Origin: Geomonas sp. RF6
GTDB taxonomy: Bacteria; Desulfobacterota; Desulfuromonadia; Geobacterales; Geobacteraceae
Length of the DNA: 64,000 nucleotides
Direction of reading: 5' to 3'
Assembly (NCBI RefSeq): GCF_021044625.1
Contig: NZ_CP087999.1
Span: forward strand, 2,832,001-2,896,000
The position numbers were made by a program, and so were the translations under genes. Of this stretch, positions 1 to 64,000 are shown piece after piece. The first letter of the stretch is position 1. Every line of letters starts with the position of its first letter. A model generated the notes under the pieces. The model saw only the letters and a program-made list of their open reading frames with translations, had not been told where the DNA came from and did no database searches.

Positions 1-642
1 ACCGCCGGCACCGCCGTGCAGGAAGTCACCCAGAGTGGCGACGTGCTCCACATCGTCTCAACCACCCGCTCCGCCTCGTGGCTGAGCCATTTCTTTCCCG
101 TCGACGACAGGGTCGAGTCCGTGCTGAAGAAGGGGAATTCCGGCTCGGGGCTGGGGATGCCGCGGTTCTACCGGGAGAGGATAAACGAAGGGAGCACCCA
201 CAGGCACAAGGAGTCGCGCTTTGACGAGCGGGAGCTTACGGTAACGACGAAGGACTTCAGGGACGGCGGGAAGGAGAAGGTGCACAAGATAACCGACCGC
301 ACCTACGACACCCTTTCGTGCATATACTTCATGCGCAAGTGCGACCTTGTGGTCGGCAGCTCCTTCAATATCGAAATCTACGACTGCAAGAAGCTCTGGG
401 ATACGGAGGTGCAGGTTCTTCGCAAGGAGCGGATCACCACGTCGCTGGGGACCTTCAACACGATCGTGGTGAAGCCGATTCTGAGGTTTCAGGGGATGTT
501 TGCGAGGACCGGCGACGTGCACATCTGGGTGACGGACGATGCGCTGCGGGTGCCGGTGAAGATGACCACCAAGGTGAAGCTCGGCAAGATAACGGCGACG
601 CTGGTGGGGGGCTCCTACTGGCCCGAGAAGGCGCAGATGTAG
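1..642 (+). CDS. DUF3108 domain protein, 5' end outside window
   Basis: The reading frame is open from the first base to the TAG at 640-642, so at least 213 residues are present and the true start lies upstream. The C-terminal part contains a GTFNTIVVKP stretch followed by a GDVHIWVTDDALRVPVKM stretch, the pattern seen in DUF3108 proteins, which are predicted secreted or periplasmic beta-rich proteins of unknown function in Geobacter and other proteobacteria. The internal GTG at 16 is only the first in-frame start inside the window. The gene converges with the small membrane-protein gene on the other strand, with 3 bp between the two stop codons. Family call is from recalled motif pattern; function is unknown. 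Confidence 0.75.
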   Translation, partial: TAGTAVQEVTQSGDVLHIVSTTRSASWLSHFFPVDDRVESVLKKGNSGSGLGMPRFYRERINEGSTHRHKESRFDERELTVTTKDFRDGGKEKVHKITDRTYDTLSCIYFMRKCDLVVGSSFNIEIYDCKKLWDTEVQVLRKERITTSLGTFNTIVVKPILRFQGMFARTGDVHIWVTDDALRVPVKMTTKVKLGKITATLVGGSYWPEKAQM

Positions 643-645
643 CGG

Positions 646-1035
646 TTACTGCTGACCTTCGATATGAACGATAATTCTGCCGGGGTGGCCGATCCTCTCT
701 ATGAGGATCTCGCCGCTCCGGCGGTCTATGTTTTCCACCCGGTACCATTTCCCGTCGTACTCGATGGTGGCTCCCTCCCCCATCTCCCTGATGCGCAGCC
801 TCTTCACCACGTCGCGCCCCAGCCCGCCGGTCCCCTTCCAGTAGTCGTCGTAGATCACCCAGCACGCGCTCAGGAAAACGCAGATGATGACGCCGATCCA
901 GAGGAAATCGGAGAGCGCGGGGGGCTCGCCGCGCCCGAGCAGATCCAGCGCGTACGCGAGAGCAAAGAAACCGTCTGTTACCATGGCGCCGTAGGCAATC
1001 TCGACGAGAGGCCGCTCGGCAGCTGTGTCCTTCAT
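646..1035 (-). CDS. Small hypothetical membrane protein
   Basis: 129 residues. One clear membrane segment covers about residues 43-62 (FLWIGVIICVFLSACWV), with a weaker hydrophobic stretch at 12-33. The C-terminal half is soluble, with a pattern of short strands (IEYDGKWYRVENIDRRSGEI) that looks like a small beta-barrel or SH3-like fold, probably cytoplasmic. I do not recognise a named family. It ends tail-to-tail with the DUF3108 gene. Codon use fits the neighbouring genes, so I take it as real. Confidence 0.6.
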   Translation of the reverse strand: MKDTAAERPLVEIAYGAMVTDGFFALAYALDLLGRGEPPALSDFLWIGVIICVFLSACWVIYDDYWKGTGGLGRDVVKRLRIREMGEGATIEYDGKWYRVENIDRRSGEILIERIGHPGRIIVHIEGQQ

Positions 1036-1604
1036 AATCCCTCAATTCATAACATCAGCAATGCCGGCCGTATCCGAGCGGACGGCGAAAATCTATCCTC
1101 CTCCGAAGGAGGGGGGCCACTCCTGCTGCAGGTTGTACTGTAGCCGCGGCATGCGCTGCGCGGAATGTGCCAAATCCGCGATAGCCGAGGCCATCCCCTG
1201 CTATATTTTTACGCCTTGGCGCGAATGGTGGGGGGAACCCTGTTATAGGTAATGATGCCGGAGGCTTAGCGATTGCGGGACTTGTGGCTTCCCCGCCTGG
1301 ATTTTCGGTGATGCGGTGTCGTTGCAGGAGGTTGTGAGGAGAGAAGGGGACCGGTTGGGTGATCTGGCGTGCAATCCGGTGAAATAGCCGGGGGCATCAC
1401 ACAGCTCTGTCGAGTTCTATCGAGAAAATCCTCGACGAGCCGCGTCAACTTGGCGAAGGCTGAACGGTTTCCGTCCTCTTCAAGAAGCGGGCGAGGCGTT
1501 CCCCCCTTTGCGAAGGGGGGACAGGGCGGGACAGGGGGGATTTGCTCCTTCTTGACATGTCGGAGGTGTCGCTTCATACCCGTGGAGGCTCTTACCGTCC
1601 TCTA
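1036..1604. other. Intergenic region with a solo repeat arm
   Basis: No convincing gene. Around 1490-1545 lies one arm of the dispersed element described at 9219-9585: the stem CCCCCC-TTTGCGAA-GGGGGG followed by a GGGGGGATTTG tail. A short frame with a CxxC at about 1150-1252 has no clear ribosome-binding site and no family resemblance, so it is not called. Confidence 0.6.
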
Positions 1605-2990
1605 TCAGAACTCCGCATGCCCCGGCGTTCTCGGGAAGGGGATGACGTCGCGGATGTTTTCCATTCCGGTCAGGTGCATGATGAGGCGCTCGAAGCCGAG
1701 GCCGAAGCCGGCGTGCGGGCAGGAGCCCCAGCGTCTGCTGTCGAGATACCAGCTCAGCGACTCCTTGCTGATCCCGATCTCGTCCATCCGCTTCTCCAGG
1801 AGGTCGAGGCGCTCCTCGCGCTGCGATCCGCCGATGATCTCTCCCACTTTCGGGACGAGCAGATCCATCGCTGCAACGGTGCGGCCGTCGTCGTTCTGGC
1901 GCATGTAGAACGCCTTGATGTCCTTTGGATAGTTCAGCACGAAGAGCGGCCCCCCCACGACCTGCTCCGAGAGGTACCTCTCGTGCTCCGTCTGCAGGTC
2001 GAGCCCCCAGCGCACCGGGTACTGGAACGACGTCCCCGCCTTCTCCAGCCGCTCGATCGCCTCGTTGTAATCCATCCTCGCGAAGCGCGCCTCCGCCAGC
2101 GCGCGAACCCGCTCGATGGCGCCCGGGTCGATCTGCTTGTCGAAGAAGGCCATGTCCTCCGCGCACTCCTCCAGGACGAAGCGGCAGAGGTACTTGATGA
2201 AGTCCTCGGCAAGATCGGCATCGTCGGCCAGATCGGCAAAGGCAATCTCCGGCTCCACCATCCAGAATTCGGCGGCATGTCGGGAGGTATTGGAGTTTTC
2301 GGAGCGGAAGGTCGGCCCGAAGGTGTAGATGGAGGTGAGCCCGCAGGCGAGAACCTCCCCTTCCAGTTGGCCGCTTACCGTCAGTTGGGTCGGCTGCCCG
2401 AAGAAGTCCTGGCAGAAGTCGACCCCGAAGTCGTTGCGGGGGGGCGCGCCGATGTCGAGGGTGGTAACCCGGAACTGCTCGCCGGCTCCCTCGCAGTCGT
2501 TTGCCGTGATGATCGGGGTGTGGACGTAGATGAAGCCGCGCTCCCTGAAGAACTTGTGGATCGCAAAGGAGAGCGCGGAGCGCACCCGGAAGACGGCGCC
2601 GAAAGTGTTGGAACGGGGGCGGAGGTGCGCGATGGTCCTCAGGAACTCGAAGGTGTGGTGCTTCTTCTGCAGGGGGTACTTGTCGTCGACCGTCCCGTAC
2701 ACCGTCACCTTCGTTGCCTGCAATTCCACCGACTGCCCCTTTGCAGGAGAGGCTACCAGGGTCCCTTCCACGCCGATGGCGCTGCCGGTGCCGAGGCGGG
2801 AGATCTCCTCGAAGTCGGGGAGGGTGGCGTCGAGGACGATCTGCAGGCTCGTGAGACAGGAGCCGTCGTTGAGGGCGATGAAGGCAACCCCCTTGCCGGT
2901 ACGCAGCGACCGGACCCATCCTTTGACGCTCACTTCCGTCCCGACCTCGCCCTCTTTCAATAAAGCAGCTATTCTATGGTATTTGCTCAA
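1605..2990 (-). CDS. asnS: Asparaginyl-tRNA synthetase
   Basis: 461 residues, class II aminoacyl-tRNA synthetase that charges tRNA-Asn with asparagine in the cytoplasm. The N-terminal OB-fold anticodon-binding domain (VKGWVRSLRTGKG...IALNDGS) is followed by the catalytic domain. Motif 2 is TFRSENSNTSRHAAEFW and motif 3 is GFGLGFERLIMHLTG near residues 428-442; the C-terminus DVIPFPRTPGHAEF is typical of AsnRS. The frame is open to 3092, but the start chosen is the TTG at 2990, because an AAGGAG site sits 8 bp upstream and the length then matches the family (about 460). The extra 34 residues upstream do not look like coding sequence. Confidence 0.96.
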   Translation of the reverse strand: MSKYHRIAALLKEGEVGTEVSVKGWVRSLRTGKGVAFIALNDGSCLTSLQIVLDATLPDFEEISRLGTGSAIGVEGTLVASPAKGQSVELQATKVTVYGTVDDKYPLQKKHHTFEFLRTIAHLRPRSNTFGAVFRVRSALSFAIHKFFRERGFIYVHTPIITANDCEGAGEQFRVTTLDIGAPPRNDFGVDFCQDFFGQPTQLTVSGQLEGEVLACGLTSIYTFGPTFRSENSNTSRHAAEFWMVEPEIAFADLADDADLAEDFIKYLCRFVLEECAEDMAFFDKQIDPGAIERVRALAEARFARMDYNEAIERLEKAGTSFQYPVRWGLDLQTEHERYLSEQVVGGPLFVLNYPKDIKAFYMRQNDDGRTVAAMDLLVPKVGEIIGGSQREERLDLLEKRMDEIGISKESLSWYLDSRRWGSCPHAGFGLGFERLIMHLTGMENIRDVIPFPRTPGHAEF

Positions 2991-3110
2991 TGTGGAACTC
3001 CTTGTGGAGGATTGAGAGGAAACTGCTTCAGTATATCCTTTTCGTGAAGGACATGCCATTGACAAAGGAATTAAGGATGATGATCGTGCCAATCCCTTGC
3101 CATATGCACG

Positions 3111-3139
3111 TTGACAGCCCTAGTGGCGCAGTATATTTT
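3111..3139 (+). promoter_or_regulatory. Sigma70-type promoter of the PDZ gene
   Basis: TTGACA at 3111-3116, 17 bp spacer, TATTTT at 3134-3139. The expected transcription start is about 3146, 1-2 bases before the ATG at 3148, so the messenger would be leaderless or nearly so. No Shine-Dalgarno sequence precedes the ATG, in agreement. Confidence 0.6.
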
Positions 3140-3147
3140 AGCAAACC

Positions 3148-3513
3148 ATGATGAGACTGATATCCATACTTTTCGTACTCTTGCTGGCGCTGGCACATGC
3201 CGGGTGGTGCGCGAACTCCTCTTCCAACTTCGGCGGCGTAGGGATCGACGGTGTTCCACTTCCGGACGGGAGGATCGCGGTGCGGCAGCTGGTCGCAGGC
3301 GGCCCCGCGGACCTCGCAGGAATCCGCCCAGGCGATATAATCACCCATATCGATGGCAAGGCCACGGCGGGGAGCAATTTTCAGCAGATGGTCGCAACGC
3401 GACTGCGCGGGAAGGCCGGGACGCAGGTCAGGCTGAAGGTGAGGCGACCGGGCACCCCCGACCCTCTCTCCTTCACACTTACCAGAAGGCAGTTGGTGAT
3501 CCCGCACAAGTGA
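3148..3513 (+). CDS. Secreted single-PDZ-domain protein
   Basis: 121 residues. A signal peptide covers about residues 1-22 (hydrophobic core ISILFVLLLALAHAG, likely cleavage after WCA). The rest is one PDZ domain with the ligand-groove and turn pattern GGPADLAGIRPGDIITHIDGK. There is no protease domain, so it is probably a periplasmic peptide-binding or adaptor protein. It sits 37 bp upstream of a glutaredoxin-like gene in the same orientation and probably forms an operon with it. No Shine-Dalgarno is visible and the promoter is placed for a leaderless transcript. The start is fixed by the signal peptide. Confidence 0.8.
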   Translation: MMRLISILFVLLLALAHAGWCANSSSNFGGVGIDGVPLPDGRIAVRQLVAGGPADLAGIRPGDIITHIDGKATAGSNFQQMVATRLRGKAGTQVRLKVRRPGTPDPLSFTLTRRQLVIPHK

Positions 3514-3550
3514 CGCGCTTCAGGCCCCCCCCCGCCGAAAAGGAGGCAAA

Positions 3551-3913
3551 ATGAAAGCCCTGACCGCACTACTCGTCGCATTCCTCCTTCTGATCCCGGT
3601 CTACAGCGGCGCCGAAGACGGGAAGCAGAGCCCGCTCAAGCCCCCCGCAGCAGGCCAGCACTACCCGAAGATCGTCCTCTACTCCACCTCCTGGTGTCCC
3701 CACTGCAAGGCAGCGAAGGAGTACCTTACCGAGCACAACATCCCCTTCATCAACCGCGACGTGGAGATGGACGACGAAGCAATGCAGCTTCTCACCGGCA
3801 AGTACAAGAGCAAAGGGGTACCCGTCATAGTGTTCGGTGACGACGAGATCATCCTCAAAGGATTCGACCAGGCTGAATTCGAGAAGGCGCTGCAAAAGTG
3901 CAGCAAGAAGTAA
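3551..3913 (+). CDS. Exported glutaredoxin-like thiol protein
   Basis: 120 residues. A signal peptide occupies about residues 1-21. The glutaredoxin/thioredoxin-like fold follows, with a C49-P-H-C52 active site (STSWCPHC) and the cis-proline loop KGVPVIVFGD at P91. The active site CPHC is unlike the CPYC of cytoplasmic glutaredoxins. An export signal suggests a role in periplasmic thiol redox chemistry. The start has a strong AAAAGGAGG site 4 bases upstream. It follows the PDZ gene by 37 bp, so the two are probably co-transcribed. A REP element lies just downstream. Confidence 0.82.
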   Translation: MKALTALLVAFLLLIPVYSGAEDGKQSPLKPPAAGQHYPKIVLYSTSWCPHCKAAKEYLTEHNIPFINRDVEMDDEAMQLLTGKYKSKGVPVIVFGDDEIILKGFDQAEFEKALQKCSKK

Positions 3914-3921
3914 TGAAGCAA

Positions 3922-4013
3922 TGTAGGCCGGAATAAGCGAAGCGTTTCCGGCAAATCCAGGCCGATTTTCGGCTGCGCCGACGCCGGGAACGCCTGCTTA
4001 TCCCGCCCTGCAG
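3922..4013. repeat. REP/BIME-like element copy A
   Basis: Two inverted palindromic units: the first begins TGTAGGCCGGAATAAGC and carries GCGTTTCCGGCA; the second reads GCCGGGAACGCCTGCTTATCC and ends in a degenerate CCGCCCTGCA. This matches the copies at 28907, 34397 and 38884. It lies directly behind the glutaredoxin-like gene, the usual place for REP sequences. Confidence 0.8.
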
Positions 4014-4155
4014 CAGGACCATGAGCTTCAGTGAGGAGGCGACGCATTGCCTCCTCTCAAACCCCTTCCTGCAATCTTTCCCCGAGCACCCAAACAGCTT
4101 CCCCTGCCGGCATAGCCGATGATGCCGAGGGAGAAGGGGAATGTCGCCCGACGCG

Positions 4156-4184
4156 TTGACGTGGGAACACTTCTTGGATAAATT
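4156..4184 (+). promoter_or_regulatory. Putative sigma70 promoter upstream of the ParB-like gene
   Basis: TTGACG at 4156-4161, 17 bp spacer, TAAATT at 4179-4184. It would give an untranslated leader of about 245 bases before the chosen start at 4437. Apart from the REP element and this promoter, the stretch 3914-4436 shows nothing I can name. Confidence 0.45.
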
Positions 4185-4436
4185 AACAATATCTAATTAT
4201 TTAGAGGGGTATCTGTAGCCACAGCGGTTCGCCCTCCAGGCGTTCGACCGATTCATCCCCTTGCCGGACGGATCAACCTGTTATTCCAGCCGGTCCACCT
4301 GTCCTCCCACGGTATCTTGCCGTGGCGCCGTTTGCCGCCCGATCACGGTCCGGATGCGGCGCTTGGTGCTCGTGTCCACGCTGCACCGGCCACGATCGCT
4401 GCCCTTGATGCAACGTCTTCTTCGGAGAGGTCGCTG

Positions 4437-5225
4437 ATGACCCAGGAACCAAAGAAGTACAAGCATGGCAAGTTGTATGACCTGAACATCTCCGACCTGC
4501 TCCTCGACACGGCGCAGCCACGCAAGTATTTCGACGAGGAGGCGCTCGCCGAACTCAAAGCGTCCATAGAGAAGCACGGCGTGCTGCAGCCCGTTCTCGT
4601 CCGCAGTGGAGAGAAGGGCGGCTTCCTCGTCGTATCGGGGGAGCGCCGCTTCCAGGCGTCGGTCAAGGCGGGGTTGACCACCATCCCCGCCCTTCTCACC
4701 GAGGGTGATCCGGTGGAAATATCCATCGTGGAAAACCTGCTGCGTGAGAACCTGACGGCGATCGAGGAGGCGGAGGCGATAGAAAGGCTGCGGGCGACCC
4801 ACAACTACCAGCTGAAAGACCTCTCCGGAATCCTCGGGAAGGCGGAGTCGACCGTCTGCGAGATTCTCTCCCTCAACAAGCTCCCCGAGGACGTAAAGGA
4901 TGAGTGCCGCAACAACCCTAAGGCGTCGAGGGCTCTGCTGGTAAAGATCGCCCGGGAGCACAGCCAGGAGAAGATGAGGGCTCTCTACCAGAAGTACAAG
5001 GACGTCTTGACGGGGGAGGCTGCAAAGGTATCACGCCGGTCCCTCCCGACAGAGGTGCAGGGAGATTTCACCTTCGTGAACAGGTGCACGAGGCGCATCA
5101 ACGCCCTCGAGATCGCCATGCTCGACGACGCCCAGTTACAGGAGCTGGCCGCCGATCTTCAGAACCTGCGCTCGGCGGCCTTCAAAAAGCTCAAGGCCAT
5201 GAAGGCCCGTGCCCAGCGGATCTAG
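4437..5225 (+). CDS. ParB/Spo0J-family DNA-binding protein
   Basis: 262 residues. N-terminal ParB/sulfiredoxin-like nuclease-fold domain with box I-like QPRKYF (27-32), the box II core GERR (68-71) and VENLLRENLTAIEEAEA (about 98-114). A helix-turn-helix follows at about residues 123-150 (DLSGILGKAESTVCEILSLNKLP). No parA gene is adjacent and this locus does not look like an origin region, so it is probably a second, orphan ParB-like regulator rather than the chromosome segregation ParB. The frame is open from 4317, but ATG 4437 has a GGAGAGG site 6 bases upstream and begins the conserved part. Confidence 0.8.
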   Translation: MTQEPKKYKHGKLYDLNISDLLLDTAQPRKYFDEEALAELKASIEKHGVLQPVLVRSGEKGGFLVVSGERRFQASVKAGLTTIPALLTEGDPVEISIVENLLRENLTAIEEAEAIERLRATHNYQLKDLSGILGKAESTVCEILSLNKLPEDVKDECRNNPKASRALLVKIAREHSQEKMRALYQKYKDVLTGEAAKVSRRSLPTEVQGDFTFVNRCTRRINALEIAMLDDAQLQELAADLQNLRSAAFKKLKAMKARAQRI

Positions 5226-5317
5226 CACATGAAGGGCTCAAAAGTTCGGCGTGCCGAATTTGACTGCAACCCCTCGATCTTGTTACACTTTCAAAGTAGA
5301 AAAAGAGGGGGTGTACC

Positions 5318-6094
5318 ATGCGGGGCGGCAGATGGGGGAATTTGTTGCGGGACGGCGGTGACGCCATACTCCCGGTCAGAGGGATAAGGGGAGATAAGCC
5401 TATTTTTACCGTGGAAGAACGAGAAAAACTGTCCGACCTCCTTGCCAGAGCGGTAAACCCTGACGAGGCCCTGACGGTGGAAGGGCTGCATGGCTTCCTC
5501 TTCGGCCTCGCCATCACCCCTGAGCCGGTCATGCCGAGCGAGTGGCTGCCGCAGGTCTTCGGCGAGGCGGTCGCAGACTTCGCCAGCAATGTGGACGCCA
5601 ATGAGACGCTCGAGTACCTTTTCGGCGCCTACCACCGCATCTGCATCCTGAACGAGCAGGACCTCCTCTACTTTCCCTTCGACATGGAGACGTTGAAGGA
5701 GGACGATCTGGAAAGGATCGGGGAGTGGGCGTACGGGCTGTACGCTGCGATGTGCCTGCGACTCAATGTGTGGGGGATAGACGAACGGGTCGTGACCGAG
5801 CTGGAGATGTCGGACGAGGATCGATACCTCTCGGCGTCGTGCAGCGTGGTCCTCGGGGTGGCGGTGCCGGAGAGCGTTCCGGAGCTTTTCGAGGATGCGC
5901 GCCAGGCGGACATGGGTACCATAACAGCGATTCTTTATGCAGCGCTCCCTGAAGCGGTATCGACGCTGCGAGACCATGCGAGGAAGGTCAGAAAGACGCT
6001 GTCTTACCCTCCCTATGACACGGAGGAGCTCATCAAGGAGCGCCTCTGCCCGTGCGGCAGCGGGAAAAGCTTCGGCGACTGCTGCGGCAAGTAA
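5318..6094 (+). CDS. YecA/UPF0149-family protein with C-terminal SEC-C motif
   Basis: 258 residues. The body matches the YecA/UPF0149 family (TVEGLHGFLFGLAITPEPVMPSEWL, then LYFPFDMETL...). The last 15 residues form a SEC-C zinc-binding motif, CPCGSGKSFGDCCGK (244-258), like the one at the SecA C-terminus, which in YecA-type proteins is linked to binding SecA or ribosomes. Start ATG 5318 has a G-rich stretch 5-10 bases upstream; a GTG at 5411 is an alternative that would remove a poorly conserved N-terminus. Confidence 0.8.
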   Translation: MRGGRWGNLLRDGGDAILPVRGIRGDKPIFTVEEREKLSDLLARAVNPDEALTVEGLHGFLFGLAITPEPVMPSEWLPQVFGEAVADFASNVDANETLEYLFGAYHRICILNEQDLLYFPFDMETLKEDDLERIGEWAYGLYAAMCLRLNVWGIDERVVTELEMSDEDRYLSASCSVVLGVAVPESVPELFEDARQADMGTITAILYAALPEAVSTLRDHARKVRKTLSYPPYDTEELIKERLCPCGSGKSFGDCCGK

Positions 6095-6215
6095 TACCCT
6101 CGCTCTCCCTCCCTCCCTCCGTTGTGACTCTACTCTCCCTCTCTCTCACCACCTCTCCCGCCCCGGATGCTGGGAAAACTGGAGCAGGCAGCAAAGAGCA
6201 AATCCCCCCTGCCCC

Positions 6216-7522
6216 CAGCGTTGTCCGGTTAGGTTCTTGCTCTCTGAAATCTTTGATATTGCTGTACTTTTTGCTTGACATCTGTTGAAGGGTGGCGCGC
6301 GCCGCGTTCGTAACTACGTAATTCGGGAGTGGTTACGACATGCGTCCCTTCAGCAGACAAAAGCCTCAGAATCCTTATGAATTTAATAGACTTCTCGACC
6401 CAGTAAAGAGATCATGCACCCCTGTTTCTCCACTTACATCGAGAGGTTACCGACCGTTGCAACTGTCATTCGACGATCAGCTAAAGGCCCTTGTCTACTA
6501 CCATCTCCAGGAATTCTCTTCTGGAAGAGAACTGATCCAGGCCCTGGAACAGGACAATTTCGCCAAGGAATGTGTTGCGCCACCTAAAGGCGTTAAAAAA
6601 TCCGCCTTTTTTGAGGCTATCAACACACGTGGACTCGAACAACTCACTGAAATCTTTGGAGCACTGGCGAAAGAGGCTCGCAAAGTCATTCCCGCCCAAC
6701 ACGCAGAACTTGGCAACCTTGTTGGCATCGATGGATCTGTCATCGACGCTTTGATGTCCATGGATTGGGCGCAGTACTCAAGCACTCACAATAAAGCCAA
6801 AGCCCACGTAGGCCTTGATCTGAACCGTGGTGTGCCGACGAGTGTGGTCGTGACTGACGCTAACCAGGTGGAGCGGCAGTATGTAGACCGTATCCTCCAG
6901 CCTGGCGAAACTGCTGTCCTTGATCGAGGGTACCAATGCAACGCCGACTTCGATCAGTGGCAAGAAGACGGCAAACTCTTTATCTGCCGCATCCAGCAGA
7001 GAGCCAGAAAGAAGGTCGTCCGTCAAAATCCTCTTCCGCACAGTGACATCGTCTTTTATGACGCCATCGTTATTCTGGGCAAGAAGGGGCTCACTGAAGG
7101 GCAGAAAGAGCTCCGAGTAGTTGGCTATCGCGTTGACCGAAAGGAATACTGGGTTGCGACAAACCGCTATGACCTTACCGCTGAACAGGTGGCCGAAGCA
7201 TACAAACTACGTTGGAACATAGAGACCTTCTTTGGCTGGTGGAAACGATACCTCAACGTCTACCACTTAATCGCCAGAAGCCAGTATGGCATGATGGTGC
7301 AGGTCCTCAGTGGACTTATCACTTACCTTCTCCTGGCCATTTACTGCCAAGAACAGCATAACGAGCGGGTGAGCATCAATCGTGTCAGAGAGCTAAGAAA
7401 CAAAATCGCTAGTGAAGCTGCTGGAATGGCAGCTGAAGCCTCTAGACTGCGAAAAAATGAGGCCAAAAAAAACCGAAAAAAGCAGAAACGACGCAAAGCA
7501 AAAACCTAACCGGACAACGCTG
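6216..7522 (+). mobile_element. Complete IS4-family insertion sequence
   Basis: About 1307 bp. Terminal inverted repeats are perfect over 20 bp (left 6216-6235, beginning CAGCGTTGTCC; right 7503-7522), extending to about 25 bp with one mismatch. A 9 bp direct repeat, CCCTGCCCC, flanks the element at 6207-6215 and 7523-7531 and is best read as the target duplication. It encodes one intact DDE transposase whose stop codon lies inside the right inverted repeat. The target is a solo arm of the dispersed repeat element described at 9219-9585. Base composition is lower in GC than the surrounding genes. Confidence 0.92.
6340..7509 (+). CDS. IS4-family DDE transposase
   Basis: 389 residues, intact. 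Catalytic triad by position: D131 (GIDGS), D205 (VLDRGY) and E305. The E lies in the exact IS4 signature Y-x2-R-x3-E-x6-K: Y298, R301, E305, K312 in YKLRWNIETFFGWWK. The C-terminus is very basic (KKNRKKQKRRKAK). ATG 6340 has a GGAG 9 bases upstream. The TAA at 7507-7509 is inside the right inverted repeat, so the coding region fills the element to its end. No frameshift or truncation; the element could be active. Confidence 0.95.
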   Translation: MRPFSRQKPQNPYEFNRLLDPVKRSCTPVSPLTSRGYRPLQLSFDDQLKALVYYHLQEFSSGRELIQALEQDNFAKECVAPPKGVKKSAFFEAINTRGLEQLTEIFGALAKEARKVIPAQHAELGNLVGIDGSVIDALMSMDWAQYSSTHNKAKAHVGLDLNRGVPTSVVVTDANQVERQYVDRILQPGETAVLDRGYQCNADFDQWQEDGKLFICRIQQRARKKVVRQNPLPHSDIVFYDAIVILGKKGLTEGQKELRVVGYRVDRKEYWVATNRYDLTAEQVAEAYKLRWNIETFFGWWKRYLNVYHLIARSQYGMMVQVLSGLITYLLLAIYCQEQHNERVSINRVRELRNKIASEAAGMAAEASRLRKNEAKKNRKKQKRRKAKT

Positions 7523-7605
7523 CCCTGCCCCCCCTTCGCAAAGGGGGGAACGTTAGGCCGTCTGCAGTGCTTCGTGGCAATGTACCCACGCTCCCCCGGA
7601 ATCCC
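7523..7605. repeat. Solo repeat arm interrupted by the IS4 element
   Basis: Joining 6198-6215 with the sequence after one target-site copy recreates the right arm of the 370 bp element: CAAATCCCCCCTGCCCC, then the stem CCCCTTCGCAAAGGGG, then GAACGTTAGGCC and GTGGCAATGTACCCACG. The arm ends about 25 bp before the stop codon of cbiO. Confidence 0.8.
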
Positions 7606-7627
7606 CAGATCGTCCAGAATGGCACCT

Positions 7628-8383
7628 TCACCCTTGCCGGCCGCACACAGGGCACCCCTGCATGGACAGGGGCTTCTCCAGCCGGCAGCGGGCGAGTAGC
7701 TCCTCGTCGGCAAAGACATCCTTTGTCGGGGCGTCCGCCGCGACCTCCCCTTCGTGCAGCACGATCGTCCGCTCGCACAGGTCGAGCACCATGTCCAGGT
7801 CGTGCGTGGTGAAGATCTTCGTGTGCCGGAACTCCCTCAGAAGCCCGATGAGCTGCCGGCGAGAGAATGGGTCGAGGCCGTTTGTCGGCTCGTCCATCAC
7901 CAGGATGTCCGGCGACATGGAAAGGACGGTGGCAATGGCAACCCGCTTCTTCTCCCCGCCGGAAAGGTGATACGGAGCCTTCTCCTTGAGGTGTGCGGCT
8001 CCGACCCGCTCCAGTGCCTCGCAAACCCGCCGCTCCGCTTCCCCAGTGCTCATCCCCAGGTTCAACGGCCCGAAGGCAACATCGTCATAAACGGTCGGCA
8101 TGAAGAGCTGGTCGTCCGGCTCCTGGAAAACCATCCCCACGGTGCGCCTGATCTGCGGCAGCGTCCCTTTTTCCAGCGGCAGGTCGCCGATCCTCACAGA
8201 GCCGGTGCCTGGGGCGAGATAGCCGTTCAGGTGGAGGAGGAGGGTCGATTTTCCTGCTCCGTTGGCGCCGATAATCGCTACCGACTCGCCGTGGTGAATG
8301 CGGAAGGAGACTTCCCGCAAGGCGGTCGTCCCGTCCGGGTACACATGCCCCAGGTTTTTTACCTCAACGATGTGGTGGCTCAT
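7628..8383 (-). CDS. cbiO: Energy-coupling factor ATPase, cobalt/nickel transporter
   Basis: 251 residues. ABC ATPase with Walker A GANGAGKST (39-47), signature LSGGEKKR, Walker B DILVMDEPTNGLD and switch TTHDLD. With CbiQ and CbiM it forms an ECF transporter that brings in cobalt or nickel. The start at 8383 overlaps the cbiQ stop codon by 4 bp (ATGA), which implies translational coupling; the upstream extension of the frame lies inside cbiQ and is discarded. The C-terminus has a CPVC tail, which is odd for this family and could bind metal. Cobalt or nickel cannot be told apart from the ATPase. Confidence 0.9.
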   Translation of the reverse strand: MSHHIVEVKNLGHVYPDGTTALREVSFRIHHGESVAIIGANGAGKSTLLLHLNGYLAPGTGSVRIGDLPLEKGTLPQIRRTVGMVFQEPDDQLFMPTVYDDVAFGPLNLGMSTGEAERRVCEALERVGAAHLKEKAPYHLSGGEKKRVAIATVLSMSPDILVMDEPTNGLDPFSRRQLIGLLREFRHTKIFTTHDLDMVLDLCERTIVLHEGEVAADAPTKDVFADEELLARCRLEKPLSMQGCPVCGRQG

Positions 8384-9192
8384 TGACCGACCCCTGTTAC
8401 AAGGTTCCCCACCAGCTGCGAGATGTTGTGGAGACGCAAGAGGATGAAAAAGGTGCACCATCCGGCGACGAAGAACGCTTCCCTCGGGCCGAAGCGGTAG
8501 TTGTGCCTGGTGTGAAAGGTGCCGGTGAAGCCGCGGGAGAGCATCGCCATGTGGATCCGCTCCGCCCGTTGCCACGTCCGCAGCAGCAGGTGCCCGAGGA
8601 GGGAGACGTACACGGAGATCTTCATCCCGGAATCGCCAAAGGCACGCAGCTGCCTCGCGCGCACAGCACGGGAAGCATCCTCAGCGAGGACGAAGATGTA
8701 GCGGTAGAGAAAGAGAAGCTGCACCGAAAAGGGGCGCGGCATCCCGAGGCGCTCCAGCGCGCGGCAGATGTCGGGGAAGCCGGTAAGTGCCACCAGTATG
8801 AGGGCGGCACCGACCGTCAGCGCGGCACGCAGAACTATCGAGGCGCAGGAAATCCATCCGGCGCTGATGCCGACGGATCCCAGCCGGATCAGTATGTCGC
8901 GGTCAAAGAGAGGGTTGAAGATCGCCACGAGGAGGGCGAAGGGGCAGAGGAGGGCGACCTTCTTGACCAGAAAGCGGGGCGGAAGGTCCCCGAGCGCCAC
9001 CATGGCTATGGGAAAGGCAAAGAAGGGGATGAGGGCGGAGATCTGGTACCTGCCGAAGGAGACGACCGTGAAGATGAATACGAGGGTGACGATGACCTTC
9101 GCTCGGGGATCGAGACGATGAAGGCCGCTCACTCCCCCCGCCAGGCGGTCGAGGCTCTTGAAGTCGAGGAGCGCTCCCTCTATCGATGCCAT
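8380..9192 (-). CDS. cbiQ: Energy-coupling factor transmembrane protein CbiQ
   Basis: 270 residues with several hydrophobic segments (for example VIVTLVFIFTVVSFG, FALLVAIFNPLF, AALTVGAALILVAL) and the CbiQ-type cytoplasmic coupling helices with Ala-Arg-rich motifs (SRAVRARQLRAFG). It is the membrane scaffold of the ECF cobalt/nickel transporter. ATG 9192 is preferred over GTG 9207, because CGGAGGG lies just in front of it. cbiO follows with a 4 bp overlap. A 370 bp repeat element separates it from cbiM upstream. Confidence 0.9.
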   Translation of the reverse strand: MASIEGALLDFKSLDRLAGGVSGLHRLDPRAKVIVTLVFIFTVVSFGRYQISALIPFFAFPIAMVALGDLPPRFLVKKVALLCPFALLVAIFNPLFDRDILIRLGSVGISAGWISCASIVLRAALTVGAALILVALTGFPDICRALERLGMPRPFSVQLLFLYRYIFVLAEDASRAVRARQLRAFGDSGMKISVYVSLLGHLLLRTWQRAERIHMAMLSRGFTGTFHTRHNYRFGPREAFFVAGWCTFFILLRLHNISQLVGNLVTGVGQ

Positions 9193-9218
9193 CTTCCCTC
9201 CGCACAAAAAAGGCTCAC

Positions 9219-9585
9219 AGGGGAATTACCCGGGAAGCCGTATATGTTTCGACGAAGCGCCGCACGAGGCCTCGCGTCCCCCCCTTTGCGAAGGGGGGAC
9301 AGGGGGGATTTGACTTGGCCAGGATCCTGCTATGTGCGTAAATGCTGTGGTCTCAAGCAGTTCTTTGATTCATGCTTGCAGAAAACTGGTGGGGCCTATG
9401 TCGCTGATCTTTAGACTGCCGCAGAACAGGGGTTCGACGACCGAGATGTACTGCTAAACGGGCTGCGGTTCTAGAAGTGACTTGAAGATCAAATCCCTCC
9501 TGCCCCCCCTTCGCAAAGGGGGGAACGTTAGGCCTTCTGCAGTGCTTCGTGGCAATGTACCCACGCTTCCCCGGAATTCTCGGAT
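9219..9585. repeat. MITE-like 370 bp inverted-repeat element, copy 1
   Basis: Two roughly 100 bp arms in inverted orientation enclose a core of about 160 bp. Each arm contains a GGGGAAGC-type end, a hairpin with stem CCCCCCTT/AAGGGGGG and a GATTTGA inner border. The core shares long blocks with copy 2 at 46959-47327: CTGTGGTCTCAAGCA, ACTGGTGG, GCCTATGTCG, TGATCTTTAGA and CGAGATGTACTG. No reading frame in it resembles a protein. It sits between cbiQ and cbiM and fills most of 9193-9673. Confidence 0.85.
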
Positions 9586-9673
9586 GAGCCTTTCGCAAAG
9601 GGGGGGACGAGATAGCCTCGCATCCTGTTAAAAAGTTTTCGCAGCGGCGTCCCCTTCTCAACGATCGCGCTCC

Positions 9674-10687
9674 CTAGGAGACCGCGCCTTTCTTCCTCTT
9701 CAGGAAGAGGCCGCCCAGAAGGGCGCACAGCAGGGTCACCACGGAGCCGGCGATACCGGCGATCCCCGTGCCGGCACTTTCGACGGTGTCTAGCGCTGCG
9801 CTCCCTGCGGATGAGCGCTTGAACCCGTACTCCGGCATGACCGCGGTCTTTTGCTGCAGCGCGCCCAGCGCGCTAGAAATCGAAGAGTCAGCGGAGGACT
9901 TCAGCTCCCCTCCCGTCGCTCGCGCGATCGCCCATTCCAGCCCGTCGGGATTTCTGGAGGCGAAGGAGGAGAGGATGCCGCCGGTAAGGAGAGCGACGGC
10001 CATGCCGGCGAGCAAAAGGCGGCGGCCCGCTTTCCCGGCGGCAGGAACGCCTGCGCAGAATGCTGCTTCGGGACGTGTCTTGCGGAAGAAGGAGAGGATT
10101 GCGACCGTCACCACCCCTTCCACGATACCTATGGCCAGGTGGATCGGCTGCATGAGGAGGAGGAAGGTCCGCACCGGCAGTGCCGCCACCCCTGAAAGCC
10201 ATGTTTCCAGTACTACGGCGAGGGAGCCCAGTTGCAGCGCGGCTATCGCGGAGAGAACTGTCCAGCAGGCGGCGCGGGTGCTTCCGGCGGCGCGGGGGTT
10301 CCTGAGAGAGAGCAGGGGGTATACCAGAAATGCGGGGACGACCCCGATGTTGAAGATGTTGCACCCAAGCGCGAGGAGGCCGCCGTCGGCAAAGAAGAGC
10401 GCCTGCACGAAGAGGACGGAGGCTACGACCAGAAGGGCCGCGTGGGGCCCCAGCAGAAGCGAGAGGAGCAGGCCGCCGGCGAGGTGTCCGCTGGAGCCGG
10501 TCCCGGGGATGCTGAAATTGATCATCTGCGCGGCGAAGAGGAAGGCGCCGAGCACCCCCATCAGGGGGACCTTGCGCTCGTCGAGATCCTTTGCGACGTT
10601 CCGGGACGACCAGGCGATGGCGCCTGCTGACACGCACCACATCGTCCCACCGACCGCCGGCGACAGAAGTGCGTCTGCCATGTGCAT
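9674..10687 (-). CDS. cbiM: CbiM-CbiN fusion, substrate-binding subunit of cobalt/nickel ECF transporter
   Basis: 337 residues. The N-terminus MHMADALLSPAVGG is the metal-binding start of CbiM/NikM, with His at position 2. About six hydrophobic segments follow to residue ~210. From ~225 a PDGLE domain is fused (ASRNPDGLEWAIA), the CbiN/NikN-like part, ending in a last membrane helix (GIAGSVVTLLCALLGGLFL) and a basic tail. It selects the metal for the CbiQO module. No cobalamin riboswitch is visible upstream; a repeated GTGACAC motif is. The product could be a nickel (NikMN) rather than a cobalt subunit. Confidence 0.9.
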   Translation of the reverse strand: MHMADALLSPAVGGTMWCVSAGAIAWSSRNVAKDLDERKVPLMGVLGAFLFAAQMINFSIPGTGSSGHLAGGLLLSLLLGPHAALLVVASVLFVQALFFADGGLLALGCNIFNIGVVPAFLVYPLLSLRNPRAAGSTRAACWTVLSAIAALQLGSLAVVLETWLSGVAALPVRTFLLLMQPIHLAIGIVEGVVTVAILSFFRKTRPEAAFCAGVPAAGKAGRRLLLAGMAVALLTGGILSSFASRNPDGLEWAIARATGGELKSSADSSISSALGALQQKTAVMPEYGFKRSSAGSAALDTVESAGTGIAGIAGSVVTLLCALLGGLFLKRKKGAVS

Positions 10688-10732
10688 CGCTCTTTCCCCT
10701 TGCGCCCCCGTGTCCCCACTTTGCTGTCAGCG

Positions 10733-10759
10733 GTGACACGATTTTGGATTTAGTGACAC
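10733..10759 (-). promoter_or_regulatory. Putative metal-regulator operator upstream of cbiM
   Basis: Two copies of GTGACAC (10733-10739 and 10753-10759) separated by 13 bp; on the gene strand GTGTCAC-N13-GTGTCAC. A third, inverted half site GTGTCCC is at 10710-10716. The half-site length and 13 bp spacing resemble the NikR boxes described for deltaproteobacteria (GTGTTAC-N13/14-GTAACAC), though the right half matches less well. If correct the transporter is nickel-responsive. This is inference. Confidence 0.4.
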
Positions 10760-10914
10760 CAGATAAATACTAGATACCTCCCCGGCTGTCAATGACAATG
10801 TCCCCAAGGTGTCGGGGGAAGGGACGGCAAGGGTGAGTGAGAGGGAAGGATGGAGGGTTCTTCTGTGAGCTGGAGGGGATGCGGGGGGGGAAGGGCCGCC
10901 GGGGGAGGTGGCCG

Positions 10915-11859
10915 CTAGTCGCGTTCCAGGATCTGAAGGAGGGTGTCGACGAGGTGAGGGGCAAGATTGGTTCCCTGCATCTCCACAATGGTGCGAAGGA
11001 ACTCGTCACGGCAGAGCCCCTTACGATACGGGCGGTCCATGGTAAGGGCGTCACAGACGTCGGCAACCGCCACAATCTGCGCCTCCAGCGGGGTGTCCTC
11101 CCCCTTCAGTCCGCAGGGGTACCCTTTCCCGTCCCAGCGCTCGTGGTGATAGAGGACGATGTCCTGCACGGTCTTCGAGAGGTTCGCCTTGCGCACGACG
11201 TCGCACCCCCAGATCGTGTGCTTCTTGATCACGTCGAATTCCTTCGGGGTGAGGGCGCGCTCCGCGTTGAGAATCGCCTCGGGGACTCCGATCTTGCCGC
11301 AGTCGTGCAGCCAGCTGCCGTACTTTATCTCGCGCTGCCTGTCCACGGAGATGTGCAGTTCGGCGGCGATCTTCAGGGCGAGGGTGGCGACGCGGTCGCA
11401 GTGGCCGCGGGTGGAGGCGTCCTTCAGCTCGATGGTCTGGGCGAGAGAGTGCAGGATGTACTCGTCCTCCCGAGCCAGTGACTGCAGGATGCGGTGCCTG
11501 CGGATCCCGTCCTTCACCGCGCGCAGCATCTCGCTCTTCTTCCACGGCTTCACCACGAAGCGAAAGACCTCGCCGCTGTTGATCGCGGCGAGAGCGGTGG
11601 AGAGATCGGCGCTCCCCGTCATCATGATCTTTACGGTGTGTGGGGAGAGTTCCTTGATCTTCGCCAGGAGCTCGAGGCCGCGCATCCCCGGCATCTCGTT
11701 GTCGGAGACCACCACGGAGACGTGCTCCTGGTCGATGATTTCGAGCGCTTCCATGGCGGACGATGCAGTGAGGATCCTGAGCCCCTTGTTTTCAAAGATG
11801 CTCGTGGTGTAGGCGAGGTAACTTTTTTCGTCATCCACAAACAAGACTGTTTCCTGCAT
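10915..11859 (-). CDS. Response regulator with HD-GYP domain (c-di-GMP phosphodiesterase type)
   Basis: 314 residues. Receiver domain at about 1-120 with the acidic pocket (FVDDE), phospho-acceptor D53 (SDNEMPG), MTGSAD and the conserved Lys in VVKPW. HD-GYP domain at about 145-310: HDCGKIGVP and HHERWDGKGYPCG, matching the HHExxDGxGYP signature, so cyclic di-GMP hydrolysis is likely. ATG 11859 has a GGAGGGGGC site directly upstream; the longer frame start at 11886 is rejected. No sensor kinase is adjacent. It is divergent from a second HD-GYP gene. Confidence 0.9.
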   Translation of the reverse strand: MQETVLFVDDEKSYLAYTTSIFENKGLRILTASSAMEALEIIDQEHVSVVVSDNEMPGMRGLELLAKIKELSPHTVKIMMTGSADLSTALAAINSGEVFRFVVKPWKKSEMLRAVKDGIRRHRILQSLAREDEYILHSLAQTIELKDASTRGHCDRVATLALKIAAELHISVDRQREIKYGSWLHDCGKIGVPEAILNAERALTPKEFDVIKKHTIWGCDVVRKANLSKTVQDIVLYHHERWDGKGYPCGLKGEDTPLEAQIVAVADVCDALTMDRPYRKGLCRDEFLRTIVEMQGTNLAPHLVDTLLQILERD

Positions 11860-12080
11860 GCCCCCTCCAATGCGCAGTGCGCGCAAAGCAAAGCACTGTA
11901 TTCGTCGCCGATCATCTTATCGGCGGTATGCAGAAAAAAGAGAGGGAAAAATCGCCTCATCCGGCGCACCGACGTATACGACTGCTTCCCTTTTGCGGCC
12001 TCCTTCCTGTCGATTTGCACCTACCAGAAGGGTTCGTCAGCGGCAGGGCGCGTAGATCCAGCACCCGCGGGGCTTCGCGA

Positions 12081-12108
12081 TTGACATTAACCCCGCGAGC
12101 GATACCAT
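12081..12108 (+). promoter_or_regulatory. Putative sigma70 promoter of the MerR-like/HD-GYP/CheX cluster
   Basis: TTGACA at 12081-12086, 16 bp spacer, TACCAT at 12103-12108. It lies about 115 bp before the MerR-like start. The remaining part of the 370 bp gap 11860-12229 shows no gene or repeat. Confidence 0.5.
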
Positions 12109-12229
12109 GCATCGTGACTGCTGCAGGGAGGCGGGAAAGGAGAGGCATTCGCCGCGGGCTCACCGGGACGAAGAGACTCTTTCTCTGGATGGAACGACCA
12201 GGCGCGAAGGTGCGGAAAAGGGGGAAGCG

Positions 12230-12412
12230 ATGTCTTTAGCGAAAACGTGGTACACGATCGAAGAGGCGGTCTCGAAGTTCGGAGTGGAGCGCGACGAGCT
12301 GATGACCTGGATTGACGAGGGGCTCATCCGCACCGAGGAGGAGGGGGGGCAGCCGCTGCGGGTAAACGGGGACGACCTGGAGCTCAAGCTGCAGGAAGTA
12401 ACCGGGATTTAA
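12230..12412 (+). CDS. Small MerR/excisionase-type helix-turn-helix protein
   Basis: 60 residues. The whole protein is one winged helix-turn-helix of the MerR type: [45 protein letters not shown], the pattern of DNA-binding helices followed by the wing with an Arg-Val contact. There is no effector domain. ATG 12230 is chosen because GGGGAAG precedes it and the helix-turn-helix starts right after; the frame opens at 12107 without a family match. It lies 84 bp upstream of the HD-GYP gene and may regulate it. Confidence 0.7.
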
Positions 12413-12496
12413 CCCCTTAAGTAACCACGGACTCTGCCGATACCTTCTGGAGATAATGTGCCGGGATAACCCGGGCAGGATCAGCAGGAGGAAGCA

Positions 12497-13456
12497 ATGG
12501 GGGAGTTTTACGTCCCTGTCAGCGTGGACAGCATCCAGTCGGACCTCTTTCCCGACGTGGCGCTCTACCTGAAGAGCGGGGACAAATATATCCTGTACAA
12601 GAGCCATGGCCGCAACTTCTCGCGTCTGGACGCGCAGCGGCTCGTGGAAAACTGCGTCGATTTTCTTTTCGTCAGCCCGGCGGACCTGGAGGTCATCACG
12701 CTCTTTCTGGAGGCGAACGCGGAGCGGGTCCTGAAGGACGAGACGCTGCAGGCGAAGGCGAAAGGAAAGATCATCTACCAGACCTCCATCAACTTCGTGG
12801 GGGACATCTTCGAGCACCCGGAAAAGGTGGCCGACTTCGAGCGCAGCAAGCGCCTGGTGCAGAATCTCCTGCAGTACCTGGTGAGCGACAAGGACTGCCT
12901 CTCCACCATGGAGACGGTGATGTCGCACAACTACTACACCTTCGTGCACAGCCTCCAGGTCACCGCCCTCTCCATCCTTCTCCACTCCGAGGCGTACATG
13001 CTGGCCCGGGACGAGATGCTCGACGTGGGGATCGGGACCCTCTTCCACGACTTCGGGAAGATCTTCATCCCGCAGGAGATCCTCAACAAGAGCGGCAAGC
13101 TCACCGAGCCGGAGATCGCGCTGTACAAGAAGCACCCCGAGGAGGGGTACCACTACCTGAAGAACAATACCCGCATCAGCGAAAACGCCCTCTCCATCGT
13201 GCGCCACCATCACGAGCGGAACAACGGCACCGGATACCCTCACGGAGTGAAGGGGGAACAGATCCCGCGCAGCGCGCAGGTCGGGGCGGTGTGCGACGTC
13301 TATTGCACCCTTACCATGGACCGCTCATGCAGGAAGGCGCTTCCTTCCTCCATAGCGCTGCAGATCATGAAGCAGGAGATGAAAGGGGCGCTAAACCCCA
13401 GGTTGCTCGACGTGCTGGAGGAAATCGTCTGCCCCAACGAGGCTGTTTTCCCCTGA
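12497..13456 (+). CDS. HD-GYP domain protein with non-receiver N-terminal domain
   Basis: 319 residues. The first ~125 residues are a poorly characterised N-terminal domain (VSVDSIQSDLFPDVALYLKSGDKYILYKSHG) of the kind found in front of many Geobacter HD-GYP proteins. The HD-GYP domain follows: HSLQVTALS, LFHDFGKIFIP and HHHERNNGTGYPHG. The GYP motif carries Asn where the canonical HHExxDGxGYP has Asp, so activity may be altered. RBS GGAGGAAGC is just upstream of ATG 12497. It is followed 34 bp later by cheX, and both probably form one unit controlling motility or adhesion. Confidence 0.88.
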   Translation: MGEFYVPVSVDSIQSDLFPDVALYLKSGDKYILYKSHGRNFSRLDAQRLVENCVDFLFVSPADLEVITLFLEANAERVLKDETLQAKAKGKIIYQTSINFVGDIFEHPEKVADFERSKRLVQNLLQYLVSDKDCLSTMETVMSHNYYTFVHSLQVTALSILLHSEAYMLARDEMLDVGIGTLFHDFGKIFIPQEILNKSGKLTEPEIALYKKHPEEGYHYLKNNTRISENALSIVRHHHERNNGTGYPHGVKGEQIPRSAQVGAVCDVYCTLTMDRSCRKALPSSIALQIMKQEMKGALNPRLLDVLEEIVCPNEAVFP

Positions 13457-13490
13457 AAAGAATCATAGTGGCAGGTGCCAAGGAGGGTTT

Positions 13491-13988
13491 GTGAGTAACA
13501 TTACGTTCGAAGAAATCATGTTCACCATCATGGAGGCGACGCAGGATACCTTCAAGAGCTACATGGGCACCGACATCTACGCAGGAAAGGTGGAGAAAAA
13601 GATCGACCCGGTGGGGAGCGATGTGGTGGGGATTATCGGCGTTGCCGGGGACCGCGTCGGGTACATCCTCTTTGCCACGGAGATGCCCTCCGCGGTGCAG
13701 GTGGCGAAGGAGCTCCTTATGCTGGAGGACGCGGACGAGGATTCGATCAACGATGCGGTGGGGGAGATCACCAACAACATCGCCGGGGTCTTCAAGAGCA
13801 AGTACCACGAGCAGTACGGTAGCGTGGCTCTCGGCCTCCCTCTCGTGGTTTCCGGCCGCATCCGCCCCATAAACGAGCAGCCCCCCGCTCCTGCGGACGG
13901 CATGATGCGGGTTCAGTGCAAAGGGGTCACCATCCCCTTCAGGACGATGGACGGCAGGATCAGCTTCCGCGTCATGGTGTACATGTAG
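13491..13988 (+). CDS. cheX: CheX-family chemotaxis phosphatase
   Basis: 165 residues, CheC/CheX/FliY superfamily. The catalytic helix is in NDAVGEITNNIAGVFKS, with the conserved ExxN pair that removes phosphate from CheY. CheX proteins are usually about 150-160 residues and act as dimers. Start GTG 13491 has AAGGAGG 5 bases upstream. Being next to HD-GYP genes rather than a che cluster suggests it may act on a receiver domain in cyclic di-GMP signalling, possibly the response regulator encoded divergently. That partner is a guess. Confidence 0.87.
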   Translation: MSNITFEEIMFTIMEATQDTFKSYMGTDIYAGKVEKKIDPVGSDVVGIIGVAGDRVGYILFATEMPSAVQVAKELLMLEDADEDSINDAVGEITNNIAGVFKSKYHEQYGSVALGLPLVVSGRIRPINEQPPAPADGMMRVQCKGVTIPFRTMDGRISFRVMVYM

Positions 13989-14091
13989 GAGGCCGCGGCT
14001 CGTGGCTCCCCGCAGCAAGAAGTCTGGGGGAAGCAACGTATGTTAGAGCAATCACGATCGCGCATGTTTCTTTAGTACGGCACGATCTCAA

Positions 14092-14199
14092 GCGTCCCCT
14101 CCCTTTCAAGGGGAGGGACAGGGTGGGGATGGGGTTGTAGCTGGTGACGGCACCGACCCCATCCCCCTCCTGTCCTCCCCCTTGAAAGGGGAGGGACGC
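14092..14199. repeat. Imperfect 108 bp palindrome
   Basis: Two arms of about 44 bp, one starting GCGTCCCCTCCC and the other ending GGGAGGGACGC, are inverted around a loop of about 20 bp. Each arm also contains its own small hairpin (CCCTTTCAAGGGG / CCCCTTGAAAGGGG). It lies between cheX and fumarase, which converge, so it may also block transcription from both sides. The rest of 13989-14314 holds nothing I can name. Confidence 0.75.
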
Positions 14200-14314
14200 G
14201 ACGCCGACGGCTTAGCTTCGTTGTGTCCTCTGGCGGATGCCCCCTATAACTTACAAGCAAAAGAGGCCGGTGGTGCATGCACCCCGGCCTCTTCACTTCC
14301 AACCTCCCGCTTCG

Positions 14315-15937
14315 TCAGATCCCCAATTCGGCGAAGAAGTCGTTTCCCTTGTCGTCGGTGAGAATAAAGGCGGGGAAATCCTCCACCTCTATGCGCCACA
14401 CCGCCTCCATCCCGAGCTCCTGGTAGTCGAGACACTCCACCTTCTTGATGTTCTCCTCGGCAAGAACCGCTGCCGGCCCGCCGATGGAGCCGAGATAGAA
14501 GCCGCCGTGCCTGCTGCACGAGACGGCGACCTGCTTGCTGCGGTTCCCTTTCGCTATCATGATGAGGGACGCGCCCGCCTCCTGCAGGTGCTCCACATAG
14601 CTGTCCATACGACCCGCCGTGGTGGGGCCGAACGAGCCGGAGGGCTTTCCTGCCGGAGTCTTCGCCGGACCCGCGTAATAGACCGGGTGCTTCTTCAGGT
14701 ACTCGGGGAGCGGCTTTCCTGCGTCCAGGAGCTCCTTGAAGCGGGCGTGGGCGATGTCGCGCGCCACCACGATCGTGCCGGAGAGGAGGAGCGGTGTCGA
14801 AACCGGGTGCAGGGAGAGCTCCTTGCGGATTTCATCCATCGGCCGGTCCAGGTTGATGCGCACGCCGTGGCAGTGCTTGCCGCGGAACTGCTCCGGTATC
14901 AGGCGCCCCGGGTTGCGGTCGAGCTCCTCCACCCAGATCCCTTCCCTGTTGATCTTCCCCTTCACGTTGCGGTCAGCGGAGCAGGAAACTCCCATCCCCA
15001 CCGGGCAGGAGGCACCGTGGCGCGGGAGTCGCACGACGCGCACGTCGTGGCAGAAGTGCTTTCCCCCAAACTGCGCGCCGATGCCGGACTCCTGGGCCGC
15101 CTTCAGGAGCGTTTCCTCAAGCTCCAGGTCGCGGAAGGCGCTGCCGCTCCCGTCCCCGGAGGTGGGGAGATTGTCGAGATAGCCGGTGGAAAGGAGCTTC
15201 ACCGTCTTTAAGTTGCTTTCAGCACTCGTGCCGCCGATCACGAAGGCGAGGTGGTAGGGGGGGCAGGCCGAGGTGCCGATAGTCTTCATCTTCTGAACCA
15301 GGAAGTCGACCAGGCGCGAGGGGGTCAGGAGCGCCTTCGTCTCCTGGTACAGGTACGTCTTGTTGGCGGAGCCGCCCCCCTTGGCAAGGAACAGGAAGCG
15401 GTACTCCATCCCGGGGACGGCGTACAGGTCGATCTGCGCGGGAAGGTTGGTGCCGGAGTTCTGCTCCCGGTACATGTCGAGCGCCACCGTCTGCGAGTAG
15501 CGCAGGTTTTCACCGGTGTAGACGTCGTACACCCCGCGGGAGAGAAACTCGGCATCGTCGGCGCCGGTCCAGACCCGCTCCCCCTTTTTCCCCATGATGA
15601 TCGCCGTGCCGGTGTCCTGGCATACCGGAAGCTCGAACCCTGCGGCGACCTCCGCGTTGCGCAGGAAGGCGAGGGCGACGCCGCGGTCGTTGCGCGACGC
15701 CTGCGGGTCGCTGAGGATGCGGGCCACCTGCTCGTTGTGCTTTGGGCGCAGCAGGAAGGAGACATCCTTCATGGCGGTCCTGGCAAGGAGGGAGAGCCCC
15801 TCGGGGGCGACCTTCAGGATCTCCGTGCCGTCGAACTCTGTCACGCTCAGGTATTGCTGCGAATCGGGGATAAGCCGGTAGCTTGTAGTATCGGGACCTA
15901 GAGGAAACTGCTCCTGATACCTGAACTCGGGGGGCAT
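14315..15937 (-). CDS. fum: Class I fumarate hydratase, Fe-S dependent
   Basis: 540 residues, close to FumA/FumB length (548). Converts fumarate and malate in the TCA cycle. The three [4Fe-4S] ligands are visible: C106 in PVCQDTGT, one in [10 protein letters not shown] (about 225) and one in [10 protein letters not shown] (about 310-320). The C-terminal beta domain has GPTTAGRMD and AKGNRSK. ATG 15937 has AGGAG 7 bases upstream; the longer frame to 16147 is dropped. In Geobacter a class I fumarase serves both the oxidative cycle and fumarate respiration. Confidence 0.95.
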
Positions 15938-16030
15938 CAAAAACTCCTGGTGAGGGGAGACCTCGGGGGAATGCGTCAGGTCGCTGTCGGGAAGTCGCGA
16001 AAAAAACGTATACGGCCGTGGGCCATCGCG

Positions 16031-16059
16031 AATATATTTCAATCGGGAGCGTTTGTCGA
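16031..16059 (-). promoter_or_regulatory. Putative sigma70 promoter of fumarase
   Basis: On the gene strand TCGACA (16054-16059), 17 bp spacer, TATATT (16031-16036), about 90 bp upstream of the start. The 327 bp region 15938-16264 between the divergent fumarase and methyltransferase genes otherwise shows nothing clear. Confidence 0.45.
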
Positions 16060-16264
16060 GCAGGAAGTTGCCGCAACGCTGGTCCTGGGACGGGTCGAGG
16101 GGCGCCGCAAGCGGCTTCGGCACCGGACCCCTTGACCGTCCTGCCATTGCAGCGCAAAATTTTAATGACGCACTCCGGCCTTTCTGCTACAGCTCAGATG
16201 CCGGTTCACCACATCAGAACCGCCTCCCCCCGCTGGGGTGAGACGAGAGTAGAGGAACGAAGCG

Positions 16265-16849
16265 ATGGAGAAAGACCGCACAAAGTGGAACAGCAAGTAT
16301 GGTGTTCCTGATTACATATTCCCCTTCACCCCCTCGAGGTTCCTGGAGGAAAACCTCGATCTGGTGCTCCGGCTGGCGCCGGGAAACCGGGCGCTGGACA
16401 TAGCCTGCGGCGAGGGGAGAAATGCCATCTATCTGGCAAGGCACGGCTTCGACGTCACCGCGATCGACATCTCCGAGCAGGGGCTCGCGAAGGGGAGGAC
16501 GCGCTGCTGGCGGGAAGGGATCCGGGTCAATTTCGTCTGCGCCGACCTGGAGCAGTACCGGCTGTCCGAGAAGTACGACGTCATCCTCAATTTCAACTTC
16601 CTGCTGCGCGACCTCGTCCCTGAGGCGATCGCCTCGTTAACCCCCGGGGGGCTCCTCATTATGGAGACGATCGTGGACACCCCCAACCTGGAGGGGATGC
16701 ACACGAAGTCGTTTCTCCTGCAGCCCGGAGAGTTGCGGCGCCTCTTTGCCTGGTACCCGGGGAAGATCCTGCGCTCCGATGAGAGCCCGACGGGGACGCC
16801 CCCGGTGGCGAGGATGATATTTCAAAAGAGCGCCGCGCCGATGAACTAG
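16265..16849 (+). CDS. Class I SAM-dependent methyltransferase (TehB-like)
   Basis: 194 residues. Rossmann-fold methyltransferase with the SAM-binding motif I ALDIACGEGRNAIYLA (43-58), the acidic motif II VTAIDIS and motif III region SLTPGGLLIMET. The N-terminus KWNSKYGVPDY is typical of the tellurite-resistance TehB-like subgroup. The substrate is unknown. RBS AGAGGAA is about 7 bases upstream. It converges on ubiE with a shared terminator between. Confidence 0.8.
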   Translation: MEKDRTKWNSKYGVPDYIFPFTPSRFLEENLDLVLRLAPGNRALDIACGEGRNAIYLARHGFDVTAIDISEQGLAKGRTRCWREGIRVNFVCADLEQYRLSEKYDVILNFNFLLRDLVPEAIASLTPGGLLIMETIVDTPNLEGMHTKSFLLQPGELRRLFAWYPGKILRSDESPTGTPPVARMIFQKSAAPMN

Positions 16850-16900
16850 GAGCGGCGGCCACGTCCCCGCACCATCTCGCCCAATCCTCCGCTGAAACAA

Positions 16901-16928
16901 AAAAAGGCACCCCGGAGGGTGCCTTTTT
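16901..16928. terminator. Bidirectional intrinsic terminator
   Basis: Stem AGGCACCC/GGGTGCCT with loop CGGA, a run of A on one side and T on the other. It serves the converging methyltransferase and ubiE/menG genes. Confidence 0.9.
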
Positions 16929-16951
16929 GACCTTTGCAGTTGCGGTGCGGC

Positions 16952-17659
16952 TTACTTCACCCCGACATAGACGGTGGCGATGCCGCCGGTCAGGTCGTAG
17001 TGCTTTACGTCGCTGAACCCCGCCTCCTTCATGATCCCCTTGAAATCCTCGCGGGAGGGGAACTCCAGGACGGAATCGGGGAGGTACTTGTAGGCGCTGA
17101 AGCGGGAGAACATGCCGCCGATCAGCGGCAGCACCTTCAGGAAGTAGAAGTTGTACAGCGAGCTGAAGACCGGTGCGGTCGGCTTGGAGAATTCCAGCAC
17201 CACGATCCTCCCCCCCTTGCGGATGACACGCTGCATCTCGGTCAGCCCCTTCTTCCTGTCCACCACGTTTCTGATTCCGAAGGCGATGGTGGCCGCCTCG
17301 AACGTCTCATCCGGATAGGGAATGTCCTCGCACGGCGCAACCTGCAGCGCGATCCGCTCTTCCAGCCCGGCCTGTTGCACCTTCACGCGCCCGAGTTCCA
17401 CCATTTCGGGGCAGAAGTCGACACCTACGATGCTGACATCGGAAGCGGTGCGGGAGGCTATCTCCAGCGCCACGTCGCCGGTCCCGGTGGCGACGTCGAG
17501 GACGCGGCCGGTTTTGGCGACCCCGATCTGCTTCACCGCGAAGCGGCGCCAGCGCTGGTCGATCCCCAGGGAGAGGAGTCTGTTCAGCAGATCGTAACGC
17601 GGGGCGATGGCGCCGAACATGGCGCGGATCCGCTCCCCTTTCTCGGTGAGTGCGTACAT
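16952..17659 (-). CDS. ubiE: Demethylmenaquinone methyltransferase
   Basis: 235 residues. Final C-methylation of the quinone ring; in an anaerobe of this type the product is menaquinone (MenG role). The typical start EKGERIRAMFGAIAPRYDLLNRLLS, SAM motif VLDVATGTGDVALEIA and the C-terminal FPSREDFKGIMKEAGF are all present. The frame is open to 17842, but ATG 17659 begins the conserved sequence with GGTAGG 5 bases upstream. A UbiB-like gene is present at 30430 but no other quinone genes are nearby. Confidence 0.93.
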   Translation of the reverse strand: MYALTEKGERIRAMFGAIAPRYDLLNRLLSLGIDQRWRRFAVKQIGVAKTGRVLDVATGTGDVALEIASRTASDVSIVGVDFCPEMVELGRVKVQQAGLEERIALQVAPCEDIPYPDETFEAATIAFGIRNVVDRKKGLTEMQRVIRKGGRIVVLEFSKPTAPVFSSLYNFYFLKVLPLIGGMFSRFSAYKYLPDSVLEFPSREDFKGIMKEAGFSDVKHYDLTGGIATVYVGVK

Positions 17660-17826
17660 TTTTCCTACCTTTTTAATTTTTAAAATGGTATAAATTCTAG
17701 CTCGTTTCGAGCCCGGAGACCCCGGCAAAGGTTGATCTTTAGCATAAAGCGCTACAGCTTGCCAGCAAAAACTATCCCCCTTCACCCCCGTGACAAGGGA
17801 GCTTCGCAGTCTTTCCGCACCCTTTC

Positions 17827-19017
17827 TTGCCACCCTCCACACTCGCCGAGGTGAACCAGGTGCTGCCGCAGATCCGCCCCCAGGACATCGCCGACATTCT
17901 GATCATGGCCTTTCTGGTCTACCAGCTCTACAGCTGGTTCAAGGACACGAAGGCGCTGCAGGTCTTCATCGGGGTCCTCTTCCTCGGGATCCTCTACTTC
18001 GCCACGAAGAACCTCGGGCTTTTCATGACGAGCTGGATCCTGCAGGAACTGGGCACCGTCCTCTTCGTCTTGCTGATCGTGGTCTTCCAGGCGGAGATCC
18101 GCCAGGCGCTGTACCGCTTCAGCCTGCTGCGCACCTTTATCGGACGCCCGACCGCCTCTCTCAGTATGGATCTGGGGGAGCTGTGCGACACGATCCTTAC
18201 CTTCGCCGGCGAGCGTGTCGGCGCCCTCATCGTCTTCCAGCGCGAGGAGCCGCTGGACGAGCATGTGCTGCACGGAGTCGGTCTGGACAGCGTGGTGACC
18301 GGGCCGCTGCTGACTTCCATCTTCAACGTGCAGAGCCCGTTGCACGACGGCGCCGTCCTCATCAGGGAGAACCGCCTGGCCCTCGCCTCCTGCCACCTCC
18401 CCCTGTCGGTGAACGCGGACATCCCGCAGTACTACGGGACGAGGCACCGTGCGGCGCTGGGCCTCTCGGAGCGCTCCGACGCAGTCGTCGTGGTGGTTTC
18501 GGAGGAGAGGGGGGAGGTCTCCCTTTCCGTCGGCGGCACCCTGGAGACGGTCGATAGCAGCACGGCGCTGCGGGAGCGCCTCTCCTCCCTTCTTCTGTCG
18601 TCGGGTGAGGCGAGGCGCGTGGGGCTCGCGGGGATGCTCTTTCGCAACTTCTGGCAGAAGCTCGGTGTCGTGCTCCTGGTCTTCGTCTGCTGGGTACTGA
18701 TCACCTTCCGCCACGGTGAGATTCTGAGCGTGAACGCGCCGGTGAAGTTCCACAACCTCCCGGACGGCCTCGCGCTGACGCGCAGCACACCTGACGAGGT
18801 GGAAGTGCAGCTGAAGTCCTTCTCCACCCTCGTCGCCTCCCCGAAGGAGCTGAACGTCTCCGTTGATCTCGATCTTTCCCGCACGAAGGAGGGGGTGAAC
18901 ATCCTGCAGATCAGGAAGGAAGATATCAAGCTTCCGCCGGGGCTCTCGGTTGCTGGGGTGCCGCGCTCGCCGGTGCGGGTGACAGTGGAGAAACGTCCGC
19001 GCAGGGGCGCGCCGTAG
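17827..19017 (+). CDS. cdaA: Diadenylate cyclase CdaA fused to a YbbR-like domain
   Basis: 396 residues. Makes cyclic di-AMP from ATP. Three N-terminal membrane helices (about 21-39, 43-60, 70-88), then the DAC domain with the catalytic DGA motif (174-176, SPLHDGAVLI) and RHR motif (206-208, GTRHRAALGLSE). After a fourth membrane helix (about 277-292) comes one extracytoplasmic YbbR-like domain to the end. In Firmicutes the YbbR part is a separate protein, CdaR, that regulates CdaA; here cyclase and partner are one chain. The start is uncertain: TTG 17827 and GTG 17851 are both possible and neither has a strong Shine-Dalgarno. Confidence 0.9.
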   Translation: MPPSTLAEVNQVLPQIRPQDIADILIMAFLVYQLYSWFKDTKALQVFIGVLFLGILYFATKNLGLFMTSWILQELGTVLFVLLIVVFQAEIRQALYRFSLLRTFIGRPTASLSMDLGELCDTILTFAGERVGALIVFQREEPLDEHVLHGVGLDSVVTGPLLTSIFNVQSPLHDGAVLIRENRLALASCHLPLSVNADIPQYYGTRHRAALGLSERSDAVVVVVSEERGEVSLSVGGTLETVDSSTALRERLSSLLLSSGEARRVGLAGMLFRNFWQKLGVVLLVFVCWVLITFRHGEILSVNAPVKFHNLPDGLALTRSTPDEVEVQLKSFSTLVASPKELNVSVDLDLSRTKEGVNILQIRKEDIKLPPGLSVAGVPRSPVRVTVEKRPRRGAP

Positions 19018-19044
19018 GCGCCGCAGACGGTATTTCAGGTAGTT

Positions 19045-19080
19045 GAGGCCGCGGCGGCAGCGCTTGCGGCCTCTTTTTTT
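19045..19080 (+). terminator. Intrinsic terminator after cdaA
   Basis: Stem GAGGCCGC (19045-19052) with GCGGCCTC (19066-19073) followed by seven T. Confidence 0.9.
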
Positions 19081-19111
19081 GCGCGGCCTCCCCCTCATGA
19101 GGAGTTAACTG

Positions 19112-19140
19112 TTGACAGTGGTGGGAAATTGTTATATAAA
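19112..19140 (+). promoter_or_regulatory. Sigma70-type promoter of the LysM-NlpC/P60 gene
   Basis: TTGACA at 19112-19117, 17 bp spacer, TATAAA at 19135-19140, giving a leader of about 35 bases. No ydaO-type cyclic di-AMP riboswitch fits in the short leader. Confidence 0.65.
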
Positions 19141-19181
19141 CTTGTCGCCATGCGTATTGTTTTAAAACAAAAGGGGGGCGC

Positions 19182-20219
19182 ATGAAACATTGCCTACGAC
19201 TTTTATATTTGTGCACAATCCTTCTGATCTTCCCTTCCCTGGCTCTCGCCTCAAAGACCCATCGCGTTAAAAAGCACGAAACCGTTTACTCACTCGCGAA
19301 GAAGTATCACGTCTCTGTAGAGGAGCTGAAGGCTGCCAATAATATCGTCGGGGACCACATCAAGGCCCGCACCGTTCTCGTCATTCCTCCGCGCACCGTC
19401 GCTGCTCCGGCACGCGTCAGCAACACCTACAAAGTCAAAAAGAGTGAGTCCCTCGCGAAGATCGCCCGGAAGACCGGCGTCTCCGTCGCCGAGCTGAAGC
19501 GTCTCAATGGCGCCATCGGCAAGAAGGTGGCGGCAGGGAAGGTCCTCGTGCTGCGCGAGAGCAGCGTCGCTGTGGAAGAAGCGGCAGCTCCGAAGGTCGC
19601 GTCTGTGAAGAAGCTGCAGCTGCGCCACCCCGATCTTTTCAGCGACAGGGACTACGAGCAGAGCCTCCAGGAGCTGGCGGAGCTTGAGCCGGAGGCGCAG
19701 GTCGACCTCAGGAAGAACACGGAGCTCAAGGTCGACAACGTGCGCGAGCTGAAGCGCGCGGCGTACGGCTTTCTCGGCACCCGTTACCGTTTCGGCGGCA
19801 CCTCCAGGACCGCGGGGATCGACTGCTCCGGATTCGTGCAGAAAGTCTTTCGCGATCTGTCGGTATCGTTGCCGCGCACCGCGCGTGAGCAGTTCGAGGT
19901 CGGCAACCCGGTCGCTCCGGGGGACCTGCAAAAGGGTGACCTGATCTTTTTCAGCACCTACGCGCCGTACGCATCGCACGTGGGGATCTATCTCGGCAAC
20001 AGCAAGATGATCCATGCCTCCAGCCGCGATCACCGCGTCGTCATCTCCCCCATGAACACCCCGTACTACCGCTCCCGCTTCCTGGGCGCCAAGCGCATCG
20101 CGAAGGTCAATCCGGACGTGTTCAAGCTCGACGACCTGATCCTCGGGGTTGAGGAGGAGCAGGAGGAAGATGCGAGCCAGAACGATGCCCTCGGCCTGAA
20201 CGGCGGCGACGAGCAGTAA
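19182..20219 (+). CDS. Peptidoglycan endopeptidase with two LysM and an NlpC/P60 domain
   Basis: 345 residues. Signal peptide 1-24. LysM repeats at about 27-69 and 82-124 bind peptidoglycan. The C-terminal NlpC/P60 cysteine peptidase has C215 (GIDCSGFV), H266 (SHVGIYLG) and H278 (MIHAS), so it should cut peptide bonds in the stem peptides, in the periplasm. The last 30 residues are acidic and low-complexity. RBS AAGGGGGG lies directly before the ATG. It follows cdaA, and c-di-AMP is elsewhere linked to wall turnover, but it has its own promoter. Confidence 0.92.
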   Translation: MKHCLRLLYLCTILLIFPSLALASKTHRVKKHETVYSLAKKYHVSVEELKAANNIVGDHIKARTVLVIPPRTVAAPARVSNTYKVKKSESLAKIARKTGVSVAELKRLNGAIGKKVAAGKVLVLRESSVAVEEAAAPKVASVKKLQLRHPDLFSDRDYEQSLQELAELEPEAQVDLRKNTELKVDNVRELKRAAYGFLGTRYRFGGTSRTAGIDCSGFVQKVFRDLSVSLPRTAREQFEVGNPVAPGDLQKGDLIFFSTYAPYASHVGIYLGNSKMIHASSRDHRVVISPMNTPYYRSRFLGAKRIAKVNPDVFKLDDLILGVEEEQEEDASQNDALGLNGGDEQ

Positions 20220-20245
20220 CCGGTTCAACCATGATGCAGCAAAGG

Positions 20246-20276
20246 AATCCGGCCCGCAGAGGGCCGGATTTTTTTA
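20246..20276 (+). terminator. Intrinsic terminator
   Basis: Stem AATCCGGCCC/GGGCCGGATT with loop GCAGA and a T run, 27 bases after the NlpC/P60 stop. Confidence 0.9.
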
Positions 20277-20287
20277 TGCCCCGATAT

Positions 20288-20483
20288 GGGGACTGGCTCC
20301 TTTGTTAAAAGGTGCCTGTCCCCCTCCCCCCTCAAGGCGGGCGGCACATTCCGGATGACCCTGCCGCGCGGGTGGCGTACACTCAAGACGGCCGCACTTG
20401 TTATCACTATAAAGGGGGACAGGCACCTGCGGAGCCAGTCCCCGTGCATGGAAGGGGGCAGGCACCTGCGGAGCCGGTCCCCC
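20288..20483. repeat. Cluster of GGGGAC-AGGCACC repeat units
   Basis: Three units of a 30-38 bp repeat: one inverted (20288-20325, GGGGACTGGCTCC...GGTGCCTGTCCCC) and two direct (20414-20443 and 20454-20483, GGGGACAGGCACC...GGAGCC-GTCCCC). A further unit is at 53184-53214. The last unit ends 11 bases before the radical SAM start. The space between units holds nothing recognisable. Confidence 0.75.
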
Positions 20484-20494
20484 TGGGATCTAAG

Positions 20495-22135
20495 ATGAAA
20501 GTACTACTAGCCTACAAGTCAGACCCAGCCGGAGCGCAGGATCCTTTTACCTCGCTTCTCCCTGTGGGGCTCGTATCGCTGCACGGGGTGCTCCTGAAGG
20601 ATGGGCACGAGGCGACCCTTGCCAACTTCTCGCGGACGGGGTGGGGAAAGATCCGCTCCCACTTGCTGCGGGTGAAGCCTCAAGTGGTGGGGATCTCGCA
20701 GTTCACGCACAACCGCCACGAATCGCTGCGACTGGCACGGTTGGTAAAGGAGCTCCTCCCCGGCGCCTTCGTCATCCTCGGCGGCCCCCACGCCACACAT
20801 ACCGCCGAGGCGACCCTCGCGAGGAACGTCGAGGTGGACTGCGTCGTACTGGGAGAGGGGGAGGGGGCTATGATGGAGCTCCTCTCGGTACTCTCCGGGA
20901 AGGGGGACCTCTCTTCCGTGGCGGGAATCGCCTGCCGTGCGGGGGCGCATGTCCGCTGCACCTCGCCGCGGGAGCCGATAGCCGATCTGGACGCGCTCCC
21001 TTTCCCGGGAGAGATCTCCGGGGAGAGGATCGGGGTGGACTACCGGCGCCAGCTGGAGTTTGTCATCACCTCGCGCGGGTGCCCCGCCTCCTGCCTCTTC
21101 TGTTCTTCCCCCCTTTTCTGGGGGCGAGGGGTGCGCTTCCGATCCCCAGCCTCCATCGTTGCCGAAATCCGCTCCATACGCGACCGCTACGGCCTTATCT
21201 ACTTCTCCTTCAGGGACGACACCTTCACTGTCCGTCGAGAGCGTGTGCTGGAGTTTTGCCGCCTTCTGGAGGAGGAGCGGCTCCATATCATGTGGAACTG
21301 CCAGTCCCGGGTGAACGCCGTCGACCAGGAGATGGTCGCCGCCATGAAGCGTGCGGGGTGCGAGTGTATCCAGTTCGGGGTGGAGTCCGGCTCTCCGGCG
21401 ATGCTGAAGGCGCTGGGGAAGAGGATCACGCCGGCGGACGTGGAGCGGGCGGCGCGGATGGTGCGCGCGGTCGGTATCAACATGTCGGTCTACCTCATCA
21501 CCGGTATTCCCGGGGAGGGGGAGGAGGACCTGCAACAGACGCTCTCTCTGGTGGAGCGTATCCGTCCCCAGGACGGGCAGGTCTCGCCGCTTGTGTACTA
21601 CCCCGGGACGGAGCTCTTCGGAACCGCTGTGCAGGAGAAGAGGGTCTCGGAGTTGCTCTTCGAGGCGGCGGAAGGGGAAGGGTTTCCGCTGCGCAGCGAC
21701 CCCTTCGTGGAGCGCTCCAGGAGCTCCCTCCTGAAGGGGCTGGAGAAGGGGGGCGCGCGCGGGCGCTTCGGCGCGAAGGACTTCGCCGCCCACCACAGGG
21801 CGACCGGCTACTCCGCGGTGACCCAGATGCTCATGGGGGAGGCGCTGGAGGAAGAGGGGGACAGGAAGGGTGCCGAGAAGGCGTACCGGGAGATCGTGAA
21901 GCAGCAGCCGGAACATCCGTGGGGGTGGCTTCTTCTCGCCGCCCTGCACGAGAGCCACGGGGAGTACCGCCAGGCAAAGGAGGGGTATCAGAGGCTTCTG
22001 GCCCTGGTGCCGAAGCACCTCCCTGCGCTGGCAGCGCTCGGCGAGCTCTCCATGTCTCTCGGGGAGCGCAGGGACGGGGAGCGCTACCTGGCGCTCGCGG
22101 CGGAGTTGGAGAAGGAGGGGGGCGCCGGCCGCTAG
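20495..22135 (+). CDS. B12-binding-type radical SAM protein with C-terminal TPR repeats
   Basis: 546 residues. N-terminal cobalamin-binding-like Rossmann domain (about 1-150, ILGGPHATHTAEATL, VVLGEGEGAMMELL). The radical SAM core has C196-x3-C200-x2-C203 (GCPASCLFC). The last 100 residues carry TPR repeats (GDRKGAEKAYREIVKQQPEHPWGWLLLAALHESHGEYRQA), which suggests a protein partner. The usual base-off cobalamin DxHxxG is not visible in the N-terminal domain. The substrate is unknown. The start ATG 20495 begins the conserved part; its Shine-Dalgarno is weak (GGGATC). The upstream open frame comes from the repeats. Confidence 0.82.
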   Translation: MKVLLAYKSDPAGAQDPFTSLLPVGLVSLHGVLLKDGHEATLANFSRTGWGKIRSHLLRVKPQVVGISQFTHNRHESLRLARLVKELLPGAFVILGGPHATHTAEATLARNVEVDCVVLGEGEGAMMELLSVLSGKGDLSSVAGIACRAGAHVRCTSPREPIADLDALPFPGEISGERIGVDYRRQLEFVITSRGCPASCLFCSSPLFWGRGVRFRSPASIVAEIRSIRDRYGLIYFSFRDDTFTVRRERVLEFCRLLEEERLHIMWNCQSRVNAVDQEMVAAMKRAGCECIQFGVESGSPAMLKALGKRITPADVERAARMVRAVGINMSVYLITGIPGEGEEDLQQTLSLVERIRPQDGQVSPLVYYPGTELFGTAVQEKRVSELLFEAAEGEGFPLRSDPFVERSRSSLLKGLEKGGARGRFGAKDFAAHHRATGYSAVTQMLMGEALEEEGDRKGAEKAYREIVKQQPEHPWGWLLLAALHESHGEYRQAKEGYQRLLALVPKHLPALAALGELSMSLGERRDGERYLALAAELEKEGGAGR

Positions 22136-22164
22136 CCGCCCCTCCGGCAACTCAAAAAGCACAA

Positions 22165-22200
22165 AAAAAGGGCGAAACCTCTGCAGGTTTCGCCCATTTC
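22165..22200 (-). terminator. Intrinsic terminator of the NrfJ-like lipoprotein gene
   Basis: Stem GGGCGAAACC/GGTTTCGCCC with a run of seven T on the minus strand. On the plus strand the T run is poor, so it mainly ends the lipoprotein transcript and may weakly end the radical SAM gene. Confidence 0.85.
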
Positions 22201-22220
22201 ATTACAGCGATAACTTTTCG

Positions 22221-22634
22221 TTACTTGTTGACAGCCAGGCCCGGCGCGAAGATGATCTTGTCGAAGGTGCGCTTGAGGGTCTTGCTGGAGAAATTGATCA
22301 TCGGCGGAGAATCCGGGAACTCGACGGTATCCCCAACCTTCACCGGGGTCTGCATTACTGCTACCCACAGCTTCTGGCCGTTCTCGTCCACCTGGACATA
22401 GGTGTAGCCGGCGGCGTCCATCGTCTCTACAACTTTCCCTTTGTGTCCTGCACCCGGCTTAACCTCCTGCGGTTTCAGGCCCGCGTGGGGATTTGTGCCA
22501 GCCGGTACCGCAGGCATCTGCGTAGCTGCGGGGCCTGCCTCCGGGGCACTGGCCTTCGGTGCTTCTTCTTTCTTCTTGCAGCCGACCGCTGAAACGGCAA
22601 CGATTGCCAACAAAACCACGAGAGTCTTCTTCAC
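22221..22634 (-). CDS. Small lipoprotein with OB-like domain (NrfJ-like)
   Basis: 137 residues. Signal peptide with lipobox-like AVGC (cleavage before the Cys at about 19), a Pro/Ala-rich linker and a beta-rich domain GKVVETMDAAGYTYVQVDENGQKLWVAVM, which resembles the NrfJ/OB-fold group found near c-type cytochrome genes. Its role is not established. The start is taken as GTG 22634, since AGGAGG is 6 bases upstream; the ATG at 22640 touches the Shine-Dalgarno and would have no spacing. Confidence 0.65.
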   Translation of the reverse strand: MKKTLVVLLAIVAVSAVGCKKKEEAPKASAPEAGPAATQMPAVPAGTNPHAGLKPQEVKPGAGHKGKVVETMDAAGYTYVQVDENGQKLWVAVMQTPVKVGDTVEFPDSPPMINFSSKTLKRTFDKIIFAPGLAVNK

Positions 22635-22743
22635 AGTCATCCTCCTGATGGAAATAGTATGCGAACCGCTGGGAAAAATAACATACCTTCTCAAGACTTT
22701 ACAATAGAAAAAAGCATGCTAACATCTTGCCCCCATTCCCCCC

Positions 22744-25700
22744 TCAGCGGTCGGTAATGACCTGTCCCATGTTGGAAATCAGGCGGGTCGGCAACTCGAA
22801 CATCCTCTTGAAAATATTGAATACTCCCTTCGCCAGCGACTTCACCGGCACGGCAGTGACCTGCGGGTTGTCGATCTTTCCCTTCGCCTCGAAGTAGGTC
22901 GTGACAAGGGTGCGGTCCTTCCCGGTAAGGACCCACCCGACGACCGGGATGCGGCTCACGATCTTGTCCACCGTCTGCAACGGCTGCACCCCTACGGTCA
23001 GGTCGAGCTCGTCCCTCACCATGTCCACCTTCCCGACGGTAGTCATGTTGATGGCGTTGCTGTCGAGATAGAGATTGCTGGTGGCGGCGACGCCGTCCCT
23101 GATCGCGATGTCACCCGTGATCTTGTTGTACGGCATCCCCCCTGAGACCATGTCCGGGAGCTGGAACTTGAGAAGCTGCGAGACGTTGAGGATGGAGAAT
23201 ATCTTGGAGAGGGTAGCGAACTTGCGGATCGTTCCCTGTTCCACCTTTATCTTCACCGACCCGAGTGCGGTCTTCTTTATGTCGGCGCTGTTCCCCCCGC
23301 GTGCCGTCAGCTCCCCCTGTAAGAAGGCGGTGCCGGTTACCTGCTGCTTTTGCACCCCGAGAGCGTGCATGAGCTTCTCCGCGGAGAGCCTGTGCCCGGT
23401 GAAGCTCGCCTGGTACCGCGGGGAGGCGGAGCCGTTGTCGATGCGGGCTTTGGCCGTGATGTCGCCGTCGAAGGCGGAGAGTTCCACCGGCTGCAGGTAG
23501 AGGATGCGGTCCTCCAGCATGACGGTACCCTTCAGTCGCTTGAAGGGGATGTCGCGCACCTTTCCCGCATCGGCGCTCACGGTAACCTTCAGCGGAGCGC
23601 TGCGCCCTGAGCCGCCGGTGCCGCCGGAGAGCTCGGAGAGGAGCCCCAGGTCCTCCAGTTCCAGGTAAGGGGAGTTCACCGCGAGCTCGACCCGCGGGTG
23701 TTCGAGATCCTGCACGCTTCCCCTCACATTGAGAGGGGACTTGCCAAGCTGCAGGGAGAGCGCGCCGATCTGCAGGTCGTCCTCCCTGAAGGTTACCGTT
23801 CCCTGCACCTTCTCCACTTTCAGCGGTCCCTTCGGGGAAGTGAAGCCGAGATCGGCAACGTCGAGGACCGGTGCCGAAAAGGAGAGCTCCAGGTGTGGCT
23901 TCTTGAATCCCACCAGCGTCCCCTTCCCGTACACTTGGGAGTTGCCGAGGCGCGCGGTGAAGTGGGAGGTCTCGAGGGTGTCGCCGTCGAATCGCAGCGC
24001 GCCGCTCAGTCCGGTGATCACCTTCACCTTCCCCCCCGGGTGCAGCGAGAAGCCGTTCAGGTTGATCTCACCTCCCCAGGAAAGCTGCGAGAGCCCGCTC
24101 CCCTTCCCCTGCACTGCGCCCTGCACCACCCCTGCCGGGCGGTACTTCTTCAGGTCGGGGAGGAGGGGGGCGATCTCCGCCGCCTGGAAGGGGTTGCTCT
24201 TCAGGTCGAGGGTAAGGGAGCCTCCCTTGTCATAGCGGTACAGCGCCGAGCCCTGCACCGAGAGGGGCGCGAGCTGGCAGCTTAGCGAGGAGATCTTCGT
24301 CTCCGTCGGGGAAAGGCTTGCCGAGAAGGAAAGGGTATTGGGGCGCCCCGAGGGCTTCTCGATCTGCGGCAGCCGGAAGGCGGCATGGGTGAGATCCCAC
24401 GTCCCGTTCAGATGATAGAGGGAGGTAAAGCCGGATCCGGTCAGATGGAGCGTGGAGTCCCCCGAAAGGGCGAGCTTCTCACCGCGTCCGGATCCCATGA
24501 GCCAGGCGGCCTCCTGCTGGCGCGGGAGCATCGTCATGGTGAACGGATATCCGGAGGGGACGTCGATCGGATAATCGGTGATCTTCCCCTCGAGGGTGAA
24601 GGGGGAGCCGCCGAATTTGCCGGACATCCCCTTCAGGTTGAAGTCCTTCCCGGAGAGCTCCAGGATCCCCTTGATCTCCGAGAACGCCGGGACGTTCTTC
24701 GCGTAGACCAGCAGGCCGTCCTCTGCGCGCGCCCTGATGTACAGGACGTCGTAGTTCCTCCCCCGCTCCATGTGCAGGATCTGGCTGATCCTGCCGTCGA
24801 GCCGCCCCTCCTCGAGGCGGTAGTTCCCCCCCCGGATCTTCTGCTCGATGAACTCCGCCGGATCCTTCACGATCACGCCGTACGGGATGAACTGGTGGTA
24901 CTGCTGGAAATTGAGGGGCGAGGTGGTGGCTTTCGCGGTGATGCGCAGGTCGCCGGAGTGGATGTCGCTCAGGCGGCAGCTGCCGCGCCCCTGCGCGCCG
25001 TCGACGTTGAGCTTCAGGTTGTCGAAGGAAAGGAAGTCGCGGCCGAGCTCCATCTCGAACCCGAGCCTCGTGAGCTTCGGGGTGAGCGGGGCGTGGAAGA
25101 CCTGCGGGTACTCGAGGAAGAGCCGGGAGACCCGGACCTCCCCTTTAGATTTGAAGGAGTTCAGTTTCCCCTTGAAGGAGCAGTCGAGGGCGAGTTCCCC
25201 GCCGAGCCTGCTGAAGGGGAGGTAGCGACCGTAGTAGGGGAGGAAATGGACCGAATCGATCCCCCCCGTGCGGATCTTCCCGTCCACGAACGTTTCGGTG
25301 AAGCGCTCCCCCTTGGAGGCGAGACGCGCCTTGCCGGAGGCGGAGAGGGGGACGCTCCTGCCCCGGGTCACGAGGGAGGCGACGATCTTGAAGTCGCACG
25401 ATTTGCCGCGGTCGAGGTGCGACAGGGAGAGCTGCGTGTCGCGCAGGGAGGTGACGAGCGGAGCCGCAGCGACTGCGTTGTCGGTAAAGGTAAGGGTGGC
25501 GCCGATTAGCTGCACCCCCTTCACTTTCAGGGAGGGCTGGGGGGAGGGCTTCTCCTCCAGGAGGTCGCTTATGTTGAAGCGTCCGTCTTTTGCGCGGATG
25601 ATCTGCAGCACGGGGCGCTCCAGGACCATCTCCTTCAGCACGACCCTCTTGTACAGGAGGGGGAGTATGGCCACCTTGAAGGTCAGCCGCTGAGTCCGCA

Positions 25701-25953
25701 CGAAGTCGCCGGAGCGGTCGGGCTCGCGGATGGCGACATTGGTGAAGGTGAAGGCGGGGGAGAGCCCGAGGGAAAAGGTGCCCTGCTCGTAGCGCACTTC
25801 CCGCTTCAGGGACTGCTGCACGGAGTCGATGATCTCCCCCCGGTACGTCTCCAGGTTCATGAGACGCTGCACCAGCACCGCGCCACCGGCGATCAGGGCG
25901 ATCGCCAGCACGGCCAGGGAGACGATCGCTATTTTTTTCCTCGTCAGAGGCAT
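22744..25953 (-). CDS. Large AsmA-like protein
   Basis: 1069 residues. One N-terminal membrane helix (about 8-29) then a very long beta-rich periplasmic region. The start of the mature part (LETYRGEIIDSVQQSLKREVRYEQGTFSLGLSPAFTFTNVAI) is the AsmA N-terminal domain, and the last ~200 residues (VKIKVEQGTIRKFATLSKIFSILNVSQLLKF...GDIAIRDGVAATSNLYLDSNAINMTTVGKVDM) are the AsmA-like C-terminal domain of the YhdP/TamB-type lipid-transport superfamily. It may help move phospholipids to the outer membrane. RBS AAGGAG precedes the ATG. It follows the NtrY-like kinase by 85 bp. Confidence 0.85.
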   Translation of the reverse strand: MPLTRKKIAIVSLAVLAIALIAGGAVLVQRLMNLETYRGEIIDSVQQSLKREVRYEQGTFSLGLSPAFTFTNVAIREPDRSGDFVRTQRLTFKVAILPLLYKRVVLKEMVLERPVLQIIRAKDGRFNISDLLEEKPSPQPSLKVKGVQLIGATLTFTDNAVAAAPLVTSLRDTQLSLSHLDRGKSCDFKIVASLVTRGRSVPLSASGKARLASKGERFTETFVDGKIRTGGIDSVHFLPYYGRYLPFSRLGGELALDCSFKGKLNSFKSKGEVRVSRLFLEYPQVFHAPLTPKLTRLGFEMELGRDFLSFDNLKLNVDGAQGRGSCRLSDIHSGDLRITAKATTSPLNFQQYHQFIPYGVIVKDPAEFIEQKIRGGNYRLEEGRLDGRISQILHMERGRNYDVLYIRARAEDGLLVYAKNVPAFSEIKGILELSGKDFNLKGMSGKFGGSPFTLEGKITDYPIDVPSGYPFTMTMLPRQQEAAWLMGSGRGEKLALSGDSTLHLTGSGFTSLYHLNGTWDLTHAAFRLPQIEKPSGRPNTLSFSASLSPTETKISSLSCQLAPLSVQGSALYRYDKGGSLTLDLKSNPFQAAEIAPLLPDLKKYRPAGVVQGAVQGKGSGLSQLSWGGEINLNGFSLHPGGKVKVITGLSGALRFDGDTLETSHFTARLGNSQVYGKGTLVGFKKPHLELSFSAPVLDVADLGFTSPKGPLKVEKVQGTVTFREDDLQIGALSLQLGKSPLNVRGSVQDLEHPRVELAVNSPYLELEDLGLLSELSGGTGGSGRSAPLKVTVSADAGKVRDIPFKRLKGTVMLEDRILYLQPVELSAFDGDITAKARIDNGSASPRYQASFTGHRLSAEKLMHALGVQKQQVTGTAFLQGELTARGGNSADIKKTALGSVKIKVEQGTIRKFATLSKIFSILNVSQLLKFQLPDMVSGGMPYNKITGDIAIRDGVAATSNLYLDSNAINMTTVGKVDMVRDELDLTVGVQPLQTVDKIVSRIPVVGWVLTGKDRTLVTTYFEAKGKIDNPQVTAVPVKSLAKGVFNIFKRMFELPTRLISNMGQVITDR

Positions 25954-26038
25954 TGTGCTCCTTGCGTGGTGAAGGGGATGACTCCCTCACTCCCCGGGCT
26001 CGCTGTCACGGCCCGACGGTTTTCCTTCCCCGCCTTTC

Positions 26039-28273
26039 CTACGTTCTGTCTGCCGGGAGTTCCACGATGAACCGGCTGCCGCGGGGGAAGTTCTCCTTCG
26101 CCCTGATGAAGCCGTGATGATCGGCGATGATGGTGTTGACGATGGCGAGCCCAAGCCCCGTACCCCCCTTTTTCCTGGAGAAGTACGGCTCGAAGAGGCG
26201 CGGCCTGTCCTCCGGCGCGATGCCGTGACCGGTGTCGGAGATGGCGAAGGTAGCCATCTTGAGCTCCGCGTCGTAGCTCGTGGAGAGGACGATCTCTCCC
26301 GGCCCGTCTATGGCGGCGACGGCGTTGTCCAGGAGGTTGATGAGCACCCGCTTTATCTGGTCCCGGTCCAGGAGGATCGGGGGGAGGCACTCGTCCATCT
26401 TCAGCGTGAAGGTGATGGAGCGGTGCGCCTCGTCGTACAGCGTCACCGCCTCGCGCACGACCGCGTTCAGGTCGTTCGGTGTCGGCTGCGCCGCCGGCAT
26501 GCGCGCGAAGTTGGAGAACTCGTCCACCAGCCCTTTCAGCTCGTCCACCGATTTGATGATCATGGAGGTGCACTCGTCAAAGACCCGCTCCTCTTCCGGA
26601 AAGCGGGAAAGGAAGCGCTTCCTGAGGCGCTGCGCCGAGAGCTGGATCGGTGTGAGCGGATTCTTGATCTCGTGGGCGATCCGTCGGGCGACCTCGCGCC
26701 ACGCAGCCATGCGCTGGGCGCGGATCAGGTTGGTGAGGTCGTCGAGGACCACCACCATCCCCATGAAGGAGTCGTTTTCGTCCTTCAGCACCGTCAGGCT
26801 GGTGAGGAGGGTGAGGTCCCCCTCCGGCATCGGTATGGTGACCTGCTTGCTGATCGACCCCTGCTTCGCGAGGACCATGTCGCGCAGGAGCCCCTTCACC
26901 ACGTCGAGCTGGGACGGGGCCAGCACCTCGCGGAAGTTGCGCCCCCTGACCCGATCGGTGTTGATGAGGAGGAGCTTCTCGGCGGACTTGTTCACCGTGG
27001 TGAGGACGCCGTCGCGGTCGACGGAGATGACTCCGGCGGTGACGTTGGTGAGCACCGCCTCCATGTAGCGTCGGCGCTGCTCCAGCTCGGCGTTGCTCGA
27101 CTTCAGCTCCTCGTTGGTGTGCTGCAGGGCGAGCTGGTTCTCGCGCAGGTCCTGGGTCATCCTGTTGAAGGAGGAGATCAGCATCCCTATCTCGTCGTGC
27201 CCCGTCTCCCCCAGATGCACCTCCAGGTTCCCCTCGGCCACCTGTCTTGTCGCCGCCGCCAGCTCCTGTATCGGGATGGTGAGGCTGCGGGCGAGATAGA
27301 CCCCGGTCCATACGGCGAGGAAGACGATCACCATGGTGATGAGGAAGAGGGTGAGGATGTACCCGGTACGGATCGGGTTCTTCAAGAGCTTCAGCTGCCG
27401 GAAATCGTGGTAGGAGGAGGAGATCTCCTTCATCTTGCTGACCAGGGAGTAGGGGACGTAGTAGTTCACCACGACGACCCCCACCACATCGTGCTCGTTC
27501 CAGTTCGAGTAGATGGGAACGATGCCGCGGATGAGGTCCGCCTTCCCGACGGAATTGACCCTCGTCAGCTCGTGACCCGAAAGACCGACCTTGATGTCTT
27601 CGGAGGAGGGGTTGGTGAAGTCCCCCCTGGGAACCTCGGGGTTGGCGGCGCGGAAGAGCTCCTCGCGCTGCGACGAGTAAACCTCCACGACCCCGAGGTT
27701 GTACTCCTTCTGCTTCTGGCGCACGAGGGACTTGAGGCTCGGGAGGTTCTCCTCGTTGAGGAGCTTTTCTTCTTTTATGGCGGCACTTATCTGCTCCCCG
27801 TAGTAAAGGGCGTTTGCAGCCGAGCTCTTGTAGTAGGTCTGCGCCACCTCCATCGACTCGTTCAGCGAGGTTTCCACCTGCTTGTTGAACCAGTTGTGGA
27901 TGGTGTTGTTTATGAAGGCGGCGGAAACGAAGAAAAGGAGCATCGTGGGGACGAGCGACAGAGTAACGAACGCCAGGACGAGCTTCGTTCGCAGCTTCGC
28001 CCCCGGCGCGTTTCGGCGCCTCTCTATGGCAAGCTTGGCGATATTGCGGAAGACCAGGTAGACGAGGAGGATGATGAGGAGGATGATCAGGTTGATAACG
28101 CCGAAAATGGCGATGTTGCTCCCGACCGGCACCTCCGAGCTGATCCGCGAGAGGTGGATCTCCCCTGCAGTGAGGATGAATATGGCGAGCAGGGAAAGGA
28201 CGATGATGACCCTTTCCCGCTTCCTCTTCTTGAGCTCCCGCTGCGGGAGTTCCGAACTCTCTTTTTGAACCAT
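26039..28273 (-). CDS. NtrY-like sensor histidine kinase
   Basis: 744 residues. Membrane segments at about 21-40, 54-76, 96-118 and 304-327 leave a periplasmic loop of about 185 residues. HAMP domain (about 325-377), PAS domain (about 402-510), the HisKA H-box at H534 (RRIAHEIKNPLTPIQLSAQRL, the NtrY form) and HATPase motifs ISDTGHGIAP and GTGLGLAIV. NtrY kinases phosphorylate NtrX-type regulators, yet no response regulator is next to it; the downstream gene is AsmA-like. ATG 28273 (MVQKES) is preferred to TTG 28303, as CGGGG lies upstream of it. Confidence 0.88.
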   Translation of the reverse strand: MVQKESSELPQRELKKRKRERVIIVLSLLAIFILTAGEIHLSRISSEVPVGSNIAIFGVINLIILLIILLVYLVFRNIAKLAIERRRNAPGAKLRTKLVLAFVTLSLVPTMLLFFVSAAFINNTIHNWFNKQVETSLNESMEVAQTYYKSSAANALYYGEQISAAIKEEKLLNEENLPSLKSLVRQKQKEYNLGVVEVYSSQREELFRAANPEVPRGDFTNPSSEDIKVGLSGHELTRVNSVGKADLIRGIVPIYSNWNEHDVVGVVVVNYYVPYSLVSKMKEISSSYHDFRQLKLLKNPIRTGYILTLFLITMVIVFLAVWTGVYLARSLTIPIQELAAATRQVAEGNLEVHLGETGHDEIGMLISSFNRMTQDLRENQLALQHTNEELKSSNAELEQRRRYMEAVLTNVTAGVISVDRDGVLTTVNKSAEKLLLINTDRVRGRNFREVLAPSQLDVVKGLLRDMVLAKQGSISKQVTIPMPEGDLTLLTSLTVLKDENDSFMGMVVVLDDLTNLIRAQRMAAWREVARRIAHEIKNPLTPIQLSAQRLRKRFLSRFPEEERVFDECTSMIIKSVDELKGLVDEFSNFARMPAAQPTPNDLNAVVREAVTLYDEAHRSITFTLKMDECLPPILLDRDQIKRVLINLLDNAVAAIDGPGEIVLSTSYDAELKMATFAISDTGHGIAPEDRPRLFEPYFSRKKGGTGLGLAIVNTIIADHHGFIRAKENFPRGSRFIVELPADRT

Positions 28274-28572
28274 GAACCCCGCCTGTCGGGAATTTAAAAT
28301 CAAACCACTCTATACGAAAGGAGCAGGGAATTCAAGGGTGCCCCCGGCGGTGGCGGGCCCACGAGAGTCACGGGCGGCGCAGCTTTGGTTTTGAATTCGG
28401 TGGGAATAGTGAATCAGGCGGGCCACGCCTGATCGGAGGGTGGACAGTGCGGTGGGTTCAGCTGCCACCTTCTGATCTGCTGGCACCTTCCCCCCCCCTG
28501 GCCCTCCCCCGCAAGGGGGGAGGGAAGGTTCCGGTTGTTACGCTGCTCGGGATGGAGGTGAAGGGAGCAGCG
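28274..28572. other. Intergenic region with GC-rich hairpin
   Basis: At about 28486-28535 the sequence CCTTCCCCCCCC...CCCCCGCAAGGGGGGAGGGAAGG folds into a strong hairpin. Nothing else is recognisable. Confidence 0.5.
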
Positions 28573-28776
28573 TCAGGCGATCTGCTCGTCGTCAAAGACC
28601 CCTGCCGGGGTGCAGACATTGTCCGCTCTGTTGGCTTTGGCGCCGCACACTCCGCAGGTGACGGTGGGATGGCTGGACAGGCGCTGCAGTTCCGCGGTGT
28701 TGCCGGCTGCCTGCAGGGCGCACATGTGGGTTTTGTGCTCGGACAGTCCGCAGGAGATATTCTCTTCGTTTTTCAT
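28573..28776 (-). CDS. Cysteine-rich 67-residue protein
   Basis: 67 residues with five cysteines (C9, C19, C41, C44, C55), including C-G-V-C at 41-44 in a VTCGVCGAKANRADNVC context, like a small zinc or iron-binding knuckle. No signal peptide or membrane helix. A good site GAGGGGGAG lies 6 bases upstream of the ATG, which supports a real gene. I do not recognise a named family. It stands alone between repeats. Confidence 0.6.
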   Translation of the reverse strand: MKNEENISCGLSEHKTHMCALQAAGNTAELQRLSSHPTVTCGVCGAKANRADNVCTPAGVFDDEQIA

Positions 28777-28906
28777 GGCGACTCCCCCTCATTTATCCTT
28801 TCCACCAGCTTTCTCCCATGAAAAAGCCTATGTCTTCATGGTAGCTGCCGCTTTGCGCCGCTGTCAACCCGCTCGTCACCTCCCGCTCAGGCGCGGGACA
28901 ATCTGA

Positions 28907-29253
28907 GCACCGGCGCTGCCGGAAACGCTACGCTTATTCCGGCCTACATTGTCAGCGCGCCCGCGTCCGTCCCGTTCAGGCCAGAGACAGTCTCGTCCAT
29001 GTAGGCCGGGATAAGCCGGCAGGCGTTCCCGGCAGTCCACGGCAGACGCAGCCGCGCACCGGCGCATGCCGGAAACGCTGCCGCTTATTCCGGCCTACAT
29101 TGTCAGCGCGCCCGCGTCCGTCCCGTTCAAGGCCAGAGACAGTCTCGTCCAGGTAGGCCGGGATAAGCCGGCAGGCGTTCCCGGCAGTCCACGGCAGACG
29201 CAGTCGCGCACCGGCGCATGCCGGAAACGCTACCGCTTATTCCGGCCTACGTG
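28907..29253. repeat. REP/BIME-like tandem array copy B
   Basis: About 2.3 copies of a 149-152 bp unit starting at 28907, 29056 and 29208. Each unit contains one inverted REP pair: TGCCGGAAACGCT..CGCTTATTCCGGCCTACA, a spacer (TGTCAGCGCGCCCGCGTCC...), then GTAGGCCGGGATAAGCCGGCAGGCGTTCCCGGCA. The copies differ at only a few sites. The array fills most of 28777-29321; nothing else is seen there. Confidence 0.88.
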
Positions 29254-29265
29254 GACCGCAGAAAT

Positions 29266-29297
29266 AAAAAAAGCAGCCTCATTGCGGGGGCTGCTTT
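29266..29297 (-). terminator. Intrinsic terminator of lpxC
   Basis: Stem AAAGCAGCC/GGCTGCTTT with a T run on the minus strand, about 25 bases after the lpxC stop. Confidence 0.88.
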
Positions 29298-29321
29298 CTC
29301 AGAAAGGCGGTGTGGCTGCCG

Positions 29322-30239
29322 TTACGCTTCGAGCCAGGCGAGCTCCGGGAGCGGCAGGTTGAACGGTGCTGCGCTTTCCTGCGGGGTGAACTCCACCAGG
29401 GAGAAGCACTCGGGGCGGGAAAGGAGCTCGGTCACCAGCTTGTGGTTCAGCTCGTGCCCGGACTTCAGCGCCTTGACGTGGCCGATGAGGCGGTGGCCGC
29501 AGAGATAGAGGTCGCCGACGGAGTCGAGGATCTTGTGGCGCACGAATTCGTCGGAGTAGCGCAGACCCTCCGGGTTAAGCACGCCGTCGTCGCCGATGAC
29601 GACCGCGTTGTCGAGGGAGCCGCCGAGGGCAAGACCGTGGGCCTTCAGCATCTCGACTTCGGAGAGGAACCCGAAGGTGCGGGCCCCGGCGATCTCGTCG
29701 CTGAAGCTCTCCGCGGTGAAGGTGAGGGTGCGGAACTGGCTTTTCACCACCGGGTGCTCGAACTGCATGTCGAAGGAGATCTTGTACTGGCGCGACGGGA
29801 TGACGGTGGCGCGCTTGTCGCCGATCGTCACGCTGACAGGCTTCTTGATCACGAGGAAGCGGCGGGCCTTCGAGGAGACCTCTACGCCGCCGTTGCGGAT
29901 CGTCTCCACCAGCGGTGCTGCGGAGCCGTCCATGATCGGGACCTCCGGACCGTTGATGTCGACGTGGGCGTTGTCGATGCCGCAGCCGTAGAGAGCAGCC
30001 ATCAGGTGCTCGATGGTGGAGACGCTCGCGCCGTCTTTACCGATGGTGGTGGAGAGACGGGTGTTCACTACGTTCTTGGCGCACGCTTCTATCGATACGG
30101 CAGGGGACATGTCCACCCTGTGAAAGACGATGCCGGTGCCGGGCTGAGCGGGACGTAAGGTCAAGGTTATGGTCTTGCCGGTGTGCAGGCCGATGCCGCT
30201 CACCGTGACCTTGTTCTTCAACGTCTGCTGGAAAATCAT
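29322..30239 (-). CDS. lpxC: UDP-3-O-acyl-N-acetylglucosamine deacetylase
   Basis: 305 residues, full length. First committed step of lipid A synthesis, a zinc deacetylase. Zinc ligands H78 (STIEHLMAAL), H235 and D239 (FVRHKILDSVGD) and the catalytic H262 (GHELN) are all present, as is the N-terminal SGIGLHTGK. Expected to be soluble. The start follows GGAGG closely. A clear terminator lies downstream and the REP array follows it, so lpxC is transcribed alone or as the last gene; other lpx genes are absent here. Confidence 0.96.
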   Translation of the reverse strand: MIFQQTLKNKVTVSGIGLHTGKTITLTLRPAQPGTGIVFHRVDMSPAVSIEACAKNVVNTRLSTTIGKDGASVSTIEHLMAALYGCGIDNAHVDINGPEVPIMDGSAAPLVETIRNGGVEVSSKARRFLVIKKPVSVTIGDKRATVIPSRQYKISFDMQFEHPVVKSQFRTLTFTAESFSDEIAGARTFGFLSEVEMLKAHGLALGGSLDNAVVIGDDGVLNPEGLRYSDEFVRHKILDSVGDLYLCGHRLIGHVKALKSGHELNHKLVTELLSRPECFSLVEFTPQESAAPFNLPLPELAWLEA

Positions 30240-30429
30240 CTGCGTCCTCCCGGAAAAAAATCAATACGGCTCCCTTTAAGCAAGGAACGAGCCAATTTCA
30301 TGGTCTTCCCGTGATGGGATGGATCCGCTGCTGTCGGGGCTTTATGGCGAGACGTGGGGAGGTTCAGGGGGGTGGAGGAGAGGGGGTGTGGTGTAAAAGC
30401 AACGGGTGAGTGTGGCTTTTGTGCAACAC

Positions 30430-32100
30430 CTAGAGTCTGCCGGAGCGCAAGATCGCCACAACCCACCACAGCCCGACCACACCGGCGGAGGCGTAGCCGA
30501 CGAGGGCGAAGGCGGGGAGATCGAAGAGGAGGGGCCCCCTCCCGGTCTGCATGGCGATGGAGGAGCCGATGATGAGGGCCGCGAGGATAAGGCTCAGCGA
30601 CAGGCGGTTCGCCGAGCGCTCCAGCTCGCGGCTGAAGCGGTCCAGACCGCGGTGCTCCAGATCGATGCGGAACTTGTTGCGGTTTATCTTTTTCAGGATC
30701 TCCCTGATCTCCCGGGGGAGGTTCTTGAATAGAGAGAGATAGGCGTGGGTCGCTGCCGCAGCCTCTCTTGCGATGTGGGTCGGAGAATACTTCTCCCGGA
30801 ACGCCCCCTCAAGAAAGGGGCGCAGGTGTGCCACCATGTCGAAGTCCGGGTCGAGTTCGCGCCCCATCCCCTCCACGGTTACGATGACCTTGATGAGGAG
30901 CGCCAGATCCGGGTGCAGCTTGATGCGGTGGATGGATATCAGGTCGATGAAGGCGAGAAGCACCCGCCCGACGTGGATTTCCTTTAGCGGGATCTCGAAG
31001 TAGCTGTCGATGAACTCGGCGACGGACCGCTTCAGGGAAGTGACGTTCAGGTTCTCCCCCACCTCCCCCTTGTCGATGAGGATCGCTACGACCTCGTCCA
31101 CGTCTCTCTTGATGAGGGCGTTCAGGAGGTCGGCGAGATAGTCCTTGAGCCCCGGGTCGAGGCGTCCCACCATCCCGAAGTCGAGGAGGCAGATGACGTT
31201 CCCCGGGAGGATGAGGACGTTTCCGGGGTGCGGGTCGCCGTGAAAGTACCCGTGCTCCAGGACCATCCTGAGAAAGACGACCGCCCCGCGCTGGGCTATG
31301 AGCCGGCGGTCCAGCCCCGCTGCGTCGAGGGCCGCGAGGTCGCTGACCTTTATTCCCTGCACGTACCGCGTGGTGAGGACGCCGTGGGTGGTGGCCTCCC
31401 AGTACACTTTCGGGAAGCAGAGGGTCTCGTCGCCGCCGAAGTTGTCCCTGATCTTCTCTATGGCGTGCCCCTCTTTTGAGAGGTCCATCTCGCGCCTGAT
31501 GGTGTGCGCAAACTCCCGCACGAACCCGACGGGGTCGTAGATGTCGCTGCGCGCCATGTGCCGTTCCAGGAGGAGGGCCACCCCCATGAGGATGTCGATG
31601 TCGGTCTCCACCATCTGCACGACGCCGGGGCGGCGCACCTTCACCACCACTTCTGCCCCGTTTTTAAGCCTCGCCCGGTGCACCTGCGCGATGGAGGCCG
31701 CGGCCATGGCGGTCGTCTCCAGCGAGGAGAAGCGCTCCTCCACCGGGGCGCCGAGTTCGAGCTCGATCTCCGCCTTTATCGCCTCGAACGGGATGGAGGG
31801 GACCCGGTCCTGCAGCAGGGCGAACTCCGCCACGAAGGCGGGAGGGATGATATCCGCGCGGGTGGAAAGGAGCTGCCCCAGCTTTATGAAAGTCGGGCCG
31901 AGCTGCTCCATGGCGAGCCGGAGGCGCTCCTGGGGCGCCAGGTGCAAGATGTCGGAGGCGCGCCGGCGTCTGGCGGCGATGTGGGAGAGGTTCAGGTAGT
32001 CGAGGAGCTGGTACAGGCCGTGCGCGGCGAGGACACGGACGATCTGGCGATAGCGCCTGATGCTGCGCACGTTGCGGTTTATCTGCAATACTCTCAGCAT
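30430..32100 (-). CDS. UbiB/ABC1-family atypical kinase
   Basis: 556 residues. Family features: the KxGQ-like helix LGPTFIKLGQLLSTRADIIPP, ASIAQVHRARLKNGAEVVVKVRRPG (Ala-rich loop and Lys), the catalytic GYFHGDPHPGN and CLLDFGMVG. Two membrane helices end the protein (about 502-520 and 525-547). UbiB proteins support quinone synthesis as ATPases; with UbiE/MenG at 16952 the product here would be menaquinone. ATG 32100 overlaps the stop of the small upstream gene (ATGCTGA), so translation is coupled. The open frame upstream to 32490 is a shadow of that gene. Confidence 0.92.
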   Translation of the reverse strand: MLRVLQINRNVRSIRRYRQIVRVLAAHGLYQLLDYLNLSHIAARRRRASDILHLAPQERLRLAMEQLGPTFIKLGQLLSTRADIIPPAFVAEFALLQDRVPSIPFEAIKAEIELELGAPVEERFSSLETTAMAAASIAQVHRARLKNGAEVVVKVRRPGVVQMVETDIDILMGVALLLERHMARSDIYDPVGFVREFAHTIRREMDLSKEGHAIEKIRDNFGGDETLCFPKVYWEATTHGVLTTRYVQGIKVSDLAALDAAGLDRRLIAQRGAVVFLRMVLEHGYFHGDPHPGNVLILPGNVICLLDFGMVGRLDPGLKDYLADLLNALIKRDVDEVVAILIDKGEVGENLNVTSLKRSVAEFIDSYFEIPLKEIHVGRVLLAFIDLISIHRIKLHPDLALLIKVIVTVEGMGRELDPDFDMVAHLRPFLEGAFREKYSPTHIAREAAAATHAYLSLFKNLPREIREILKKINRNKFRIDLEHRGLDRFSRELERSANRLSLSLILAALIIGSSIAMQTGRGPLLFDLPAFALVGYASAGVVGLWWVVAILRSGRL

Positions 32101-32420
32101 TCCGGGCCCAGTTCCACGATCTCTTCTATCGGCTGCATCGCCTCCAGCGCCTCCACCCGTCTCCTGAGGCGCTCGAACTCGTCGCGCGAGACGATCCCGA
32201 GTGCGTCCAGAGCGCGGCGCACCTCCGACTCCGCGAGCTCGACGCTGCGCTCCTTCCCTTGGCGGGCGATGTCCTGAAGCCTGTCGATGAAGGCGCGCCC
32301 CTCGTCTTCGCTCATCTTGTAGCGATCCCTCAACTCCTGGAGCATCTCCTCCCCGCGTTTCTGGGTGATAGAGGCCACCCCCAGCGCCGTCAGGACCGCT
32401 TTTTCCAGCAAGTCGAACAT
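32094..32420 (-). CDS. Small phasin-like/UbiK-like partner of the UbiB-like protein
   Basis: 108 residues, all helical. The N-terminal part (LLEKAVLTALGVASITQKRGEEMLQEL) is like phasins, and the C-terminal LGIVSRDEFERLRRRVEALE is like the UbiK accessory protein of ubiquinone synthesis (LDLVSREEF). It overlaps the UbiB-like gene by 7 bp, which fits a partner role in lipid-quinone handling. A phasin with a polyhydroxyalkanoate role is the other possibility, but no pha genes are nearby. Start ATG 32420 has GGAGGG upstream. Confidence 0.65.
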   Translation of the reverse strand: MFDLLEKAVLTALGVASITQKRGEEMLQELRDRYKMSEDEGRAFIDRLQDIARQGKERSVELAESEVRRALDALGIVSRDEFERLRRRVEALEAMQPIEEIVELGPEC

Positions 32421-32585
32421 GATATTCCCTCCTTCCAGTTTTTAATGGGGAAAACTGGTGCAATGTTACCGTGGGGGGCGTTAAAGTCAATGAGAGCGAC
32501 TACTTGACTTTGCTTGGCATCTCACAGATACTCCCGAAATGACTCCGCTCGTTAATCTTCATTTTCCGCAGGGGTCGGGGGTGCT

Positions 32586-34370
32586 ATGACCAGAAAAATG
32601 ATGCTCACCGTGAAAAACGTGGCGCAGATCCTCCTGAAGCGGGGACTCATCAGCGAGGAGCAGGCGCAAAACCTCGCCACGGCCGGTGAGCAGCAGGCTG
32701 CGAGGCTGGCGGGTGCGGCGCAGGCAGGATACGCGCGCCGGCTGCAGCACGTCCCGGAAAAGCCCTCCCCGGCTGAGGTCATCGCCTCCCTCAACCTGGA
32801 AGTTGCCGGCTCCGGCGGGAAGCTCCTCACCGAGGACCTCATCACGGAGGCGATCGCCGCCGCGGTGGGGATGGAATACTTAAAGATCAACCCGCTAAGC
32901 CTCGACCTTTCCGTCGTCACCGCCCATATTCCGCGCCCCTTTGCGTTGAAGCACCTGATCGTCCCCGTCGGCGTCGCCGGCGGTGTCGTCACCCTTGCGG
33001 TGGCGGACCCCTTCAACGACGACGTCATCGAGGAGCTAAAGAGCGCCAAGGGGATCGACTTTCGGCGCGTCCTCTCCTCCCGCAGCGATATCCTGAAGAT
33101 CCTGCGGGAGTTCTTCGGCTTCCGCGCCTCGGTTCAGGCGGCGGAGAGCGAGGCGACAACAGCCGTGGACCTCGGGAACCTGGAGCAGTTCGTCAGGCTG
33201 AAGACCGGGCACGAAATCGAGGGGAACGACCGCCACATCGTGCGCGCGGTGGACTTTCTCCTGCAGTACGCCTTCGACCAGCGCGCGAGCGACATCCACA
33301 TCGAGCCGAAGCGGGACAAGAGCCTCATCAGGCTGCGGGTGGACGGCGTGCTGCATAATGTCCACGTGGTGCCAAAGCCGCTGCACCCACCGATCGTGTC
33401 GCGCATAAAGATGCTCTCGCGCATGGACCTTGCGGAGAAGAGGCGCCCCCAGGACGGGCGCATCAAGACGAGCCACAACGCCAAAGAGATCGAGCTGCGC
33501 GTCTCCACCCTCCCGGTCGCCTTCGGGGAAAAGGTGGTCATAAGAATTTTCGATCCTGACGTATTGATGCAGGAGCTCGACCAGATCGGCTTCTACCCGC
33601 GGGAGTACAAGCTGTACGACTCCTTCATCCACAGGCCGAACGGGATCATCCTCGTCACCGGACCTACCGGGAGCGGGAAGACCACCACCCTCTACTCGTC
33701 CCTGAGAACCCTCTCCTCACCGGAGGTGAATATAGTAACGGTGGAGGACCCGATCGAGATGGTCATGGAGGAGTTCAACCAGGTCGGGGTGCAAAGCGGC
33801 ATAGGAGTCACCTTCGACAATGTGCTGCGCAACATCCTGCGCCAGGACCCGGATATCATCATGATCGGCGAGATCCGCGACAAGGAGACCGCGGAAAACG
33901 CGGTGCAGGCGGCGCTCACCGGGCACCTCGTCCTCTCCACGCTCCATACCAACGATGCACCCTCCTCCATAACGAGGCTTCTGGACCTCGGCATACCGGC
34001 CTTCCTGATCTCCTCCACCGTCGTGGGCATCATCGCGCAGCGCCTCCTGCGCAAGATCTGCCCCAACTGCAAGAGGGAGCGGGAGCTCTCCGCGGAGGAG
34101 GGTGAGTACCTGCAGTTGACGGGGGCGCGCGCGATCTGGTTCGGGGCAGGGTGCACCGAATGCCGCGGCACGGGGTACCGCGGGCGCACCGGGATCTTCG
34201 AGGTCCTCGATGTGAACGAAGGGGTGAAGGCGGTACTTTCGGACCGGATGGCGCTGGAGGAGCTGCAGGCGGTCGCGCGCCGCGACGGCATGATCACCCT
34301 GCGGGAGCAGGCGGTGCGCAAGATGCTGGAAGGGATCACCACCTACGAGGAAGTCGTTTCCGTCACCTAG
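32586..34370 (+). CDS. GspE/PilB-type secretion ATPase
   Basis: 594 residues. N-terminal GspE_N (MshEN-like) domain (about 75-180), then the AAA+ ATPase: Walker A GPTGSGKT (359-366), Asp-box TVEDPIE, Walker B and IRDKETAENAV, His-box LSTLHTNDA. A tetra-Cys zinc site, CPNC and CTEC, marks it as a type II secretion or type IV pilus assembly ATPase. No other gsp or pil gene is in the window, so its machine is unknown. The region before 32586 is divergent. Start ATG 32586; alternatives at 32598 and 32601. Confidence 0.92.
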   Translation: MTRKMMLTVKNVAQILLKRGLISEEQAQNLATAGEQQAARLAGAAQAGYARRLQHVPEKPSPAEVIASLNLEVAGSGGKLLTEDLITEAIAAAVGMEYLKINPLSLDLSVVTAHIPRPFALKHLIVPVGVAGGVVTLAVADPFNDDVIEELKSAKGIDFRRVLSSRSDILKILREFFGFRASVQAAESEATTAVDLGNLEQFVRLKTGHEIEGNDRHIVRAVDFLLQYAFDQRASDIHIEPKRDKSLIRLRVDGVLHNVHVVPKPLHPPIVSRIKMLSRMDLAEKRRPQDGRIKTSHNAKEIELRVSTLPVAFGEKVVIRIFDPDVLMQELDQIGFYPREYKLYDSFIHRPNGIILVTGPTGSGKTTTLYSSLRTLSSPEVNIVTVEDPIEMVMEEFNQVGVQSGIGVTFDNVLRNILRQDPDIIMIGEIRDKETAENAVQAALTGHLVLSTLHTNDAPSSITRLLDLGIPAFLISSTVVGIIAQRLLRKICPNCKRERELSAEEGEYLQLTGARAIWFGAGCTECRGTGYRGRTGIFEVLDVNEGVKAVLSDRMALEELQAVARRDGMITLREQAVRKMLEGITTYEEVVSVT

Positions 34371-34396
34371 CGCGGTGCGGCAGCGGAGATGTGACA

Positions 34397-34484
34397 TGTA
34401 GGCCGGGATAAGCGGAGCGTTTCCGGCAATCCGTTGGAGGGCAGGCACCGCCGCCGGGAACCCCTGCGGCGTATCCCGGCCGAC
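34397..34484. repeat. REP/BIME-like element copy C
   Basis: TGTAGGCCGGGATAAGC with GCGTTTCCGGCA, spacer, then CCGCCGGGAACCCCTGCGGCGTATCCCGGCC. It lies 26 bp behind the GspE/PilB gene. The rest of 34371-34730 holds the msrA promoter. Confidence 0.8.
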
Positions 34485-34655
34485 GACCGCACTCCCTTAT
34501 TTGTTAATGTGAATTGCAGCTTTTCAAGCCCCCCTTTCTCCCCCCTCCGGCGACTCCCCGCCGCAGCGTTTTGCGAGCTGGCGGAAGTTCACCCTGTCAT
34601 TACAGCCCCTTCACTCTTCCTCCCGTATGTTGAAAAGCAGCTACGGCACCACCGG

Positions 34656-34683
34656 TTGACATACAAAATTAAAGAACAATAAT
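34656..34683 (+). promoter_or_regulatory. Sigma70-type promoter of msrA
   Basis: TTGACA at 34656-34661, 16 bp spacer, AATAAT at 34678-34683; leader about 40 bases. Confidence 0.6.
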
Positions 34684-34730
34684 TAGATTGCAACGGTTTG
34701 TGGCTAGAACAGGCTTGAGGGGGAGACACT

Positions 34731-35324
34731 ATGATGGGTGAACTTCTTTTCGATCCTTTCGTCTGGGGAGCGGCGGCACTCCTTTCACTGGACGGGCCGC
34801 ACCCCCTGGAGACGGCAACCTTTGCAGGTGGCTGTTTCTGGTCCATGGAACCGGTCTTCGATCACCTCCCGGGGGTCGTGTCTGTAACCCCGGGGTACAC
34901 CGGGGGGCGCACGGAAGAGCCGACCTACGAGGAGGTCTCCTCCGGCCGCAGCGGACATGTGGAAGCGGTGCAGATCCTCTATGACCCGAAGCGCACCAGC
35001 TACGGCAAGCTGCTGGAGGTCTTCTGGCGAAACATCGACCCCACCGTGAAAAACCGGCAGTTCTGCGACGTCGGCCCCCAGTACCGCAGCGTCATCTTTT
35101 TCGAGACGGAGGCGCAAAGGCGCCTTGCGGAACGCTCGCGCGAGGCTCTGGAGCGCGCCGGACTCTTCGACGGCAGAATCCTCACCGAGATTATCCCTGC
35201 ACGCGCATTTTATCCTGCCGAGGATTACCACCGGCAGTTCTACAGGAAGCACCCCACCAGATACGCCCAGTATTGGCACGGTTCCGGACGGGAGAAGCGC
35301 CTGAGCGAGCTGTGGGGGGAGTAG
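34731..35324 (+). CDS. msrA: Peptide methionine sulfoxide reductase A
   Basis: 197 residues. Reduces methionine-S-sulfoxide in proteins. Catalytic C35 lies in AGGCFWSMEP (the family norm is GCFWG[TA]E), followed by GVVSVTPGYTGG and the VDP-like turn YDPKRTSYGKLLEVFWRNIDPT. The C-terminal QFYRKHPTRYAQY is typical. The N-terminus of about 25 residues is partly hydrophobic and might be an export signal, though it lacks basic residues. RBS GGGGGAG is 5 bases upstream. msrB is not in the window. Confidence 0.93.
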   Translation: MMGELLFDPFVWGAAALLSLDGPHPLETATFAGGCFWSMEPVFDHLPGVVSVTPGYTGGRTEEPTYEEVSSGRSGHVEAVQILYDPKRTSYGKLLEVFWRNIDPTVKNRQFCDVGPQYRSVIFFETEAQRRLAERSREALERAGLFDGRILTEIIPARAFYPAEDYHRQFYRKHPTRYAQYWHGSGREKRLSELWGE

Positions 35325-35352
35325 CCGCCTCATCCCATTAAAAGGCCCAGCC

Positions 35353-35380
35353 TTTACAATTCACTTTTCTCACCTAAAAT
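35353..35380 (+). promoter_or_regulatory. Sigma70-type promoter of the mla operon
   Basis: TTTACA at 35353-35358, 16 bp spacer, TAAAAT at 35375-35380. Confidence 0.55.
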
Positions 35381-35414
35381 CTCTAGCGTGCTATTTCCTT
35401 CGCTGGAGGGGCCT

Positions 35415-36185
35415 TTGTCAAACTTCGTGGTAAATCTAGGCGCCTTCGTCCTGACCCGCCTGGAAGCGCTGGGGAGGATCTTCAGCTTCCTCCTCTACGC
35501 CTTTTACTTCTCCCTCCCCTCATTGAAGAAGCCGGTCCACATCCTCAAGCAGATAAATTTCATCGGAGCCCGGTCGACCCTCGTTATCATCCTGACCGCC
35601 TCTTTTACCGGCATGGTGCTCGGCCTTCAGGGGTACTACACCCTTTCCAAGTTCGGGTCGGAGGGGCTCCTCGGCTCTGCGGTGGCGCTCTCCCTGATCC
35701 GCGAACTCGGGCCGGTCCTCTCCGCCCTCATGGTCACCGGTCGCGCAGGGAGCGCCGTGGCGGCGGAGATAGGAATAATGCGGATAACAGAGCAGATAGA
35801 CGCCCTGGAAACGATGGCGCTGGAGCCCTTCAGGTATCTCGTTTCCCCGAAGCTCCTCGCCTCGATCCTGGCGCTTCCCCTCCTTTGCTCCATTTTCGAC
35901 GTGGTGGGGATTGCCGGAGGATACCTCGTGGGGGTGAAGCTCCTGGGGGTGAATCCGGGGGCGTATATGGGAGAGATGGAAAAGAGCGTCGAGTGGAAGG
36001 ACGTCTACTCCGGGTTCATCAAGTCGATCTCCTTCGGGGTGATCATAGCGTGGGTCTGCTGCTTCAAGGGGTACTACACCGGGCACGGTGCGGAGGGGGT
36101 GGCGAAGTCGACCACCTCGGCGGTCGTCACCTCCAGCGTCCTCATCCTGGTCTGGGACTATTTCATCACCTCCATCCTCCTGTGA
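35415..36185 (+). CDS. mlaE: MlaE-type ABC transporter permease
   Basis: 256 residues, five or so hydrophobic segments. Family motifs: FIGARSTLVIILTASFTGMVLGLQGYYTL, LIRELGPVLSALMVTGRAGSAVAAEIG (the conserved E-x-G loop), and EQIDALETMALEPFRYL. Inner-membrane permease that moves phospholipids together with MlaF and MlaD to keep outer-membrane asymmetry. TTG 35415 is chosen as start because GGAGGGG is 5 bases before it; the open frame begins at GTG 35388 without a ribosome-binding site. First gene of mlaE-mlaF-mlaD-tolC-like. Confidence 0.9.
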   Translation: MSNFVVNLGAFVLTRLEALGRIFSFLLYAFYFSLPSLKKPVHILKQINFIGARSTLVIILTASFTGMVLGLQGYYTLSKFGSEGLLGSAVALSLIRELGPVLSALMVTGRAGSAVAAEIGIMRITEQIDALETMALEPFRYLVSPKLLASILALPLLCSIFDVVGIAGGYLVGVKLLGVNPGAYMGEMEKSVEWKDVYSGFIKSISFGVIIAWVCCFKGYYTGHGAEGVAKSTTSAVVTSSVLILVWDYFITSILL

Positions 36186-36194
36186 GAGTGCGGC

Positions 36195-36941
36195 ATGCTC
36201 ACCCTGAAAGGTGTCACCAAAAGATTCGGCGCCCAGGTCGTCCTCGACGAGATCGACCTGGAGATCCCGACGGGAAAGATCACCTCCATCATCGGCCCTT
36301 CCGGTGAGGGGAAGAGCGTCCTTCTAAAGCACATGATCGGGTTGTTGCGCCCCGACCGCGGCAGCGTTCTCGTGGACGGCGAGGATATTGCGAAGCTGAA
36401 CCGGCGCAAGCTGAACAAGATGCGTGAGCAGTTCGGGATGCTCTTTCAGAATGCGGCCCTCTTCGACTCCATGACCGTGTACGAAAATGTAGCATTTCCC
36501 CTGGAGGAGAAGACGGCCCTCCCGGCACGGGAGATCCGGGAACGGGTGCACCAGGCGCTGGCGACAGTGGGGCTGCCGGGAGTGGAGCGGAAGTATCCGG
36601 ACGAGCTTTCGGGGGGGATGAAAAAGAGGGTGGGGCTGGCGAGGGTATTGGTGATGAACCCGCGCATCATCCTCTTCGACGAGCCCACCACCGGGCTCGA
36701 CCCGATCATTTGCAGCGCGATTCACCACATGATCCGGGAAACCCATGAGAAGTTCGGCTTCACGGCGGTAGTGGTTTCACACGAGATACCGGAGATCTTC
36801 GACATCTCCGACCGGGTGGCGGTGCTGCACCGTGGCAAGATCGTGGCGGTCGGCCCCCCGGAGGCGATCGAGCTTTCCCCCGACCCGGTGGTGCGCCAGT
36901 TCATCAGCGGGAGCCTCGATGGCCCGATACGCGTAGCCTGA
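36195..36941 (+). CDS. mlaF: MlaF-type ABC transporter ATPase
   Basis: 248 residues. Walker A GPSGEGKS (34-41, with E replacing the usual G/C, common in MlaF), Q-loop FQNAALFDSMTV, signature LSGGMKKRVGLARVL, Walker B IILFDEPTTGLDP and H-loop SHEIPE. Drives the MlaE permease. It lies 9 bp after mlaE and 28 bp before mlaD. No MlaB STAS-domain gene is in the operon, which is common outside gammaproteobacteria. Confidence 0.92.
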   Translation: MLTLKGVTKRFGAQVVLDEIDLEIPTGKITSIIGPSGEGKSVLLKHMIGLLRPDRGSVLVDGEDIAKLNRRKLNKMREQFGMLFQNAALFDSMTVYENVAFPLEEKTALPAREIRERVHQALATVGLPGVERKYPDELSGGMKKRVGLARVLVMNPRIILFDEPTTGLDPIICSAIHHMIRETHEKFGFTAVVVSHEIPEIFDISDRVAVLHRGKIVAVGPPEAIELSPDPVVRQFISGSLDGPIRVA

Positions 36942-36969
36942 ATGGGATGGAGGGAAATGCGGGTGACCT

Positions 36970-37422
36970 ATGGAAAGAAGAAACCTTGAACTGACGGTGG
37001 GGATATTCGTTCTGATCGGCATTCTTTGCCTCGCCTATCTTTCGTTGAAGCTCGGAAAGGTGGAGCTTCTGGGGGGGGACCACTACCAAGTGGCTGCGGA
37101 CTTCGACTCGGTATCCGGTCTGAAGTCGGGGGCGTCGGTGGAGATCGCGGGGGTCCAGGTCGGGACGGTGGAGAGGATAGGGCTCGACCCGAAAGGGAGC
37201 GGCAGGGCCCGCGTCTACCTGAAGGTGCAAAGCGGCATCAAGCTCCAGGAGGACGTCATCGCCTCGATACGCTCCCGCGGCATCATCGGAGACAAGTTCG
37301 TCCTCCTTCAGCCCGGCGGGTCCGACACCGTGCTGAAGCCGGGGGGGAGGATACGTGAGACAGAATCGGCGGTCGATCTGGAGGAACTGCTCAGTAAATA
37401 CATACATGGCCAGGTGAAATAG
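36970..37422 (+). CDS. mlaD: MlaD-type lipid-binding protein (MCE domain)
   Basis: 150 residues. One N-terminal membrane helix (about 9-26, VGIFVLIGILCLAYLSL) and one MCE domain (YQVAADFDSVSGLKSGASVEIAGVQVGTV, then GDKFVLLQPG). Family members form hexameric rings that carry lipids from MlaE across the periplasm. The C-terminal SAVDLEELLSKYIHG is the usual MlaD end. Length is normal (E. coli MlaD is 183). Confidence 0.92.
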   Translation: MERRNLELTVGIFVLIGILCLAYLSLKLGKVELLGGDHYQVAADFDSVSGLKSGASVEIAGVQVGTVERIGLDPKGSGRARVYLKVQSGIKLQEDVIASIRSRGIIGDKFVLLQPGGSDTVLKPGGRIRETESAVDLEELLSKYIHGQVK

Positions 37423-37455
37423 CCTGCGGGTACCCTGGTCACTGGAGGAGGCGAC

Positions 37456-38862
37456 ATGATGCGGAAAAAGATCCATTTGCTGTCGCTCAGGAACGTGATC
37501 TCCCACTTTGCGGTACGCGGCTCTGGCGGTGCGGGACTCGTTGCCGTCGGCATTTTGCTCATCCTGCCGGCTCTCGCGGGGGCACAGGGGGGGCATCCCC
37601 TGACACTCGACGAAGCGGTGCGGCGTGCGCTGGCGAACGCCCCGGAACTCGGGGAGGCGCAATCGGACATTGATCTCATGAGCGCGAAGCTTGCCGAGGC
37701 GAAGGGGTATCGTTTTGCGAAGATCGACTTCCTCGGGCTCACAGGGCCGGTACCGCGCGCCCGCGGCAACCAGGTCTCCTCTCCGGACACAGGCTCCGAG
37801 CTGAACCATCTCGGCTGGTTCGAGCGGGGAGACGTCACCCTTGTGCAGCCGATCTACACCTTCGGGAAGATCAGCAACGCCATGACCGCCGCGACCCACG
37901 GGGTGAAGGTGGAGCAGGCCCGCAGGGAACAGCGGCGCAACGAGATCGCCCTGAAGGTGAAGGAGTATTATTACTCCGTGCTCCTCGCGCGGGAGATGAA
38001 GGAGGTTCTGTGCGAGGTTCGGGAGGACCTGAACAAGGCGCGCGATACGGCTCAGAAGCTCCTGGCGAAGGAATCGGAAAACGTCGAGGAGGCGGATCTT
38101 TTCAAGCTCGCCGCCTTCAACGGAGAGGTGGGAAACTATCTGGCGCAGGCGGAGAAGGGTGAGACCCTGGCGCTTTCGGCGCTTTCGGTGCGGATGGGGG
38201 GAACGACCGACGTGGTCCCCGACCTCGGCGACCAGCGCCTCGCCCTCGTTGATGTTCCTCTGGAGCGGTTCGAGGCGTATGCCGAGCGGGCGAAGCAGCA
38301 GCGTCCCGAGTTCAAGCAGGTAAGTGAAGGACTGCAGGCGAGGAGCGCTCTGGTGGAGGGGGCGAAGGCAGCCCGCTACCCCGACCTCTTTCTCGGCGGC
38401 TACCTCTCCGCGGCCTATGCCTCGCAGCGCGACAAGGTGAACAACCCGTGGATCCAGGACAACTTCCGGCACTTCTGGGGGGGGGTCGCGCTGGGGATCA
38501 AGTGGGGGCTCGACTTCGGCATCAGTTCCGCAAAGATCGCGCAGGAGCAGGCTCAATACGAGAAACTCCTCTCCACGAAAGCCTTTGCAGAGGAAAACAT
38601 CCCCCTGCAGATCAGGAAATATTACGACGAAGGGGTGCAGGCGCGGACCGCCCTGGCGGAGACGAAGAGCGGCTATGAAAACTCGAAGAAGTGGGCGGTG
38701 ACGTCCTCTTCAAACTTCGACTTCGGCATCGGCCCGGCGAAGGACATATTCGATTCGCTGCAGCAGTACGCGAAGATGCGGGCGGCGTACTTCCAGGCGA
38801 TCTACGACTACAACATGGCCATCGCCAACCTGTGCTACGCCACCGGGGAATCGCCGCTGTAG
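37456..38862 (+). CDS. TolC-family outer membrane channel protein in the mla operon
   Basis: 468 residues. TolC/OEP repeats: LTLDEAVRRALANAPELGEAQSDIDLMSAKLAEAKGYRFAKID, FERGDVTLVQPIYTFGKISNA, and the second repeat in the C-terminal half with long coiled segments. It sits 33 bp after mlaD with a strong GGAGGAGG site, so it is the last gene of the operon. The signal peptide is unusually long (about 44 residues, with the hydrophobic core only at 24-43). It may provide an outer-membrane exit for the Mla complex, although classical Mla uses MlaA, which is not seen here. Confidence 0.85.
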   Translation: MMRKKIHLLSLRNVISHFAVRGSGGAGLVAVGILLILPALAGAQGGHPLTLDEAVRRALANAPELGEAQSDIDLMSAKLAEAKGYRFAKIDFLGLTGPVPRARGNQVSSPDTGSELNHLGWFERGDVTLVQPIYTFGKISNAMTAATHGVKVEQARREQRRNEIALKVKEYYYSVLLAREMKEVLCEVREDLNKARDTAQKLLAKESENVEEADLFKLAAFNGEVGNYLAQAEKGETLALSALSVRMGGTTDVVPDLGDQRLALVDVPLERFEAYAERAKQQRPEFKQVSEGLQARSALVEGAKAARYPDLFLGGYLSAAYASQRDKVNNPWIQDNFRHFWGGVALGIKWGLDFGISSAKIAQEQAQYEKLLSTKAFAEENIPLQIRKYYDEGVQARTALAETKSGYENSKKWAVTSSSNFDFGIGPAKDIFDSLQQYAKMRAAYFQAIYDYNMAIANLCYATGESPL

Positions 38863-38883
38863 GTGAAGGTGATCATGTTAAAA

Positions 38884-38977
38884 TGTAGGCCGGGATAAGC
38901 CTCCGGCGTTCCCGGCAGATCCGGCGGCCCTTTTGCTGCCGGCGCTGCCGGAAACGCTTCGCTTATTCCGGCCTACA
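38884..38977. repeat. REP/BIME-like element copy D
   Basis: Starts TGTAGGCCGGGATAAGCC and ends GCTTATTCCGGCCTACA, two complete inverted REP units with GTTCCCGGCA and TGCCGGAAACGC inside. It lies between two converging genes (tolC-like and the flavodoxin-like reductase) and is the cleanest copy. Confidence 0.88.
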
Positions 38978-38999
38978 TTTTTCTCTCTCTGATTCCTCT

Positions 39000-39602
39000 T
39001 TACGAAGTCGGCGCCGCCAGCTTCTTCCCGAGTAGCGCCGCCTTCCTTCTCGCCCCTTTCCCGAGCTCCTGATCCTTCTGCCGGGCGCTCAGCCCGATGA
39101 ACAGAACCCCCACCGTCTTCGCCCCCATGAGATTAGCCACCTGCTTCAGCGTCTTTACCAGCTTCGTGCAGAGTCGCGCCACGACGGCCGGTGCGGCGGA
39201 GGAGGCAACGACGACGGCGCGCTTCGTTTTCGGCAACTTGCGCATCTTCGGCCCGGCGTTCCCCCACGGCCAGTAGGCGTAGCATACGAGGCGCTCGATG
39301 AAGCGCTTGGTGATGGCGGTGACGGTCCAGAAGTTCATGGGGGAGGCGAGGATGATCCCGTCGCTCGTCTCCAGCTGATCGAGTATCCCCGACATTTCGT
39401 CGGCAAGGGGACAGCTGCCGCGCATGCCGTCCGGGTTTTGGGTGCAGACGCGGCAGTTGGTGCAGAATTCGATGTGGGTGTCGGTGAGGTAGATCTTCGC
39501 GACCTGCGCACCCTCCGCCGCAGCCGAGGCAAGAATCTCATCGACGGCGCTGTCGATGATGTGCCCCTTGCGGTAGCTCCCTACGATTGCAGTGATTTTC
39601 AT
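39000..39602 (-). CDS. NADPH-dependent FMN reductase/flavodoxin-like protein
   Basis: 200 residues. Flavodoxin fold with an N-terminal phosphate loop GSYRKGHI (start KITAIVGSYRKG) and the SPMNFWTVTAITKRFIERLVC helix. Several cysteines lie in FCTNCRVCTQNPDGMRGSCP, a pattern of iron-sulfur-flavoprotein-like multimeric flavodoxins. It is probably a cytoplasmic flavin oxidoreductase with an unknown substrate. ATG 39602 has GGAGGGGG directly before it; the open frame continues upstream without support. Confidence 0.82.
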   Translation of the reverse strand: MKITAIVGSYRKGHIIDSAVDEILASAAAEGAQVAKIYLTDTHIEFCTNCRVCTQNPDGMRGSCPLADEMSGILDQLETSDGIILASPMNFWTVTAITKRFIERLVCYAYWPWGNAGPKMRKLPKTKRAVVVASSAAPAVVARLCTKLVKTLKQVANLMGAKTVGVLFIGLSARQKDQELGKGARRKAALLGKKLAAPTS

Positions 39603-39666
39603 GCCCCCTCCACTAATAGCGAAAACGCATTCCACGGCTGCGGCCTCGCGCCCAGCGAAGCCTCCG

Positions 39667-40197
39667 CTAGGCGGCATTCATCATCAGGTGCAGATATTCC
39701 TTCTCCATGACCAATTCGCGCGGGTCGGTGCGGTCGAGGAAGACTACCCCCTGCAGGTGGTCGTACTCGTGCTGGAATATGCGCGCCACGAACCCTTCGA
39801 GCTCTGCTTCCCGCGTTGTACCGTCCGCTCCGAGAAAGGCGACGCGAATCGACTTGTGCCTCGGCACGAAGCCGCGGATGCCGGGGATGCTGAGGCATCC
39901 CTCCCACCCCTTTTCCATCTCCTCCGAGCCCCACAGGAGCTTCGGGTTCATCATGATTATGGGGTCCATTTCCGATGCATTGGGATAGCGCGGGTTGGGG
40001 CGCGGAGCAATGATAAAAAGCTGGACCGACTCGTGCACCTGCGGCGCCGCGAGCCCGACCCCGTTTGCATCGACGACGGTCAGGAGCATATCCTCCACAA
40101 GTGAGCGGATCTCCGGTGCCGCATGATTTTCCACTTGGGCCGCGACCTTGCGCAACACCGGCCGCCCGAGCTGTGCAATCTGGCGGATGATGGCCAT
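39667..40197 (-). CDS. def: Peptide deformylase
   Basis: 176 residues. Removes the formyl group from new proteins. All three motifs are present: GVGLAAPQ (46-53), EGCLS (99-103, metal ligand C101) and HEYDH (143-147). RBS GAGGAG is about 8 bases upstream of ATG 40197; the frame to 40449 is not used. The usual partner fmt is not adjacent; genomes of this group often hold a second def near fmt, so this may be a paralogue. Confidence 0.94.
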   Translation of the reverse strand: MAIIRQIAQLGRPVLRKVAAQVENHAAPEIRSLVEDMLLTVVDANGVGLAAPQVHESVQLFIIAPRPNPRYPNASEMDPIIMMNPKLLWGSEEMEKGWEGCLSIPGIRGFVPRHKSIRVAFLGADGTTREAELEGFVARIFQHEYDHLQGVVFLDRTDPRELVMEKEYLHLMMNAA

Positions 40198-40315
40198 CTG
40201 GGTTCTCCTCTTGATTGATCCCCCCGGAGCGCTGGTTCCAGGTTGGGGGAGATACCGGGGAATGTACGACTCTCCCATCAATAGTAAGGCTTGAGCGCCT
40301 CGATTACCACACCCC

Positions 40316-41965
40316 TTACAAGCCGACAACCTCCCGGTCTTTAGGGTATTCCACCACGATATCGAAGGTAAGCTCCTTCTTCTCGCCGGCCCGCAGCGGG
40401 ATTTTCCAGACCAGCGTCCCGTCCGGACGCGTCTCCGATGGAGGCACACTCGGCTTGTCGAGCGATACCTTGATCTCCTGATCCCCCGAAAGGGGGAGCT
40501 GGTCGTGTATGGTGATCGTCTCCGCCTCCTTGCGGAAGTTCTGTACCTCGATCCGGTAGCGGTAGGTCTGCCTGCTCTTCCCGAAGATCCCGGCCTCCTT
40601 GTGGCTCTTCAGCTCCTCGCGCTTTACCGTGACCTGCTCGTCGGTGCCGAAGAAGAGGTCGAACTTCTCGCCGGGGGCGATCTTCTTGAGCCACGAGCTG
40701 CCGGTGTAGTTTCCGCCGGTGAAGGTGTTCACCTTGCCGGGGAGGAGGGGGTACTCCAGCTTGTTCACGATCTCCGACTTGAGGTACGCCGTCGGCGCCA
40801 GCTTCGGGACGGCGAGGAACTCGAGCGCCACCGGGAGCTTTTCGGTGGCGACGACCGTGCCGTGTTCGCTGCCGTCGGAAGGGATGCTGACGGGGCGCGG
40901 GATGCGGAAGGTCACCGAGGTACGCTCCTGGGCCACTTCAGCCGTCTCGTACCGGGCCGGTGCCGAGGGCGCCGCCTGCGGCGCCGGGAGGGCGGAGCCC
41001 ACGCGGAAATCCTCGGCACGTGCGGCTTTTGCCATGCCGCCGTCGTACAGCGGCACCGGGGGCGGGGGGGGGCGATAAAAGGAGATATGCCAGGGAGGGA
41101 GCTCCGGTGGTGCGCCGCCGAGTGCTGGGCGTGCGGTGGAGAGGGTGAGGGCGACATCCTGCCAGTCCTCACCGGTCTGCTGGCGTACCACCCCCCGAAA
41201 GACAAGGTCGGCCTCTTTCCCGTCCGCCCCGAGCCGGACGTCGTAGGCCGGCTCCCATCCCCCCTGCGGCACGATGCTGGAGAGCTCGAGGCAAAGGTTT
41301 CCGGCGCGAGAGACTTCGAGCGCCACCTGCACCGTCTTCGACTCCTTCGCCTGCGAGCCGATAGCCTCGTCCCGCTGACGGCGCAGAGCGTCGATCCGCT
41401 CCTTGAGCTGACGCTTCTCCTCGTCGACATCGCGGGCCTGCTCTTCAACCTTGGCGACGCCGCTCCCGACAAAGGAGAGCGCTTCATTGAGCTCCCCCGT
41501 GGTCGGCTTCCCGGCCGCGAGCTCCTTGGAGATGCGGTCTCCCCAGGCCACCCTTATGGAGTCGATAAAGCCGCGCTGCGACGCCAGCGCCGCCTTCCGG
41601 GCGTCGATACTTCCGATTTTCCGCTCCAGCGCCCTGATCTCTTGCTCGAGCTCCTTTGCGCGCTTTTCCGGGACCTGCTCCGCGAAGGCGCGCTTCACCT
41701 CCACGCCGACGATGGTAACCGATGCGCTCCCCGTGCCTGTTACGCGCACCGAGTCGTCCTGCACGAGAACGGGGAGGCGGCTGAAGTCGACGAGGTAGCT
41801 TCCGGGCTTGAGCGAGAGGGTGGCGCTTCGGGTGGTCATGGCGCGGTCGGGGTAGACGGTGACGGCGCTGATGCGATGCGGTGCCTCGAGGCGCTCTGTT
41901 GCGGCAGCCGAAGCGAAAGAGGGGAGGAGAAGAGAAACCAGCAACAACAAGGATCGCAGACGCAT
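40316..41965 (-). CDS. DUF4139-domain protein (mucoidy inhibitor MuiA-like)
   Basis: 549 residues. Signal peptide (about 1-21). The N-terminal DUF4140 strand region has ISAVTVYPDRAMTTRSATLSL, then a coiled coil at about 95-200 (AKELEQEIRALERKIGSIDARKAAL), then the DUF4139 domain with SSIVPQGGWEPAYDVRL and the C-terminal beta-sandwich (IEVQNFRKEAETITIHDQLP). Related proteins are called mucoidy inhibitor A; biochemical function is unknown. It is presumably periplasmic. Confidence 0.85.
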   Translation of the reverse strand: MRLRSLLLLVSLLLPSFASAAATERLEAPHRISAVTVYPDRAMTTRSATLSLKPGSYLVDFSRLPVLVQDDSVRVTGTGSASVTIVGVEVKRAFAEQVPEKRAKELEQEIRALERKIGSIDARKAALASQRGFIDSIRVAWGDRISKELAAGKPTTGELNEALSFVGSGVAKVEEQARDVDEEKRQLKERIDALRRQRDEAIGSQAKESKTVQVALEVSRAGNLCLELSSIVPQGGWEPAYDVRLGADGKEADLVFRGVVRQQTGEDWQDVALTLSTARPALGGAPPELPPWHISFYRPPPPPVPLYDGGMAKAARAEDFRVGSALPAPQAAPSAPARYETAEVAQERTSVTFRIPRPVSIPSDGSEHGTVVATEKLPVALEFLAVPKLAPTAYLKSEIVNKLEYPLLPGKVNTFTGGNYTGSSWLKKIAPGEKFDLFFGTDEQVTVKREELKSHKEAGIFGKSRQTYRYRIEVQNFRKEAETITIHDQLPLSGDQEIKVSLDKPSVPPSETRPDGTLVWKIPLRAGEKKELTFDIVVEYPKDREVVGL

Positions 41966-42070
41966 GGAGGTGCTCCTCTTGGTGGTGGTACAGGTATGTG
42001 TGTGGCAGGGGTGCTGCTTGCGCTGGCGCCGGTTGCGGGAGCCGAAGGGTGCGGCGGTGGAACTGCTCGT

Positions 42071-42101
42071 GGGGACGCCCCGGGAGGCGTCCCCACGTCT
42101 T
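42071..42101. other. GC-rich hairpin between serA and the MuiA-like gene
   Basis: Stem GGGGACGCC/GGCGTCCCC with short loop, followed by TCTTTTTG on the plus strand. Both neighbours run on the minus strand, so the T run is on the wrong side for a classical terminator of serA. Confidence 0.5.
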
Positions 42102-42110
42102 TTTGTGATG

Positions 42111-43295
42111 CTATCCTGCCATAGGCAGGTAACGCACCGCCAGCACGCCCTTGATGGAGCTGATGCTGTCGATCACTTCCTGCGGCACGTCGCTGTCGAC
42201 GTCGACGAGGGTGTAGGCCATCTCGCCGCGCGACTTGTTCATCATGTTGTGGATGTTGAGGCCGTGCTGCGCCATGGCCGTGGAGATCTGACCGACCATG
42301 TTCGGCACGTTGGAGTTTGCGATCGCAACCCTGAAGCGGGACTCGCGCTGCATGAGCACCGTCGGGAAGTTCACCGAGTTCTGGATGTTTCCGTGCTCGA
42401 GGAAGTCGCGGATCTGATCGGCGACCATGACCGCGCAGTTTTCCTCCGCCTCGCGGGTGGAGGCGCCGAGATGCGGCAGGGAGATGACGTTCTCCTTCCC
42501 GTTGATCCCAGCCCCGGGAAAATCGCAGACGTAGTAGTGGAGCTTCTTGCTCTGCAGGGCCGCCAGCACGTCCTCCTCTTTCACGACCGCTTCCCGTGCA
42601 AAGTTGAGGAGGACGGTCCCTTCCTGCGCAAACTCCAGGTTCGAGGCGTTGATGAGGTGGCGGGTCGCGTCCAGAAGGGGCACGTGGACGGTGATGAAGT
42701 TGGAGTGCCTTACCACGTCGAGGACGCTCTCCGCCTTCTTCACCTGGGAGGGGAGGCTCCAGGCGGAGTCGACCGTGATCTCCGGGTCGAACCCGATGAC
42801 CTCCATGCCGAGCTTGATCGCGGCGTCGGCGACGATGCAGCCGATCTTGCCGAGACCGATGATCCCGAGGGTTTTCCCGGAGAGCTCGAAGCCGGAGAAG
42901 TTCTTCTTGCCGCTTTCGACCGTCTTCTCCATGTTCGAATCGTCAGGATCGAGATCCTCCACGAATTTGAGCGCCGCGGGAATGTTGCGGGCCGCCATGA
43001 GCATCCCCGCAAAGACGAGCTCCTTCACCGCGTTGGCGTTGGCGCCCGGTGCGTTGAATACGGGGACGCCGCGCCCGGACATCTCCTTCGTGGGGATGTT
43101 CTGGGTACCCGCACCGGCGCGCCCGATCGCCCTGACGCTCGCGGGGATGTCGATGCTGTGCATGTCCGCGGAGCGAACGAGGATGGCGTCTGGGTCGGAG
43201 ATCTGCTTTGCGACGGTGTAGCGGTCGATCGGGAGGCGGCTGAGCCCGATCTGGGAGATCTGGTTCAGAACGAGGATCTTGTAGGTGCTAGGCAT
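42111..43295 (-). CDS. serA: D-3-phosphoglycerate dehydrogenase
   Basis: 394 residues. First step of serine synthesis from 3-phosphoglycerate. NAD-binding [13 protein letters not shown], substrate-binding and catalytic regions [10 protein letters not shown] and the His region [19 protein letters not shown]-terminal ACT domain (about 320-394, [28 protein letters not shown]) suggests serine feedback. It is the shorter, about 390-residue form without the extra domain. It overlaps serC by 8 bp (ATGCCTAG), so the pair is translationally coupled. Confidence 0.95.
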
Positions 43296-44370
43296 TCTTT
43301 ACCTCGAACTCTTTCATGTACTCAACAAGCGCCTGCACCCCTTCGAGCGGCATGGCGTTGTAGATGGAGGCGCGCATGCCGCCGACGGAGCGGTGCCCCT
43401 TCAGCTGCACGAGCCCGCGCGCCTTGGCACCTTTCAGGAACTCGTCGTCCAGCTCCGGCTTGGCGAGGGTGAAGGGGATGTTCATCAGGGAGCGGTCTTC
43501 GCGGCGCACCGGATTGTTGTAGAAGCTGCTGCTGTCGAGGAGGTCGTAGATGAGCGCCGCCTTCTCTGCGTTCTTCTTCTGCATGGCGGCGAGTCCACCC
43601 TGCTCCTTCAGCCATTTGAAAACGAGACCTGCGATGTAGATTCCGTAGGTCGGGGGGGTGTTGTACATGGAGTCCGCATCGGCGTGGGTCTTGTAGTTCA
43701 GCATCGCCGGGGTCTTTTCCGGAGCCTTCCCGATCAGGTCCTCGCGGATGATCACGATAGTGAGGCCGGCGGGGCCGATGTTTTTCTGCGCCCCTGCGTA
43801 GATCAGGCCGTACTTGGTGATGTCGATCGGCTTGGAGAGGATGTTGGAGGACATGTCGCATACCAGCGGCACATCGCCCGTCTCGGGGATCCACTGGAAC
43901 TCAACGCCGCCGATCGTCTCGTTGGCGCAGTAGTGCACGTATGCCGCATCCGCAGAGGGCTTCCAGTCGCCCTGAGCCGGTGCATAGGTGAACTTCTGGT
44001 CCTCGCTGGAGGCGATAACGTTCGGCTGGCAGAAAAGCTTCGCCTCCTTTATCGCCTTCTTCGACCACTCACCGGTATTGACGTAGTCGGCGCTGGTCTT
44101 CCCTGCAAGAAGGTTCATGGGGATCATGGCAAACTGCAGGGTGGCGCCGCCTTGCAGGAAGAGCACCTTGTAGTTGGAGGGTATCGCGAGCAGTTCCCTA
44201 AGATCAGCCTCAGCCGCTTCGGCGATGGCTATAAACTCTTTACCGCGGTGGCTCATCTCCATAACGGACTGACCCGAGCCGTTCCAGTCGAGCATTTCAG
44301 CGGCAGCCTTCTTGAGAACTTCCTCGGGCAACACTGCAGGACCGGCGCTAAAGTTGAATACGCGTGACAT
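43288..44370 (-). CDS. serC: Phosphoserine aminotransferase
   Basis: 360 residues, normal length. PLP enzyme that makes phosphoserine from 3-phosphohydroxypyruvate and glutamate. The start [31 protein letters not shown] and the PLP-lysine region [17 protein letters not shown] are typical of SerC. RBS GAAGGAGA is just upstream. With serA downstream it supplies serine; serB is not nearby. Confidence 0.96.
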
Positions 44371-44411
44371 AGGATCTCCTTCTCGTTGTGGTTTAGCAAA
44401 AAAAGGAATCT

Positions 44412-44441
44412 ATCATAGCAGCGCCGCGATTGTCTTGTCAT
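44412..44441 (-). promoter_or_regulatory. Putative sigma70 promoter of serCA
   Basis: On the gene strand ATGACA (44436-44441), 18 bp spacer, TATGAT (44412-44417). The rest of 44371-44648 holds nothing recognisable. Confidence 0.5.
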
Positions 44442-44648
44442 TCTTGTAAACAGGAAAAATTCCTGTCGCTGTACGAGATGGCAAAAGTCTGGCATGTCTC
44501 GGCGCTATGCGAGAGGTTTTCTTTTGTAGGTTCAACAGTTATGGAGCTTGTGTCGAGAGTGCTGTCTTGGGAGCTCGCAGTGGGATGTAGAGAGCGTCAA
44601 CTGGAAGGAGCCAGACGTCTAAAGCAAGATCGGCTACGGGACGAAGAG

Positions 44649-44984
44649 CTATCGTTCCGGTTCGATGACGACCGCAGTGCCGTAGCACAAGACCTCCGTC
44701 GCGGATTCCCGGCTCACCACCTCGGAAGCGTCGTAGCGCAGCCCCACCACCGCATTCGCGCCGATCTCCAGCGCGTGCTGCACCAGCAGCTCGTACGCCT
44801 GCTGCCTCGCCTGCTCGCACATCCTGGAGTAGGCTCCGATGTTCCCACCGATGATGTTCTTGAGGCTCCCGAGAATCCCCTGTGCTATGGTCGGCGATCT
44901 CACGACTATGCCGCGCGCTATTCCCTTGTACTCGCGGATGCGGAATCCATCGATGCTGAAGGTCGTGGTTACCGGAATATCCAT
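44649..44984 (-). CDS. YbjQ/UPF0145-family protein
   Basis: 111 residues. The family pattern is clear: VTTTFSIDGFRIREYKGIARGIVVRS, NIIGGNIGAYSRMCEQARQQAYELLVQHALEIGANAVVGLRYD and the final VLCYGTAVVIE. YbjQ proteins form pentamers and are labelled heavy-metal-binding, on thin evidence. Last gene of a three-gene operon with two small membrane proteins. Confidence 0.88.
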   Translation of the reverse strand: MDIPVTTTFSIDGFRIREYKGIARGIVVRSPTIAQGILGSLKNIIGGNIGAYSRMCEQARQQAYELLVQHALEIGANAVVGLRYDASEVVSRESATEVLCYGTAVVIEPER

Positions 44985-44999
44985 CTCTCCCCTCCTTTT

Positions 45000-45257
45000 T
45001 CAGCGCCTGCCGGAGAAGTTTTTCAGCACGTACAGGCCTGCCGCTATGGCAACGATGACAGGAAAGGCGATGATCCCCACCTTTATCGCCTCGATCCTCG
45101 TCGCCTCGTATGCCTGGTCTATATTGAAGCTCGACGGGTAGAAGGTTTTCAGGTAGTGGATCTCGCCCACGGAGTGCCAGCAGACCCCGGCAAGGAAGAG
45201 AATCCCTACCACAATCATCACTGCAATCGAGACGGAAGCGACCTTGTTCATAGCCAC
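45000..45257 (-). CDS. Small two-helix membrane protein
   Basis: 85 residues with two membrane segments (about 8-27 and 60-79) joined by a loop with HYLKTFYPSSFNIDQAYEATRIEA. No family recognised. Start GTG 45257 has GGAGGGC 7 bases upstream; ATG 45251 is the alternative. It follows the previous stop with no gap, so it is coupled to that gene. Confidence 0.6.
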   Translation of the reverse strand: MAMNKVASVSIAVMIVVGILFLAGVCWHSVGEIHYLKTFYPSSFNIDQAYEATRIEAIKVGIIAFPVIVAIAAGLYVLKNFSGRR

Positions 45258-45698
45258 TCACTGCCCTCCTTCTTTCCACCACTTGCGGATGAACGTCGCG
45301 CCGCGCCCGTAGACCACCATCGTCGTCGGCGCTCCGGTAAAGCTCAACCTCTGCCTGGGGACAATAAGGTCACACGGGACGCACTCCGCGATCGCGCTTC
45401 GGGGGACCACGATCTCCGGCAGCTTTGCCAGAAGAAAGTCAAAGCCGATGATGCTGAAGGCCACCAGCGCGTCGTTCCCGCGGATGCGGATGCAGCGGGT
45501 CAGGGGGAAGGGGAGAGAGGTTCCCCAGAATCGGGCGGTGACGTAGGAGATTTCGGTGGCGCAGCTGCCGGCGGGGCCGGGGTAGTGCGTGGCGAGCGTG
45601 CGCCAGGGGGCCGTGATGGCGCGGACGACGCCGGCCAGCATCGGAACGGTGGCAATAATGGTGATCACGAGGATGAGCCAGTACTCGGTGGTGGCCAT
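45258..45698 (-). CDS. Hypothetical membrane-anchored protein
   Basis: 146 residues. One N-terminal membrane helix (about 6-27), then a soluble domain rich in strands with four cysteines (SCATEI, LTRCIRI, AECVPCDLI). It may sit on the cytoplasmic membrane face and sense or bind something. RBS GGAGGAC is about 6 bases before the ATG. First gene of the operon with the two-helix protein and YbjQ; I do not recognise the family. Confidence 0.55.
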   Translation of the reverse strand: MATTEYWLILVITIIATVPMLAGVVRAITAPWRTLATHYPGPAGSCATEISYVTARFWGTSLPFPLTRCIRIRGNDALVAFSIIGFDFLLAKLPEIVVPRSAIAECVPCDLIVPRQRLSFTGAPTTMVVYGRGATFIRKWWKEGGQ

Positions 45699-46302
45699 GG
45701 AGCGTCCTCCCGCTCATCGTGCAACTGTCCATGCGGGGGCTTCATCGGGACGAATAGAACTTTACCATCTTTCTCATGCCACGGGTGTTTCCGATGAACG
45801 GCCCTCCAGTCGCTCCTGCGGCCGTTTCTCAAACGTCGAAAGGGGCTCTTTTCGGGAGGTTGGCGACTCTCCTAGAGCGGCCGGAAGCGTCAATGAATTG
45901 TCGGAGGTGGTGGTTTCTCTCATAAAGTGCATAAAATTATTGGGGTTATGCGCGCAGCCTTTATCCATGCGGTTTCGCAATCCACATTGCTGTGGAAAAC
46001 TCTGTTGAAAAGAGGCGCAGAGAACGGCGCGGATAAAGCGAAAATGGGAGGTTTTAGCTCTTTGCCTCTTTTTTGAGCAGTATTTTTTGACGCGGCCATG
46101 GCCCGCACAGCGGGTGGTCCCGCTCTGTCAGGGCGTGGAAATCGCCCCGTCGATGGCAGGGGGAGAGAATGCCAAGTGGCGGCTGAAGCGCCTCCACCCC
46201 CCCCGCAGATGTTGTCAAAGTCTTCGAGGATGGTACCCTCTAACCCGTCAACTCGCTTCGTTGCGTAACTGCTGCTGTTCCCTTCCCTTGCAAGGAGGTC
46301 TT
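45699..46302. other. 604 bp region without a supported gene
   Basis: It spans the intergenic space between the minus-strand membrane operon and mlaC. The part 45900-46090 is richer in A/T than the neighbours, with TGTGGAAAACTCTGTTGAAAAG-like sequence. Short frames on both strands lack ribosome-binding sites and family matches. Confidence 0.5.
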
Positions 46303-46908
46303 ATGAGAAGGCTGGCTATCCTCGTCGTCTCTTTCTTTCTCCTGACGCTATCCGTGGCCGCACAAGCCGGTGCCTCCGTCACTGAGGAGGTGAAGAAAAC
46401 CGTGGACCATGTCGTGCAGATTGTCAGTGACGAGAGCATGAAGCAACCGCAGAAGGAGCCGCAGAGGCGCGCGCAGCTGAAGAAGGCAATCGGCGCAATC
46501 TTCGACTATGGGGAGATGGCGCAGCGCTCCCTCGGCCGGCATTGGAAGGACCGGACACCGGCGGAAAGAAAGGAGTTCGTCTCGCTCTTCGAAACGCTCC
46601 TGGAGAACTCCTATTCCGGGAAGATCGAGTCGTACCACAACGAGAAGATCGAGTACCTGAAGGAGACGGTGGAAGGGGATTATGCCGAGGTGCGATCGAA
46701 GGTCATCACGCCGAAGCGCGACGAATATACCCTCGATTACCGGCTGCTGAAGAAGGGGGGGAAGTGGATGGTGTACGACGTGATCATCGAGGGGGTGAGC
46801 CTCGTCTCCAACTACCGCGGGCAATTCGGCAGGATCATTGCCAACCAGGGGTACCCGGCGCTGGTGAAGAAGCTCCGCACCAAGAGCAACGAGATCAAGG
46901 CACTGTAG
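46303..46908 (+). CDS. mlaC: MlaC/Ttg2D-family periplasmic phospholipid carrier
   Basis: 201 residues. Signal peptide 1-24 (core LAILVVSFFLLTLSVAAQA), then the MlaC domain: VTEEVKKTVDHVVQIVSD, FDYGEMAQRSLGRHWKDRTPAERKEFVSLFETLLENSY, YTLDYRLLKKGGKWMVYDVIIEGVSLVSNYRGQF. It ferries phospholipid between inner- and outer-membrane Mla parts. AAGGAGG is 5 bases upstream of ATG 46303. It is about 10 kb from mlaEFD, an unusual separation for this pathway. Confidence 0.93.
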   Translation: MRRLAILVVSFFLLTLSVAAQAGASVTEEVKKTVDHVVQIVSDESMKQPQKEPQRRAQLKKAIGAIFDYGEMAQRSLGRHWKDRTPAERKEFVSLFETLLENSYSGKIESYHNEKIEYLKETVEGDYAEVRSKVITPKRDEYTLDYRLLKKGGKWMVYDVIIEGVSLVSNYRGQFGRIIANQGYPALVKKLRTKSNEIKAL

Positions 46909-46958
46909 CACTGTAGAAGAGAGTGAAGGCGACGCAGAAGGCGGAAGGAGATAGGCTC

Positions 46959-47327
46959 ATCCGGAATTTCGGGGAAGCCGTCTCATGTTCCAATGAAGAG
47001 CCGCACGAGGCCTCGCGTCCCCCCCTTTGCGAAGGGGGGACAGGGGGGATTTGACTTGGCCAGCCCCATCCTTCAGCAGTCGCAACTGCTGTGGTCTCAA
47101 GCAATTTCTGCGATTCCACTTTGCAAAAAACTGGTGGTGCCTATGTCGTTGATCTTTAGAGTGCCGCAGCACTGCGCTTCGGCGCCCGAGATGTACTGTT
47201 AAACGGGCTGGTTCTGGAGGAGACTTGAAGATCAAATCCCCCCTGCCCCCCCTTCGCAAAGGGGGGAACGTCAGGCCTTCTGCAGTGCTTCGTGGCAATG
47301 TACCCACGGTCCCCGGAATTCCCGGAT
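46959..47327. repeat. MITE-like 370 bp inverted-repeat element, copy 2
   Basis: Same layout as copy 1. Ends ATCCGGAATTTCGGGGAAGC on the left and the inverted ATCCGGGAATTCCGGGG on the right. Both inner hairpins (CCCCCCTTTGCGAAGGGGGG and its mirror) and the core blocks listed for copy 1 are present. It fills most of 46909-47507, between mlaC and leuB. Confidence 0.87.
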
Positions 47328-47437
47328 AATCAGGATATATTCCCCGCCTTCTGGCTCTCTCGGCATCTCGCCCCCGCTCACCCGCCGGCCCCCCGCTTCC
47401 TGCAGAACTCTCCCCTTCGTTTACAGATCCTTTTTTA

Positions 47438-47467
47438 TTGACATTCATTGCCACCCCCCCCTAGAAT
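47438..47467 (+). promoter_or_regulatory. Putative sigma70 promoter of leuB
   Basis: TTGACA at 47438-47443, 18 bp spacer (C-rich), TAGAAT at 47462-47467; leader about 35 bases with no attenuator. Confidence 0.55.
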
Positions 47468-47507
47468 CAGGAATTTTTGAATCCAAGTAGAGCAGCGGGG
47501 GAGATAC

Positions 47508-48596
47508 ATGGGAAACGTTTATAAAGTTGCGGTCCTGCCGGGTGACGGCATCGGACCGGAGGTTATGGCTGAGGCACTCAAGGTACTTGACGCTGTAGAG
47601 AAGCGCTACGACGTTACCTTCGAGCGCACCCACGCCAACGTGGGGGGCGCCGGCATCGACGCCGAGGGGAAGGCTCTCCCGGAGACGACTGTAAACATCT
47701 GCAAGGCCTCTGACGCCATCCTTTTCGGTTCCGTAGGCGGGCCCAAATGGGAGACCCTGCCCCCCGAAGAGCAGCCGGAACGCGGTGCACTCCTCCCTCT
47801 CAGGAAGATCTTCGGCCTCTACGCGAACCTGCGCCCGGCCATCATCTTCCCTTCGCTCACCAGCGCCTCCTCCCTCAAGGAAGAGGTCATCGCCGGCGGC
47901 TTTGACGTTCTCGTCATCCGCGAGCTTACCGGCGGCATCTACTTCTCCCAGCCGAAGGGGATCGAAGGGGTCGGCCGCGAGCGCATCGGCGTAGATACCA
48001 TGCGCTACAGCGTCCCCGAAATCGAGCGTATTGCCCACGTGGCCTTCCAGGCGGCGCAGAAGAGGGGAAAGAAAGTCTGCTCCATCGACAAGGCGAACGT
48101 TCTCTCCACATCCGTGCTCTGGCGCGAGGTCGTGATCGGCATTTCCAAGGAGTACCCCGACGTCGAGCTCTCCCACATGTACGTCGACAACGCCGCGATG
48201 CAGCTGGTCAAGTGGCCGAAGCAGTTCGACGTCATCCTCTGCGAAAACATGTTTGGCGACATCCTCTCCGACGAGGCGGCGATGCTCACCGGCTCCCTCG
48301 GGATGCTTCCTTCCGCGTCCCTTGCTGAAGGTACCTTCGGGATGTACGAGCCCTCCGGCGGCAGCGCACCCGACATCGCCGGGCAGGGGGTGGCAAACCC
48401 CATCGCGCAGATCCTTTCCGCCGGTATGATGCTTCGCTACTCCTTCGGGATGGTGGAGGCCGCCGATGCCATCGACGCCGCCGTCGTGAAGGTCCTCGAC
48501 GCGGGGCTGAGGACCCAGGACATCTTCCAGGGGAAGGCCGGCGAGAAGAAGGTCGGTACCCGTGAGATCGGCGACGCCATCGTCGCGGCTCTCTAG
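47508..48596 (+). CDS. leuB: 3-isopropylmalate dehydrogenase
   Basis: 362 residues. Oxidises and decarboxylates 3-isopropylmalate in leucine synthesis. Conserved pieces: [38 protein letters not shown], the metal/substrate region [28 protein letters not shown] and the NAD-binding [20 protein letters not shown], which is the IPMDH type rather than isocitrate dehydrogenase. RBS GGGGGAG is 5 bases upstream. It precedes asd, as in other Geobacteraceae. Confidence 0.96.
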
Positions 48597-48716
48597 CGTC
48601 TCTTTCGCTCCGCGCCCCCCTCTGGCAGCAGGAATTGCTGCTGTGCTACGATGAGGGTGGCGCGGGGCGCGTCTCTATTTGACTTACTATCGTCCTAGAA
48701 TGAAGGGGATCACTCT

Positions 48717-49829
48717 ATGAAAGTCGGATTTGTCGGATGGCGTGGTATGGTGGGATCCGTTCTGCTCAAGCGCATGCAGGAGGAGAACGACTTTGCAGGG
48801 ATAGGTATCGACGCGACCTTCTTCACCACCTCCCAGCTCGGGCAGGCGGCCCCCATGAATGCCGGCGTGCTGAAAGATGCCGCGGATATAGAGGAACTGA
48901 AGAAGAACGAAGTCATCGTCACCTGCCAGGGTGGTGACTACACGAAGTCGGTGCATTCCGAGCTGCGCAAGTCGGGGTGGAACGGCTACTGGATCGACGC
49001 GGCGAGCACGCTGCGCATGGAGCCGAACGCAGTCATCATCCTCGACCCGGTAAACCGCAACGTCATCGATGCCGCGCTGGACAGCGGCGTGAAGGACTTC
49101 ATCGGCGGCAACTGCACCGTGAGCCTTATGCTGATGGCTCTCGGCGGACTCTTCCGCGCGGGTCTCGTGGAGTGGGCTACCTCCATGACCTACCAGGCAG
49201 CCTCCGGCGCAGGCGCCCCGAACATGCGTGAGCTCCTCGCGCAGATGGGCACGCTGCACAGCTCGGTCGAGGATCTCCTGAAGAACCCGTCCTCCGCCAT
49301 TCTCGACATCGACCGCGACGTCACCGCCACTATGCGCGGCGAGGCGCTGCCGAAGAAGGCATTCGGCTACCCGCTGGCCGGGAGCGTCCTCCCCTGGATC
49401 GACCGCGAGGTGGAGGACGGACAGAGCCGTGAAGAGTGGAAAGGGTGCGCCGAGACGAACAAGATCCTCGGGACGAAGGAGACTATCCCCGTTGACGGTA
49501 TCTGCGTGCGCGTGGGGGCGATGCGCTGCCACAGCCAGGCGCTCACCATGAAGCTCAACAAGGATCTGCCGATCGAGGAGATCGAGGAGCTGATCAAAAA
49601 CGACAACCAGTGGGTGAAGTTCGTGCCGAACACGAAGGCCGAAACTCTGGAGCACCTGACCCCTGCGGCGATCGCCGGCACCCTGACCGTTCCGGTCGGG
49701 CGCGTGCGCAAGATGAAGATGGGGCCGCAGTACCTCTCAGCCTTCACCTGCGGCGACCAGTTGCTGTGGGGCGCTGCCGAGCCGCTGCGGCGCATGCTGC
49801 GCGTGCTGCAGGAGCGGGGGCTGAAGTAG
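48717..49829 (+). CDS. asd: Aspartate-semialdehyde dehydrogenase, enterobacterial-type
   Basis: 370 residues, the length of E. coli Asd. Makes aspartate semialdehyde for lysine, methionine, threonine and diaminopimelate. NADP-binding [17 protein letters not shown], catalytic C133 in [15 protein letters not shown], and the His/Arg region [17 protein letters not shown] are intact. A second, differently built Asd follows 131 bp downstream. A hairpin between them (49861-49891) may separate their transcription. Confidence 0.95.
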
Positions 49830-49860
49830 GGAAACGTAGTCACCATAGCTGAACCAAAAG

Positions 49861-49895
49861 CGGCGGATCGCTCCTTGAGGGTGATCCGCCGTTTA
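49861..49895 (+). terminator. Hairpin with short T run between the two asd genes
   Basis: Stem CGGCGGATC/GATCCGCCG, loop of 13, then GTTTATCC. The T run is weak, so it may attenuate rather than stop transcription. Confidence 0.6.
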
Positions 49896-49960
49896 TCCGT
49901 CATCCGACCATCTTCCCCCTGCCGCAACTGAGGGGGAACGCCCGTTACAGGAGACAGAAG

Positions 49961-50980
49961 ATGAGCAAGCGTTGGAATATAGCGATAGTGGGCGCCACAG
50001 GCGCGGTCGGCACGCAGATGATCGAGTGTCTGGAGGAGCGCGACTTTCCGGTGGGAAAGATAAAGCTGCTGGCGAGCTCCCGCAGCGCAGGGAAGACGCT
50101 GGAATTCAAGGGGAAGGCGGTGGAGGTCGAGGAGCTCACCCATGACTCGTTCGAGGGGGTGGACATAGCACTCTTCTCCGCGGGGGGGAGCCGTTCCGAG
50201 GAGTTCTGCCCCTCTGCCGTCCGCTCCGGCGCGGTGTGCATCGACAATTCCAGCGCATGGCGGATGGATGATGCTGTACCTCTGGTCGTTCCTGAGGTCA
50301 ATCCGCATGCCATTGCCGGTTACACCAAGAAGGGGATTATCGCGAACCCCAACTGCTCGACGATTCAGATGGTGGTGGCGCTGAAGCCGCTGCACGATTA
50401 CGGGGAGATCAAGCGCATCGTCGTATCCACCTACCAGGCGGTCTCCGGGAGCGGCAGCAAGGCGATCGACGAACTGAGGGTCCAGACCGGCGAGCTTTTG
50501 AACGGCCGTCCGGCGAAGAACACGGTTTACCCGCATCGCATCGCATTCAACTGCCTGCCGCAGATCGACGCCTTCCTCGACAACGGCTACACGAAGGAAG
50601 AGATGAAGATGGTGCGCGAGACGGCGAAGATCATGGAGTCGAACATCAGGACGACAGCGACCGCCGTGCGCGTCCCGGTTTTCTACGGCCACTCCGAGTC
50701 GATCAATATTGAGACGGAGAAAAAGATCACTGTGGAGAAGGCGCGTGAGCTCCTGGAGAACGCGCCTGGGGTGGAACTCGTCGACGATGTGCAGAACAGC
50801 GAGTACCCGATGGCGATGGACGCGGCGGGGCAGGATGCAACTCTCGTCGGGCGCATCAGGGAGGACGAGTCGATCGAGAACGGCCTGAACCTCTGGGTGG
50901 TGGCGGACAACATCAGGAAAGGCGCCGCGACGAATGCCGTGCAGATCGCGGAGATCCTCATCGAGAAGTATCTTAAGTAA
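49961..50980 (+). CDS. Aspartate-semialdehyde dehydrogenase, Gram-positive/archaeal-type
   Basis: 339 residues. Same reaction as the upstream gene, but from the other Asd subclass (about 330-340 residues). NADP-binding IVGATGAVGTQMIE, catalytic C132 in NPNCSTIQMV, and R-x-PV in VRVPVFYGHSESI are intact. Sequence identity to the upstream protein is low by eye, so this is not a recent duplication. The RBS is CAGGAG about 8 bases upstream. Either one has a different regulation or cofactor preference, or one is redundant. Confidence 0.95.
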   Translation: MSKRWNIAIVGATGAVGTQMIECLEERDFPVGKIKLLASSRSAGKTLEFKGKAVEVEELTHDSFEGVDIALFSAGGSRSEEFCPSAVRSGAVCIDNSSAWRMDDAVPLVVPEVNPHAIAGYTKKGIIANPNCSTIQMVVALKPLHDYGEIKRIVVSTYQAVSGSGSKAIDELRVQTGELLNGRPAKNTVYPHRIAFNCLPQIDAFLDNGYTKEEMKMVRETAKIMESNIRTTATAVRVPVFYGHSESINIETEKKITVEKARELLENAPGVELVDDVQNSEYPMAMDAAGQDATLVGRIREDESIENGLNLWVVADNIRKGAATNAVQIAEILIEKYLK

Positions 50981-51001
50981 GGCTAAAGGCACGGCTAACA
51001 C

Positions 51002-51286
51002 CCACCGCAAAGACGCAAAGAGCGCAAAGGAGAATCCGCAAAGAAAGGCTTAACGGCTTCAAGTCCGGGGTTTTCTTTGCGTGATTCCGACTCGTTCCCA
51101 AGCTCCAGCTTGGGAACGCAACTGGCCGCGAGGCTCAGCCTCGCCACACGCCCATTGCTCCGCTGACGCGGATGCAAAGCCGGAGCTTTGCACCCAAGTG
51201 CGTTCAAGATGACCTTGGGAACGAGCATCATCGGTCAGGATTCTCTTTGCGTGGTTTTCTTTGCGTCCTTTGCGCCTTTGCGGTGG
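51002..51286. repeat. Repeat element with CGCAAAG arms and a central palindrome
   Basis: Arms of about 45 bp (left CCACCGCAAAGACGCAAAG, right CTTTGCGCCTTTGCGGTGG) are inverted around about 190 bp. Inside, at 51093-51118, a palindrome with 12 bp perfect stems is seen: CGTTCCCAAGCT / AGCTTGGGAACG. It fills most of the gap between the second asd and truA. Confidence 0.75.
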
Positions 51287-51306
51287 AAGTTCGATTTTGG
51301 TTTTCT

Positions 51307-52119
51307 ATGCGCCACATCAAGCTGACAATCGAATACGACGGCACAAATTACGCCGGCTGGCAGATACAGCCCAACGGCCTCGCCATCCAGGAGGTCATGG
51401 AGGGTGCGCTCGCCCGCATGCTGGGGGAGTCGGTGCGTCTCCGTTCCTCCGGGCGCACCGACGCCGGTGTCCACGCCCACGGCATGGTGGCCTGCTTTAC
51501 CACGGAAAAGGGGCTGCCGCTCCGCGCATTCCGTGAGGGGCTAAACGCGAACCTGCCGCCGGACATCGCGGTGCGCGATGCCTCAGAGGTTCCGCTGTAC
51601 TTCAATCCGCGCTACCACGCGACAGGGAAGCACTACCGCTACACGATCCAGACGAGACCGCTGCGGGCGCCCCTCTCCCGCCTCTACTCCTGGCGCCTCG
51701 GCGCTCCCCTCGATATCGAGGCGATGCGCGAGGGGTGCCGTCGCCTTGTCGGGAAACACGACTTCGCCGCCTTCCGCGGCTCCAACTGCGCCGCAAAGAC
51801 GACGGTGCGGACCATTCACTCGCTGGAGCTTCGCGAGGAGGGGGAGTTCCTCCACCTGGAGGTGAACGGCAGCGGCTTCCTGAAAAACATGGTGCGCGTC
51901 ATGACGGGGACGCTCGTGGAGGTGGGGCAGGGGAGGATGACACCCGATGACATCTCCCGGCTTCTGAAGACGGGTGACCGGCGTCAGGCGGGGATGACGG
52001 CGCCCCCCCAAGGCCTTTGCCTGATGGAAGTGTTTTATCCGGAGGAACTGATTCCGCTGGAGTGCGCGCCGGGGGCGGGGGAGCCGCCTTTACACTCTTT
52101 ACTGGAAGGTGACGGGTGA
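51307..52119 (+). CDS. truA: tRNA pseudouridine(38-40) synthase
   Basis: 270 residues. Modifies uridines 38-40 in the anticodon arm. Catalytic D52 in SSGRTDAGVHAHGMVA, with the YDGTNYAGWQIQPNG start and the NGSGFLKNMVRVMTGTLVEVG box. The start is ATG 51307 by family length; the open frame begins at 51172. There is no clear Shine-Dalgarno, and the repeat element ends 20 bp upstream, so translation may be weak. Next comes rplM. Confidence 0.94.
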   Translation: MRHIKLTIEYDGTNYAGWQIQPNGLAIQEVMEGALARMLGESVRLRSSGRTDAGVHAHGMVACFTTEKGLPLRAFREGLNANLPPDIAVRDASEVPLYFNPRYHATGKHYRYTIQTRPLRAPLSRLYSWRLGAPLDIEAMREGCRRLVGKHDFAAFRGSNCAAKTTVRTIHSLELREEGEFLHLEVNGSGFLKNMVRVMTGTLVEVGQGRMTPDDISRLLKTGDRRQAGMTAPPQGLCLMEVFYPEELIPLECAPGAGEPPLHSLLEGDG

Positions 52120-52156
52120 GGTAATGTTAAGAAAAGACGCCTGCCGACTTTTTGTC

Positions 52157-52185
52157 TTGACATGCTTCTTCAAATCAATTAAATT
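52157..52185 (+). promoter_or_regulatory. Sigma70-type promoter of rplM-rpsI
   Basis: TTGACA at 52157-52162, 17 bp spacer, TAAATT at 52180-52185; leader about 45 bases. Confidence 0.6.
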
Positions 52186-52235
52186 TTCAACTTTCTGTGT
52201 GTCCGACTGACAATTCCGATAGCTGTGAGGTTTCG

Positions 52236-52664
52236 ATGAAAACGCAAGTTGCTAAAAAAGATGATGTTGCCAGGGACTGGTACCTGGTTGATGCGGATAG
52301 CAAGGTGCTCGGCCGTGTTGCGACAGAGATTGCCAACGTGCTCCGCGGCAAGAACAAGCCTACCTTTACCCCCAGCGTCGATACCGGCGACTTCGTGATC
52401 GTCGTAAATGCCGAGAAGATTGCCCTCACCGGCAAGAAGCTTTCCGACAAGACCTACTACAGCCACTCCGCGTTCCCCGGCGGTCTCAAAGAGATCACCG
52501 CAGGGAAACTTTTGGAGAAGAAGCCCGAAGACCTGCTGAAGAAAGCTGTCAAGGGTATGCTCCCGAAGAACAAGCTGGCTCGCCACATGCTGAAGAAACT
52601 GAAGATCTACACCGGTGGATCTCATCCGCATGAGGCTCAGCAGCCTAAGACTCTGAATATATAA
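52236..52664 (+). CDS. rplM: 50S ribosomal protein L13
   Basis: 142 residues, the normal L13 length. Begins [39 protein letters not shown] and ends with [18 protein letters not shown], both typical. The start is ATG 52236 rather than the 52197 opening of the frame. Forms the usual rplM-rpsI pair, 22 bp apart. Confidence 0.97.
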
Positions 52665-52686
52665 TTCGTCCATCAGGAGATATCAA

Positions 52687-53076
52687 ATGGCAGCAAGCTA
52701 TTATGCAACGGGGAAAAGGAAGTCATCGATTGCCAGGGTCTGGATCAAGGCCGGCAGTGGCGAAATCACTGTGAACAGCAAGCCGATCGACCAGTACTTC
52801 GGCAGGGAAACCTCCAAGATGATCGTGAACCAGCCGCTGGAGATCACGGAGAATCTCGGCAAGTTCGACATCACCGTGACCGTCAGGGGCGGTGGCGACT
52901 CCGGCCAGGCCGGCGCTATCAAGCACGGCATCACCAAGGCCCTCATCGAGGCCGATGCCGATCTGCGCGGCACGCTGAAGAAAGCCGGGTTCATCACCCG
53001 CGATTCCCGCGTGAAGGAAAGAAAGAAGTACGGCAAGAAGGCAGCTCGCGCCAGCTTCCAGTTCTCCAAGCGCTAA
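52687..53076 (+). CDS. rpsI: 30S ribosomal protein S9
   Basis: 129 residues. [24 protein letters not shown] and the C-terminus [17 protein letters not shown], whose last residues reach the P-site tRNA, are typical of S9. CAGGAG is about 8 bases upstream. Co-transcribed with rplM and closed by a terminator. Confidence 0.97.
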
Positions 53077-53108
53077 TAGCTTTCTGGAAGGGCAATTCAA
53101 GGTTAGGC

Positions 53109-53139
53109 AAAGGAGGAGTCCGCAAGGGCTCCTCCTTTT
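53109..53139 (+). terminator. Intrinsic terminator after rpsI
   Basis: Stem AGGAGGAG/CTCCTCCT followed by TTTTG, 33 bases after the stop. Confidence 0.85.
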
Positions 53140-53183
53140 GCTGTTTGTACTGAAAACTCTCCTGCATCGGCTTGTCCCGATGA

Positions 53184-53214
53184 AGGGGGCTGGCTCCAGG
53201 TACCTGTCCCCCTC
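53184..53214. repeat. Solo GGGGAC-type repeat unit
   Basis: GGGGGCTGGCTCC followed by GGTACCTGTCCCC, the same family as the cluster at 20288-20483. Confidence 0.65.
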
Positions 53215-53329
53215 CTGTTGTCATGACTGTTGCGGGACGCAGTAGCGAAAGGGTAGAATCTCAGGAGCCGCAGGCACGCATCCACGCTGGAGGGGGCGCC
53301 GGCGGCTTCCAATGATCAAGGAGGCGTTC

Positions 53330-54370
53330 ATGCTGAAGGTTGCCATCGTCGGAGCAAGCGGCTACACAGGTGTAGAGCTCTTGCGCATACTCCACAACCA
53401 CCCCGAGGTCGCCGTTACCTGTGTCACTTCCGAGCAGAGCGCGGGGAAACTCGTGAGCGACATTTTTCCCACCCTGCGCGGGCGGATGGACATAGTTCTG
53501 GAGCACCTGGAGCCTGTGCACATCGCGGAGAAGGTCGACATCGTATTCACCGCGCTGCCGCACAAGGCGGCGATGGAGGTCGTGCCGACCTTCCTGAAGA
53601 TGGGGAAGGTGGTGGTCGATCTCTCCGCCGACTACCGCCTGCACGACGCCGAGGTGTACGGGCGCTGGTACGACCGCCATCTGAATCCCGAGCTTCTGGA
53701 AGAGGCGGTGTACGGCATCCCGGAGCTGCGCAGGGAAGAGATCTCCAATGCCTCTCTCGTTGCCAATCCGGGGTGCTATCCGACGAGCATCATCCTCGGT
53801 CTGGCCCCCCTCTTGAAGGGGAAGGTCGTCGATCCCTCCTCCATCATCGTCTCTTCGGCCTCCGGCGTCTCCGGCGCGGGGCGCGGCGCCAAGGTCGACA
53901 ACCTCTACTGCGAGGTGAACGAGGGGTTCAAAGCGTACGCCGTAGGCGGGGTGCATCGACACATCCCCGAGATCGAGCAGGAACTCTCGCTTCTGGCTGG
54001 CACCGACGTGGTGATCTCCTTCACGCCGCATCTCGTTCCGATGGACCGCGGCATCCTCTCCACTATCCATGTGAATCCAGCGGGGAAGGTGTCGGCTTCC
54101 GAGCTGATCACCCTTTACGAGACCTTCTACGACGGCGAGCCGTTCGTGCGCATCCTTCCGGAGAAGACGTTTCCTGCCACCTCGCACGTGCGCGGCTCCA
54201 ACTTCTGCGACATCGGCATCGCGGTGGACGAGCGCACCGGCCGCATCATCGTCGTCTCCGCAATCGATAACCTGGTGAAGGGCGCCTCCGGCCAGGCGGT
54301 GCAGAACATGAACCTCCTCTGCGGCTTCCCCGAGACGCTGGGGCTCGACATGCTCGGAGTCTTCCCGTAA
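53330..54370 (+). CDS. argC: N-acetyl-gamma-glutamyl-phosphate reductase
   Basis: 346 residues. NADPH reduction of N-acetylglutamyl phosphate in arginine synthesis. NADP-binding [17 protein letters not shown], catalytic C149 in ANPGCYPTS and the [10 protein letters not shown] loop. ATG 53330 has AAGGAGG 6 bases upstream, which decides against the upstream ATG at 53312 that overlaps the Shine-Dalgarno. Confidence 0.96.
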
Positions 54371-54384
54371 TCCCTTTTTCCGTA

Positions 54385-54408
54385 CCCCCTCCCTCTCGGG
54401 GGAGGGGG
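54385..54408. other. GC-rich hairpin after argC
   Basis: CCCCCTCCC-TCTC-GGGGGAGGGGG; no T run, so not a classical terminator. Confidence 0.45.
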
Positions 54409-54459
54409 CGGACGCTCTGCTGGCAGTGCTGCGCCCTTTCGGGTGCTTTACAGGAACCT

Positions 54460-56277
54460 ATGAAAAAAGTGATCTCCGGCAGCAGGCCGGGACAGTTCCT
54501 TCCCATGACCGCAGAAGAAGCGCGGAAGCGGGGATGGAACGAGCTGGACGTTGTCTTCGTCACCGGCGATGCCTATGTTGATCATCCCTCCTTCGGTGTT
54601 CCCCTTCTGGCACGTCTTCTCGAGTCGAAAGGACTTCGCGTCGGTATCATCGCCCAGCCCGACTGGCGCAGCAAGGAGCCGTTCATGGCTCTGGGGCGCC
54701 CGCGCCTTTTCTTCGCGGTCGCGGCGGGTGCCATGGACTCCATGGTCGCCCATTACACCCCCGCAAGAAAGCTGCGCCGCGACGATGCCTACACCCCCGG
54801 AAACCAGCACGGCGCCCGCCCCAATCGCGCCACCATCGTGTACACCTCGCGGCTGAAAGAGGCGTATCGCGACGTGCCGGTGGTGATCGGCGGCATCGAG
54901 GCGAGCCTCAGGCGACTTGCCCACTACGACTTCTGGGAGGACAAGGTGCGCCGCTCCATCCTCCTGGACGCGAAGGCTGACCTTCTCGTCTTCGGGATGG
55001 GAGAGCGGCCGCTCCTGGAGGTGACGGAGCGACTTTTGAAGGGTGAGCCGTTCGCGTCGATCCGGGACGTTCGAGGCACCGCGTTTGCCGCTTCCACGTT
55101 GCCGGAATGTGCGGCAGTGCTGCAGCTCCCTTCCTTCGAGGAGGTGGCGGCGGACAGGGCGAAGTATGCGGAGGCCTTTCGGCTCTATGCCGGGGAGCAG
55201 AATCCCTTTTGCGCCAAAACGGTGGTACAGCCTCACGCCGCCCGCTACCTGGTGTGTAACCCGCCGTCCTTGCCGCTGGAGCCCGAGGGGCTGGACGCCC
55301 TCTATGCGCTCCCCTTTCAGAAGGCGCCCCACCCCTCCTACAGGGAGGCGATCCCGGCATACGAGCAGATCCGTGCCTCCATAACCAGCCATCGCGGCTG
55401 CTTCGGTGGCTGCGCCTTTTGCGCTATCGCACAGCACCAGGGAAAGATCATCCAGTCCCGCTCGGAAGAGTCGATACTCTCGGAGCTGGAGCGTCTGACC
55501 GGTCACGGCTGGTTCAGGGGTAGCGTCACCGACATCGGCGGCCCGACCGCGAATATGTACGGCCTCTCCTGCGGCAATAGCGCGGCCCTTTCCAGGTGTC
55601 GCCGTGACAGCTGCCTCTTTCCCGCGCCGTGCCACAATCTCGTCACCGACGACAGGAGGAGCGCCCGGCTTCTCGCCTCCAGCCGGCAGGTAAAAGGGGT
55701 GAAGCATGTTGCGGTTTCCTCCGGGGTACGTTACGATCTCCTGGAGCGCCAGAAGGGGTACCTGCGGGAACTCCTGGGGCATCACGTCGGGGGGCTTCTG
55801 AAGGTTGCTCCCGAGCACCTGTGCGACCGCGTGACGGAGACGATGCGAAAGCCGGGGAAGGGGTCGTTCGAGAAGTTCCGGGAGGCGTTCGAGCGGCAGA
55901 GTGCAAAGCACGGAAAGAGGCAGCACATCGTTCCGTACTTCATCTCCGGCCACCCTGGGTGCACCCTCTCGGACATGGTCGACCTGGCGCTCATCCTGAA
56001 ACGGTGGGGAATGAAGGTGGAGCAGGTGCAGGATTTCACCCCGACCCCCGGCACGCTCGCCACGTGCATGTATTACACAGGGATCGATCCCTTCACCGGG
56101 GAGCAGGTGCACGTGGCCCGGACCGACCGGGAGAAGGGGCAGCAAAAAGCTCTGCTTTTATACCATCTTCCGGAGCAGAGGAAGGCGTGCCTCGATGCCC
56201 TGCGAGCCTGCGGGCGACGCTCGGAGGAGGCGGAGCTGTTCGGGGGGAAGCGGGGCCCGGCGGGACCCGGGAAATAA
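54460..56277 (+). CDS. YgiQ-family radical SAM protein
   Basis: 605 residues. UPF0313/YgiQ N-terminal domain ([34 protein letters not shown], and [33 protein letters not shown]), then the radical SAM cluster C314-x3-C318-x2-C321 ([13 protein letters not shown]), then the DUF3362-like C-terminus ([20 protein letters not shown]). The substrate is unknown. It is one of the most conserved radical SAM families without an assigned reaction. Followed directly by the tRNA-tuf region. Confidence 0.93.
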
Positions 56278-56303
56278 ATTTCACAACCCTGAAAAAATAA
56301 TGA

Positions 56304-56332
56304 TTGACACCCGGAGCGTTTTGCTTTAAAAG
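56304..56332 (+). promoter_or_regulatory. Putative sigma70 promoter of the tRNA-tuf operon
   Basis: TTGACA at 56304-56309, 17 bp spacer, TAAAAG at 56327-56332, about 50 bp before the first tRNA. Confidence 0.65.
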
Positions 56333-56382
56333 TTGGGCTTCGTTTGCCGCACCAAACACGGAGCGGCGGAGCAGGTGGTCAG

Positions 56383-56458
56383 GCTGGTGTAGCTCAATTG
56401 GCAGAGCAGCTGACTTGTAATCAGCAGGTTGCGGGTTCGAGTCCCATCACCAGCTCCA
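56383..56458 (+). tRNA. tRNA-Thr (anticodon TGT)
   Basis: 76 bases with encoded CCA. Acceptor GCTGGTG/CACCAGC; anticodon stem GCTGA/TCAGC with loop CTTGTAA; GGTTCGAGTCC T-arm. First of four tRNAs before tuf. Confidence 0.97.
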
Positions 56459-56481
56459 GAAAAACTTTCCGCGCAACGTCT

Positions 56482-56566
56482 GGAGGGATTCCCGAGCGGC
56501 CAAAGGGAACAGACTGTAAATCTGTCGTCATCGACTTCGGAGGTTCGAATCCTCCTCCCTCCACCA
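56482..56566 (+). tRNA. tRNA-Tyr (anticodon GTA)
   Basis: 85 bases with encoded CCA and a long variable arm. Acceptor GGAGGGA/TCCCTCC; anticodon loop CTGTAAA. Confidence 0.96.
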
Positions 56567-56663
56567 TAAAAACTGCAGACGAGATGGGCGCCGCCCTTGG
56601 TCAGGAGACCGAAGGTCGCATGCACTGGCAAGGCTGGTAGCACATCAAGTCAAAAAGCTTCAG

Positions 56664-56740
56664 GCGGGAATAGCTCAGTTGGCTAGAGCGTCAGCCTTCC
56701 AAGCTGAGGGTCGCGGGTTCGAGTCCCGTTTCCCGCTCCA
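56664..56740 (+). tRNA. tRNA-Gly (anticodon TCC)
   Basis: 77 bases with encoded CCA. Acceptor GCGGGAA/TTCCCGC; anticodon loop CTTCCAA between TCAGC and GCTGA. Confidence 0.97.
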
Positions 56741-56753
56741 AACAACATCGCAA

Positions 56754-56829
56754 GCCCACATAGCTCAGTAGGCAGAGCACTTCCTTGGTAAGGAAGAGGT
56801 CACCGGTTCGAATCCGGTTGTGGGCTCCA
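56754..56829 (+). tRNA. tRNA-Thr (anticodon GGT)
   Basis: 76 bases with encoded CCA. Acceptor GCCCACA/TGTGGGC; anticodon stem CTTCC/GGAAG with loop TTGGTAA. Last tRNA before tuf, 59 bp upstream of its start. Confidence 0.97.
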
Positions 56830-56888
56830 CTCCCCCAAAGCACTCACAAATTGCTATAGTTTCGGTATATAACGGGAGGATTCCTACA

Positions 56889-58079
56889 ATGGCCAAAGCA
56901 AAATTCGAAAGAACCAAACCGCACGTTAACATCGGGACCATCGGTCACGTTGACCATGGCAAGACCACTCTTACCGCCGCCATCACCAAGGTGCTCGCAG
57001 GTAAAGGTCAGGCTGAGTTCAAGGCGTTCGACCAGATCGACAACGCACCGGAAGAGCGCGAGCGCGGTATTACTATCGCTACTGCACACGTCGAGTACGA
57101 GACCGACAAGCGCCACTATGCACACGTGGACTGCCCGGGTCACGCCGACTACGTGAAGAACATGATCACCGGTGCTGCCCAGATGGACGGCGCTATCCTG
57201 GTTGTTTCCGCAGCTGACGGCCCGATGCCGCAGACCCGCGAGCACATCCTCCTTGCGCGTCAGGTCGGCGTCCCCTACATCGTTGTCTTCCTGAACAAGG
57301 CAGACATGGTGGACGACGAGGAGCTCCTCGAACTGGTCGAGCTGGAAGTTCGCGAGCTTCTCTCCTCCTACGACTTCCCGGGCGACGACATCCCCATCGT
57401 GAAGGGTTCCGCTCTGAAAGGGCTCGAAGGGGACAAGGGCGAGCTCGGCGAGCAGGCGATCCTTGCTCTCATGGACGCAGTCGACTCCTACATCCCGGAG
57501 CCGCAGCGTGCTGTTGACCGTCCGTTCCTCATGCCGGTCGAGGACGTTTTCTCCATCTCCGGTCGTGGTACCGTCGCCACCGGCCGCGTCGAGCGCGGTA
57601 TCGTGAAGGTCGGCGAGGAGATCGAGATCGTCGGCATCAAGACCACCGCCAAGACGACCGTCACCGGCGTCGAGATGTTCAGGAAGCTCCTGGACGAAGG
57701 TCGTGCAGGGGACAACATCGGCGCGCTGCTGCGCGGCGTGAAGCGTGAGGACATCGAGCGCGGCCAGGTTCTGGCCAAGCCGGGCTCCATCACCCCCCAC
57801 ACGAAGTTCAAGGCAGAAGCCTATATCCTCTCCAAGGAAGAGGGCGGCCGCCACACCCCGTTCTTCAACGGCTACCGTCCGCAGTTCTACTTCAGGACCA
57901 CCGACGTGACCGGCGTTGTGGACCTCGAGCCGGGGACCGAGATGGTGATGCCGGGCGACAACGTCGCCATCACCGTGAACCTCATCACCCCGATCGCCAT
58001 GGACGAAGGGCTTCGCTTCGCAATCCGCGAAGGCGGCCGCACCGTCGGCGCAGGGGTGGTAAGCTCCATCATAGCCTAG
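56889..58079 (+). CDS. tuf: Elongation factor Tu
   Basis: 396 residues. GTPase that brings aminoacyl-tRNA to the ribosome. G1 GHVDHGKT (19-26), G2 region RGITI, G3 DCPGHADY, G4 NKAD, and domains 2 and 3 intact ([24 protein letters not shown]). The start ATG 56889 has GGGAGGA upstream; the frame from 56820 covers the tRNA. The tRNA set Thr-Tyr-Gly-Thr followed by tuf is the same order as in E. coli (thrU-tyrU-glyT-thrT-tufB). A second tuf copy is likely elsewhere. Confidence 0.98.
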
Positions 58080-58088
58080 GCAGGACAG

Positions 58089-58128
58089 TTTTTCGCTTCA
58101 CCTCCACACGGGGGTGAAGCGAAAAAGT
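58089..58128. other. Hairpin between tuf and rpmG
   Basis: TTTTTCGCTTCACC and GGGGTGAAGCGAAAAA pair over 14 bases. No T run follows on the coding strand, so read-through into rpmG is expected; it may be a processing site. Confidence 0.55.
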
Positions 58129-58151
58129 ACAAGCTTTAAGAGGATACAGTC

Positions 58152-58301
58152 ATGAGAGACATCATCACCCTGTCCTGCACCGAGTGCAAACAGCGCAACT
58201 ATACCACCACGAAAAACAAGAAGACGACCCCCCAGAAGCTGGAGTTCTCCAAGTACTGCCGCTTCTGCCGCAAGCATACTCCTCACAAGGAAACGAAATA
58301 A
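58152..58301 (+). CDS. rpmG: 50S ribosomal protein L33
   Basis: 49 residues ([17 protein letters not shown]...). Two CxxC pairs (C9/C12, C36/C39) make it the zinc-binding form. It ends [10 protein letters not shown]. It lies between tuf and tRNA-Trp, as in related genomes. Confidence 0.96.
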
Positions 58302-58340
58302 CATAGTGTGGGCTTGGTCTCGCTGCCAAGCCCCTGTTGC

Positions 58341-58417
58341 AGGCCAGTAGCTCTAACGGCTAGAGCACCGGTCTCCAAAACCGGGTGTTGGGGGTTCGAA
58401 TCCCTCCTGGCCTGCCA
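58341..58417 (+). tRNA. tRNA-Trp (anticodon CCA)
   Basis: 77 bases with encoded CCA. Acceptor AGGCCAG/CTGGCCT; anticodon stem CCGGT/ACCGG with loop CTCCAAA. Sits between rpmG and secE. Confidence 0.97.
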
Positions 58418-58452
58418 TTTTTATTTCACAGTAGCGATACGGGGTGTGACTA

Positions 58453-58638
58453 GTGCTGGCGAAAAGTAAGAATTTCTTCCAGGAAGTACAGGCTGAACTT
58501 GCCAAGGTGACCTGGCCTACCCGCAAGGAAACCATTTCCACAGCTCAGGTAGTCGTTGTCATCATCGTTCTCATCTCTTTGTATCTTGGCGCCTGCGACG
58601 CTCTCCTTGCCAAGCTCATCAGGGTTATACTCCGCTAG
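58453..58638 (+). CDS. secE: Preprotein translocase subunit SecE
   Basis: 61 residues, the short single-helix form of SecE. The amphipathic helix NFFQEVQAELAKVTWPTRKET is the conserved part, then one membrane segment (about 32-55). Start GTG 58453 with GGGGTGTG upstream. Co-transcribed with nusG 13 bp later. Confidence 0.95.
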   Translation: MLAKSKNFFQEVQAELAKVTWPTRKETISTAQVVVVIIVLISLYLGACDALLAKLIRVILR

Positions 58639-58651
58639 AGGACGTAAATAC

Positions 58652-59179
58652 ATGGCACACAAATGGTACGGCGTTCACACCTACTCCGGCTTCGAGAACA
58701 AGGTGCGCCTCTCCTTATTGGAGCGCATCAAAAATCTCGAGATGGAGCATCTCTTCGGAGAGATCCTGATCCCGTGTGAGACCGTAGTCGAACTGAAAAA
58801 AGGGGAGAAGCGGACTTCCACCAGGAAGTTCTTCCCCGGTTACATACTGGTCAACATGGAGCTCAACGACGACAGCTGGCACGTGGTCAAGGAGACTTCC
58901 AAGGTGACCGGATTCGTCGGCGGCAACAATCCCTTCCCGATTCCTGACGAAGAGGTGGCAAAGATCACCAGGCGCATGGAAGAGGGGGCCGAGAAGCCCC
59001 GCCCGAAGGTCCTTTTCGAGGTCGGAGAGACGGTACGGGTCATCGACGGCCCCTTCCTGAACTTCTCCGGCGTTGTGGAGGACGTGAAGCCCGACAAGGG
59101 GAAACTGAGGGTCATGGTCAGCATCTTTGGCAGGGCGACACCTGTTGAGCTCGAGTTCATGCAGGTGGAGAAGCAGTAG
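58652..59179 (+). CDS. nusG: Transcription antitermination protein NusG
   Basis: 175 residues. NGN domain ([55 protein letters not shown]) and KOW domain ([42 protein letters not shown]). Binds RNA polymerase and S10/Rho. The start ATG 58652 begins the NGN domain; the longer frame runs back into secE. Confidence 0.97.
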
Positions 59180-59230
59180 GGAACCGCGCAAAGTATCCGG
59201 AAGTCACGGAAAGAATAAAGGAGTTTAGCA

Positions 59231-59653
59231 ATGGCCAAGAAGATTACAGGTTATATAAAGCTGCAGGTTCCCGCCGGAAAGGCCAACCCCTCGCCGCCGA
59301 TCGGCCCGGCGCTCGGTCAGCACGGCGTCAACATCATGGAATTCTGCAAGGCGTTCAACGCCAAGACGCAGGGGGACGAGGGGACCATCACTCCGGTGGT
59401 GATCACGGTCTACGCCGACCGCTCCTTTACCTTCATCACCAAGACTCCGCCGGCTCCGATCCTGATCAAGAAGGCTCTCGGCCTCGCCAGCGGCTCCGCT
59501 ACCCCCAACAAGAACAAGGTGGGTAAGCTGACCAAGGACCAGGTTCGCGAGATCGCCGCCAAGAAGATGCCCGACCTCAATGCCGCAAGTCTGGAAGCGG
59601 CAATGAAGACGATCGAGGGCACCGCGCGCAGCATGGGCGTTGAAATAGTTTAA
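59231..59653 (+). CDS. rplK: 50S ribosomal protein L11
   Basis: 140 residues. [35 protein letters not shown] and the C-terminal rRNA-binding part ([32 protein letters not shown]). RBS AAAGGAG is 8 bases upstream. Part of the GTPase-associated centre; 23 bp before rplA. Confidence 0.98.
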
Positions 59654-59676
59654 AGATAAAGAGAGGGTAAACGGAA

Positions 59677-60378
59677 ATGGCTACTACTAAAAAGCTTAAA
59701 GAGGCTCTGGCCAAGGTGGACAGGACCAAGAGCTATCCCCTCACGGACGGGCTTGAGCTGGTGAAAAGCGCTTCCTTCGCGAAGTTCGACGAGACCGTCG
59801 ACCTCGTGGTGAAGCTCGGCGTCGACCCCCGCCACGCAGACCAGATGGTGCGCGGCGCAGTCGTGCTGCCCCACGGCCTCGGGAAGGAAGTCCGCGTCCT
59901 CGTCTTCGCGAAAGGGGAGAAAGAGCGCGAGGCCCGCGAGGCCGGTGCAGACTACGTCGGTGCTGACGATCTCGTGCAGAAGATCCAGGGCGGCTGGTTC
60001 GAGTTCGATACCGCCATCGCCACCCCGGACATGATGGGCGTCGTCGGCAAGATCGGCAAGCTCCTCGGTCCCCGCGGTCTGATGCCGAACCCGAAGGTCG
60101 GCACCGTCACCTTCGACCTCGCCCGCGCCATCAAGGAGTCGAAGTCCGGCAAGGTGGAATTCCGCGTCGAGAAGGCCGGCATCATCCACGCTCCGGTAGG
60201 GAAGGTATCGTTCCCGGCCGAGACCCTCAAAGCAAACGTTCTGGCACTGGTGGAGGCTCTTCAGAAGGCGAAGCCTGCCGCCGCCAAGGGCACCTACATG
60301 AAGAAGATCTCCGTGTCTTCCACCATGGGCCCCGGCGTACCGATCGATCTCGCCGAAGTAACCGCCAGCCTCAAATAG
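59677..60378 (+). CDS. rplA: 50S ribosomal protein L1
   Basis: 233 residues. [31 protein letters not shown] and [15 protein letters not shown] are the L1 signatures. L1 is often the translational repressor of the rplKA pair. Normal length. Confidence 0.98.
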
Positions 60379-60389
60379 ATACGCTTCAA

Positions 60390-60545
60390 AAGCCAAAGTC
60401 AAAGACAGTAGGCGCACCCTCCCCCGGGGGGGGTGCTTAATAGCCGGATCGGGCGACCTACCGAGACTTGCAGACGTTGCCGGAAAATTCCCGCAACTTC
60501 CTGACTTTGGCCGGGCCCCGCCCCATACACCAAAAGAAAGGAGGA
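60390..60545 (+). ncRNA. Ribosomal protein L10 leader
   Basis: The 173 bp between rplA and rplJ contains AAGACAGTAGGCGCACCC, GGGTGCTTAATAGCCGG and CCTACCGAGAC, the order of blocks found in the L10(L12)4-binding leader. The pieces GTAGG and CCTAC, and GCACCC and GGGTGC, pair with each other. It probably gives autogenous control of rplJL. Confidence 0.85.
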
Positions 60546-60551
60546 AAGCGC

Positions 60552-61076
60552 TTGAATAAGGAAAACAAACAGCAACTTGTTGCCGAGATGCACGACAAGC
60601 TCCTGAGGGCGCAGGCTGCGTTTCTCGCGGATTTCCGCGGCATGAACGTGGGCCAGGCTACCGAGCTCAGGAACGAGCTGCGCAAGGCAGGCGTCGAGTT
60701 CAAGGTTGTGAAGAACACCCTGCTCGACATCGCGTCCAAGGGCACCGACAAAGAGGCCTTGAGCCCCTACTACGCCGGTCCCACCGCGATCGCTCTGAGC
60801 TACGACGATCCGGTCGCAGCAGCGAAAGTGCTGTCGAAGTTTGCCAAGGATGCCACCAACCCCTTCACGCTGAAGGCTGGTGTGCTGACCGGCAAGGCTA
60901 TCGGCGTGGCCGACATCCAGGCTTTGGCAGACATGCCGAGCCGCGAAGTGCTGCTGGGCCGCCTGCTGGGCACGCTCCAGGCACCGACCAGCAACTTCGT
61001 ACGCGTCCTTGCTGCCGTTCCGGGCGGCTTCGTACGCGCGCTCGACGCTATCAGGGCCCAGAAAGACGGCCAGTAG
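60552..61076 (+). CDS. rplJ: 50S ribosomal protein L10
   Basis: 174 residues. [61 protein letters not shown] is the L10 start. Start TTG 60552 with AAAGGAGGAAAG upstream; upstream frame is leader. Forms the stalk base for L7/L12 and is probably controlled by the leader before it. Confidence 0.97.
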
Positions 61077-61123
61077 AGCTTACCCACTAACGATCTAACA
61101 ATATCCCACGGAGGAGATAGAAA

Positions 61124-61504
61124 ATGGCTATTACCAAAGAAGAAGTAATCAGCTTCATCGAGAACATGTCCGTCCTCGAACTCGCAGGGCTCGTGAAAGA
61201 GCTGGAAGAGAAGTTCGGCGTTTCCGCAGCAGCACCGATGGCAGTTGCTGCCGCTGCAGGCCCGGCAGTTGCCGCTGAGGCAGCTGAAGAGAAGACCGAG
61301 TTCGACGTTATCCTGAAGGCCGCTGGCGCCAACAAGATCGCCGTCATCAAGGTCGTGCGCGCTCTTACCTCCCTTGGTCTGAAGGAAGCGAAGGACCTGG
61401 TCGACGGCGCTCCGCAGCCCGTGAAGACCGGCATCTCCAAGGAAGAGGCCGAGGACGCGAAGAAACAACTGGTTGAAGCTGGCGCAGAAGTGGATGTAAA
61501 ATAA
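61124..61504 (+). CDS. rplL: 50S ribosomal protein L7/L12
   Basis: 126 residues. N-terminal dimer helix ([27 protein letters not shown]), Ala-rich hinge, then the C-terminal domain ([54 protein letters not shown]) which binds translation factors. ACGGAGGAG is 8 bases upstream. Followed by an attenuator-like hairpin before rpoB. Confidence 0.98.
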
Positions 61505-61530
61505 GCTAGTCACAACTTTTTTACACACAA

Positions 61531-61569
61531 GCCAAGGTCGCTTTTTGCGGCCTTGGCTGTTCTATTTTA
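61531..61569 (+). terminator. Attenuator hairpin between rplL and rpoB
   Basis: Stem GCCAAGGTCGC/GCGGCCTTGGC with loop TTTTT, then TGTTCTATTTT. An attenuator at this place, lowering rpoBC relative to rplJL, is known in enterobacteria. Confidence 0.8.
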
Positions 61570-61669
61570 GTTTGAGGCCGCTTCATCCGCCTCTCGCCGA
61601 GCATCAGAGGCACGCAGGAATTTTTACTGGGGTGCTGGTCCTCCAGGGGCTTTCACCAAAGGAGAAGAT

Positions 61670-64000
<2,331 letters not shown>

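Follow-up and report, generated by a model that had tools for sequence, protein, structure and literature searches.

A multicopy palindrome-flanked element of Geomonas sp. RF6 is a non-autonomous deletion derivative of a unit in which a DUF559 gene lies between inverted hairpin arms

REP and REPIN sequences are short palindromes, often arranged as inverted pairs in tens to hundreds of copies, that flank the gene of an enzyme, RAYT (TnpA-REP), a tyrosine HUH/Y1 transposase, with non-autonomous copies in excess. The MITEs of classical insertion sequences have terminal inverted repeats, arise by internal deletion of a longer coding element and reach high copy number. A third group, the EDxHD homing endonucleases such as I-Bth0305I, together with Vsr, has a conserved D, E-x-D-G and H. 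A superfamily of REPs with a CGTC tag was reported without a dedicated transposase in the accessible text of Di Nocera (2013; PMC3733652), and the accessible parts of the work of Aklujkar on Geobacter genomes describe palindromic multicopy nucleotide sequences, some of them with inverted ends (PMC2996986, PMC2700814). For experimentally evolved Legionella pneumophila, the available portion of a report describes a repeated segment with a transposase and DUF559 as a mutational and recombination hotspot (PMC12308824).

We analysed a 64,000-nucleotide stretch of the Geomonas sp. RF6 genome (hereafter the window; contig NZ_CP087999.1, forward-strand positions 2,832,001 to 2,896,000), which contains two copies of an arm-core-arm element, and no known family fits all of the features tested. 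The element has the features of the REP/REPIN systems named above, but the enzyme here is a Vsr/EDxHD-type nuclease, and the arms lack the GTAG tag and have CGTC/CGTT in its place, with no common tag in 173 hairpins elsewhere. The arms are also absent from the six Y1 transposase loci of the same genome (none within 1.5 kb), and RAYT was therefore rejected as the mover. The EDxHD endonucleases and Vsr are related in sequence, fold and conserved residues to the DUF559 protein described below, although the DUF559 gene is flanked by inverted palindromic arms and accompanied by multi-copy deletion derivatives. All three MITE features are present, whereas no known transposase is encoded by the parent, no short target-site duplication of fixed length was shown, and the long hairpin arms occur in tandem arrays as well. 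Unlike in a DDE insertion sequence, the gene between the arms of the four intact units is DUF559; the DDE gene of the window (6340-7509) belongs to an insertion sequence (IS) inserted in an arm. Several stems in this genome follow CGTC as in the CGTC-tagged REPs, an assignment made attractive by the reported lack of a transposase there, but by a simple count of GTC/CGT ends this tag was found in 5 of 173 hairpins across phyla, and because the tag is not conserved, the assignment to that family was rejected. The Geobacter multicopy sequences are likewise palindromic repeat families, seemingly of the same bacterial family, and the arm family itself may be among them, although the accessible parts of those reports link no gene to the repeats. 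The Legionella segment similarly places DUF559 in a repeated recombination hotspot, but it is described with a transposase, and the available text mentions no palindromic arms. The literature covered on DUF559 or Vsr-like proteins and repeats, with few subscription papers and no preprints and partly as excerpts, contained no report of palindromic arms; one candidate paper (PMC9927313) was set aside since its accessible text concerns DUF5590.

The two copies of the element, placed at 9219-9585 and 46959-47327 by the first-pass annotation, aligned over their whole length, with long inverted arms and a common core, and the limits were refined to 9214-9590 and 46956-47328 (forward strand, as for all features below unless stated otherwise). 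Copy 1, flanked by ORFs that match cbiM and cbiQ, consists of a left arm (9214-9313), with a hairpin at about 9276-9300 and then a second G-run at 9302-9307, a core (9337-9476) that is a DUF559 gene remnant with internal deletions, and a right arm (9490-9590), which continues into an extra partial arm (9589-9625). This copy is situated within an apparent cobalt-transport operon (cbiM-cbiQ-ABC), in which no gene is broken. Copy 2 lies between ORFs matching MlaC and isocitrate/isopropylmalate dehydrogenase. Its left arm (46956-47053; hairpin at about 47017-47041) and right arm (47232-47328) enclose a remnant of the N-terminal half of the DUF559 gene (47082-47176) and one of its C-terminal part (47178-47224), for which the window coordinates were transferred from the F1 consensus defined below, and the gene stretch with the predicted catalytic residues is deleted between the two. 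The arms of copy 1 pair as inverted repeats over 105 nt (74%) and those of copy 2 over 67 nt (82%), and each arm was confirmed to have its own hairpin. In the arm, the core side of the hairpin CCCCCC-TTTGCGAA-GGGGGG adjoins ACA (or GCA), then a second G-run and ATTTG, and the outer part terminates near CCCGGAATTCCCGGATGAA.

The solo arms that had been reported at about 1490-1545 and at 6198-6215 with 7523-7606 are real. The former is a partial arm (1488-1545), and the latter two pieces are one single arm (6196-7606) split by an IS at about 6217-7521, whose 389-aa transposase ORF matches DDE_Tnp_1. The end of this IS also adjoins an arm G-run at two other loci (L030 and L040), and because this arrangement is found in three places, the IS seems to prefer arm palindromes as targets. 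The window further contains a solo arm of the CCCTCCCC-GGGGAGGG type on the reverse strand (28486-28530) and an inverted pair of arms, 20 nt apart, of a second arm family (14092-14199), the one that flanks another DUF559 gene of this genome, L174.

The element is abundant in the genome, which is one contig of 5.26 Mb. Scoring of 40 of 251 candidate regions gave at least 41 core-bearing copies at E ≤ 1e-69, and a recount by genome place among the loci fetched gave at least 46 distinct copies, whose identity to the consensus has a median of 90%; the core conservation seen between the two copies of the window thus extends to further copies across the genome. The arm hairpin CCTTYGCRAAGG occurred 347 times, against 9 times for the reversed control, which is far above chance, and the arms often extend outwards as tandem units of about 81 bp (hairpin spacing, 80-81 bp). 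When 277 genomes of the class, this one included, were searched with the core at about three candidates scored per genome, matches of 26-49 bp were obtained in three other genomes, and two 26-bp matches (L082 and L083) were rejected, both being within unrelated sequence. A DNA search of plasmids with the core and a search of a named genome collection with a 21-base core pattern gave no match. The core seems private to this genome. Arm matches were found in 31 of 58 genomes, including this one, and one of these genomes (G012) had 21 arm matches and no DUF559 match.

The origin of the core was recognised only through the third of these weak core matches, the locus L081 in a relative; short core pieces gave no match in Pfam. 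At L081, an intact reading frame lies between the same arms as those of the element, and its product is a DUF559 protein (PF04480; Pfam, E 4e-34). Intact arm-DUF559-arm units with these arms were also found at L144 and L148 in relatives, and one, L175, is present in the genome of the element itself; DUF559 is the sole gene between the arms of all four. One of the relatives holding L144 and L148 has a broken second locus (L143), and two core-motif matches in relatives (L145 and L147) had neither arms nor DUF559. The F1 consensus, composed of the inner arm and the common core, matched the L148 unit colinearly. Positions 1-21 matched unit positions 1-21, positions 40-133 corresponded to 85-194 (69%, E 3e-9) and positions 136-183 to 299-347 (78%, E 6e-6), where the E-values refer to a very small search. 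The stretch with the predicted catalytic residues, present in L175, was found in none of 41 copies. The core is the DUF559 gene minus its predicted catalytic centre, and the first-pass statement that it encodes nothing recognisable is corrected accordingly. The loss of this predicted catalytic centre through internal deletions makes the element a MITE-like and non-autonomous derivative of the arm-DUF559-arm unit, as its terminal inverted repeats, its copy number and its colinearity with the longer coding unit L175 bear out. In place of the transposase with matching ends that the first-pass annotation proposed to look for, L175 has a Vsr-like nuclease gene between the same arms. Other cores between the same arms (the second core of L010, L092/L103, L094/L100, L095, L096 and L112) match other parts of the DUF559 gene in other combinations, and of about seven deletion derivatives, F1 is therefore the one that has multiplied.

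At the C-terminus of the L175 protein, the DUF559 frame continues into the arm, from which an annotated tail such as NPPCPPFAKGG is predicted, and tails of this kind in databases may be read-through into arm repeats.

The parent protein is predicted from its fold and conserved residues to be an EDxHD/Vsr-like endonuclease. D51, E62, D64, G65 and H68 were invariant in 41 aligned sequences, and a catalytic role is ascribed to them from the family. A sequence search of the PDB matched 3hrl at E 5e-38 and 3r3p, the homing endonuclease I-Bth0305I, at E 3.5e-4; matches to toxin B subunits (E 0.4-1) were treated as noise. The fold was predicted with a pLDDT of 88, and a fold search with this structure returned 3hrl and 3r3p and then, more weakly, Vsr 1vsr (E 0.017). 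The NCBIfam Vsr model also matched with E 4e-4, yet far below the family cut-off. A DUF559 gene was assigned to the EDxHD homing family in a 2022 paper, according to its accessible part (PMC9403480). The Caulobacter DUF559 protein VsrA was reported, in the available text, to be responsible for the SOS response in cells without the methylase ScmA (PMC12907096), and fusions of DUF559 domains to methyltransferases are known from an excerpt of another report (PMC1829167).

The genome has two further DUF559 genes. L174 is intact and has its own arm family, GCGTCCCCTCCCTTTCAAGGGGAGGGACAGGGTGGGGATGGGGT, whose hairpin occurred 117 times with at most two mismatches, against 0 for a control pattern, while L175 carries the arms of the element studied here. 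Each DUF559 gene thus has its own repeat family, with the exception of the third gene, L173, around which no strong inverted arms were detected (score 21).

Within the class, 143 of 271 genomes carry DUF559, and the same arrangement recurs there. In a first test with 33 loci, three from this genome and 30 from the class, seven of which had truncated flanks, inverted arms scoring at least 30 within 450 bp were found at 19, against 0 of 33 windows further out; 37 of 99 pairs with partners swapped between loci also reached this score. In a uniform 300-bp test, for which 18 of the 30 class loci had full flanks and 18 of 24 loci of the control family DUF433 were used (six being omitted for length), a score of at least 28 was obtained for 15 of 18 DUF559 loci and 1 of 18 control loci. 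The test was extended to other phyla with the best 80 of 562 candidates from the named genome collection, many of them metagenome-assembled contigs and not a random sample, and 77 were usable after three had been dropped for short flanks. Arms scored at least 28 at 58 of these loci and at least 34 at 51, against 4 and 0 of 190 far windows, respectively, while 19 loci scored below 28. Swapped partners reached the two thresholds in 163 and 95 of 385 pairs, because the arms resemble each other across phyla. The loci scoring at least 28 include Desulfuromonadales, gamma-, beta- and alphaproteobacteria, Nitrospirae, Chloroflexi, Spirochaetota, Armatimonadetes, Gastranaerophilales and WOR-3, although a few of the 58 (L229 and L265) resemble long inverted duplications and not typical arms.

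In many of the 77 loci, the arms were only tens of bases from the DUF559 domain. A separate hairpin test detected C-to-G hairpins on both sides of 53 of the 77 loci and in none of 123 far pairs. Of 173 hairpins, 92 had a second G-rich half on the side facing the gene and 30 had the opposite orientation; 57 of the 77 loci had this gene-facing half on at least one side and 28 on both. These results show that DUF559 genes of several phyla often lie between similar inverted arms, each with a C-rich/G-rich hairpin, and that a second G-rich half often follows this hairpin towards the gene. On plasmids, for which 49 records matched, 10 of 15 loci examined scored at least 28, one of which (L344) is not a true arm match, and L350 is weak.

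With regard to the insertion sites, a perfect target-site duplication of 3-6, 8 or 9 bp was detected in none of the 20 copies with findable ends, of the 41. A 12-bp hairpin apex was duplicated in 4 of these 20 copies, against 0.052 in permutations, and among 9 copies with an apex-like 12-mer on each side, the two 12-mers were the identical variant in 4, where 1.56 were expected (P 0.022). Several copies were located inside another arm. Neither a clean empty site nor a movement was observed, and in a comparison of two relatives of about 96% identity, intergenic arms were gained, lost or swapped without a tidy duplication or clean joints. In the stretches compared between the relatives G030 and G199 (L299-L312), at about 96% identity, some intergenic gaps hold different palindrome families at the same spot, a pattern that suggests a fast turnover of the palindrome repeats. 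L144 and L148 represent one DUF559 locus, at which L148 has an additional 81-bp arm unit between direct hairpin repeats; it could equally be a gain in L148 or a loss in L144 by slippage.

The explanation that we favour, and to which we give a fairly good chance, is that the element is a gutted derivative of a mobile unit of hairpin arm, DUF559 gene and inverted arm, and that such derivatives spread in trans. The Vsr/I-Bth0305I-like nuclease would nick or cut extruded arm hairpins and similar hairpins elsewhere, and the units would then spread through repair, in which another arm-flanked unit is copied from or inserted, while the gutted copies would depend on the intact enzyme acting in trans. 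New insertions at the apices of arm hairpins already present would account for the 81-bp tandem arms, as well as the 12-bp CC(N8)GG repeats that flank some copies on both sides. A hint of such apex insertion is given by the copies inside another arm and by the identical 12-mer variants. The deleted form has been amplified, and the arm-DUF559-arm unit is probably mobile; we infer that DUF559 drives the movement. It could also be a passenger; the Legionella segment holds a transposase besides DUF559, and methyltransferase fusions of DUF559 are known. The main rival explanation treats the arms as a repeat family in their own right and DUF559 as a free-standing homing endonuclease that targets pairs of arms and homes by gene conversion, the deleted cores being old homing sites minus the gene. 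The proximity of DUF559 in sequence and fold to 3hrl and I-Bth0305I, its published placement in the EDxHD homing family, the lack of a clean target-site duplication and the in-place arm swaps between close relatives are all in line with homing, and this explanation overlaps with the favoured one, from which it differs mainly in the colonisation of new sites. However, the copies sharing the deleted core are at scattered sites, with arms and core acting as one unit, and therefore the deleted form itself spreads. We consider homing an unlikely account of the element.

It is more doubtful still that the arms or units are moved in trans by an unrelated transposase, for example of the Y1/RAYT or DDE type, with DUF559 as cargo. 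Many MITEs are mobilised in trans, and this genome has six Y1 transposase genes. The chance of this explanation is also raised by the repeated Legionella segment, in which DUF559 accompanies a transposase. Conversely, the arms are missing from the Y1 loci, no gene other than DUF559 lies between the arms of the four intact units, and the arms are in many of the 77 loci very close to the DUF559 domain. The first-pass annotation had raised yet another explanation, a MITE with a structured RNA gene as its core. In favour of it, divergence within the element is lowest in the right half of the core (mean 0.061, against 0.098-0.170 in the arms). Differences by codon position among the copies were weak and did not decide. 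However, three core sequences folded no better than their shuffles (z 0.08, 0.49 and 0.46), and Rfam at gathering cut-offs matched only tRNAs in the window and nothing over the element, with one chance-level match around copy 1 (E 0.86). The core moreover descends colinearly from the DUF559 gene. The structured-RNA explanation was rejected from the folding and Rfam results, and we regard it as extremely improbable.

Beyond this genome, the recurrence of a gene between hairpins points to a little-noticed kind of mobile DNA, whose novelty depends on the role that we infer for DUF559. In its widest form, the proposal makes DUF559 the enzyme behind a class of mobile DNA that extends across bacteria, a nuclease-driven counterpart of RAYT/REP, with the common C-rich/G-rich palindromes of many phyla as the ends of its units and the remnants of their deletion. 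The stem of this putative class is CCC(T)CTCCCC - loop - GGGGAG(A)GGG, frequently accompanied by a second G-half. We consider the chances for and against this proposal to be evenly balanced. DUF559 is a widespread family of unknown role, and we know of no driver for the abundant G-rich palindromic repeats of this kind; if the proposal is true, it would provide a function for the family, an origin for the repeats and a new type of enzyme for mobile DNA. The link between DUF559 and the hairpins is directly testable with one small protein and one hairpin.

Other palindrome-associated repeats were also observed. At three loci (L093, L099 and L101), another repeat (AATTCAGCCCGGTCGCTTCCGTTGACGTGAGGGGACAC...) with CCGGGAATTCCGGG-like ends is located inside the arm hairpin, and it may be a further family that uses this hairpin as a target. 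The window itself contains a GTAG-type REP, TGTAGGCCGGGATAAGCC...GGCGTTCCCGGC, as a cluster at 28910-29260 and as single copies at 3919-3954, 34396-34429 and 38939-38979. It is very similar to the REP of E. coli, and these repeats are possibly linked to the Y1 transposases of the genome and not to the DUF559 arms.
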